Positions 1 through 37,858 of a stretch of 37,858 nt of DNA are shown in pieces; within the stretch, counting starts at the first letter, position 1, and every line of letters starts with the position of its first letter. Position numbers and translations under genes: made by a program. Below the pieces are notes generated by a model, which saw only the letters and a list, made by a program, of their open reading frames with translations, ran no database searches and had not been told where the DNA came from. Source of the DNA: DHVE2 group archaeon (GTDB lineage: Archaea > Thermoplasmatota > Thermoplasmata > Thermoplasmatales > Aciduliprofundaceae); assembly GCA_015523125.1 (NCBI GenBank), contig WAKX01000002.1:1-37858 (forward strand), read 5' to 3'.

Positions 1-519
1 AGAGAGAACGTAGAGTTTCCAGTCCTCCTCGCTCATATCCTTCTTGGGAATTGCCCTGCTCCACAACTCTTTTATCTCCCCCTCATTCTTTCCCTCGTTT
101 TCCCTCTTTATGGCAATGCGAAGAAAATGAAGAAGAGCGGCATCATCCTCGGCGTGGAAAATGGGAATTCCGTACTTGTACTGGATTTCCATAAACGCAC
201 CCATCACATGGTTCCACCCCATTCCCGAGTTCTCCAACGCATCTCCCAATAATCCGTGAATAACCAAAGCCCTGCGAATTATTTTAACCTCATTCACTTC
301 ATCGGTGAGCATCCTGCGCATCTGCTCCCACAGCCGATTGTTTTTCATACTGGCTATGAAATCATTTGCCTCTTTTCTCTCGATGAGCATGCCCTGATCC
401 TCCTGAACGATTAGAAAATCACCAACGGGAAGCGTGAGAATATCCACATTCTCGAATTCCCTCATTATCAGGTGTGCCACCTTCCTCTCGCGGTAATCTA
501 CTAATATTTTTGCTCCCAT
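1..519 (-). CDS. ERCC4/XPF-type structure-specific nuclease, partial (3' end outside window)
   Basis: The reading frame opens with ATG at 519 and stays open to the window edge, giving 173 codons of N-terminal sequence. The nuclease motifs sit at the very start: VDYRERK, then GDFLI, then IERKEANDF. This is the GDx(n)ERKx3D metal-binding core of the XPF/Mus81 family, which nicks branched DNA in repair and fork processing. Because the nuclease domain begins at residue 1, this is the short archaeal XPF form and not the long Hef form with an N-terminal helicase. A C-terminal helix-hairpin-helix domain would be expected but lies outside the window. The gene starts 22 bases after the transglutaminase-like gene on the same strand, so the two are probably co-transcribed. 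Confidence 0.85.
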   Translation of the reverse strand, partial: MGAKILVDYRERKVAHLIMREFENVDILTLPVGDFLIVQEDQGMLIERKEANDFIASMKNNRLWEQMRRMLTDEVNEVKIIRRALVIHGLLGDALENSGMGWNHVMGAFMEIQYKYGIPIFHAEDDAALLHFLRIAIKRENEGKNEGEIKELWSRAIPKKDMSEEDWKLYVLS

Positions 520-541
520 AGGGCAGCAAATGTCGGGGGTT

Positions 542-1381
542 CTAAAAATTTTTTCCTTCGCACGCCTTCTCTACGCGTGGAACTTCGTTTTCGATTTCGT
601 ACCTCAAATTTCCCCCTTTCCACGAGAGCTGCAAATCTGGCAGCGAGGGGTTGAACTCTTCCACCTTCAGAACGATGTAATTCGGAGAATAATTTCCCAC
701 TTTTCTCATGGCTGTGTCCACTACGATCCATTCGCCCCGGGCGTAAATTTCGCTCCACGCGTGCATCTCCACTTCGTTATGGATAAGCATGCCCGTTATT
801 CTCCTCGTGGGAATGCCCCGAGCCCGGGCCATCGTGATGAAAAGGTCTGTGAACTCGTCGCAATCTCCCTTGCTCGATTCCAGCGCATGCAAAGCCCCTA
901 ACCTTTCGACCTGCGGCTCGGCGTTTTTGATTGCTTTCCAAAGAAATCTAATTGCGTTATCAACCCAAATTTTTATTCTCTCCTCCCTGAACCATTCTTC
1001 ACCCGCAATTTCCTCGATTTTTTCGTTTTTCAGCGGCCAGTAAATGTTCGCTTCCCTGTATTTTCTCTTCAACTCTTCCGGAATTTCATCCACTTTGCCC
1101 CAATTCATTCGAGGGTCGATGAAATAGCTCAAAGGGTATACTTCCATCTCGTACGATAAGTCCATCACGCCCCTTTTTGATAACTTTCCACGATGAACCA
1201 AAAGATTGTTGAATCCCTTCTCCACTATTTTGAAACCCTCGGGAATCCTTTTGAGATTTACGATTTGCCTGTACGGCGGAGGTATGAAGAATTTGAGATT
1301 CAGGCGAACATTGCCCGTGGATGCCCAATACCTGAGTTTTCTCTCGCTCTTAATTCTCCACCCGCAAATGCCATTATGCAC
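542..1381 (-). CDS. Transglutaminase-like (cysteine protease fold) protein
   Basis: A 279-residue soluble protein. The C-terminal half carries a transglutaminase-core triad: Cys in KGDCDEFT, His in EMHAWSEIY about 35 residues later, and Asp in WIVVDTA. The spacing matches PF01841-type domains, which cover papain-fold proteases, peptide N-glycanases and related amidases. The N-terminal 130 residues are not recognised. No signal peptide or membrane segment is visible, so a cytosolic hydrolase or transferase is likely; the substrate cannot be told from sequence. The start at 1381 has no clear Shine-Dalgarno sequence. The gene lies between the DRG GTPase gene and the XPF-type nuclease gene, all on the minus strand. 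Confidence 0.8.
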   Translation of the reverse strand: MHNGICGWRIKSERKLRYWASTGNVRLNLKFFIPPPYRQIVNLKRIPEGFKIVEKGFNNLLVHRGKLSKRGVMDLSYEMEVYPLSYFIDPRMNWGKVDEIPEELKRKYREANIYWPLKNEKIEEIAGEEWFREERIKIWVDNAIRFLWKAIKNAEPQVERLGALHALESSKGDCDEFTDLFITMARARGIPTRRITGMLIHNEVEMHAWSEIYARGEWIVVDTAMRKVGNYSPNYIVLKVEEFNPSLPDLQLSWKGGNLRYEIENEVPRVEKACEGKNF

Positions 1382-1422
1382 GGAGGATTATCTGCTCAAA
1401 CGATAAAAATCAATCGGAAAAA

Positions 1423-2520
1423 TCATTTTCTTATGACTAATCGCACGATATCCTCATCTTCTACGCGATGATCCAGCCCCACATGCTGCCCGGGGTACTT
1501 TGCGCTCTTGCCCCAAACCATCGCGTAGCGGAATTTTTTCACGAAATCCCTGTGAATCGAGTTGCATACATCTTCTATGGTGTCCCCCCTTCTCAGAATT
1601 AGAGGGGCATCATAATCTATCTTCCCGCTCTGGGGCTTAAGGTACACCCTTATCAAACCGATCGCCGTGAACATCCTCTCTTTCAGCTCTTTGATTCCGT
1701 ATTTTTCCTGAGCGGAGATGAACACCGGATCCCATTTTTCGAATCTCTTCGTCAATTCTTTTACTATGTTTTCGTCCGCTAAGTCGATTTTATTAATTAC
1801 CAAAATTGCCGGGATGTACACTCTATTTCCTGCTAAGAAATCCAAAAAATCCTCGGCGGTGATGTCCTCTTTGATTAGAATATCCTCATTCCTGTATCCG
1901 AACTCCCACGCCATGGACCTCAGTAATTCTTTATCCACTGACAGCGGAACCGTGGACGCGATGTTTATCCCGCCCTTTTCAGTTCTTTTTAGAGTAATTT
2001 TCGGTTTTCTCTTGTTTATTCGAATTCCGAAGTCGTAGAGCTCTTTTAATATCGTGTCCAAGTCCAAGTTGTATATGTCCAGCACGAGAAGAAGTAAATC
2101 CGAATCGCGGGCTATGCTCAATATCTCACGGCCGTTCCCTCGACCCTTCGCCGCTCCTTCTATTAGCCCGGGCATGTCCAAAATCTGAATCTCCGCGCCC
2201 TTGTATTTCAGTATTCCCGGGAGCACGTCGAGGGTGGTGAACGCGTAATCGCCCACTTCGCTCTTGGCATTGGTGAGCTTGTTGAAAAGCATGCTCTTTC
2301 CCACGCTGGGCGGCCCGATGAGCGAGACGCGGGCATCCCCCTGCTTTTTCACACCTTCCCTTGATATTCTTTTTTTCTCTCTTATCTTCTGCTCCTCCAA
2401 CTGCTTCTTCAGGAAGGTGAGGCGGGCCTTGAGCTTTAAAATGTGCTTTTCCGTGGACTTGTTGTACTTCGTTATCTTCAGCTCGTCTTCGATTTCCTTT
2501 ATCCGCTTCTCTATGTCCAC
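1423..2520 (-). CDS. DRG/Rbg-type GTPase (Obg-related, TGS domain)
   Basis: A 365-residue GTPase of the developmentally regulated GTP-binding family, which in eukaryotes and archaea associates with ribosomes. Visible motifs are the P-loop GPPSVGKS near residue 69, switch II DMPGLIEGAAKGRGNG, the guanine-specificity motif NKID near residue 247 and a C-terminal TGS domain over about the last 75 residues. The N-terminal 60 residues are highly charged and probably coiled coil, as in the family. Length is typical. The start is GTG at 2520, with no Shine-Dalgarno sequence; a TATA-like TTTAAATA lies roughly 18-25 bases upstream, which suggests a leaderless transcript. The stop is 41 bases before the transglutaminase-like gene. 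Confidence 0.9.
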   Translation of the reverse strand: MDIEKRIKEIEDELKITKYNKSTEKHILKLKARLTFLKKQLEEQKIREKKRISREGVKKQGDARVSLIGPPSVGKSMLFNKLTNAKSEVGDYAFTTLDVLPGILKYKGAEIQILDMPGLIEGAAKGRGNGREILSIARDSDLLLLVLDIYNLDLDTILKELYDFGIRINKRKPKITLKRTEKGGINIASTVPLSVDKELLRSMAWEFGYRNEDILIKEDITAEDFLDFLAGNRVYIPAILVINKIDLADENIVKELTKRFEKWDPVFISAQEKYGIKELKERMFTAIGLIRVYLKPQSGKIDYDAPLILRRGDTIEDVCNSIHRDFVKKFRYAMVWGKSAKYPGQHVGLDHRVEDEDIVRLVIRK

Positions 2521-2554
2521 GGGCTGGGATTTGAACCCTATTTAAATAATTTTC

Positions 2555-3352
2555 TCAAAGAAATAGGTATCTGCGGATTATATTCTCAATTTCTTGAACC
2601 TCGGCATCGTTGTAATTTCCCTCTTCGAATTTTTTCGGAAAGCTAATTTTTATGGCCCTGAGCGCCCCTTTCATATTCACCCTCAATTTTCCATCTCCTC
2701 CTGACGTCATCACGGCGAGCTTTAAATTTCCGAGCTTCTCAACGAGTATATTAAAATTGCCGTATCTGAAATCCTCATTGTGTATCGCAATCTCCTTTTT
2801 CAATTTCTCATCGTCGATTGCGCTTACGGGAACCATGGTTATGTACTTGTCTCCGTGGTAGAGAAAAGCAATTTTTCCGGTTTTCATCTTTTTCTTTGAA
2901 AGGAGCGCGATAACTAATTTTGTGTATCTGTTTTTCATGTAGATTAAGTATCCGAGCCATGCTCCGTATATTGCGATGTACCACGGGGTCACGAGGGTTA
3001 AAATTTTCACATAATCTCTGCTATCCAGATATATTTTTGTTATGTATGACACGATTCCCCAGCTGGAGAGAATTATGAGTAGAAATAGAAGAAAAGAGAT
3101 TTTCCTCTTTGCAGCTTTTTTCTCCACCATTATTTTTTCGAAGATTTCCCTTATTCCTTTTTGCTTTGGGATAATTAAAGCGGTAAATATGCAACGCTCT
3201 AAGATTATCACTCCTACAAAAAGGAGAAAATAAAAAAACGCGCCATGGAAGTCTCCCAAATAAACGGCGTTGGCGCTAACTCCGATTAAAACCGCTAATT
3301 CTACTATTCCCAAGTACAGAAAGTCCTCCCTGAGCTCGGTGATTGTGGCCAC
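2555..3352 (-). CDS. Hypothetical membrane protein with four N-terminal helices
   Basis: A 265-residue protein that I do not recognise. Four hydrophobic segments are visible, roughly at residues 14-34, 38-62, 84-106 and 117-139. They are followed by a soluble C-terminal part of about 120 residues that is basic and mixed alpha/beta in appearance. The start is GTG at 3352, preceded by a TTTAAA-rich stretch and no Shine-Dalgarno sequence. It sits 71 bases downstream of the large exported repeat protein and 34 bases upstream of the DRG GTPase, all on the minus strand. The function is unknown. Confidence 0.65.
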   Translation of the reverse strand: MATITELREDFLYLGIVELAVLIGVSANAVYLGDFHGAFFYFLLFVGVIILERCIFTALIIPKQKGIREIFEKIMVEKKAAKRKISFLLFLLIILSSWGIVSYITKIYLDSRDYVKILTLVTPWYIAIYGAWLGYLIYMKNRYTKLVIALLSKKKMKTGKIAFLYHGDKYITMVPVSAIDDEKLKKEIAIHNEDFRYGNFNILVEKLGNLKLAVMTSGGDGKLRVNMKGALRAIKISFPKKFEEGNYNDAEVQEIENIIRRYLFL

Positions 3353-3423
3353 ATTTAAAAAAGAGAAAGAGTGAATAAAAACGCTGCGTTACAAATCTAA
3401 AAAATGATAATAAAAATAAAAAA

Positions 3424-5430
3424 TTAGTGGCGCCTAACGGCGAAGAATACCACGATTGGTAGGAATACAAAGAGAATCAACGGGTTAAACTCTGGTACCG
3501 CTTGAGTAACCGCATATATCTGAACGCTGTGCGTCGTGGTGATTAGGACCTCGTTGGTAATTCCATCGTTGTTGTAATCGAACTGGTCCCAAGAGCTTGT
3601 TGTTTTTATTGTTGTGAATGCGAATATATCCGTATCCCTTGAATCTCCAGTGACCTCGCCGCTCCAAAGCAACGAGCCGTCCTTTCCGGAGAGTATCTTG
3701 ATGTATGTGTCCACAGAGCCTGTTCCGTTGTCGTAGTAGATCTTTATTATGGTATCTCCATAGCCGTCGTTGTTTATATCTCCCACTATTTCCGCGGTGG
3801 TGCTCCAATTCTTGAAGTCATTGCTGTTCACTCCCAAGCTCACCTTGCTTGTCCAGAGCGTTGTTCCATCCCCTGATATCGAGGAGACGTTCACATAGAG
3901 AGATGAGCCGTCGTTGTAGTACCCGTACACGACCAAAGAATCTTGGAGACCGTCGTTGTTCATGTCGGAAATTTCTTTCTCGACTCCATTACCCACAAAG
4001 CCCGAGATTGCGCGTATGTAATATTTGCTCCAAATTACTTGGCCGTTCACAGCGTTTATTGCTGTGAGATTCACCTTCTTTGTTTTAACCCCGTTTACGT
4101 ATGTGTCGTTCATGCCCATCAAATACAGATCCCATACTCCATCTCCTGTTAAATCATTTGTGGACAGCGTCACCGCATAATTATAGCTCTGGTTATGGAG
4201 ATTCAATTTCCAAACAGTTGAATTATGGGCAACATCCCAACACACCAAGTTGGTGTTGTTATCAACGAACAACACTTCCCTGTTGCCATCGTTGTTCACA
4301 TCCACGCTGTTAACTAACCTGTGAAAATGTCCAACCTTAATGTCAGTATGGGTTGCCATCACGCTTATATTTGAGGGACCTCTCATATAGTAACCTAAGA
4401 CGTTTCCTGAAGAATCCACAAAGTTCAAGTAGGAATAGTTGGAAGAATAGGTACCAATCATTATGTCAGTTTTATTGTCTCCGTTGTAATCGAAAGCATA
4501 GGCATTGAAACCATCCAGTATGGTGAAGAATCCCAACGGGTCAAGAATCGGCATTGTGCCCGTTATGTTATTTTCCCACACAACATTTCCGTTGGATGTG
4601 TCGTATGCAACAAGAGTTGTATTTCCCGGGTTAGATGTGATATTTGCGAACATTATTGTTGGTGCTCCGCCAGTCACTCCAAGTCCGTTGAAGTCAATTA
4701 GATCCACTCCGAACGGGTAAAGTCCTCCGGTGGATATCATCTTCTCGGTTTTCTCCCATACTATGTTGAGTGTTTCGTTCATAACGATTATTTGAAGCTC
4801 ATTCACCGTTTGCCCGAGGGCCGAGCCGGCGTATACTCCGAAATACACTATATAAGGTTCGTTGTTAACTGCTATCACATGAAAAATCCAGTTGTAGGCG
4901 TTAACCGTAACTGGAGTAATGCCGGTGCTTATGGTGCTTGGGATATCTATTCCCCTGTACGAGATATTTCTCAAAGAAGGATAATCTACTGAATACACGG
5001 AAACCCTCTTGTTGTTGCTGTGGTTTCCGAAAATCATAAAGTGATGTTCAATCGTAGGATTCCCTTGATTGTCTAATATGGTAATTCCGTAGAGGGTGCC
5101 ATCCTCTCCCACCACATCGCCGCTTTCCGCGTATCCCACATCCGTGAAATAAGTTTTGTTCATCGTGGAGCCATCAGCTCCGTTGAGCAAGTATACGGAG
5201 TATGTGTTTGCACTGTAATTTTCTGCGGTTACCATTACCTCCGCGAGCCCATCTCCGTTAGCATCCATACTCTCTGTTGTATTTATCATTCCCATGTTAG
5301 AATCCATGTTAGTTGTCCACACTTCCGTTGGCGAGAAACTGGTGGTAGCTCGAATTGAGCTCGCACCGGCAACCGCTGCAAATGCTGAAACCATCAATAC
5401 TATAACCACTCCTAACGCCCAAATTTTCAT
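3424..5430 (-). CDS. Exported FG-GAP/VCBS-like repeat surface protein with PEF-CTERM-like tail
   Basis: A 668-residue secreted protein. It has a Sec signal peptide (positively charged MK, then a hydrophobic run to about residue 24). At least seven Asp/Asn-rich calcium-loop repeats follow, of the form DxNxDGxxD: DANGDGLAE, DYNGDNKTD, DVNNDGNRE, DLTGDGVWD, DMNNDGLQD, DINNDGYGD and DYNNDGITN. These are typical blades of FG-GAP/integrin-like beta-propellers. The tail reads VPEF, a hydrophobic helix, then RRH, which resembles the PEF-CTERM sorting signal cut by archaeosortases. It is also rich in NxS/T sites, in keeping with a glycosylated cell-surface protein. A Shine-Dalgarno AAGGTGATT lies 7 bases before ATG. 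Its ligand is unknown. Confidence 0.8.
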   Translation of the reverse strand: MKIWALGVVIVLMVSAFAAVAGASSIRATTSFSPTEVWTTNMDSNMGMINTTESMDANGDGLAEVMVTAENYSANTYSVYLLNGADGSTMNKTYFTDVGYAESGDVVGEDGTLYGITILDNQGNPTIEHHFMIFGNHSNNKRVSVYSVDYPSLRNISYRGIDIPSTISTGITPVTVNAYNWIFHVIAVNNEPYIVYFGVYAGSALGQTVNELQIIVMNETLNIVWEKTEKMISTGGLYPFGVDLIDFNGLGVTGGAPTIMFANITSNPGNTTLVAYDTSNGNVVWENNITGTMPILDPLGFFTILDGFNAYAFDYNGDNKTDIMIGTYSSNYSYLNFVDSSGNVLGYYMRGPSNISVMATHTDIKVGHFHRLVNSVDVNNDGNREVLFVDNNTNLVCWDVAHNSTVWKLNLHNQSYNYAVTLSTNDLTGDGVWDLYLMGMNDTYVNGVKTKKVNLTAINAVNGQVIWSKYYIRAISGFVGNGVEKEISDMNNDGLQDSLVVYGYYNDGSSLYVNVSSISGDGTTLWTSKVSLGVNSNDFKNWSTTAEIVGDINNDGYGDTIIKIYYDNGTGSVDTYIKILSGKDGSLLWSGEVTGDSRDTDIFAFTTIKTTSSWDQFDYNNDGITNEVLITTTHSVQIYAVTQAVPEFNPLILFVFLPIVVFFAVRRH

Positions 5431-5459
5431 TTCAAATCACCTTATTGAACATCGGAAAG

Positions 5460-5470
5460 ATATATAAAAA
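5460..5470 (-). promoter_or_regulatory. TATA box for the exported repeat protein
   Basis: On the minus strand the sequence TTTTTATATATC lies about 30-40 bases upstream of the ATG at 5430, and a GGTGATT Shine-Dalgarno sits between them. It is a good archaeal TATA element in a 109-base divergent intergenic region shared with the archaemetzincin gene. It is identified by eye only. Confidence 0.5.
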
Positions 5471-5539
5471 TTTTTTGTAAAAGTAATCATCGAAATGGGA
5501 AATTATTAACATTTAAATTCAAGTGGGTGATATGGTTCT

Positions 5540-6040
5540 ATGGAAAAGATAAACCTCGTTATCATTGGAGACATAGCCCCGGCCATTGTGAAAAATCTTA
5601 TTATTTCTTTAGAGGATGTGTTTTCATACGAGTTTCAGGTTTATGCCCGAATTCCTCCGCCTGAAAAATGTTTTGTAGAGGCCCGAGGTCAATACGACGC
5701 CACCTGCATCCTTGATAAGATTTTGAGATATCCCGGGTATCGTGTAATTGGAATTATTTCCGAGGATCTATTTGTCATGGATTTCAATTTTGTGTTCGGC
5801 CTCGCAGCCCCGCAGAGGGGATGTGTGGTCTCCACATTTCGTCTAAGGCATGAAAACCCAAAAATATTTTTAGAAAGGTTGAAAAAGGAGTTTATGCACG
5901 AGCTCGGCCATACTTTCGGATTGAAGCACTGCGAGAACAACTGCGTTATGAAATTCTCCAACACTGTGTTCGATGTGGACAATAAACCCGCGAAATTCTG
6001 CGATTCATGCTCCAAAATAATAAGAGAACATCTGAGGTGA
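5540..6040 (+). CDS. amzA: Archaemetzincin (zinc metallopeptidase)
   Basis: A 166-residue metalloprotease with the archaemetzincin signature near residues 119-157. HELGHTFGLKHC supplies the three zinc-binding histidines and catalytic Glu. A second Cys follows (CENNCVM) with the Met-turn, and a downstream CDSC pair completes the four-cysteine structural zinc site. By my count the gap between the first two cysteines is three residues, where the family usually has four. Length and the absence of a signal peptide fit the cytosolic archaeal family; physiological substrates are unknown. GGTGAT is placed 8 bases before the ATG. The next gene, a macrodomain protein, starts 5 bases after the stop, so they form an operon. 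Confidence 0.92.
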   Translation: MEKINLVIIGDIAPAIVKNLIISLEDVFSYEFQVYARIPPPEKCFVEARGQYDATCILDKILRYPGYRVIGIISEDLFVMDFNFVFGLAAPQRGCVVSTFRLRHENPKIFLERLKKEFMHELGHTFGLKHCENNCVMKFSNTVFDVDNKPAKFCDSCSKIIREHLR

Positions 6041-6045
6041 GTAAG

Positions 6046-6597
6046 ATGATATTGAAAGAAATGAAGTACAAAGGGGTGAAAATACAAATAGTCCAAGGGG
6101 ATTTGACTGAGGAGAACGTGGATGCGATAGTCAATGCTGCGAATTCCCACCTAATGCACGGGGGCGGCGTCGCGGGAGCAATTGTGAGAAAGGGAGGATA
6201 TGAAATACAGAAAGAGAGCGATGAATACGTTAGAAAGAATGGGCCAGTGAAGACCGGAAACGCCGCGGTAACATCCGGAGGAAAATTAAAAGCGAAGTAC
6301 GTTATTCACGCCGTCGGTCCAGTGTGGCACGGAGGAAGTAACCATGAGGATGAGCTTCTATATTCTGCCATCTACAATTCTCTTCTGAAAGCGAAGGAGA
6401 TAGGCGCGGAGAGCGTCTCCATGCCTGCAATAAGCACTGGGATATTCGGATTCCCGAAGGAAAGGGCCGTAGGGATATTCGCCAGGGCCATTAAGGATTT
6501 CATTGATCAAAATTCTGGGGTAAAATTAATTCGGATCTGCAACATTGACAAAAAAACGGCTAAAATATTCGCAAACAACTTCAAAATATCAGACTGA
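6046..6597 (+). CDS. Macrodomain protein (ADP-ribose/O-acetyl-ADP-ribose binding)
   Basis: A 183-residue stand-alone macrodomain. Recognisable features are QGDLTEENVDAIVNAAN with the adenine-contacting Asp and the catalytic-type Asn, GGGVAGAI, the phosphate-binding loop STGIFGFP and the late strand with ADP-ribose contacts. Relatives of the MacroD/YmdB type remove ADP-ribose from proteins or hydrolyse O-acetyl-ADP-ribose. The ATG at 6046 is chosen because GAGGTGA ends six bases before it; an in-frame ATG at 6007 lies inside the upstream archaemetzincin gene. The 3' end overlaps the convergent FlaD/E-like gene by 9 bases. A role in reversing ADP-ribosylation is family knowledge, not shown here. 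Confidence 0.93.
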   Translation: MILKEMKYKGVKIQIVQGDLTEENVDAIVNAANSHLMHGGGVAGAIVRKGGYEIQKESDEYVRKNGPVKTGNAAVTSGGKLKAKYVIHAVGPVWHGGSNHEDELLYSAIYNSLLKAKEIGAESVSMPAISTGIFGFPKERAVGIFARAIKDFIDQNSGVKLIRICNIDKKTAKIFANNFKISD

Positions 6598-6942
6598 AAA
6601 TATTTCTTCGGGAGTTTCGGTGAATATCTTCACGTAGGTGTCCAATCCGTAAATCTCTCTGGGGATATCCATGCCCGCCAGCGCGGTTATGAAAAGAAGG
6701 GAGGTGAGGTGCACCCTGCTCGGCAGTTGCCATGAGCCCTTGCCCGAGGAGGTTATTCCCTCGGCCATCTTAATGAGGTTTTCTTTCACGTCATTGGAAA
6801 TCCAGCCTATTTCCTGGTAGTAGTTCATCAATTTCTCCAATTCCTGGTGGTTCACGTACTGCAGCAGGTACCCTAACCATCTTTCGGCCAGTATGTGCGA
6901 CTTGATGTCCTCTCCTAACCTTTTCAGGAGCATGCTCACCAC
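6589..6942 (-). CDS. FlaD/E-domain archaellum accessory protein
   Basis: A 117-residue protein matching the archaeal FlaD/FlaE C-terminal domain. The features seen are a YYQEIGWISNDVKENL segment, a Leu-rich AEGI turn, and an LxxxxHLTSLLFI helix followed by LAG. Family members act at the base of the archaellum with FlaC/FlaH. This copy is the short, FlaE-like form made of little more than the domain. It overlaps the archaellin stop codon, so translation is probably coupled. GTG at 6942, GTG at 6939 and ATG at 6933 are all possible starts and the ribosome-binding sequence does not separate them. No other archaellum genes lie in the window. Confidence 0.75.
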   Translation of the reverse strand: MVSMLLKRLGEDIKSHILAERWLGYLLQYVNHQELEKLMNYYQEIGWISNDVKENLIKMAEGITSSGKGSWQLPSRVHLTSLLFITALAGMDIPREIYGLDTYVKIFTETPEEIFSV

Positions 6943-7805
6943 AGCTCCATGTACTTGGTTGTGTAAGTTGCAGGCGTTGTGAATTCCACAAGCGTCGGCA
7001 CTCCGTGCTTTGGTATCAGTTTAACCATCACTGTAGTTTGAGGTTCTAAATATAGGCCTATTGCCGAGGCGTTGATGTATATGCGGACCACATCTCCTAA
7101 TGTTAGTACCCTATCTCTTTCCCAGTTGACAGGGGGCATGTCCCTCGCAATCTCAGCCGCAAAGTGCGAAGCTCCCAAATGCGTGTAGTTTGTAACCGAT
7201 GCGTTGAATGTAAGTGTTGCATCCGTGTATCCGTCTGTTATTTCGATTAGTACGCTGTCCATGGAGATTGGAGGACTGCCTGCAACGAGCCCCGCTTTTA
7301 TCTCCAGATATTCTAACGTTCTCTTATACCCTGAGCCATATGTTACAGATATCGTTGTTCCCGATGCAGGTGCCGTTGTATATGTGACGCTTATTGTTTT
7401 ATTGTCGTATCCGATCCAGCCGCTTACTCCGCTTCCTGAGGTGAGTATCAAATTTCCGGTTCCGTCGTCTTTTAGAACATTTGTGCCATCGCTTACCACC
7501 ACTGAGTTCGGGTTAACTGGTCCGTGGGATAGAACTTTTGTGAAGGTGGTCCGGCTTCCATCCCCTGCGCCGATGTTTTCCGTGTAATAATAATCCTGCC
7601 TTATTCCTTCCACAGTTATCACTTTGAATCCCGTGGCCACATCCTGCATTGCTATATCACCCGTTTCTTCGGCCTGCTGTTGGAGAAGGTAAGCTGTTTG
7701 AATGATCACTGAAGCAGCCACCGCTGCCACGATGATTATTGCTATGAATATTATCAGTGTGCCGATGCCGAATTCTCCTTCTTCCTTATTCCTCATCCTT
7801 TTCAT
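6936..7805 (-). CDS. Archaellin (archaeal flagellin) with an inserted beta-rich module
   Basis: A 289-residue archaellin. The N-terminus has a charged leader ending in Gly, then EFGIGTLIIFIA and a long hydrophobic helix. This is the class III signal peptide processed by a FlaK-type peptidase, and the helix forms the filament core. The C-terminal head domain keeps archaellin motifs such as AGSPPI and VLIEITDG. Between them, residues about 79-157 are an extra Gly/Thr-rich block beginning GDGSRTTF and ending SGTTISVTYG, which looks like repeated modules of phage and exported fibre proteins. NxS/T sites suggest N-glycosylation. GGAG lies 8 bases before ATG. The FlaD/E-like gene follows with overlap. 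Confidence 0.87.
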   Translation of the reverse strand: MKRMRNKEEGEFGIGTLIIFIAIIIVAAVAASVIIQTAYLLQQQAEETGDIAMQDVATGFKVITVEGIRQDYYYTENIGAGDGSRTTFTKVLSHGPVNPNSVVVSDGTNVLKDDGTGNLILTSGSGVSGWIGYDNKTISVTYTTAPASGTTISVTYGSGYKRTLEYLEIKAGLVAGSPPISMDSVLIEITDGYTDATLTFNASVTNYTHLGASHFAAEIARDMPPVNWERDRVLTLGDVVRIYINASAIGLYLEPQTTVMVKLIPKHGVPTLVEFTTPATYTTKYMELW

Positions 7806-7892
7806 TCTTCATACTCCTGGGAGACCCTGTGCCCGCAGGTGATGATATAGCTGGTAATTCTCAGACTTGATTACGATTGATAATAATCCCTC

Positions 7893-7905
7893 TTAATTTT
7901 AAAAA
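7893..7905 (-). promoter_or_regulatory. Likely TATA box for the archaellin operon
   Basis: On the minus strand, TTTTTAAAATTA lies about 90-100 bases upstream of the archaellin ATG. It is the best TATA-like stretch in the 160-base gap, and it would give a leader of roughly 60-70 bases. The gap otherwise shows no gene. Confidence 0.35.
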
Positions 7906-7965
7906 CTTTTTCTCACGGTTATCTGAAAAGGAACATTTCCGCATATTAGAAAAAATGGGCAGTAA

Positions 7966-8469
7966 TCAGAATTCTATGATTTCCGCGTCTCCGCCATCGA
8001 TATCCAGAATTGCAAAAGTCCTCTTTCCACTGAGATACCCACATGATTCGCCTGGATTGAGAAGCAGAGTTTTTCCCAGTTTGCGAATATCCACGATGTG
8101 CGTATGCCCGTACAGAACGAAGTCGTACTCACCGCTGTTTGCAAAGTTCTCCACAATTTTTTTAGTTTTCTCGACACTCCCGGAGCCGTGGTATAACATA
8201 ATTCTTTTGCCTTGAAATTCCAGTATATATGGCTGAATGTCTATTTTCATTCCGCTCTCTTCCGCAATTTTTTTCAGAAGAAGCTTTTCACCGTCGTTGT
8301 TGCCGAAAACTCCGTAATATTCAAATCTGGAAAATTTTTTAAGCACAAATGGAGAAATGATGTCGCCTAAGTGAAAAACTACTTTTATTTCTTTTTCTCT
8401 CATTATTTCAATGGCTTTCTCCACCGCTTCCATGTTGTCGTGAGAATCGCTTATGACGGCAACTTTCAT
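7966..8469 (-). CDS. YfcE/MJ0936-type metallophosphoesterase
   Basis: A 167-residue calcineurin-like phosphoesterase with the full metal-binding set. SDSHDN provides the first Asp and His, HLGDI the second Asp, GNND the Asn/Asp pair, YHGSG a His, and GHTHI the last two His residues. Length and motif order match the YfcE/MJ0936 group, which hydrolyses phosphodiesters in vitro. The physiological substrate is not established. It is transcribed away from the TrmB-type regulator, with 73 bases between the two starts, and lies upstream of the archaellin gene in the same direction. Confidence 0.9.
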   Translation of the reverse strand: MKVAVISDSHDNMEAVEKAIEIMREKEIKVVFHLGDIISPFVLKKFSRFEYYGVFGNNDGEKLLLKKIAEESGMKIDIQPYILEFQGKRIMLYHGSGSVEKTKKIVENFANSGEYDFVLYGHTHIVDIRKLGKTLLLNPGESCGYLSGKRTFAILDIDGGDAEIIEF

Positions 8470-8542
8470 AGATGCTTATCTCCACTCCATATATTAAATT
8501 TTTTGAGGGAAGAAATAAAATAGGTGATTTCAATATCTAACC

Positions 8543-9250
8543 ATGGATGTTGAAGATGCCTTCGAGGAGTACAAGAAATTGGTTGATTCTCTTCAAAAGT
8601 TAGGTTTATCTATGTACGAGGCGCGTGCGTTCTTAGCCTTAGTTGTTTTGGGGGTCGGCTCCGCTGAAGTTGTTGCCCAGACCGCAAAGATTCCTAGAAC
8701 TTCTGCTTACAAAGTTTTAGAGTCTCTCGAAGATAAGGGATTTGTAGTCTCGATGGAAGGGCGCCCGAAGGTTTACAAGCCGATGGAACTCAAAGAAATA
8801 AAAGAAAAAATTGTGGAAGAGGTAAACGAGCTATTCGACAAGTTGGAATTCATACAGGAGTTTTTGATGGAGAAGGGCGAGCCCCAGTTGGTGTACACCA
8901 TATACGGAAAGGAGCGGGTGATGAAGAAAATCGCCGAGATGATTGATCTCACAGAGAAGGAGATTATAATCTCTACGCCCATATTTTCCGAGATTCGAAA
9001 GAATCTGATAAAAAATATAGAGATGGCTTTAAATCGTGGGGTGAAGGTTATCGTCATAACCCACCCCAATCAGAAGATTCCGAAAGGCGTGGACTCGTAC
9101 AGGAAAGAAGGACTCATCGCCACGGATATTGTTAGCGATAATAAACGCGCATTACTTGCGTCTCCCGAGCTCAACGCGTGTGGATACACCGATAACCCTG
9201 CGTTGGCACAGCATTTGACTCATTTCATAAACATAATGATTGAAAAATAA
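8543..9250 (+). CDS. TrmB-family transcriptional regulator
   Basis: A 235-residue protein with an N-terminal winged helix-turn-helix around residues 15-75. The stretch LGLSMYEARAFLALVVLG followed by IPRTSAYKVLESLEDKGFV is the TrmB signature. A coiled-coil linker (EEVNELFDKLEFIQEF) and a C-terminal phospholipase-D-like fold (about 125-230) follow, the architecture of TrmB proteins that lack the long sugar-binding domain. It should act as a DNA-binding repressor or activator; its effector and targets cannot be read from sequence. No Shine-Dalgarno lies at the usual distance from ATG 8543; a GGTGATT sits about 14-20 bases upstream. It may control the divergent phosphoesterase gene. Confidence 0.85.
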   Translation: MDVEDAFEEYKKLVDSLQKLGLSMYEARAFLALVVLGVGSAEVVAQTAKIPRTSAYKVLESLEDKGFVVSMEGRPKVYKPMELKEIKEKIVEEVNELFDKLEFIQEFLMEKGEPQLVYTIYGKERVMKKIAEMIDLTEKEIIISTPIFSEIRKNLIKNIEMALNRGVKVIVITHPNQKIPKGVDSYRKEGLIATDIVSDNKRALLASPELNACGYTDNPALAQHLTHFINIMIEK

Positions 9251-9255
9251 GGGAG

Positions 9256-9777
9256 TTATTTAACGAATTCCTTGCCTTTGGTGACAACTATTCTGCAAGA
9301 TGTGGGCAGCTTGTAAGAGGCTTCTCTAAGTGCCTCCTTGGCCTTTTCCACGTTGTTTGGATTCACGCGGGCGGACATTATTATCTGCCCTCTCTTCACT
9401 CTCGCCGCAGTCCCCACGGGCTTGCCGAAAGCTTTACTCATACCAGAAGAGATACGATCCGCACCGGCGCCAGTGGCCATTTTATGCTCTCTGATAACCT
9501 GATGCGGAAAGACGCGAATCCAGAGGAAATAGTTTGCCGTACCAACCTTGTTAAGATGCTTATTTGCGATAATTCTCGCAGCCTCAAGGGCATTGTGCCT
9601 GATTTGGCACGATTCATCAACCATTAAACTCAATTCGACGGGAAAATCGTTCTTTGCCTTAACGTTTCCCATCTCAAAATGCACTATCTTTGGATTGGGA
9701 ACTCCTCCCATGTATTCACGACGAGTGTAAGCGGGACCATCGACGTTACGATACATTCTTCCTGGCTTACGCACCAT
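9256..9777 (-). CDS. rpl10e: Large-subunit ribosomal protein L10e (uL16)
   Basis: A 173-residue archaeal L10e. It starts VRKPGRMYR and keeps the family blocks [49 protein letters not shown] and [10 protein letters not shown]. This protein binds 23S rRNA near the peptidyl-transferase and P/A tRNA sites. The length is normal. GGTGAG precedes ATG by a few bases and an AT-rich TATA candidate (9811-9820) lies about 35 bases upstream. It is monocistronic here and ends 6 bases from the convergent TrmB-type gene. Confidence 0.97.
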
Positions 9778-9810
9778 TGATACTCACCAAGATGGACATT
9801 AGGATTATGT

Positions 9811-9820
9811 ATTTATATTT
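9811..9820 (-). promoter_or_regulatory. TATA box for rpl10e
   Basis: The minus-strand sequence AAATATAAAT lies 34-43 bases upstream of the rpl10e ATG at 9777, with GGTGAG in between. Position and sequence fit an archaeal promoter. It is seen by eye only. Confidence 0.5.
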
Positions 9821-9829
9821 TTGTGAAGT

Positions 9830-10160
9830 AGGAACCACCAGCGGGTTCCTATAACCTCCTGCAACCCATAATAAGTTTCTTTGGGGATGAAACACCTTTC
9901 TTTTAAAGAAAGGGGTTCTAAGAACCTCCTGCCACCGAAAAAGATTGTGAATTTTGTAAAGGAAGGGTTTAGAAAGGGGGCAAAGCCCCCCCTTCTCAGC
10001 GGGCTCTTATCATCTCCAACAATCATGGGGGGTTCTATAGAGTTTTCATGTGACCCTGAGATGCTTATTTCTCATTATTTAAAACCTTGACGCTTTCATC
10101 CCTTGGCGATTGTGATAAGCTCTCTATCTACATGTGGATTAAACATGTAATTACCCGACA
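9830..10160. repeat. Noncoding stretch with two imperfect direct repeats and several palindromes
   Basis: This gap carries no convincing gene but clear structure. Two 24-base direct repeats at 9843-9866 and 9913-9936 share 20 of 24 positions, each containing AACCTCCTGC. A third partial copy (GGGTTCTATAG) begins near 10029. A 9-base inverted repeat with a single central base lies at 9895-9913, immediately followed by the palindrome GGTTCT-A-AGAACC at 9914-9926. A GC-rich hairpin (GGGGGC, AAA, GCCCCC plus four more A/T-rich pairs) spans 9971-9996. A 7-base inverted repeat TACATGT/ACATGTA flanks a 7-base loop at 10129-10149. A 73-codon minus-strand ORF crosses most of it but looks spurious. Confidence 0.6.
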
Positions 10161-10163
10161 TAT

Positions 10164-10373
10164 TCAGCGGCTGCTCCACGTGGGATGGAGAGATGCGAGC
10201 CGGCGCTCCCAGTAGCTGAGTTCCGCGCCGTCCGCAATGCCGTCATGGTCCGTGTCCGGGTCCTGAATATTCAGCCCGTGCTTTGACTCGAAGAGGTTAC
10301 TTAATCCGTCGTGATCCAGATCGCCCGCCGCATAGAGCGGGTCGCACTGGTACTCCATGTTTCCAAAAAACAT
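10164..10373 (-). pseudogene. Fragment of a calcium-binding (thrombospondin type 3-like) surface protein
   Basis: A 69-codon frame starting 5 bases after the hicA stop. It contains two calcium-loop repeats, GDLDHDGLSNLFE and DPDTDHDGIADGAE, in the alternating pattern of thrombospondin type 3 repeats of archaeal and bacterial surface proteins. There is no signal peptide, anchor or other domain. Such repeats normally occur in long arrays, so this is best read as a leftover piece of a larger gene, probably cut when the neighbouring toxin-antitoxin genes arrived. A GGAG-containing sequence lies before ATG 10373, so translation is possible. Confidence 0.6.
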
Positions 10374-10377
10374 TCCC

Positions 10378-10611
10378 CTACTCCTTTAGTAACTTTAAGA
10401 ATTTATCTTTGGTTATACCAGCTTGCTTTATAATCTTCATTAGTAGTCCTCTGCCAATCTCCTCTCCTGCATGGTTTGGGACAACTATTATTGTTCCCTC
10501 TTTGTTCTTCAAAATCACATGGGATCCTTTCTGCCTTGACACTTCAAAACCTATCTTCCCGAGTGCTTTTATTACCTTCTCCGCAGGTAAAGGCCTCAGC
10601 TTTTCGTTCAT
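10378..10611 (-). CDS. hicA: HicA-family mRNA interferase toxin
   Basis: A 77-residue protein with the HicA/YcfA double-stranded-RNA-binding fold: LRPLPAEKVIKALGKIGFEVSRQ, then KGSHVIL with the catalytic-type His, VVPNHAGEEIGRG and a C-terminal AGITKDKFLKLL helix. HicA toxins cleave mRNA when freed from HicB. The gene overlaps the upstream hicB by 4 bases (ATGA), so the order is antitoxin first, opposite to the classic hicAB arrangement. All expected residues are present and it looks intact. Confidence 0.92.
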   Translation of the reverse strand: MNEKLRPLPAEKVIKALGKIGFEVSRQKGSHVILKNKEGTIIVVPNHAGEEIGRGLLMKIIKQAGITKDKFLKLLKE

Positions 10612-10814
10612 GCCATTACCCTCTGCAGTCCTATAAACTCAGTTTTTATCTCCACTTCTCCCGTTTCTTCAAGATAGAGTTCAATTGCTTCTTTAATCCT
10701 CTTTAAGAGTTCCTCGATGCTCCTTGCCTGAGTAAAACATCCAGGTAGCTCCACGACTTCTCCCACATAGTACCCGTCCTCGTCTCTCTCTATTATCACG
10801 GTATACTCATCCAT
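10608..10814 (-). CDS. hicB: HicB-like antitoxin (short form)
   Basis: A 68-residue protein with the partial RNase H fold of HicB: YTVIIERDEDGYYVGEVVELPGC, then AxSIEELLKRIKEAIELYLEE. It ends soon after this domain and lacks the ribbon-helix-helix or helix-turn-helix DNA-binding tail found in longer HicB proteins, so autoregulation by DNA binding is doubtful. It overlaps hicA by 4 bases. The start ATG is 2 bases after the TAA of the upstream membrane-protein gene, which makes translational coupling likely. Confidence 0.92.
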   Translation of the reverse strand: MDEYTVIIERDEDGYYVGEVVELPGCFTQARSIEELLKRIKEAIELYLEETGEVEIKTEFIGLQRVMA

Positions 10815-10816
10815 AC

Positions 10817-11383
10817 TTATACATCACCTCCCTCTATTTTAACCTTTTTGCTTTTGTTTTCCTCCTGGAGTTCGAAGCGGTACTTCTCGTAAATAAACGG
10901 ATATTTCTCATCGATGAACTTCTTTATCTTTGGGTTCTTCTTCACACCGTAGAGCATGAAATAATAGGGAGTCATCTCCCTCGCCTCGCAGTAGAGGTAG
11001 TACGGGTTGTAGTTAATCGTGAGAATCGCCGCATTTTTGCCCGTGTTGAACCCGATAATCTTCTCCCACGGAATAAACCGCTCTTTCGGCAGGTACTTTA
11101 CTGTGTCACGATAAAGATAAACGCCATCCGGCGTAAAACGAATCTTGGAGAAGTGCCACGCGTTTGCTCGCAAAGAAATGATGATACATGATATAGCAAT
11201 AGGAGTTGTTATGCTAAATACTATTAAATGACCCGTTGTTGTAGATGGTGGAGATACTATATACAGAATAATTGTGGGTACATAAACAGAAAGTAAGGAC
11301 AAAAACCTTATATTTCTAAGTTTAGTTTGCAATTTGGGAGGTATGCTATTATCTAACATCACTTTTTTATTTTTTATGGGCAT
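10817..11383 (-). CDS. Small membrane protein with a PH-like C-terminal part, linked to a TA locus
   Basis: About 188 residues from ATG 11383, which is preceded at six bases by GGGAG. A GTG at 11437 would add 18 residues and also has a GGAGG nearby. Two hydrophobic segments are visible near residues 26-44 and 50-72 (counting from 11383), then a soluble part with beta-strand-like blocks (RFTPDGVYLYRD, RFIPWEKIIGF, AAILTINYNPYYLYC). This resembles bacterial PH-like membrane proteins, although I cannot confirm the family. The acidic/basic tail ends KKVKIEGGDV directly before hicB. A closely similar tail survives beside the second toxin-antitoxin pair. Confidence 0.6.
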   Translation of the reverse strand: MPIKNKKVMLDNSIPPKLQTKLRNIRFLSLLSVYVPTIILYIVSPPSTTTGHLIVFSITTPIAISCIIISLRANAWHFSKIRFTPDGVYLYRDTVKYLPKERFIPWEKIIGFNTGKNAAILTINYNPYYLYCEAREMTPYYFMLYGVKKNPKIKKFIDEKYPFIYEKYRFELQEENKSKKVKIEGGDV

Positions 11384-11451
11384 TGTTGTCTCCCTTCTTT
11401 CAATGATAGAAATATCGTGCCCATACCCATCTCCCACTCCCTCCGGTGCAT

Positions 11452-11885
11452 TTATTCCTCGGGATTTAAAATCTCGAAGCCCTCGTTTTTAGCAGCGTCT
11501 AGAAGTTTTCTATCTGCGCTTACAAAGATGCAATTCTTTTCGGGACATAGATCCACGGCAACTGCGAGATGTAGTGCATCTAATGTTCTTAAATTATGTT
11601 TTTCTATCATTGCAATAGTTGTAATTATCAATTCATCGGATATTGGTACCGGTACATATCTGCTTTCCACGTCACTGAAAAATATCTCCTCTATTCTGCG
11701 ATATTTGTTTCTACTGATTATTCCCTCTTTATTTAACCGCGTGAATATGGATATTGTCTCTGCTATTGCCAATGTGGATATGTAAATCTCTTCATCTCCA
11801 TCTATTATCTTATATCTACTTTCTCGGTGCCTTTTTCCCTGTGATATCTCTTTACTATTGCCGATGTGTCAAAATAGTACTTCAT
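11452..11885 (-). pseudogene. vapC: PIN-domain (VapC-type) ribonuclease toxin, frameshifted
   Basis: Two frames together make a full PIN domain. The first, from ATG 11885, encodes YYFDTSAIVKRYHREKGTEKV and hits stops at about 11805. The second continues with YKIIDGDEEIYISTLAIAE through RTLDALHLAVA and FVSADRKLLDAA to the stop at 11452. The frame changes near 11808-11815, where GTAGATATAAG would need one base fewer or two more (a +2 or -1 event) to be continuous. All acidic catalytic residues (Asp6, Glu, the Asp in LDALH, the Asp in SADR) exist once the frames are joined. PIN toxins cut RNA. As read, the gene is broken unless frameshifting or a base error is involved. Confidence 0.8.
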
Positions 11886-12058
11886 ACCTCCTCACGCTCT
11901 GATATAACTAATTCGCTTATGCTAATATCCGGATTGAAATCCCTTATCTCCTTTATATCACCACCCCTTGCCCTTTCCTCTATGTAACGAAGTAAATCCA
12001 TAGTGGCGGATTTCCTCATCAATATTTCCCCAATCTTTTTCATCACTGCTACTTCCAT
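11882..12058 (-). CDS. Small antitoxin-like protein upstream of the PIN toxin (VapB-like)
   Basis: A 58-residue ORF starting at ATG 12058 and ending in TGA that overlaps the PIN start (ATGA, 4 bases), the usual layout of an antitoxin-toxin pair. The protein is charged and helical, with an N-terminal MKKIGEILMRKSATMDLLRYIEERARG and a C-terminal acidic stretch ending ISEREEV. I do not recognise a ribbon-helix-helix or AbrB motif, so the antitoxin assignment rests on size, position and overlap. It is intact although the toxin partner is frameshifted. The start lies 2 bases after a TAA in the remnant frame described next. Confidence 0.65.
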   Translation of the reverse strand: MEVAVMKKIGEILMRKSATMDLLRYIEERARGGDIKEIRDFNPDISISELVISEREEV

Positions 12059-12060
12059 GG

Positions 12061-12157
12061 TTATACATCTTCTTCATCTATTTTAACCTTTTCGCTGGTC
12101 ATTTTCACCGGTTCTGTGCCGTTGGGTATGTTTTGTCCGCAATCCCCTTCTCCTTTC
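12061..12157 (-). pseudogene. C-terminal remnant of a paralogue of the 10817-11383 membrane protein
   Basis: Between the DNA ligase stop and the antitoxin start, one frame reads on for about 30 codons with no proper start, ending EKVKIDEEDV and TAA. The tail and its DNA are nearly the same as the end of the small membrane protein before hicB (KKVKIEGGDV, TAA): 34 of 41 bases match between 10812-10852 and 12056-12096. The most direct reading is a second, largely deleted copy of that gene. An internal ATG would give only 13 codons. Confidence 0.6.
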
Positions 12158-13930
12158 TCACTCCTTCACCTTTTTAATCTGGTTCCTGTACATTTCCACC
12201 AGCTCGCCGGTTGTGGTGGCTTCCTCCGGGCTTTTGTCGTCTCTCCATCTTCCCGTGAATCTGGGGAATCGTATCGCGAGGCCGCTGCCCTTCTCCACGA
12301 TATCCCTCGCGCATGTGTGAGTTGGGCTCAGCGTGATTTCCGCGCCGACCACTTCCATGACGATCTTCGGAACGAACCAGTAATCCGCCTCCAACTCGCT
12401 CCACACCCTCGGGTGCTTCTTTTCGATTTTGTATTCTTCGAACATCTTCGGAAGCGCTGCCAGCTGCTCGTCGGTGAACCCGCTTCCCAGCTTGCAAACC
12501 GTCTCAAATCTATCCTTCTCCGGATTGTAAGCGGCCATCAATAATGCGCCGTAAGTTCCTTTTCTACGGCCCTTGCCCGAAAACGCGCCCACGACCACGA
12601 GATCAGTGGTGTCCGCCATCTCCACCTTGTAGTCTCTCTTGTACTTGATCCACAGAAATTCCCTCGCGCCTGCGCGGTATATGCTCTCTTCCCCGATATT
12701 TTTCGCCACCAGCCCCTCGCATCCGTCCTCGATGGCCTTGTTGAAGAATTTTTTTATCTCATTCATATCTTCGGAGACGATGCGGTGGGCCAGCTGAACT
12801 CTCGGGGTTCTCTTTATCCACTTCTCCAGCGCCTTTCTTCTCTCTTCGTATGGCTTCGTGGTCATGTCCTCGCCGTTGAGGTATAAAATGTCGAAAAGAA
12901 ATAGGACCACGGGGATCTCTTCAATCATCTTCTCGATTCCGTATTTTCTCCCGCGCCTATGAGAGACCATCTGGAAAGGAAGAAGTTCTCCTGTGTTCAC
13001 GTCCACGGGCACCGCTTCCCCGTCGAAAATCCCATCTTCTCCCTGAAACGCCTCGTTTATGGCGGAAACCACATCAGGAAACTGCGAGGTGAGATTCTCC
13101 AATCTCCGAGAGTACAATTTAGTCCCGTTTTTTCCCACATGGGCCTGAATGCGCATTCCGTCGTATTTGTACTCAAACGCCGCTTTTCCTCCCATCTTTT
13201 CTAGTATTTCTTCCAGCGAGGGCAGGCGCTCGGCCAGCATGGCCCTTATTGGAATTCCGATTTGGATTTTTATGTTTTTTACGCCCTCGATTCCCTCCTT
13301 CGCTAGCTTCTTCGCTATGAACCCTAAATCCGGGTGGATGTTGTACGCTCGCTCCACTATTTTCCTCATCTCCTTGCTCTCGCCGAATGCAATTGATAGT
13401 GCGTCCAATATTGTCATGTCCGCTATTCCCAGCCTGAGCTTGCCTTCAACCGTTCTCACTATGTATTTCGCTTCTAAAGGAGTTGCTAAGTTCAACAATT
13501 CCACTAAAAGCTTAATTTTCTTCTCTTGGCTCCCCGAACCTTCCGATTTTGCGATTTTCTCGAAATTCTCATAAACTTTTTCCACCGTTAGCTCTTCGGA
13601 CTCGAATGAAAACAGGCGCATCTGCTTCTTGTTCTTCAGCGCCTCTTCCACCGCAGCCCCCAAATCCCCGAATTTGCGGAGCATCTCGTTAACTCTCTTC
13701 TCCGCTATGCCAGTTGCTTGGGTTACCGCCTTTATTGTGAGTTTTTCCGCCAGCCCCAGCTCGATTCCCACGTAATCCGCGTAGAGCTTTCCTTGGGTGA
13801 GATACGCAACTTTGTCGATGATATCCACAGGTGTTTTTTTCAGAAGCTCAACTAAGTAATCGGTCATCTCCAATCTCTTGGTTGTCCCCTCAATTTTTTT
13901 GTAAGTCTCCGCAATCTCGCGATAAAGCAT
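12158..13930 (-). CDS. lig: ATP-dependent DNA ligase
   Basis: A 590-residue archaeal/eukaryotic DNA ligase I-type enzyme that seals nicks in replication and repair. The N-terminal 230 residues form the helical DNA-binding domain. The adenylation motif EYKYDGMR places the nucleophilic Lys near residue 255. Further nucleotidyltransferase motifs follow (GEAVP, FLFDIL, EGLVAK and WIKYKRDY), then the OB-fold domain ending near FPRFTGRWRDDKSPEEATT. The length is standard. The ATG at 13930 has no Shine-Dalgarno sequence. It is divergent from the small membrane protein gene at 14008, with 77 bases between. All core residues are present, so it should be active. Confidence 0.97.
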   Translation of the reverse strand: MLYREIAETYKKIEGTTKRLEMTDYLVELLKKTPVDIIDKVAYLTQGKLYADYVGIELGLAEKLTIKAVTQATGIAEKRVNEMLRKFGDLGAAVEEALKNKKQMRLFSFESEELTVEKVYENFEKIAKSEGSGSQEKKIKLLVELLNLATPLEAKYIVRTVEGKLRLGIADMTILDALSIAFGESKEMRKIVERAYNIHPDLGFIAKKLAKEGIEGVKNIKIQIGIPIRAMLAERLPSLEEILEKMGGKAAFEYKYDGMRIQAHVGKNGTKLYSRRLENLTSQFPDVVSAINEAFQGEDGIFDGEAVPVDVNTGELLPFQMVSHRRGRKYGIEKMIEEIPVVLFLFDILYLNGEDMTTKPYEERRKALEKWIKRTPRVQLAHRIVSEDMNEIKKFFNKAIEDGCEGLVAKNIGEESIYRAGAREFLWIKYKRDYKVEMADTTDLVVVGAFSGKGRRKGTYGALLMAAYNPEKDRFETVCKLGSGFTDEQLAALPKMFEEYKIEKKHPRVWSELEADYWFVPKIVMEVVGAEITLSPTHTCARDIVEKGSGLAIRFPRFTGRWRDDKSPEEATTTGELVEMYRNQIKKVKE

Positions 13931-14007
13931 GGTTCAAATATCCGCTTCCTCTATTTAAGTTTTTAACATTGCCCCAAATTAAAAATACTTAACCGTAATG
14001 ACTTAAT

Positions 14008-14523
14008 GTGAATGAAAAAATCCCCGCTGAGGACTTCGCCGGCCCGTCTTTCAATATATTTAGAGATGCGCTTTTCTTCATCGCTCTTTTTCTCATTTCT
14101 CTCATTCTCTCCCTATTTCTACTCGTATATTTCGATTTTCCCTTGATTCCAATCGCCATGTGGCTCTTGATTTACGGATTTTCTGAGATTCTGCTATTCT
14201 TCAAAATATGGGAAACTTATAATGAATGCGTCGCAGGAGAGGTTGAAGGAGGGATGGGAATAAAATGCGATGAAAAGGCTTACGAGATCAGGATAAAAAT
14301 CACTCCGGAGAAAATAATTTATGTGAAATCCCGCGGTGAAAAAGATGAGAGAGAAGAGGTGAAAATCGGGGAAATAAAAGAATTGAAACTGAAGGGGAAC
14401 AAAATTTTCTATTTATCTGGCGAGGAATGGGAAGAACTGGGAATGGTCCCAAATTTGCCCCGCCAGAAGAGTAAAAAATTGAAGGAGAGAATTGAAAAAA
14501 TAAACGGCGAAAAACAGATTTAA
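14008..14523 (+). CDS. Hypothetical membrane protein with two helices
   Basis: A 171-residue protein from a GTG start, not recognised. Two hydrophobic stretches (about residues 22-43 and 46-67) form a hairpin, followed by a charged soluble domain of about 100 residues with many Lys/Glu and a possible beta-sheet pattern (IRIKITPEKIIYVK). The arrangement is like other small archaeal proteins that place a short beta domain on the cytoplasmic side. It ends 20 bases before the TctA-like gene and is probably co-transcribed with it. Confidence 0.6.
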   Translation: MNEKIPAEDFAGPSFNIFRDALFFIALFLISLILSLFLLVYFDFPLIPIAMWLLIYGFSEILLFFKIWETYNECVAGEVEGGMGIKCDEKAYEIRIKITPEKIIYVKSRGEKDEREEVKIGEIKELKLKGNKIFYLSGEEWEELGMVPNLPRQKSKKLKERIEKINGEKQI

Positions 14524-14543
14524 ATACAGGTAATTTATCACCT

Positions 14544-15800
14544 GTGGATATAGGGGTGTTTATTCTATTTGCTTTAATCGGAACTTCGCTGGGCACTTTC
14601 ACCGGATTGACTCCGGGGATACATGTGAACAACATTGCTTTACTTGCCCTATTTCTCTACGGCGCAGGGTTCAACCCCATTTACCTCGCATCATTGGTTG
14701 TAAGCGCAATGATTGCCCATACTTTCTTGGATTTTATCCCATCCACGTTTTTGGGCGCTCCAACCGAAGATACCGCGCTCTCGGTGCTCCCCATGCATCG
14801 GCTTCTTCTTCGAGGTGAGGGCTACAAAGCTGTTTATCTTTCGGCGGTAGGCTCGCTTTTAGCCATGCTCTTCGCCCTTCCCTTCATTTTTCTCCTTCAG
14901 GTTTTTTTCTCTTTTATCTCGTACGACGAGGTGAAGTTTTACATTCCCATAATTCTCATCTCTCTCGTTCTCTATCTATTTTACCTCGAATCATTAAAGA
15001 GTGTGAAGAAGATGCTTCTTGGAATTTATGTCTTCTTCGTAGCTGGAATTTTCGGGCTCATAGTTTTCCATCTTCCCCAGAATTACAACTTCGTGCCCGC
15101 GGACATCGGGGCCGGTCTTCTCTTTCCCATGTTCACCGGGTTATTTGGAATTCCAACCCTTTTTCTATCCTCTAAAACCAAGGTGCCGAAGCAGGAAATA
15201 AAAAAGGAAAAAATAGGAAAGGAAAGTTATAAAGCAGCGTTGTACGGCACTTTGAGCGGCGCCTTAGTGGGCTTTCTCCCTGGGGTGACCTCTGGAATCG
15301 CTTCGGTGGTGGCCCGCGGCGTTTATGGAAGCGACGAGCCAGAGGATTTCATTGTCTCTCTTGGCTCTGTTAATACGGCAAATTCCCTTTTCAACTTAGC
15401 TGCGCTGTTCATCATTCTCCACCCGAGGAGCGAGGCCGTGGGAGTTGTGGGGAGCCTCGTTAAATTCCATCCATGGATAAACTTCGTTCATCCTCCTTCT
15501 CTCTTCATTCTCCTTCTCCTCTCCGCGTTCATCTCCTCTTTTTTCTCCTTCTTTCTAACTTTATTTTTCGGAAGATTATTCGCTAAGGGCATAGAGAGAT
15601 TGGATGAAAGATACGGGAAACTCTCCATGGGGATAATGGTGTTTCTGGGAATTCTGATATTCCTATTCTCCGGTCCTTTAGGGTTCATGGTGGCCTTCGT
15701 TGCCTCACTAATTGGCATTCTTCCTCCAAAATTCGGGGTTATGAGGGTGCACCTAATGGCATCAATCATTCTCCCTGTGCTGATTTTCTACCTCGCATGA
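14544..15800 (+). CDS. TctA/DUF112-like polytopic membrane transporter
   Basis: A 418-residue, very hydrophobic protein with about ten membrane helices. Two internally similar halves each hold a Pro-Gly hairpin motif: GLTPGIHVNN near residue 23 and GFLPGVTSGIAS near residue 238. Those paired motifs are typical of the TctA (tripartite tricarboxylate transporter) family and its archaeal relatives. No TctB or TctC partner lies nearby, so it may act alone, and its substrate is unknown. It starts with GTG. Confidence 0.75.
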   Translation: MDIGVFILFALIGTSLGTFTGLTPGIHVNNIALLALFLYGAGFNPIYLASLVVSAMIAHTFLDFIPSTFLGAPTEDTALSVLPMHRLLLRGEGYKAVYLSAVGSLLAMLFALPFIFLLQVFFSFISYDEVKFYIPIILISLVLYLFYLESLKSVKKMLLGIYVFFVAGIFGLIVFHLPQNYNFVPADIGAGLLFPMFTGLFGIPTLFLSSKTKVPKQEIKKEKIGKESYKAALYGTLSGALVGFLPGVTSGIASVVARGVYGSDEPEDFIVSLGSVNTANSLFNLAALFIILHPRSEAVGVVGSLVKFHPWINFVHPPSLFILLLLSAFISSFFSFFLTLFFGRLFAKGIERLDERYGKLSMGIMVFLGILIFLFSGPLGFMVAFVASLIGILPPKFGVMRVHLMASIILPVLIFYLA

Positions 15801-15860
15801 CCGAAAAGCATATAACGATAATTTTATATCCCTAAAATAACATTACAGAGAGGGATTAAC

Positions 15861-16463
15861 ATGGCAGCAAAAGAAGATTGGTTTGAAAAACTTCAAGGCG
15901 AACTTGAAAAGAAAAAAGAGGAAATACTGAATGACATTTCCACAGAGAGCAAGAAGAGGAGCGAGCTGAACAAAAGCATAATCGAGGATTTCTGGAAGAT
16001 ATGGATTCAGTTCAATAACATAAATGTGCATTTCAGGATGGAGCCCTCGCACGATAAGTGGGTTTCGCATTTTGAAGAGTTCCCGAACAAGTGGGTTCTG
16101 CGGAAGGATTTCGATTTCTCCAGAGTGTGGGAGATAAGCCTGGTGGATATTACGAGGGAGCAGAACCGCGTGGGAGATTCTTTGAAGGTTCTGTACTATA
16201 ATACTGATAATGGTGAGAGATTGAAGATGCTCTTCGAGTTTTCGGAGGGAGAAAAATACGACAAGTACTCCGGATGGAAGCGCATATACAGCCAGTACGT
16301 GCTCTACGATGAAGCCGTGAACAAAGCATCCATAGACAAAATCCGAGAAATACTATTGAAAGTAATACCTGTGTGGTACGAATCTCACTTGAAAGGGGAT
16401 AGAAACATAATTCTGGACTTCATCAAGAACAATTTCCAGAAAGGGGCCACATTTACCGATTAA
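15861..16463 (+). CDS. Hypothetical soluble protein
   Basis: A 200-residue protein that I do not recognise. It begins with a charged, likely coiled-coil helix (residues 5-40). A mixed region rich in Trp and Phe follows, with several conserved-looking FDFSRVW and GWKRIYSQYV stretches. No signal peptide, membrane helix, cysteine pair or known catalytic motif is visible. A GAGGG sequence precedes the ATG at about 8 bases. Its 3' end overlaps the convergent zinc-ribbon gene by 11 bases. Confidence 0.65.
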   Translation: MAAKEDWFEKLQGELEKKKEEILNDISTESKKRSELNKSIIEDFWKIWIQFNNINVHFRMEPSHDKWVSHFEEFPNKWVLRKDFDFSRVWEISLVDITREQNRVGDSLKVLYYNTDNGERLKMLFEFSEGEKYDKYSGWKRIYSQYVLYDEAVNKASIDKIREILLKVIPVWYESHLKGDRNIILDFIKNNFQKGATFTD

Positions 16464-16722
16464 ACCCCTTTTCTAAATCTTTCTTGAACTCTTTTTGCAA
16501 CGCTAGCTCCTGTTCCCATTCTTCCAGCGAGTCGAGAGTCTCTTTTAATTCTCTGAGGCAGTCGATACATATCCACTTCTCCCCGATTTTCTTCATTGGC
16601 AGGTTCTTGTATCCGATCCTCCCGCAGAGAAAACAGACGTGCATCTCCGGAATCTTCGCTTCCACATAGAGATCCATCTTCATGCTTTCGACTATGTTTC
16701 TAATCAAATCCTCCTGCTTCAT
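16453..16722 (-). CDS. Small zinc-ribbon protein at the end of a KaiC operon
   Basis: An 89-residue protein. Two CxxC pairs (CFLCG near residue 30 and CIDC near residue 52) form a zinc ribbon in the middle, followed by an acidic helical tail (LEEWEQELALQKEFKKDLEK). Such small ribbons often bind RNA or DNA or hold protein partners together. It is the last gene of a tight minus-strand group (18566 down to 16453) and starts 3 bases after its upstream neighbour, so co-expression with the two ATPases is likely. Its role is unknown. Confidence 0.7.
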   Translation of the reverse strand: MKQEDLIRNIVESMKMDLYVEAKIPEMHVCFLCGRIGYKNLPMKKIGEKWICIDCLRELKETLDSLEEWEQELALQKEFKKDLEKGFNR

Positions 16723-16725
16723 TTT

Positions 16726-17049
16726 TCATCGCCTGTATTTTGAGTTAATTAGCAAATATTTACCCTCTACTTCCACCAGATAAATTCCTTTCTCTCCCGC
16801 CATGGCCTTCATGATATCAATCGCTTTCCTATAATTTTCCTCGGTGTTTTCCATTTTCAAGTCGTACATTATGTCCAGCGGGGAAACACGGGCGACGCCG
16901 CTCATGTTTCCGATGTGCTCTTCCCACTTTATCTTTATTTTCTCCCCTTCCTCCGGTTCCACGATTCTTATTTTCATCTTTTTCTCGTTGAGCTTAGGGG
17001 TGAAGCCGAAGTACATGGCGGCTATTTTCCTTATCTCATTCTCGTCCAT
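16726..17049 (-). CDS. Hypothetical protein in the KaiC operon
   Basis: A 107-residue protein without a recognised family. It is alpha/beta in appearance, with basic strands early (KMKIRIVEPEEGEKIKIKW) and a helix-strand end (GIYLVEVEGKYLLIN). It has no signal peptide or membrane helix. It begins 9 bases after the KaiC-like gene and ends 3 bases before the zinc-ribbon gene, so it belongs to a four-gene operon. A regulatory partner of the ATPases is a guess from position only. Confidence 0.65.
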   Translation of the reverse strand: MDENEIRKIAAMYFGFTPKLNEKKMKIRIVEPEEGEKIKIKWEEHIGNMSGVARVSPLDIMYDLKMENTEENYRKAIDIMKAMAGEKGIYLVEVEGKYLLINSKYRR

Positions 17050-17058
17050 GCTATCGCC

Positions 17059-17742
17059 TCAGAATATTTCGGATTCGGAGAGAACTTCAATTCCCTCGGA
17101 GGATATCTCATACGGTTTCACTTCTCGTGAATGCTTTGTTCTCCTCATCTTCAGTATTTTCAGGGTGAGCATTATCCTGTTGTTCATCTCCCTTGGAGTT
17201 AGGAGAATCACTCCGTCAACCACGTACTCCACTAACCCGTCTCGGCTCACATTGGGGTTCTTGGGATCCACCTCAGCCGTTAAAATCGCAGTTGCCCCGC
17301 TGTCCTTTATGCTCTTGCTCAACGCAAACAGATTTGTTCTCTTGTCCTCCTCGCTCTTGAAGAGCATGGTTATTAAGCTCACCGAATCAATTGCGATTCT
17401 GCTCGCTCCGAATTCTTTAATCACTTGGGGAATTTCCCCCTCCAATCTCTTCACGCTGCTACCTGCATCCTCGGGTTCCAATTTTATTAGAAGAAGGGAA
17501 TCATCCAAGTAATTTTCGAAATCCCAGCCGAACGATTTTGCAGTCTCTATGATGCTGTTTTCATCCTCTTCCAAGCTCAGAAATATGCACTTCTCCCCTT
17601 TTTTAAGCCCTTCCCAGATGTACTGCATGGCGAACGTCGTCTTACCGGTTCCGAAGGAACCAATGACGGCTACGCTGTGCCCCTTGGGGAAACCGCCATC
17701 CATCATCTCGTCCAGACCTTTTATACCCGTTGTTATCCTCAT
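17059..17742 (-). CDS. KaiC-like RecA-fold ATPase
   Basis: A 227-residue single-domain KaiC-type ATPase. It opens ITTGIKGLDEMMDGGFPKGHS, then the intact Walker A GSFGTGKTTF, a Walker B-like stretch SRIAIDSVS, and VDGVILLTP near the end. Proteins of this COG0467 group act in archaeal signalling and regulation. ATG 17742 is preferred over GTG 17751 because GGTGAT sits a few bases before it and overlaps the stop of the upstream gene. It follows a partner whose Walker A is degenerate, as if the two form a pair of active and inactive subunits. Confidence 0.88.
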   Translation of the reverse strand: MRITTGIKGLDEMMDGGFPKGHSVAVIGSFGTGKTTFAMQYIWEGLKKGEKCIFLSLEEDENSIIETAKSFGWDFENYLDDSLLLIKLEPEDAGSSVKRLEGEIPQVIKEFGASRIAIDSVSLITMLFKSEEDKRTNLFALSKSIKDSGATAILTAEVDPKNPNVSRDGLVEYVVDGVILLTPREMNNRIMLTLKILKMRRTKHSREVKPYEISSEGIEVLSESEIF

Positions 17743-17747
17743 TTTTA

Positions 17748-18566
17748 TCACCCTATCTTCTCAGTGTTTACCACGACGAATCCCATTCTCCTGTTGAGCG
17801 TGGTGTTGAACCTCGCAATTCTCTCCTCTTCCAAATGCGCCATTAACCCGGTGAATTTCAGAACGTACATATATCGATATCTTTTTGAGTATTTGTGCGA
17901 CGCATGCCACTGGAAAATCATCACTCCGTCCACGGAATCGAACAAAATATTCTCCTCTCTTTTATCCATTGCCCCCGTGGTCAAAAGGAGATAAATGACC
18001 GTGTTCCATTCCTTCGCTTTGCGCCTCAATCCCCGTATAGTATCGATAAGATCTTTCACATCTATTCGTGGCGATGTGAATAGGTCGGTTAGGGAATCCA
18101 CAATGACGATTCTCTCGTCGGCGTTCTGATCGATGAATTCCACGAAATCTTTTAGAAGGTCCCCTTTCTTCTTCAGGAAATCGCTCACGTTCTTTGTAAC
18201 CCATTTTATGGGCACGATGCTGTTCTTGAAATATTCCACTGAAAAATCCCGAAATGTTAAATTATCCCGGAATGATTTTGCTAAATCAGGGTTGAAGGTG
18301 AGGTCCACCGCATGCATAACCTCCTCCTCGCTTCTCGAGAAGGATATGTACGTGGTCCCCTTCGGTATGTAGATGTCTTCGGAGCTTTCTATCATGAACT
18401 CTTTGAAGCTCTTATCCTTCCTTGCCATGGATAATTTTGCCGCCGAGGTGTATGAGAATTCGCGATTCCCCGCGCCCGGTTCGCCGGCGAGTATTATCAC
18501 AGAGCCAGCGGGCACTCCTCCTCCGACGATGGTATCGAACGCTGCAACAGAAGTGGGAACTCTCAT
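17748..18566 (-). CDS. Degenerate RecA/KaiC-like protein lacking the Walker A lysine
   Basis: A 272-residue protein with the same fold as its downstream neighbour: VAAFDTIVGGGVPAGS, then GEPGAGNREF in place of the Walker A. The invariant Lys before Ser/Thr is Asn, and the following residues are Arg-Glu, so ATP hydrolysis is doubtful. A Walker B-like RIVIVDSLTDL remains near residue 155. Similar degenerate copies are known in haloarchaeal 'HTR-like' proteins linked to signalling. Its TATA-like ATTTAAATT lies about 25 bases upstream of ATG with no Shine-Dalgarno, which fits a leaderless transcript. It is the first gene of the operon. Confidence 0.8.
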   Translation of the reverse strand: MRVPTSVAAFDTIVGGGVPAGSVIILAGEPGAGNREFSYTSAAKLSMARKDKSFKEFMIESSEDIYIPKGTTYISFSRSEEEVMHAVDLTFNPDLAKSFRDNLTFRDFSVEYFKNSIVPIKWVTKNVSDFLKKKGDLLKDFVEFIDQNADERIVIVDSLTDLFTSPRIDVKDLIDTIRGLRRKAKEWNTVIYLLLTTGAMDKREENILFDSVDGVMIFQWHASHKYSKRYRYMYVLKFTGLMAHLEEERIARFNTTLNRRMGFVVVNTEKIG

Positions 18567-18632
18567 CTTTTCGCCTATGGCGATATAGAATTTAAATTAT
18601 TCGGAATTCAAAAAATGGAAAAAATGGGGAAA

Positions 18633-19517
18633 TTATTCTTCTTTTTTCTTTTCTGTGTTCTTCTCTGCTTTGAATAATCTTATGAGCACAGGTACCATCA
18701 TCAGCGCCATCGCTATGGCGAGGCCCCATGCCAGTGTTTGCAGTACCGCAAGGGTCGCTGGATACTGGCTGAATATTGCTGCTACGCCTATCGTTATGAA
18801 CACTATGTATATTACGAACTTCGCGTAAGGTGCTTCTTCTTTGAAGTTCTCGTGCTCCTTTGTTATGTTGTCGATCATGGTTCCGCCGATTATTGCTCCG
18901 GCGCCGATTATGACCGTACCGAGAATTAATGGGTAGACTAAATCGCCCTGAAGCTCCATTATGTTCAATCCCAGCGTGATTACGAATGCCACTAAGCCAA
19001 TTAGAATCAGATTGGAAATAAGCTTTGAGAGATCTTCGTATTTCTTCTCGAACACACCTTTAAGTAGGATTTCTATGTACTTTGCAAGCAGGCCTACTAA
19101 AATTATGCCCACCGTTAACACTATTATGCCGCCAATGAGCTTAGGTAGATACAGGGCAACTTCTTTAAGCACGGTACCAACATCGCCGCTCATTCCCATG
19201 TAGTTCACAGCCACGATGAACGCTATGGACATAACGAACGCCAGTACCAAGCTACCAACTATGGAAGTCAGGTCAACGCTTGATCTCTGCAACGTCTGTC
19301 CCAATTCCGTATTCGCCATCGCGGGATCAACCGTTTTTCTCAGTATGTACACCGTTCCCTTTTTGGCGAGCCAGCCTACCAAATAGCCTATCAATAGAAT
19401 TATCGCAACCACAAGTGCGATTAATGCGCCGTTGATCACTTCTTCTAAAATCTGGTTCCAGTCGATGTTTATCTGTAGTACAAAATTTCCCGGGTTTATG
19501 AGTCCGTTCAACACCAT
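18633..19517 (-). CDS. MscS-type 'conserved TM helix' membrane protein
   Basis: A 294-residue protein of about six membrane helices with repeated segments like LPKLIGGIIVLTVGIILVGLLAKYIEILLKG. This fits the conserved TM-helix repeat seen in small mechanosensitive-channel relatives. The usual MscS beta domain is absent, and the protein ends in a Lys/Glu-rich tail. A strong Shine-Dalgarno GGAGGTGA lies at 19523-19530, and a TATA-like CTTTAAATAT is at 19561-19570. Ion channel activity is a family-level expectation only. Confidence 0.75.
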   Translation of the reverse strand: MVLNGLINPGNFVLQINIDWNQILEEVINGALIALVVAIILLIGYLVGWLAKKGTVYILRKTVDPAMANTELGQTLQRSSVDLTSIVGSLVLAFVMSIAFIVAVNYMGMSGDVGTVLKEVALYLPKLIGGIIVLTVGIILVGLLAKYIEILLKGVFEKKYEDLSKLISNLILIGLVAFVITLGLNIMELQGDLVYPLILGTVIIGAGAIIGGTMIDNITKEHENFKEEAPYAKFVIYIVFITIGVAAIFSQYPATLAVLQTLAWGLAIAMALMMVPVLIRLFKAEKNTEKKKEE

Positions 19518-19560
19518 TTTTTCACCTCCTTTTTTCTTTGCATGTATATACTATAAAACA

Positions 19561-19570
19561 ATATTTAAAG
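19561..19570 (-). promoter_or_regulatory. TATA box for the MscS-like gene
   Basis: Minus-strand CTTTAAATAT lies about 44-53 bases upstream of ATG 19517, preceded by a purine-rich BRE-like GAAAT and followed by an AGGAGGTG ribosome site near the ATG. The arrangement fits an archaeal promoter. Confidence 0.5.
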
Positions 19571-19649
19571 ATTTCTGTACTTAATTATCCATTTTATTTT
19601 TTTGCGAGTTTCCAAAAATATTTTATGAGCAAAACCCTTAACACGGGGT

Positions 19650-21884
19650 GTGAAAACGTTAATTATTGCCGAAAAGCGCAACGCTGCGCAGAGAATATCC
19701 CAAATCCTGTCGGGGGGCAAGGCAAAGTTCGTGAAGGTGGGCCGTGGAGGTTATTTCAAGTTCGAGAAAGGGGGAGATGAGTACTTTGTCGTCCCTTTGA
19801 GGGGGCATATCGTTGAGTTAGATTACGACGAGAAGTTCAAGAGATGGGACATAGATAATTTAATCCAGCTGGTGAACGAGAAACCAAAAAAAATCAATAA
19901 AGAGAGGGGAATAATAAAGATACTCTGGGACATCGCCAAGGATGTGGATGAAATAATTATTGCGACTGACTACGACCGGGAAGGAGAATTAATAGGCGTC
20001 GAAGCTCTTAGTGTAATAGAAAAGAAATACGGGAAGAAGTTCAAGGTGAAGAGGGCAAAGTTCAGCGCTTTAACGAAGGAAGAGGTGGAAAAAGCTTTCA
20101 ACAATTTAGTGGATATCAACTACAATCTCGCCAGCGCCGCGGAGGCGAGGCAGCACATCGACTTGGCGTGGGGAGCATCCCTAACTCGATTCATATCCCT
20201 CGTCTCAGGAAGAAGGGGCCGGGACTTTCTGTCGGTGGGACGCGTGCAGAGCCCCACCCTTGCGCTCATTGTGAACAGGGAGCTGGAGATAGAGAATTTC
20301 GTCCCCAAACCCTATTGGAACATAACCGCGAAGCTGCAGAAGAAGAGAATTTTTACCGCAGAGCATGTGAACAACCCATTCTGGGAAGAGGAAAAGATGA
20401 AGGAAGTTATGGATAAATTGAAGGGGGCGGATGAAGGGGAAATAAGCGATGTGAAAAAAGAGGAGAAGGAGATGTACCCCCTGCCCCCGTTCGACACCAC
20501 CTCGTTTTTGAGCGAGGCCACGAAGATGGGCATATCCGCAGCAAGAGCCATGAAGATTGCCGAGGATCTCTATATGGCAGGTTACATTTCGTATCCAAGG
20601 ACGGATAACACGGTGTACCCCAAGAGCCTGAATATAAAATCCATATTGAACTCCCTTGAAAAGGGGAAATTCGGAGATGAGGTTAAGCGGCTTCGGGGTG
20701 AAATGCGCCGCTACCCTGCGAGGGGGAAGAAGGAGACCAAGGACCATCCTCCGATTGTTCCCGTGAGAAGCGCGAATCTTTCGGGTGATAAGGGGAAAAT
20801 CTACGAGTTAATCGTGAGAAGATTTTTGGCCACCTTAGCCGAGAATGCAATTTACGAAGAGACAAAGGTGGATGTGGATATACGGGGAGAACTTTTCAAA
20901 TCCCGCGGTAAAGTTCTGAAGAGGGAGGGCTGGCTCCATTACTATCCGTATGTGAAGTTCGAAGAGAAGGTTATTCCCGAGCTTAAGAAAGGAGACAGGG
21001 TGAAGGTGAAAGAAATTAAGGAGGAGAAGAAGGAAACGCAGCCGCCAAAGAGGTACTCCCAATCCTCGCTTCTGAGGGAGATGGAGAAATTGAACTTGGG
21101 GACCAAGAGCACGAGGGCTGAAATAATACAGAAGCTCTACGATAGAGGATATGTGAAAGGCAATCCCCTTGTACCGACTCCCGTCGGTAGAGCGTTGGTT
21201 GAGAATCTGATGAAGCACGAAGTGGACGTTGTTCATCCTGATATGACTGCAAAGTTAGAAATCGACATGGATAAGATAGAGAAGGGCGAGAGGAAGATGG
21301 ACGAAGTGATAGAGGAATCTAAAGAGATGCTCGTAGGAATAATAAAAAAATTGAACGAGAGTAAGGATGATTTTGGGGGAAATATGAAGAAGTCCATGAA
21401 TAGCGAGATTGGAGAATGCCCCGATGGGGGAAAATTGATATACTACCATCGTAAAAACGTGGTTGTTTGCAAATCCCCAGATGGGGATAAATTTTATTAT
21501 CTTCCATCCACTGGGAAAGTGGAATTTCTGAAAGAGAAATGCCCGGTTTGTGGTCTCCCCTTAATTAAGGTGATACGCAAGGGTCAGAGCCCGGAGATCA
21601 GGTGTTTGAATCCGAAGTGCGAGTACAACAAAAAGAAGGATGTGGTGGGCAAGTGTCCCAAGTGCGGAGGGGATTTAGTTATTCGACAATCTCGCAACGG
21701 AAAGAGGTTTATTGGCTGTTCCAATTATCCCAAATGCGACGTGACTTATCCTCTTCCGCAGAAGGGGCAGGTAATTCCCACTGGTGAGACATGCTGCAAC
21801 GGTGCGCCAGTGGTTATAATACGGAAAAAAGGACGGAAGGACTGGAAGATTTGCGTGGATATGAACTGCAAGGAAAGTGATTAA
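19650..21884 (+). CDS. topA: DNA topoisomerase I (type IA)
   Basis: A 744-residue type IA topoisomerase that relaxes negative supercoils. The TOPRIM domain has Glu8 in IIAEKRN and the acidic triad in ATDYDREGE near residues 106-113. SVGRVQSP follows at about 196, then the active-site Tyr near residue 315 in GYISYPRTDN. The C-terminal 150 residues hold several four-cysteine zinc ribbons (CPVCG, CLNPKC, CPKCGGDL, GCSNYPKC), an archaeal feature. No helicase domain is present, so this is not reverse gyrase. GTG is the start. A run of seven Ts (21896-21902) about 12 bases after the stop is a likely terminator. Confidence 0.97.
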   Translation: MKTLIIAEKRNAAQRISQILSGGKAKFVKVGRGGYFKFEKGGDEYFVVPLRGHIVELDYDEKFKRWDIDNLIQLVNEKPKKINKERGIIKILWDIAKDVDEIIIATDYDREGELIGVEALSVIEKKYGKKFKVKRAKFSALTKEEVEKAFNNLVDINYNLASAAEARQHIDLAWGASLTRFISLVSGRRGRDFLSVGRVQSPTLALIVNRELEIENFVPKPYWNITAKLQKKRIFTAEHVNNPFWEEEKMKEVMDKLKGADEGEISDVKKEEKEMYPLPPFDTTSFLSEATKMGISAARAMKIAEDLYMAGYISYPRTDNTVYPKSLNIKSILNSLEKGKFGDEVKRLRGEMRRYPARGKKETKDHPPIVPVRSANLSGDKGKIYELIVRRFLATLAENAIYEETKVDVDIRGELFKSRGKVLKREGWLHYYPYVKFEEKVIPELKKGDRVKVKEIKEEKKETQPPKRYSQSSLLREMEKLNLGTKSTRAEIIQKLYDRGYVKGNPLVPTPVGRALVENLMKHEVDVVHPDMTAKLEIDMDKIEKGERKMDEVIEESKEMLVGIIKKLNESKDDFGGNMKKSMNSEIGECPDGGKLIYYHRKNVVVCKSPDGDKFYYLPSTGKVEFLKEKCPVCGLPLIKVIRKGQSPEIRCLNPKCEYNKKKDVVGKCPKCGGDLVIRQSRNGKRFIGCSNYPKCDVTYPLPQKGQVIPTGETCCNGAPVVIIRKKGRKDWKICVDMNCKESD

Positions 21885-21895
21885 AGTTAACTTGA

Positions 21896-21902
21896 TTTTT
21901 TT
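21896..21902 (+). terminator. Poly-T terminator after topA
   Basis: Seven Ts follow the topA stop by about 12 bases, within an AT-rich 129-base gap that holds no gene. Archaeal terminators are often such T-runs without a stem. The assignment is by position and composition only. Confidence 0.4.
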
Positions 21903-22013
21903 CAAATTTATTTTACCAATTCGGTTAGCAGAATTGATTGTGGATTTGAGAAATAATTATTATCAGTAATGCTCAAAAAAATTATTTTATTTTTCTAAAA
22001 TATCCAGGGGGAT

Positions 22014-23882
22014 ATGAACTGGAACGATGTTGTATCTGGATATGTAGAGCAGAAAGACTGGCGGGTCAGAGAGAACAGCAATACCTCGTACTCTTTCTCG
22101 GGGCTGATGCTTCATGCGGCATGAGAAGTAATAAAGGAATACACCCTTAACAGAGTTTATCCCCGAGAAATATCTGAGGCGCACAGGAGGGGGTATTTCC
22201 ACATTCATGATCTCTCTTTCGGGATCATCCCCTATTGTGCAGGGTGGTACTTAAAGGACCTTTTGTTGAGGGGATTCGGCGGAGTACCGGGAAAGATAAA
22301 TGCAAAGCCGGCGAAGCATCTGGACACGGCCGTTGCCCAAATAATAAATTTCCTGGGAACCATGCAGATGGAATTCGCCGGGGCGCAGGCGTTCAGCAGT
22401 TTGGACACGTACCTCGCTCCTTTTGTGAGGGCGGATTCTCTCTCTTACAGGGAAGTGAAGCAGAATATGCAGCGTCTGATTTACGGGTTGAATATTCCTT
22501 CAAGATGGGGCTCTCAAACACCCTTTACCAATTTTACCTTTGACCTTGTTCCCCCGGATGATTTGGGTGAGGAGCACGCCGTAGTTGGAGGAGAAGAATT
22601 GGAAAGCACTTACGGGGAATACCAAGAAGAGATGGACATGATAAATAAAGCGTTCATCGAGGTTATGATGCACGGGGATGCCAATGGGAGAATATTCACG
22701 TTCCCGATTCCCACGTACAATCTTCTTCCCGATTTTGACTGGGGTGGCGAGATAGCCAACAGAATATTCGAGATGACTGCAAAATACGGAATACCCTATT
22801 TCCAGAATTACATAGGCAGTGATTTGGATCCCAGGAGCATACGTGCCATGTGCTGCCGCTTGCAGCTGGACATCAACGAATTGAGGAGCCGTGGGAACGG
22901 ATTGTTCGGCTCTGGAGAATTAACCGGATCAATAGGTGTGGTAACGATTAATCTCAATAGGCTTGGTTATGAGGCGAAGGATGAAGATGAATTCTTCGAA
23001 AAATTGCTGCATTATATGAATTTGGCAAAGGAGAGTTTGGAAATAAAAAGAAGGATCGTGAACGAAAATCTGCGGCGCGGGCTATTGCCTTTCACGAAGG
23101 TTTATTTAGGGCACTTCAACAATCACTTCTCTACAATAGGGCTCATCGGCATGCACGAAGCTCTAATGAATCTTTTCGGTATCGGAATATACGAGGAAGA
23201 GGGGTTGAAATTTGCAGTGAAAACCCTCAAGTACATGAGGGAAGTGCTGAAATTGTATCAGGATGAGACGGGGAATCTTTACAATCTGGAAGCCACGCCC
23301 GCCGAGGGCGCCTCCTATCGTCTGGCTAGACTCGATCGGCAGATGTACGATGATATTTACACATCTGGCGAGGACGAGCCGTATCTGACGAATTCCACAT
23401 GGTTGCCTGCAGAGTACAAGGCGAGCATAATGGAGAGCCTATCTCACCAGGAGGTTTTACAGAGTCTTTACACGGGAGGTACCGTCTTTCATGCGTATTT
23501 GGGTGAGAGGATAAGTGCCGATAGCGCCAAGGCATTCGCAAGGAAGATAGCGAACAACACGAAAATTCCATACTTTACAATAACTCCCACGTTTTCCATA
23601 TGCCCCGAGCACGGATACCTTCCGGGTGAGCAGTGGACTTGCCCTTACTGCGGCAGAAAAACGGAGGTTTATTCGAGGGTTGTTGGATACTTCAGGCCGG
23701 TTGAGTCGTGGAACAACGGAAAGCAGGAGGAGTTTTCTGAGAGGGTCACCTTCAATCTTAACGCCATGGAGCGTGAGAGCAGGTGGAAAAGGTACAGGGA
23801 AATAGTGGAAGATGTGGAAACACCGGAAATCAAAGGATTTTCCGTAGAAAAGAAGGAAAAAATAAAATTGGTTCTGATGTGA
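22014..23882 (+). pseudogene. nrdD: Anaerobic ribonucleoside-triphosphate reductase (class III), interrupted by an in-frame TGA
   Basis: From ATG 22014 the frame encodes a complete 622-residue class III reductase except for TGA at 22122-22124 (codon 37), in LMLHAA-stop-EVIKEYTLNRVYP. Both sides are clearly NrdD: VRENSNTSYSFSG before, and HIHDLSFG, YCAGW and FGGVPGK after. The C-terminus has the zinc-binding cysteines (CPEHG, CPYCG) and the glycyl-radical loop RVVGYFRPV. Relatives have Gly at the stop position, so a GGA-to-TGA change would explain it. Without readthrough the product would have to start within the gene, for example TTG 22263, losing 83 residues. GGGGGAT lies just before ATG 22014. 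nrdG overlaps the end. Confidence 0.85.
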
Positions 23883-24571
23883 TGGATATGCTCATCGCTG
23901 GATTCAAACCTGATTCCATGGTGGATTGGCGAGGGAAGATAGTGGCGACGGTGTTCACCTACGGGTGCAATTTCCGTTGCCCCTTCTGCCACAATTTTTA
24001 TCTGGTTACCGAGAAGATGGGGGAAAGATACGATGAAGAGGAGATTATTGCGAGAGTGGAGGAGTTGGGGGATTGGATTGATGGAGTGTGTATCACGGGT
24101 GGAGAGCCGACGATGCACAAGGATATAGTGGATTTCGTAAAAGAGATAAGAAAAATCAAACCTGTGAAGATAGACACGAACGGTTCCAATCCGGATACCC
24201 TCAGAGAATTACTGCGATTTGCGGATTACGTGGCGATGGACATCAAAGCGCCCAAAGGCAGATACGAAGAACTCGCGGGGGTGCCCGTGAATATAGAAAA
24301 AATAGAAAGGAGTGTGCAGTTGATAAAAAAATACGCTCGAGATTACGAATTCAGAACCACATTTGTGCCCGTGCTAAAAAAAGAGGATATAGTTGATATT
24401 GCGTCCTGGTTGGTCCCTTCAAAAAGGTACGTTATCCAGCAGTTCTCCACCGGAGGAGGAACTTTAGATCCTAGTTACTCCCAATTGAAACCTTTGGATC
24501 CCATCGTATTGAGATCCGCCTGCGAAGAGATACGGGGAAATTTTGAGGAATGCATCGTAGCCAACGTTTAG
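23882..24571 (+). CDS. nrdG: Anaerobic ribonucleotide reductase activating protein (radical SAM)
   Basis: A 229-residue radical SAM enzyme that puts the glycyl radical into NrdD. The cluster motif CNFRCPFC (Cx3Cx2C) lies near residues 28-35, followed by the GGEPT SAM-binding motif and KIDTNGSNP. The ATG at 23882 overlaps the nrdD stop (TGATG), so translation is coupled; upstream frame extension to 23783 lies inside nrdD and is rejected. The length and domain are normal and no defects are visible. It remains intact although nrdD has a stop codon. Confidence 0.92.
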   Translation: MDMLIAGFKPDSMVDWRGKIVATVFTYGCNFRCPFCHNFYLVTEKMGERYDEEEIIARVEELGDWIDGVCITGGEPTMHKDIVDFVKEIRKIKPVKIDTNGSNPDTLRELLRFADYVAMDIKAPKGRYEELAGVPVNIEKIERSVQLIKKYARDYEFRTTFVPVLKKEDIVDIASWLVPSKRYVIQQFSTGGGTLDPSYSQLKPLDPIVLRSACEEIRGNFEECIVANV

Positions 24572-24611
24572 TGTGCGAAAGTATTTTACTTCTTAACTCT
24601 TTTATCATTTC

Positions 24612-25472
24612 ATGGTTAGGGAAGAGACCGTAGCGCAGCTCAATATGTTCATGATTTTCATCGTTGCCAATTTACTTGCCCTCGTGCTTATGCCCGCGTA
24701 CATGATTTATCAGGGTTCAATGGGCAACGAAGAGAATAATCCGTGGGTTGCGGTCTTCTATGTTCTCTATATAATAGGGGTTACTGCTGTGATACTCTAC
24801 ATTGCGAAGAAGAAAAAGACGGGAGTTTTGAAGGCCATATTCTACTTTGCCGTTGCTTGGAGCATGTGGTTCGCATTATTTCCCATATTTTACTATTTTT
24901 CTGTTCCCGCTTCGGACCTTATTTCATTAACCCTCTCTATTGTGATGACTATCTTGCTCATCAAATATCCAGAGTGGTACATGATGAACCTCACCGGAAT
25001 TTTAATGGCGGTCGGTATTGCTTTGATATTCGGGATATCATTCGGAATGATTCCCGTGGTTGTTTTTCTGGCCATTCTTGCAATTTACGACGCCGTTTCA
25101 GTTTACAAAACGAAGCACATGGTTTCCCTTGCGGATAACGTGATAGAGCACAATCTCCCCGCGCTGTTCATCTTGCCCGCAAAATCCGATTTCTCCTACA
25201 AACATGCGAAATCTCCTGTGAAGAAGAAAACCAAGAAAAAGGAGAGGGATGCGTATTACATGGGTTTTGGAGATGTGATGATCCCCGGGATAATGGTGGT
25301 TAGCGCCGCGCGTAATTACGGGTTGGTTGCAGGGGTATTCACTTTGATTGGGGCAGTTCTTGCCATGATTCTTCTAACGGCAATGGTGAACAGCGGTAAG
25401 CCCCAGCCCGGGCTGCCGTACCTCAACGGCGGAGCCCTCGCTGGATTCATCATCTATCTATTTTTATTTTGA
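24612..25472 (+). CDS. Presenilin/signal-peptide-peptidase-like intramembrane aspartyl protease
   Basis: A 286-residue protein with about nine membrane helices. The A22 catalytic set is visible: AIYDAVSVY with Asp near residue 160, MGFGDVMIPG with Asp near residue 221 (the GxGD motif) and PGLPYLNGG near residue 266 (the PAL motif). A basic, soluble loop (KKKTKKKERD) lies before the second Asp. Archaeal homologues cleave single-pass helices inside the membrane. It follows nrdG by 40 bases on the same strand and ends in a 9-base overlap with the convergent gene. Confidence 0.9.
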   Translation: MVREETVAQLNMFMIFIVANLLALVLMPAYMIYQGSMGNEENNPWVAVFYVLYIIGVTAVILYIAKKKKTGVLKAIFYFAVAWSMWFALFPIFYYFSVPASDLISLTLSIVMTILLIKYPEWYMMNLTGILMAVGIALIFGISFGMIPVVVFLAILAIYDAVSVYKTKHMVSLADNVIEHNLPALFILPAKSDFSYKHAKSPVKKKTKKKERDAYYMGFGDVMIPGIMVVSAARNYGLVAGVFTLIGAVLAMILLTAMVNSGKPQPGLPYLNGGALAGFIIYLFLF

Positions 25473-26390
25473 CATCTCTTTGTTTATCTCGTCCATTTTC
25501 TCCAGGACCTTCACCAGATTCCCTTCGTCCCAGTAGAATTTGAGCTCTCTAACTAATTTTATTATGCTCTTGGCGTTGGAATTTCCGGAGTATGTGGCTC
25601 GCATTACCTCTTCTTTTACCATCTTCAAAAACGCCTGCATCTTTTCCTGAATTTCATCTTTTATGGGCGTTAGTGCCTCGTTCAAAACCTTTACAGCTTC
25701 TTGGTATTTCCTAGCGTCGGCCATGTCTTTGGACGTGTCCACCACATTTATTGATTTACTCACATCTATTCCGAATCCCTTCGCAATCTCTAATGCATTT
25801 TCCACGCTCTCCAGTTTCTCTAGGTATGCCTTAAGGTCGCGTGAGAGAGCGGTGGCTTTTTCCCTCATTTCATTGAAAACTTTCACGAAGTTCTCTATGT
25901 CCCAGTCCTCCAGATATTCGCTGGCTTTGGTGTACATGCTTCTTATGTCCGCGTTAAGCCCCATCATTATTTCGTATTTTTCCATCTCCTTCTTGTATTC
26001 ATCAACTATGGATTTTATGAGGGTGTAATATGCTTCTTGTAAATGTGTGTAGCCAGTGGGGTAATCGTTGTTGGCTGCGTATTTCTTTGCTTCTTTTATG
26101 TCTTGGTTAATCTTTCCCATGGGAATCTTAAGTTCTCTGGCGAGGGGAATCATGAACTTCAGCTTTTTAATTAGGGTTTCTATGAGCATTTTGTAATCTA
26201 CATCCTCTTCAAAAACGGCGTAGCAGTAGGGGCAGAATTTTGCATCCTCATATACCTGATGATGACAAACGGGGCATTCGTACAGCTCTTCAGGCGGTAT
26301 AACCTCCTCCTCGCTTCCCTCCTCGACTTTTTTCTCCTCACTCAGTATTTCCTGAATTATTTCATCAATATTCTCCTCCGGCATAAACAA
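25464..26390 (-). CDS. Zinc-ribbon protein with a long helical (coiled-coil) body
   Basis: A 308-residue protein. An acidic N-terminus is followed by a four-cysteine zinc ribbon near residues 39-56 (CPVCHHQV and CPYCYAVF). The rest is about 240 residues of charged, mostly helical repeats such as LVRELKFYWDEGNLVKVLEKM and YLEDWDIENFVKVFNEM. The architecture is common in archaeal proteins of unknown function that may bind nucleic acid or act as scaffolds. It overlaps the convergent protease gene by 9 bases and is divergent from the M20 peptidase (89 bases). Confidence 0.75.
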   Translation of the reverse strand: MFMPEENIDEIIQEILSEEKKVEEGSEEEVIPPEELYECPVCHHQVYEDAKFCPYCYAVFEEDVDYKMLIETLIKKLKFMIPLARELKIPMGKINQDIKEAKKYAANNDYPTGYTHLQEAYYTLIKSIVDEYKKEMEKYEIMMGLNADIRSMYTKASEYLEDWDIENFVKVFNEMREKATALSRDLKAYLEKLESVENALEIAKGFGIDVSKSINVVDTSKDMADARKYQEAVKVLNEALTPIKDEIQEKMQAFLKMVKEEVMRATYSGNSNAKSIIKLVRELKFYWDEGNLVKVLEKMDEINKEMSK

Positions 26391-26479
26391 TCACCTGTAT
26401 TTTACAAAATGAGTTTTACCATTATATAGTTTGCGATTTACGATGGAAAGATTAAATTTTCATAAGGGCATGAGGGCGT

Positions 26480-27502
26480 ATGAAAATAAAAATAGAGGAG
26501 TTAGTTGAACTCGCGAAGATAAGGAGCGAGACTGGATACGAATCGAAAATTCTTCTCCACATCGAAGAAAAACTGGATTCTATCGGGGTTAATTACGAGA
26601 AGATGCCCGTAGACGAGGAGCGGTACAACATAATTGTGAATCCGGAGGAGAAATTCATGGTTAATGCTCATGTTGACACCGTCGGCGATTATTTCCCACC
26701 TGAAATAGAGAATGATATTCTCTGGGGCCGCGGCGTCATGGACGATAAGGCTGGCGTGTTGATAATGCTCAAACTGATAGAAGAGTTCCGAGATTCTTTG
26801 CCAGTAAGCTATGTTTTCTTCGTGGACGAAGAGGAAGAAGGAAAAGGCTCGAAGAAGTACGCGGAGAAATACGCGCATGATTTCGCAATCACTATGGAAC
26901 CAACATCCCTGCGGGTTTGCACCGCTGAGGCCGGAAGCCTCGAGCTAGAGTTCGAGTTCTGGGGGAAGGCCATGCACGGCTCATGCGCAAAGGAAGAGGA
27001 AAATGCAATATGGCAGGGTATAAAGTTCATAAACTCTCTCAAGAAAATGAAGTTCTTAAACGCGGAGCACAAGCTTTTAGGAAAACCCGCGATAAACGTG
27101 GAGATGTTCGACGGCGGCGATTATCTTTTGGCAGTTCCGGAGAGCGCGAAGGCTCTGGTGGATTTCATTTATATTCCGGGGCAGACCGCGGTGGAGATAA
27201 TCGATGAGGTGAATAAGATAAGCAGAAAGTACAACGTGAACCACATGATTTATGATCTATCGCCCCCATTCGAGATCTCTCCGAGGAAGAGGATGGTCAA
27301 AGAATTTTTGAAGTACGCAGAGTTAGGGGGTTTCCGAAGCTGGAGCGACGCCCAGAATTTGGTGGATAAGGGCACACCCACCGTGGTTTTCGGGCCCGGA
27401 GATTTGAGGGACGCGCATACAAAGGACGAGCATGTTCGAATGTCCGATGTGAATAAAGCGTACGATATTCTCAAGAAGGTGCTCAAAGAGTGGAGCAGAT
27501 GA
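26480..27502 (+). CDS. M20-family metallopeptidase (ArgE/DapE/LysK type)
   Basis: A 340-residue zinc hydrolase. The metal-binding motifs are visible: NAHVDTVGD near residue 61, WGRGVMDDKAG with the bridging Asp, FFVDEEEEGKGS with the catalytic Glu pair, and TMEPTSLRV. The late segment with VFGPGDLRDAHTKDEHV supplies the last His. Relatives remove acyl or amino-carrier groups in arginine and lysine biosynthesis or cleave small peptides. No lysine or arginine gene accompanies it, so the substrate stays open. GAGGGCGT precedes the ATG. Confidence 0.85.
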   Translation: MKIKIEELVELAKIRSETGYESKILLHIEEKLDSIGVNYEKMPVDEERYNIIVNPEEKFMVNAHVDTVGDYFPPEIENDILWGRGVMDDKAGVLIMLKLIEEFRDSLPVSYVFFVDEEEEGKGSKKYAEKYAHDFAITMEPTSLRVCTAEAGSLELEFEFWGKAMHGSCAKEEENAIWQGIKFINSLKKMKFLNAEHKLLGKPAINVEMFDGGDYLLAVPESAKALVDFIYIPGQTAVEIIDEVNKISRKYNVNHMIYDLSPPFEISPRKRMVKEFLKYAELGGFRSWSDAQNLVDKGTPTVVFGPGDLRDAHTKDEHVRMSDVNKAYDILKKVLKEWSR

Positions 27503-27848
27503 GCGCGGAGGTAGTGTTTGAAGAGCATACTCCCTTTCTTCTCTTTCTGTTTATCATTCTCTCTCCCTTGCATTCTGGTGATATTCTGTGGTCTTAACTT
27601 CCGGGTATTTTCAAGCGGGATTCCCTCTGTACCATGTAAGAACTCCCTGCGTGCCGGATAAGGAATAAGATTGATAAAATACAAAGGCTCGTGTATAAGG
27701 GCTTTCAATATGCCCCGAATGGAGAAATTGCTACTCGAGGTAAAGGGTAGAAAATATTCCCTTTTGCTAATCTCGGTGAAAAACTCGGAGAGAGTAATTT
27801 TATGCATCCTTCAAAAAAGGAAATATCAAGAAAAAAATGTGGGTGAAA
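27503..27848. other. Gap of 346 bases without a supported gene
   Basis: Between the M20 peptidase and the dehydrogenase no reading frame matches a known family. A minus-strand frame (27250-27807) spans the gap but runs antisense into the M20 gene. A plus-strand frame (27671-27946) runs antisense into the dehydrogenase. Neither has a good ribosome site or a recognisable motif. On the minus strand, 27596-27609 carries a 14-base match to the conserved 5S rRNA core, but the rest of the molecule does not fold as 5S. I see nothing else here. Confidence 0.5.
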
Positions 27849-28961
27849 TCAGAGCTCCTCGTATTTCTTTGCTATTGCCTTCGCCATGTCCAGCGTGCTC
27901 GCGTCTCCGCCGAAATCGTAAGTGCGCACTTTTCCCTCAGCTATGACCTCTTCTATTGCTCTCTCCAAGCGAGCCGCTTTTTCTCTCTCTCCCAAGTAAT
28001 CGAGCATCATGCGAACCGCGCGTATTGTTGCTATGGGGTTCACCTTGTACTGACCAGCATATTTAGGTGCGGAGCCATGCACCGGCTCAAACACGGCGTA
28101 GTTATCTCCGATGTTCCCCGATGCTGCGAATCCCAGACCTCCCACGAGCTGGGACGCGAGGTCTGATATTATGTCACCAAATAGATTCGATGTCACGAGA
28201 ACATCGTATTTCTCAGGATTCTTCACCAGCCACATGGCCTGCGCATCTATATTGGTTTCCCACATCTCGATATTGGGGTATTCCTTGTGTATCTCACGGG
28301 CGACCCTTACGAACAATCCGCTGGTTTCCCTGAGAACGTTCGGTTTTTCCACGACGGTCACATTCTTCAGATTATTTTCCTTAGCGTATTCGAATGCGGC
28401 CCTTATTATTCTCTCCGCGCCCTTGCGGGATATTATTCTCAGCGATATCGCTTTATCCACCTCTACGAATTTCTGATACCTCGGATGCTCCTTCAACGCA
28501 TTGTCGATTTCCTCGGGTACGGGATAGTATTCGACTCCGCTGTAGAGCCCCTCGGTGTTCTCTCTGAAAACGGTGATGTTGATATCATCTTTGTAATTCA
28601 GCGGATTTCCCTTGTATGCCTTCGCGGGGCGCACGTTCGCATAAAGATCGAATAACTGGCGAAGTCTCACTATGGGGCTGTAGTACTGCAAGCCCTTGCC
28701 CTGCAACTCCGGCGCCAATTCCTTCTGGGCCTCTTCCTTTGGCTTCGAGGTTATGGCTCCGAAAAGGGCGCAGTCGGTCTGTTTCATCAATTCGATTGTT
28801 CTATCCGGCAGAGGATTTCCCTCACGGCGCCAGAATTCCCAGCCTATATCTCCGTAAATATATTCGGCATCCAAAGCTATCTCGTCCAAAACTATCATTG
28901 CGGCCTCAATCACTTCTTTACCAACTCCATCTCCGGGCAGTACGGCGATTTTATGCGTCAT
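27849..28961 (-). CDS. Beta-decarboxylating dehydrogenase (isopropylmalate/isocitrate dehydrogenase family)
   Basis: A 370-residue enzyme of the LeuB/Icd family, which oxidises and decarboxylates a 2-hydroxy acid with Mg2+ and NAD(P)+. Motifs: PGDGVGKEV near the start, RLRQLFDLYANVRP (substrate-binding Arg pair), ENTEGLYSGVEYY, SNLFGDIISDLASQLVGGLGF with the metal-binding Asps, and HGSAPKYAGQYKVNP. The Lys-Tyr in that last loop matches NADP-using isocitrate dehydrogenases, while NAD enzymes have Asp-Ile. The exact substrate cannot be fixed. ATG 28961 is preferred because GGAGGT lies 7 bases before it; the frame extends 7 codons further upstream. Confidence 0.88.
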   Translation of the reverse strand: MTHKIAVLPGDGVGKEVIEAAMIVLDEIALDAEYIYGDIGWEFWRREGNPLPDRTIELMKQTDCALFGAITSKPKEEAQKELAPELQGKGLQYYSPIVRLRQLFDLYANVRPAKAYKGNPLNYKDDINITVFRENTEGLYSGVEYYPVPEEIDNALKEHPRYQKFVEVDKAISLRIISRKGAERIIRAAFEYAKENNLKNVTVVEKPNVLRETSGLFVRVAREIHKEYPNIEMWETNIDAQAMWLVKNPEKYDVLVTSNLFGDIISDLASQLVGGLGFAASGNIGDNYAVFEPVHGSAPKYAGQYKVNPIATIRAVRMMLDYLGEREKAARLERAIEEVIAEGKVRTYDFGGDASTLDMAKAIAKKYEEL

Positions 28962-29022
28962 ATCAATACCTCCACTAAGCAAATGGGAATGTGGAATTTA
29001 ATGCTTTCTCTCAATTGCAAAT

Positions 29023-29030
29023 TTTAAATA
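29023..29030 (+). promoter_or_regulatory. TATA box for the 29053 operon
   Basis: TTTAAATA lies 22 bases before ATG 29053 with no Shine-Dalgarno between them, so transcription would start at or next to the ATG. It is a clear example of the leaderless pattern seen elsewhere in the window. Confidence 0.55.
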
Positions 29031-29052
29031 TTACCAATTCATATCACGCCCG

Positions 29053-29748
29053 ATGGATATCGTTAAGGCAATTGCGGGGCAGAAGATGCAGATTCTTTCG
29101 TTTGTGCTCTCAATACTTGCAGTTACAGCTTCTTTCTTCGTTGGCTGGCTACTCACTGTTCTCTCACCAATCATAGTTTTTCTCATATTCAAATTTCTAA
29201 AGGTTTGGAAAAATAGGGAGAGATTGGCGTACGGAATTCCCGCCATAATTATTGGTGTAGTGCTTTTCTTCTTCATATTTTCGCATCAGGTTGCGAATGT
29301 GGAGACACAGAGCTTCAGCATGGGGGATTTGGAGGTGAAGATACATGGCTATTCATCCACAGATTTCAACAAAATAGCGACGTTGGAGGTTGTGTATTCC
29401 CATGCAACCAACTCAACACTCTACTATGTGGTGAACAACACAATCACTGGCCATGTGGTTGAAAGCGGAGCGGTTAATGGAACAATCAAAGATAACGAAA
29501 CCTACTATCGATTCTCGTTGAACACCACGGAGGGTATATACAATGTGAAGATAACCGTGAACAACGCGTTAATTTATGGGGAAATCATAAGGGAAACTCC
29601 TGATAAGCTTTTCCAGTACTTCATTTATTTCAGTGGGTTCGCCATAATGGCGCTTCTGAGCATTCTCTACGGATTGTTTATCTTTGGAGTACATACAATT
29701 AGAAGAAGCAAAGAGATGATGAGGTTGAGATATGAAGAGGAAAAATGA
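29053..29748 (+). CDS. Hypothetical membrane protein with an extracytoplasmic beta domain
   Basis: A 231-residue protein that I do not recognise. Hydrophobic segments lie near residues 14-30, 33-48, 61-78 and 190-212. Between the third and last, about 110 residues are Thr/Asn-rich with several NxS/T sites (NSTLY, NNTITG, NGTI, NETYY, NTTEG), as expected for an extracellular beta-sandwich carrying glycans. The C-terminus is short and basic (RRSKEMMRLRYEEEK). It overlaps the VanZ-like gene by 17 bases and is the first gene of a four-gene chain. The promoter is described separately. Confidence 0.65.
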   Translation: MDIVKAIAGQKMQILSFVLSILAVTASFFVGWLLTVLSPIIVFLIFKFLKVWKNRERLAYGIPAIIIGVVLFFFIFSHQVANVETQSFSMGDLEVKIHGYSSTDFNKIATLEVVYSHATNSTLYYVVNNTITGHVVESGAVNGTIKDNETYYRFSLNTTEGIYNVKITVNNALIYGEIIRETPDKLFQYFIYFSGFAIMALLSILYGLFIFGVHTIRRSKEMMRLRYEEEK

Positions 29749-30097
29749 GCTCATAATCCTTATCCTCTATTCTTCGCTTATCTTTTCCATATCTTCAATC
29801 AGGGGCAATGAGATTCCGTCTCAGGTATCTCCCTACTCTCTTGTATTCCATTTTTTCCTGTATTTCTTTTATTCGTTTGCGATTTTCATGTACTTTCAGA
29901 AACCGTTTCGCTCGTATTTGTTTGGGACGATTTACGCAGCCTCCGATGAGATTCATCAGTTATTTGTGCCGGGACGCTCATGTGATCCCGTGGATTTTCT
30001 CACCGATTCACTCGCTCTTGCGGTTGGAATAACCCTCTCGATTCTATGGAAACCCTTATTTACATTCTTAACATCATCTAACCGTGGATCGCAGTGA
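29732..30097 (+). CDS. VanZ-like small membrane protein
   Basis: A 121-residue protein with four hydrophobic helices and the VanZ signature SDEIHQLFVPGRSCDPVDFLTDSLAL. VanZ-family proteins are widespread integral membrane proteins of unclear biochemical role; the first member confers low-level teicoplanin resistance in enterococci. Here it overlaps the preceding membrane protein by 17 bases and the TPR gene by 14, so it is part of one transcription unit. Nothing links it to antibiotic resistance. Confidence 0.8.
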   Translation: MKRKNELIILILYSSLIFSISSIRGNEIPSQVSPYSLVFHFFLYFFYSFAIFMYFQKPFRSYLFGTIYAASDEIHQLFVPGRSCDPVDFLTDSLALAVGITLSILWKPLFTFLTSSNRGSQ

Positions 30098-31964
30098 TGC
30101 AGAGGAGCTCATGCGCGCGGGGGAATTTCAGAAGGCGTATGAGGTATATCGTGATTTGATCGAATCGGGAACAGAAGATCCCGTGGTTTACAACAATTGC
30201 GGTGTGGCATTGGATTCTTTAGGTAAGCACAGGGAGGCTGTGGAATGCTACATGCGAGCTATAGAGCTGGACAACGAGTACGCCACCGCATATTACAATC
30301 TCGCCAACTCTCTAGTTTTTCTGAGGGAGTACGATGCCGCATTGGAAAATTACAAGAAAGCACTTACTCTAAATCCGAATCTCAGGGAAGCGTACGTTGA
30401 CCTTGCGAATCTCTATCTCCTCATGAACGATTTGACCATGATGCGCAAAACTTTGAGGTACGCCATAGAAATCTACCGCGACGACCCTGATCTTATTTAC
30501 TCAGCCGCCTTGGTTTTGCTGGACGGAGGAGATATAAATTCCGCCATTTCCCTGCTTCAGTATTCCCTTAGCATTAAAAGTGATCCTAAGTACTGGAACG
30601 CTCTGGGCAACGCTTATTACGCGCAAAATTTGTTTGACGAAGCTTTAAAGAGCTATGAAACCGCTTTGCAGATTGACGAGAACAACGCCGAGGCGTGGAA
30701 TAATAAAGGATTCACTTACTTTACCCTCGGAAGGTTCGAAGACGCCATTTACGCGTACACCAAGGCTCTGGAGATAAATCCCAATTACCGGCAGGCATGG
30801 TACAATAGGGCCTACACGTATCACGCCATGGGAAAGCTCAATAAGGCGGTGCATGATTACTGGAAAGCTCTGCTTTTGGAACCTATGGACGAGGTGGCAT
30901 GGAACAATATGGGTAATGCACTTTACAATCTCAAGAGGTACATGCCCTCCATCCCGTATTTCATGAAGGCAGTGACCATAAATCCCGATTACGAGATTGC
31001 ATGGAATAATATAGGAAATGCCTTAGACCGTATGGGGATGCACAAATATTCGATTCCCTTCCACGAGAAGGCTTTGAGCCTCAATAAGAAATTCGATTAC
31101 GCCTGGCACGCCAAGGGCCATGCCCTCTGCGCCCTCGGGCATGCAGAGGAAGCTTTGGAATACTTGGAAACTGCATTGGAACTGAATCCCGATTACGGGG
31201 ATACGTGGTACTGGCGTGCAATGTGCTTCTACAAGCTTGGTCGCTACGAGGATGCGGTTGAATCGCTTAAAATTGCGGTTCAACGAGATCCGGAAGACCC
31301 GGTGGAATGCTATCTTCTCCTAGCGGAGATATACGACCTTCTCAATTACAATGCGGAGGCGTATAAGTATTACACCAAAGCATTAGAGCTGGCCGACGAG
31401 GACAGGAAGGCCGAGATTTACATAGCAATGAAAAGATACGAAGAAGCTTTGCAATCTGCGGGGCCTTATTTAAAAGCGAGGATTCTTTACAAGCTTGGCA
31501 GGTATAATGAAATTATGGAAATAGAGGGTGAGGATAAAAAAATAAAGTTCATACGTGCTCTGGCGCTAGAAGCTCTGGGAAAATTCGAAGAAGCTTATCA
31601 GGAAATAAGGGGTATAAAAGGAAATGATTACGATCGTGAGCGAAGGTTCATAGAGTTCGTGCTCGGAAAGAAAAAATTCAACTATTTGGAATGTTACGAT
31701 CGAGAATTCTGCCTCCGCATTGGCTCTTTGCTCATTGACGAGGGCAAGTTGAAGGAGGCGGAAGAGGTATTTCGGAAGGTTAAGAGAAAAGAAGCGTATT
31801 ATTTCTTGGGGAAAATTTACGCAATTCGCGGAAATTACAAAGAAGCGAAGAAGTATTACGATATTGCCATAGGGTTGGGAATGGAAATACCTTTAGATGA
31901 ATTGGAAGAAGTGATGACCCATGAGACGATACCACCTGAGCAAGAAGAAGATAAAGGAGATTAA
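30084..31964 (+). CDS. Tetratricopeptide-repeat protein
   Basis: A 626-residue protein made mostly of TPR units, at least ten of which are easy to see (for example NNCGVALDSLGKHREAVECY, NNKGFTYFTLGRFEDAIYAY and NNIGNALDRMGMHKYSIPF). The Asn-Pro-x-Tyr ends (LNPNLREAY, INPNYRQAW, INPDYEIAW, LNPDYGDTW) mark repeat borders. TPR arrays bind other proteins. No signal peptide or catalytic domain is visible. It starts with GTG at 30084 inside the VanZ-like gene and overlaps the PUA gene by 44 bases. Confidence 0.9.
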   Translation: MDRSDAEELMRAGEFQKAYEVYRDLIESGTEDPVVYNNCGVALDSLGKHREAVECYMRAIELDNEYATAYYNLANSLVFLREYDAALENYKKALTLNPNLREAYVDLANLYLLMNDLTMMRKTLRYAIEIYRDDPDLIYSAALVLLDGGDINSAISLLQYSLSIKSDPKYWNALGNAYYAQNLFDEALKSYETALQIDENNAEAWNNKGFTYFTLGRFEDAIYAYTKALEINPNYRQAWYNRAYTYHAMGKLNKAVHDYWKALLLEPMDEVAWNNMGNALYNLKRYMPSIPYFMKAVTINPDYEIAWNNIGNALDRMGMHKYSIPFHEKALSLNKKFDYAWHAKGHALCALGHAEEALEYLETALELNPDYGDTWYWRAMCFYKLGRYEDAVESLKIAVQRDPEDPVECYLLLAEIYDLLNYNAEAYKYYTKALELADEDRKAEIYIAMKRYEEALQSAGPYLKARILYKLGRYNEIMEIEGEDKKIKFIRALALEALGKFEEAYQEIRGIKGNDYDRERRFIEFVLGKKKFNYLECYDREFCLRIGSLLIDEGKLKEAEEVFRKVKRKEAYYFLGKIYAIRGNYKEAKKYYDIAIGLGMEIPLDELEEVMTHETIPPEQEEDKGD

Positions 31965-32373
31965 AAGAAATCTGGCCATGGATATCTGGCTGGACGGAAA
32001 TTTCGAAATAATCGAGGACGAGATAGATATAGTATTAGTTGATGGAATTCCCGCATTTTTTGAGCATGAGGGGAAATTTTACCCGACGGTTATTTTGCTT
32101 TTGAACACAGAATACGATAGAAATTATGTGACAGTGGACATGGGGGCGGTGAAGCATTTGCTGAACGGAGCAAATGTTTTTGCCGCGGGAATTATAGATG
32201 CGGATACCAAAATAAAAGAAGGGGATGCGGTGTACGTTCGAGATGTGAAATATAAAAAGCCCTTAGCCGTGGGCATCGCGCAGATGAGCGGCGAAGAGAT
32301 GATAAACTCAAATAAAGGTGTAGCAGTGAAAAGCATACATCACTACGGGGATAAAATAACGAGTTACTCGTAG
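31921..32373 (+). CDS. PUA-domain RNA-binding protein (DUF1947 N-terminus)
   Basis: A 150-residue protein. The N-terminal 70 residues begin RRYHLSKKKIKEIKRN and resemble the pre-PUA domain of MCT-1/eIF2D-type archaeal proteins. The C-terminal PUA domain (about residues 74-148) carries VTVDMGAVKHLLNGANVFAAGI, the usual RNA-contacting strand-turn, and GDAVYVRD. It should bind structured RNA, perhaps tRNA or rRNA. The start at 31921 lies inside the TPR gene, supported by the family-like N-terminus; the next Met would remove 19 residues. Its end overlaps the convergent 51-codon ORF by 10 bases. Confidence 0.85.
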   Translation: MRRYHLSKKKIKEIKRNLAMDIWLDGNFEIIEDEIDIVLVDGIPAFFEHEGKFYPTVILLLNTEYDRNYVTVDMGAVKHLLNGANVFAAGIIDADTKIKEGDAVYVRDVKYKKPLAVGIAQMSGEEMINSNKGVAVKSIHHYGDKITSYS

Positions 32374-32519
32374 CCCCTTTTTGGAAGTTCAAAAATAATG
32401 AAAGATGTGGCTATCCACGAGGCTCCCGCTATCAACGCCAGTAAGTTCTGCAAAATCCCATAGCCAATAAGCGCAGCTGGGATAACGTAGAGCAGCGTGT
32501 AGCTGAGAGCCTTGTGCAT
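32364..32519 (-). CDS. 51-residue membrane protein at the end of the ribosomal-stalk operon
   Basis: This short frame follows rpl12 by 11 bases on the same strand. ATG 32519 is preceded by GGTGAG at about 4 bases. The protein has a short basic start (MHKALSYT), two hydrophobic helices joined by a tight turn (residues about 9-21 and 24-43) and a charged end KRGYE. I do not recognise a family. Ribosome site, position behind a highly expressed operon and sustained hydrophobic pattern argue that it is real. It overlaps the convergent PUA gene by 10 bases. Confidence 0.65.
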   Translation of the reverse strand: MHKALSYTLLYVIPAALIGYGILQNLLALIAGASWIATSFIIFELPKRGYE

Positions 32520-32530
32520 TCACTCACCGT

Positions 32531-32848
32531 TTATCCGAAGAGTGCTCCCAGACCTGCAATCGCTTCTTCCTCTTTTTTCTCTTCCTGCTCTTCTTCCTTC
32601 TTTTCCTCTTTTTTCTCTTCCTTCTTTTCTTCCGCTGCAGGCGCTGCCGCTGGAGCCGCTGCTGCCGGTGCGATTGCCGCTGTCTTTATTGCTTCTTCGA
32701 TGTCTATCTCGCTAAGCGCAGATACCAATGCCTTGATCCTTGCGGTGTCGGGCTCTGCACCTGCCGCTTTTATGATGTTCGCTATTCCGTCCTCTGTTAT
32801 TTCCTTTCCCAGCGAATGCAGGATTAATGCACTATACACATATTCCAT
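32531..32848 (-). CDS. rpl12: Large-subunit ribosomal protein L12 (P1-type stalk protein)
   Basis: A 105-residue stalk protein that recruits translation factors. It starts [17 protein letters not shown], the archaeal L12 N-terminal dimerisation domain, followed by an Ala/Pro hinge (about residues 60-75), a Lys/Glu-rich arm and the conserved end GLGALFG. ATG 32848 is chosen because GGAGGT lies 7 bases upstream and the family begins here; the frame could extend to 32875 inside rpl10. It shares its acidic tail with L10. Confidence 0.96.
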
Positions 32849-32867
32849 TTTTACTACCTCCTTTAAT

Positions 32868-33866
32868 TCATCCAAACAGGCTTCCGAGGCCAGCTATTGC
32901 CTCCTCTTCCTTGTTTTCTTCTTCCTCTTCCTTCTTTTCTTCTTTCTTCTCTTCCTCTTTGGTTTCTTCTTTTATTTCCGCATGACTGGAAGATATTAAA
33001 CTTTTCAGTTCGTCGTCGAGGCCATCCGCGAGCTTGGATGCCACGGATAGCATCTCTCCGTATGCCTTGGTTATCAGCATAGGTAGGGTTTCCTTGTTCA
33101 CAACTCCCGCGTTCACCGCGAGGTTGAGGGCTTTGATGTGTGCGTTCGCAATGATCATTGGCATTGTAACCTTAGTTGGGAACGATGCGTTTACGCTCAG
33201 ATTGATTGCGCTCTGAATCGCATTAAGCACATTGCCATAGACCATCTCTGTGTCTACCTCGAGCACGTCTTTGGGGAACACCATTCCGTCCTCGTACGCT
33301 GCTTTCAGATCCAATCCCACTGTGAGAGGATAAATCTCCAATTTCGTGAGAACCTGAGCCAAATCTCTGCTTATCTTCTCTCCTTTCTTCACAACCACCG
33401 TGTCTTTTCTTATTACTATCTTCCCTTTCTGAATTGCGGCCGGGATTCCAACTTTTTGCAGCTCGCTGATTATCGGACCCGGCTTGAATTGTGTCTCGCC
33501 TTCATGAACCACAATATCTTCTGGGGCAATTTCTCCGCCCTTGGCAGGAGCTTTGGTCTTGCTCTTATCCAGCGTTTTAACGAGCTTGAATGCGTCGATG
33601 TCCGTGAATATTATGCCGGTCTGACCATCCACATAATTTGCGAGGTCCTTTATGTTCTCTTTGGCTGCTTTTTCAATAGCAAGTTTGATTAGACGATTCT
33701 TACCGACGATGAATACAGAATGCTCCTTGAGGCTGGCCCTCATCTTCTGCATCTGCGGTGCAGGAATGTTGTTTATATTCACGATCCCTACCACAGGATA
33801 CTTCTCAATGAGCTTCTCTAACTTATCCACGAATTCATACTTCCAAGGTGCAACATGGGCCATCAT
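32868..33866 (-). CDS. rpl10: Large-subunit ribosomal protein L10 (P0-type stalk base)
   Basis: A 332-residue P0-type protein that anchors the L12 dimers to 23S rRNA. The N-terminal rRNA-binding domain (about 1-105: [27 protein letters not shown]-like, [13 protein letters not shown]) is followed by the inserted domain and the helical spine that binds L12. The last 40 residues are Glu/Lys-rich and end GLGSLFG, matching L12. GAGGTGATAA precedes ATG 33866. Stop and rpl1 start are close, and rpl12 follows 19 bases after. Confidence 0.96.
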
Positions 33867-33869
33867 TTA

Positions 33870-34511
33870 TCACCTCAATTTGATTCGTACTGCAGGACCC
33901 ATAGTGGTCTTCACGTACATAGAATCTATGTTCTGCAACCCTCTCTCTAACTTGTGCTCCAATCTCTTCACTATTTCCTCTATATTCGCTGCAATATCCT
34001 CCGGCGCCATATCTTTCGTTCCAACGGGCACATGGAAAGTTCTCTTGTCTTTGCTTCTCATTCTAACGGTCTTCTTTAAGTTATTCACCACCGGGCACGG
34101 ATCTCCACCGGGGGGAATTGGCTTAGGCATCTTGCCCCTGGGACCTAATATCACACCAAGGACTTTACCGATTCTGGCCATCAGAGGAGCTTCGGCTATG
34201 AAGAAATCGTACTGATTTGCGATTTTCCTAGCATTTCTCTTGTTCTCCGCCAATTTATCTATCTCCTCAGGAGGAATCACGAGATCAGCGCACTCCTTTC
34301 CCTTGAGGGCCGCTTCACCAGACGCAAAAAGGGCAACTTTAATCTCCTTTCCCCTGCCCTTTGGTAAAATAACCTCTTCGTTTATTCTGTTTTTGGGTAT
34401 GCTCAAATCAACATCTTTCAAATTAATTGCGAGATCCAAACTCTCTTTGAACTTCCTATCCTTCGCGTTGCTTATCGCTTCTTGAACCGCCTTTACTATA
34501 TTGTCCTGCAA
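33870..34511 (-). CDS. rpl1: Large-subunit ribosomal protein L1
   Basis: A 213-residue L1, the mobile L1-stalk protein that also represses its own mRNA in methanogenic archaea. Family blocks include NRINEEVILPKGRGKEIKVALF, APLMARIGKVLGVILGPRGKMP and TFHVPVGTKDM. The start is taken as TTG 34511 because AAGGAGGT lies 6 bases upstream; a frame extension to ATG 34541 would put the ribosome site inside the gene and add a non-family N-terminus. The preceding 53 bases carry a stem-loop (34523-34557). Next comes rpl10. Confidence 0.94.
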   Translation of the reverse strand: MQDNIVKAVQEAISNAKDRKFKESLDLAINLKDVDLSIPKNRINEEVILPKGRGKEIKVALFASGEAALKGKECADLVIPPEEIDKLAENKRNARKIANQYDFFIAEAPLMARIGKVLGVILGPRGKMPKPIPPGGDPCPVVNNLKKTVRMRSKDKRTFHVPVGTKDMAPEDIAANIEEIVKRLEHKLERGLQNIDSMYVKTTMGPAVRIKLR

Positions 34512-34522
34512 ATGAACACCTC

Positions 34523-34557
34523 CTTGTAGTAAGCGAGCCAAACGGCTCTCCTACAAG
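34523..34557 (-). promoter_or_regulatory. Putative L1-binding autoregulatory hairpin in the rpl1 leader
   Basis: On the minus strand a stem of seven pairs (CTTGTAG with CTACAAG) closes an asymmetric internal loop (GA opposite GCTTA). The apical stem is GAGCC/GGCTC with a GTTT loop. The 3' arm of the outer stem runs directly into the rpl1 ribosome site (AAGGAGGT), so a bound protein would block initiation. Two helices separated by an asymmetric loop is the form of known L1 sites in rRNA and mRNA. The assignment is inference from shape and place. Confidence 0.6.
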
Positions 34558-34564
34558 TCATGAT

Positions 34565-35038
34565 CTACTCTTCTGGGATGGTGATTTCGTTCTCCTTTAT
34601 AAGCTTTTGCACTTCCCTCGGGTCTTTGCCGTCCACCGTAACGCCCATGGACACGCATGTGCCGAGAACTTCCAGTGCGGTTCCTCTGAGGTCGTAAGCC
34701 AGCGTGTTATCGTGCTTCATTCTGGCGATTTTTATTATCTGCTCGATTGTGAGATTTCCCACTATCTCTCCTCTCTTGCTGGAACCCTTCTCCACACCCA
34801 ACTCTTTCTTGATTAGTGCCGTCGTGGGCGGTGTCCCAACGGTCACCGTGAATTCCTTGGTTTTTGGATCCACGTCCACTTTCACCGGCACCTGCATTCC
34901 GGCGTACGCCTTCGTTTTCTCGTTTATCACTTTCACCACTTGCGCCACGTTTATGCCCAGAGGTCCGAGTGCGGGACCCAGCGGCGGGCCAGGTGTGGCT
35001 TTTCCACCTTCTACCAGAACTTCAACTGTTTGACCCAT
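34565..35038 (-). CDS. rpl11: Large-subunit ribosomal protein L11
   Basis: A 157-residue L11, which binds the GTPase-associated centre of 23S rRNA. The N-terminus has [15 protein letters not shown], the signature of the L11 family, and the C-terminal RNA-binding domain contains [13 protein letters not shown] and [13 protein letters not shown] 35038 is chosen because GAGGTGA lies just upstream and the family starts with this MGQTVEV; a GTG at 35047 adds three residues. The start overlaps the end of spt5 by 17 bases. Confidence 0.96.
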
Positions 35039-35867
35039 TATCTTCACCTCTTTCGATTAATCTTACAGCTTCCGCTTTCACGGTTATTGGTATGGGAACC
35101 ATCGCTTCGAAAAGCTCAACTGTTATTTCATTCTTTGCCTCGTCCAAGTCTATCACGCGTGCATGCTCGCCCTTGAACGGACCTTCAACCAATTCCACGA
35201 TATCTCCCTTGGATATTGTCGTAATTGTTGGAGTTGGAGTTAGATAGTGTTTCACGTCCTCTAATTTCATCTCTCCCCGTACAATGCCCTTTGCTCCTCT
35301 CACGCCTCTAATTACGGAAAGCACCTTATCTGGTCGAGAAGTTTCCACGAGAACGTAGCCTTTGAGATTAAAAGGAGCCAAAATCGCGTAAATTTCGTTC
35401 CATCCTTTGCTCTTGGCCTTCAGCCCGAGCTCCCGGGCAACCTTAACTTCCTGCCCAATCTGGGTTTTTATTGCCACTATTGCGCTTTCAACGGTAATCG
35501 TTATATCTTTGCTCCAAGCAACATCATCTTCGATTGATGTCTTGAATATAGCCATGTCCCCTATTTCCGAAGCCTTGGGGGGATAAATGTGGATGAAAAC
35601 ATCCTTGTTTTTCTGCTTTTGAACATCAATTGTGTATTCTATTGTCTTTGGTTCTTCCCCACTAACCAGAATACTTTCTTTGGTTTTGGCCACTCCTTCT
35701 ATATCGATTCTCCACTCCAGAGACATATCCCCCATCTTAAATTCCGGTTCAATCTTTAACTTTGCGCTCTCCTTTTTGTTTTCCCTGTTCTTAAGTATGA
35801 AAACTACTTCCGCGGGGCGACCTGCAGGAATGCGAAAATTGGATTCGTTCACTTCTATTTCAAGCAT
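35022..35867 (-). CDS. spt5: Transcription elongation factor Spt5 (NusG family) with a large N-terminal extension
   Basis: A 281-residue protein. The conserved part begins near residue 128 with [11 protein letters not shown], the NGN domain that clamps RNA polymerase with Spt4. A KOW domain follows ([22 protein letters not shown], about 218-250). Most archaeal Spt5 proteins are about 150 residues; here about 125 residues precede the NGN domain. That part looks like an all-beta immunoglobulin-like fold, with alternating hydrophobic strands such as [25 protein letters not shown] and [14 protein letters not shown] precedes ATG. It sits between secE and rpl11 in the usual order. Confidence 0.93.
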
Positions 35868-35876
35868 TTTGATCCC

Positions 35877-36101
35877 TCATTTGGGTATTTTCAAATAAAC
35901 CTGAAGAATTAGGTATATGGCAAAGCCCACGCCGCCCACCAGTATTATCCCAAGTCCTGTTATGGTTACTACTTTCATGTACTCGTCATGGGTGGGCTTT
36001 CTCGCCATTTTGAATATCCTTGAGTATTTTCCTTTGCCAATCCTCGAGAACTTCTCTTCGATTTTTCTCTGTGCCTCTGCGCTTTTGTCCACTACTCCCA
36101 T
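35877..36101 (-). CDS. secE: Protein translocase subunit SecE (Sec61 gamma)
   Basis: A 74-residue SecE with one C-terminal membrane helix (about residues 47-68, VTITGLGIILVGGVGFAIYLIL). It is preceded by an amphipathic region, KPTHDEYMKV, typical of archaeal SecE/Sec61 gamma. It stabilises the SecY channel. The gene begins 4 bases after the ftsZ stop and ends 9 bases before spt5, in the conserved ftsZ-secE-spt5 order. Confidence 0.95.
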   Translation of the reverse strand: MGVVDKSAEAQRKIEEKFSRIGKGKYSRIFKMARKPTHDEYMKVVTITGLGIILVGGVGFAIYLILQVYLKIPK

Positions 36102-36105
36102 TTGC

Positions 36106-37197
36106 TCACCTTATCACATCGATATCTTTGTTCTTTATAGTTTCCCTTCCGTGTATGTACGGCGATTTCACGCCGGTTATCACGACCATGACCCTTATCA
36201 TATTGCCCAGAGTCGGATCGATTGATGCGCCCCAGATTATCCTTGCTCCATCGCTTATCTGGGTTTGCACATATTCAGCGACGCTTTCCGCTTCCTTAAC
36301 GGTCATGTTCTCTCCGCCCACCACGTCTATCAATGCGCCGGTGGCTTCAGATATATCAGCTTCAATTAGTGGGGAGCTCAGAGCTTCTTTTATGGCCTCT
36401 TCCGCCCTGTTCTCGGAGTCACTCTCACCCATGCCTATCATCGCCACTCCGCCGCCTTTCATTATAGTCTTGAGGTCATTGAAGTCGAGGTTCACGAGTC
36501 CTGGCTTTGTAATCATCTCTGCGATGCCCTTTATCGCACGCATTAACAATTCGTCCGCCACTTTGAAAGCCATGTTGAGCGGCAACCTCGGCACGAGCTC
36601 TAAGAGCTTGTCGTTGGGAATCGTGATAACCGTGTCCACAACTTCTTTGAGCTTATCCAAGCCCCACATGGCGTTCTCCCAGCGCATTATGCCCTCTGCC
36701 TTGAAAGGAAGGGTGCAAACCGCGATTGTTAAAGCGCCAAGCTCTTTTGCTATTTGCGCAACCACGTGCGAGCTTCCGGTTCCCGTTCCTCCTCCGAGCC
36801 CACAGGTGACAAATACTATATCCGCGCCCTGAAGCAGTTCGCGAATTCTATCTTCCACCTCTCTGGCGGCCTCTTCGCCCACCTGCGGAAGAGCGCCTGC
36901 ACCTAACCCGCGAGTGATTCTCTTTCCCAGAAGAACCTTGCGATTTGCATGTGTGATTAAAAGATGCTGAGCGTCCGTATTGGCTGCTATGAGCTCCACA
37001 TCGTGTATTCCCTCCTCCATCATCCTCGATATGGTGTTGCTTCCGGCACCGCCGCAGCCCACCACTTTAATGTTTGTTTTCAATTTTTTGAGTAATTCGA
37101 TTAACTCTTGGTCTTCTTCGGCAGATATTACCGGCTCTCTCGGAGCTTCCTCTGGTACTGCCGCTTTTGATAGTACCTCTTTAACCAGCGACTTCAT
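36106..37197 (-). CDS. ftsZ: Cell division protein FtsZ
   Basis: A 363-residue tubulin-like GTPase that forms the division ring. Residues 1-40 are a poorly conserved acidic extension. VVGCGGAGSNT follows, then NTDAQ, and the tubulin signature GGGTGTGS at residues 135-142. FNDLKTIM near 245 contributes the T7 synergy loop with its catalytic Asp. The end is short and has no clear C-terminal peptide. GAGGTGATTTT lies before ATG 37197 in a small hairpin; the promoter is described separately. It heads the secE-spt5-ribosomal operon. Confidence 0.97.
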   Translation of the reverse strand: MKSLVKEVLSKAAVPEEAPREPVISAEEDQELIELLKKLKTNIKVVGCGGAGSNTISRMMEEGIHDVELIAANTDAQHLLITHANRKVLLGKRITRGLGAGALPQVGEEAAREVEDRIRELLQGADIVFVTCGLGGGTGTGSSHVVAQIAKELGALTIAVCTLPFKAEGIMRWENAMWGLDKLKEVVDTVITIPNDKLLELVPRLPLNMAFKVADELLMRAIKGIAEMITKPGLVNLDFNDLKTIMKGGGVAMIGMGESDSENRAEEAIKEALSSPLIEADISEATGALIDVVGGENMTVKEAESVAEYVQTQISDGARIIWGASIDPTLGNMIRVMVVITGVKSPYIHGRETIKNKDIDVIR

Positions 37198-37228
37198 AAA
37201 ATCACCTCAATGGTGAGGAATAAAACGA

Positions 37229-37241
37229 ATATAAATATAAA
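37229..37241 (-). promoter_or_regulatory. TATA box of the ftsZ operon
   Basis: Minus-strand TTTATATTTATAT lies about 32-44 bases before the ftsZ ATG, giving a short leader. Inside that leader, CCTCA and TGAGG (37205-37218, 4-base loop) form a small hairpin that includes part of the GAGGTGA ribosome site. The identification is by eye. Confidence 0.5.
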
Positions 37242-37312
37242 GATTTTGCCTCGCTGGGTAAGTTGAATTCCTTGAAAAACATGGAAAAAGAGAGATAAAA
37301 AAAGAGGAGTGA

Positions 37313-37858
37313 TTAAATATAAAGGTCATAGGCTAGGACTTTAAAAAGCAGGAGTTTAGAAGCGATGTGGAAAGAATGAGAAAATATGTAATCTCCAACA
37401 ACTCTTTTGAATGAGTGGAATACAGATTCAACTACATTTCTATGCGAATATTTTCTCTTCCACTCTGGCGATTTGCTCTTTTCCAGTAATCTTCTCCGCA
37501 ATCCTCTATGTGCGTTCTCACGGATTGCAATGTATGGTTCACCACCATGCTCCAATACAAATCGGATGTTGCGTAGAGAATCATAGCCTTTATCCGCATA
37601 GACTTCCTCTATTTTCTCTCCCTCCAAAAGAGGAATGAGGTAAGGAGAATCATTAGCATGCCATTTTGTAACTATTGCATTGGTAATAAGTGTGGAATCA
37701 ATATCCACGGCAGCGTGCAATTTCAATCCTTCTCTTATCTTTCCAAGTTCTCCGATTCGCTGTGTGTAGTAATAAGAACGGTAAGAAATTTGAATACCTG
37801 TAGAGTCCACGGCAAAATTATTGGGTATTCCTACCATCTTCACTATTTCTCTGAGAAC
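37313..37858 (-). CDS. DDE transposase (IS4/IS5-like), N-terminus outside window
   Basis: The frame runs off the right edge, so only about 180 C-terminal residues are present. They hold the three acidic residues of the RNase H-like DDE core: AVDSTG, YADKGYD and VVESVFHSFKR with the Glu. The flanking HAAVDIDSTLITNAIVTKW and GEPYIAIREN are typical of IS4/IS5-type (DDE_Tnp_1) transposases. The true start is upstream of 37858. Terminal inverted repeats cannot be defined with one end missing. It lies convergent to nothing and 115 bases from ftsZ. The copy looks intact within the window. Confidence 0.88.
   Translation of the reverse strand, partial: VLREIVKMVGIPNNFAVDSTGIQISYRSYYYTQRIGELGKIREGLKLHAAVDIDSTLITNAIVTKWHANDSPYLIPLLEGEKIEEVYADKGYDSLRNIRFVLEHGGEPYIAIRENAHRGLRRRLLEKSKSPEWKRKYSHRNVVESVFHSFKRVVGDYIFSHSFHIASKLLLFKVLAYDLYI

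Follow-up and report, generated by a model that had tools for sequence, protein, structure and literature searches.

The window, which is the whole stretch of DNA that was analysed, is the entire contig C2 (37,858 bases) of a 1.54 Mb MAG with 62 contigs and 95% completeness, and its nearest relatives are DHVE2 group and Aciduliprofundum archaea. The locus discussed here consists of the following features.

22014..23882, + strand: nrdD, encoding a class III (anaerobic) ribonucleoside-triphosphate reductase; 622 codons if codon 37 is read through, with the stop TGA at 23880-23882 (translation, Pfam and NCBIfam)
22122..22124, + strand: in-frame TGA, codon 37 of nrdD; GGA in the nearest relative
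23882..24571, + strand: gene for an nrdG-type activase (NrdG2, radical SAM), from its sequence, PF04055 and TIGR02495 NrdG2 over cut-off

The translated frame runs from ATG 22014 through 36 codons to the TGA at 22122-22124, after which it continues as NrdD for another 585 codons, up to the stop at 23880-23882. An earlier note, made from the sequence of the window, had described this TGA as a single-codon event without a frameshift, in a gene that reads as NrdD on both sides and whose radical site, zinc cysteines and nrdG are intact, and all of these points were borne out. In the profile search, PF13597 (NRDD) spans the TGA at full length (positions 1-562, '1 TGA' inside) and scores 627 bits across the stop, against a curated cut-off of 26.2, and the part after the stop is over the cut-off of NCBIfam PRK08270 and TIGR02487. 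The translation keeps the glycyl-radical motif RVVGY (RVVGYFRP) and the four zinc cysteines (CPEH...CPYCG), and the adjacent nrdG begins at ATG 23882, overlapping the nrdD stop (TGATG). The uninterrupted ORF that gives an active class III RNR is thus broken in nrdD by the TGA at codon 37. A second intact nrdD, for which the earlier note had suggested a search, does not exist in this genome, and no duplicate of the nrdD region was found there either.

Codon 37 in relatives and constraint on nrdD

The nearest relative, locus L002, is 95.7% identical to the window in DNA over nrdD and more than 98% identical in protein, aligns without an indel, and differs by one base at codon 37, which is GGA; the position of the L002 match corresponds to that of G003, a member of the same genus. 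Codon 37 encodes Gly in each of the 22 close homologous loci in which it is covered, a set in which some contigs are counted twice, so that fewer of them are independent. In a wider set of NrdDs the residue is Gly in 51, Ser in 17 and Thr in one. The claim that relatives carry Gly is therefore exact within the family, whereas more distant NrdDs often have Ser. No other residue that is invariant among the close relatives is changed in the window.

No internal stop was found in the NrdD of other genus members, and most complete genus members retain an intact nrdD. Among distant NrdD homologs there were no stops near codon 37; all of their stops lay at query position 549 or beyond, where a gene ends or the alignment has gaps. 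Viral contigs, checked for an independent reading of the codon, gave just three short matches in the C-terminal part.

Compared with L002, nrdD carries 72 synonymous and 6 missense differences in addition to the stop, and the adjoining topA segment carries 65 and 5, respectively. Apart from the stop, nrdD thus looks constrained, with no sign of general decay, and the similar ratios in the two genes indicate that any relaxation of constraint would be too young to see. At residue 244 the window has Gly and the homologs Asp, Glu or Asn (given at window 22744-22746; codon 244 occupies 22743-22745), which faintly hints at relaxed constraint.

Recoding and internal initiation

For a genome-wide view of internal stops, the whole genome of the window was compared with the 664 genes called on 660 kb of G011, a single-contig relative. 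Alignments of at least 45% identity were obtained for 451 of these genes and amount to 127,621 aligned residues. Sorting by eye removed stops that fell at the end of a gene, before its probable start, in a shadow frame or in rRNA. Among the 451 genes this left the TGA of nrdD as the one convincing in-frame stop inside a gene, and the same comparison gave one frameshift candidate, at L170 ~6330-6340 (contig C32 ~25830), in a gene resembling a phospholipase-D-type protein. Two stops near a gene start at L184 ~3065-3071, where identity to G011 is 48%, may come from a misplaced start, from a gene that ends differently or from damage to a second gene. Split frames were also sought by a coding-potential scan; its output was nearly all ordinary gene-to-gene junctions and did not include nrdD, which makes it weak evidence.

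TGA ends 366 of 758 long open frames (TAA 314, TAG 78) and is thus the main stop codon of the genome. Together with the single convincing internal stop in 451 genes, this usage led us to reject a genome-wide reassignment of TGA.

The position of the TGA within the open frame of an anaerobic radical enzyme brings selenocysteine to mind, and most selenoproteins have homologs with Cys (PMC8211752). The residue homologous to codon 37 is Gly, or less often Ser or Thr, and not Cys. Here, as in 20 relatives, matches to tRNA-Sec did not reach the gathering score, SepSecS was absent from 21 of 21 genomes (relatives included), and the PSTK search gave no match. Those SelB-like matches that were identified are EF-1alpha and aIF2-gamma, and the SelD-like ones are ThiL, HypE and PurM; the machinery was thus not detected in a MAG that is 95% complete. 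The window gave no Rfam match, to a SECIS element or to any other family; archaeal SECIS forms may be poorly covered by Rfam. The earlier note had considered selenocysteine unlikely, and with negative SelB, SelD and tRNA-Sec searches, Gly at the site and TGA as the main stop, we regard this reading of codon 37 as almost certainly wrong.

A real, strain-specific TGA might also be read at a low level by a near-cognate tRNA, giving trace amounts of full-length NrdD in an archaeon without selenocysteine machinery. Consistent with this, the frame downstream of the TGA remains open and shows constraint on the branch leading to L002, but a young mutation or an error accounts equally well for such a frame. 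In addition, a stop at codon 37 is present in no relative, no tRNA with a UCA anticodon was among the 32 detected in an incomplete tRNA list, and the 100 bases from the stop onward fold no better than shuffled sequences (z = +0.55). Selenocysteine and pyrrolysine readthrough and -1 frameshifting are described as the only unequivocally established recoding in Archaea (PMC8037382). Programmed readthrough, which calls for a conserved stop and a stimulating context, was rejected on the lack of a stop in relatives and on the fold result. The readthrough option of the earlier note is strongly disfavoured by TGA being the main stop, by the lack of any other internal TGA in the comparison, by Gly at the site and by the lack of detected selenocysteine machinery, and we rate low-level readthrough as very unlikely. 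Recoding at codon 37 is disfavoured in general.

Internal initiation, another option of that note, would give a shortened active enzyme and was assessed from three further features of the gene.

22202..22213, + strand: conserved HIHD motif, codons 63-66 of nrdD; His65 aligns with His114 of T. maritima NrdD, which binds the substrate phosphate (PMC4493059)
22236..22238, + strand: Cys75 of nrdD, aligned with T. maritima Cys125, a cysteine conserved in all known RNRs (PMC4493059)
22263..22265, + strand: TTG, the first in-frame ATG, GTG or TTG past the TGA; ORF 22263..23882, with residues 1-83 lost if it is the start

TTG 22263 is the first in-frame start beyond the stop and has AAAGGA just upstream, but initiation there would remove residues 1-83, including the HIHD motif, whose His63, His65 and Asp66 are near-invariant, and the active-site Cys75 that is conserved across RNRs. 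The ATG at 22121, which overlaps the TGA, opens a different frame that a stop closes after nine codons. An active enzyme started at TTG 22263 is thus highly improbable.

Nonsense mutation or consensus error

In all likelihood the lone stop in nrdD arose either by chance mutation in the recent past or through the miscalling of a base, and does not reflect a special reading of the genetic code. From the list of causes in the earlier note, sequence error and recent nonsense mutation survive, while readthrough, internal initiation and selenocysteine are disfavoured.

We give barely better than an even chance to an isolated, recent GGA-to-TGA nonsense mutation in nrdD of this strain, in which case the base would be present in the cells. 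Translation from ATG 22014 would then end after 36 residues and probably yield no working class III RNR. The expression of the overlapping nrdG may also drop: TGATG-like gene overlaps have been linked to translational coupling in archaea (PMC6728339), and the early stop may therefore reduce NrdG. Deoxynucleotides would be made instead by two adenosylcobalamin-dependent (class II) RNRs, whose genes are intact in this genome.

L124:4051-6441 (contig C38): class II RNR gene
L095:11995-14301 (contig C9): class II RNR gene

An NrdD match is missing in 21 of 23 relatives of the order outside the family; with the two intact class II genes, this would make the loss of nrdD tolerable, and nrdD is dispensable in principle. 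Between the two class II genes, a core of about 1.1 kb has ~89% DNA identity (the protein being nearly identical) and the flanks have ~50-65%. Such patchiness may point to gene conversion between the paralogs, or else to an effect of the assembly. Contigs of relatives often break within the same class II RNR genes.

Gly at codon 37 in all close homologs and the stop-free NrdDs elsewhere in the genus argue for a nonsense allele, and the redundant function and the unusual residue 244 were also counted for a real mutation. The excess of synonymous over missense differences from L002 (72 against 6) is likewise what a young stop would give. Since only one convincing internal stop was found in 451 genes, stop-generating errors appear to be uncommon in this MAG. 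Against a nonsense allele we counted the absence of general decay, the composite look of the MAG and the intact nrdD in most complete genus members.

The TGA could instead come from an error in base calling or in the consensus, or from a mixture of strains, with a sense codon and a working nrdD in the cells, and this is a serious possibility, rated somewhat under even. It is a one-base event in an otherwise constrained gene, and one nonsense codon plus one frameshift candidate in the ~383 kb of coding sequence compared could fit a modest consensus error rate. Moreover, several contigs overlap others at their ends, with 91-97% identity; window 1-900, for example, overlaps L128 1-903, the start of C42, at 94.4%. 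Such overlaps suggest that the MAG joins contigs from at least two closely related strains, and this composite look makes a consensus artefact at codon 37 more likely. The lack of any other convincing nonsense codon in the 451 compared genes weighs against an error, and the redundancy of nrdD means that a real loss is not improbable. The ratings of the nonsense mutation and of the error are judgements and not computed values, and what remains is shared by readthrough, internal initiation and selenocysteine.

Further overlapping contig pairs in the MAG are L103/L183, L146/L185, L120/L136, L131/L171 and L098/L120. Additionally, a region with a DnaJ-like gene after another chaperone-like gene is present twice, at L098 ~2137-5444 (C12) and L105 ~6197-9501 (C19), and the two copies have ~81% identity over 3.3 kb.

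In itself, a single stop in a single dispensable enzyme gene of a single MAG is of small weight. If the base is real, a DHVE2 strain would have been caught giving up its anaerobic RNR, with the B12-dependent RNRs left to do the work, as is apparently the case in most relatives of the order outside the family. Among the papers searched, none joined Aciduliprofundum with ribonucleotide reductase. The case also counsels caution: for a lone in-frame stop in a MAG, reads and composite contigs should be checked before recoding is invoked.

Comparison with known systems

The NrdDs of DHVE2 and Aciduliprofundum archaea represent the same gene in the same place, ahead of the NrdG2 activase gene and with a full-length domain, but have Gly at codon 37 where the window has an in-frame TGA. 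Archaeal selenoprotein genes, with selenocysteine at UGA, likewise have an in-frame TGA in an open frame; in nrdD, by contrast, no selenocysteine machinery was detected and the homologs have Gly rather than Cys. The class II RNR NrdJ does the same job as NrdD and, with two intact genes here, is the likely back-up, but it belongs to a different enzyme class and is not the gene in question. The locus resembles a recent single-nonsense pseudogene, that is, a null allele of a redundant gene, in having one stop, no other decay and a class II RNR back-up, and its sense codon in close relatives and its redundant function are those of such pseudogenes. It differs from them in that the stop could be an assembly error.
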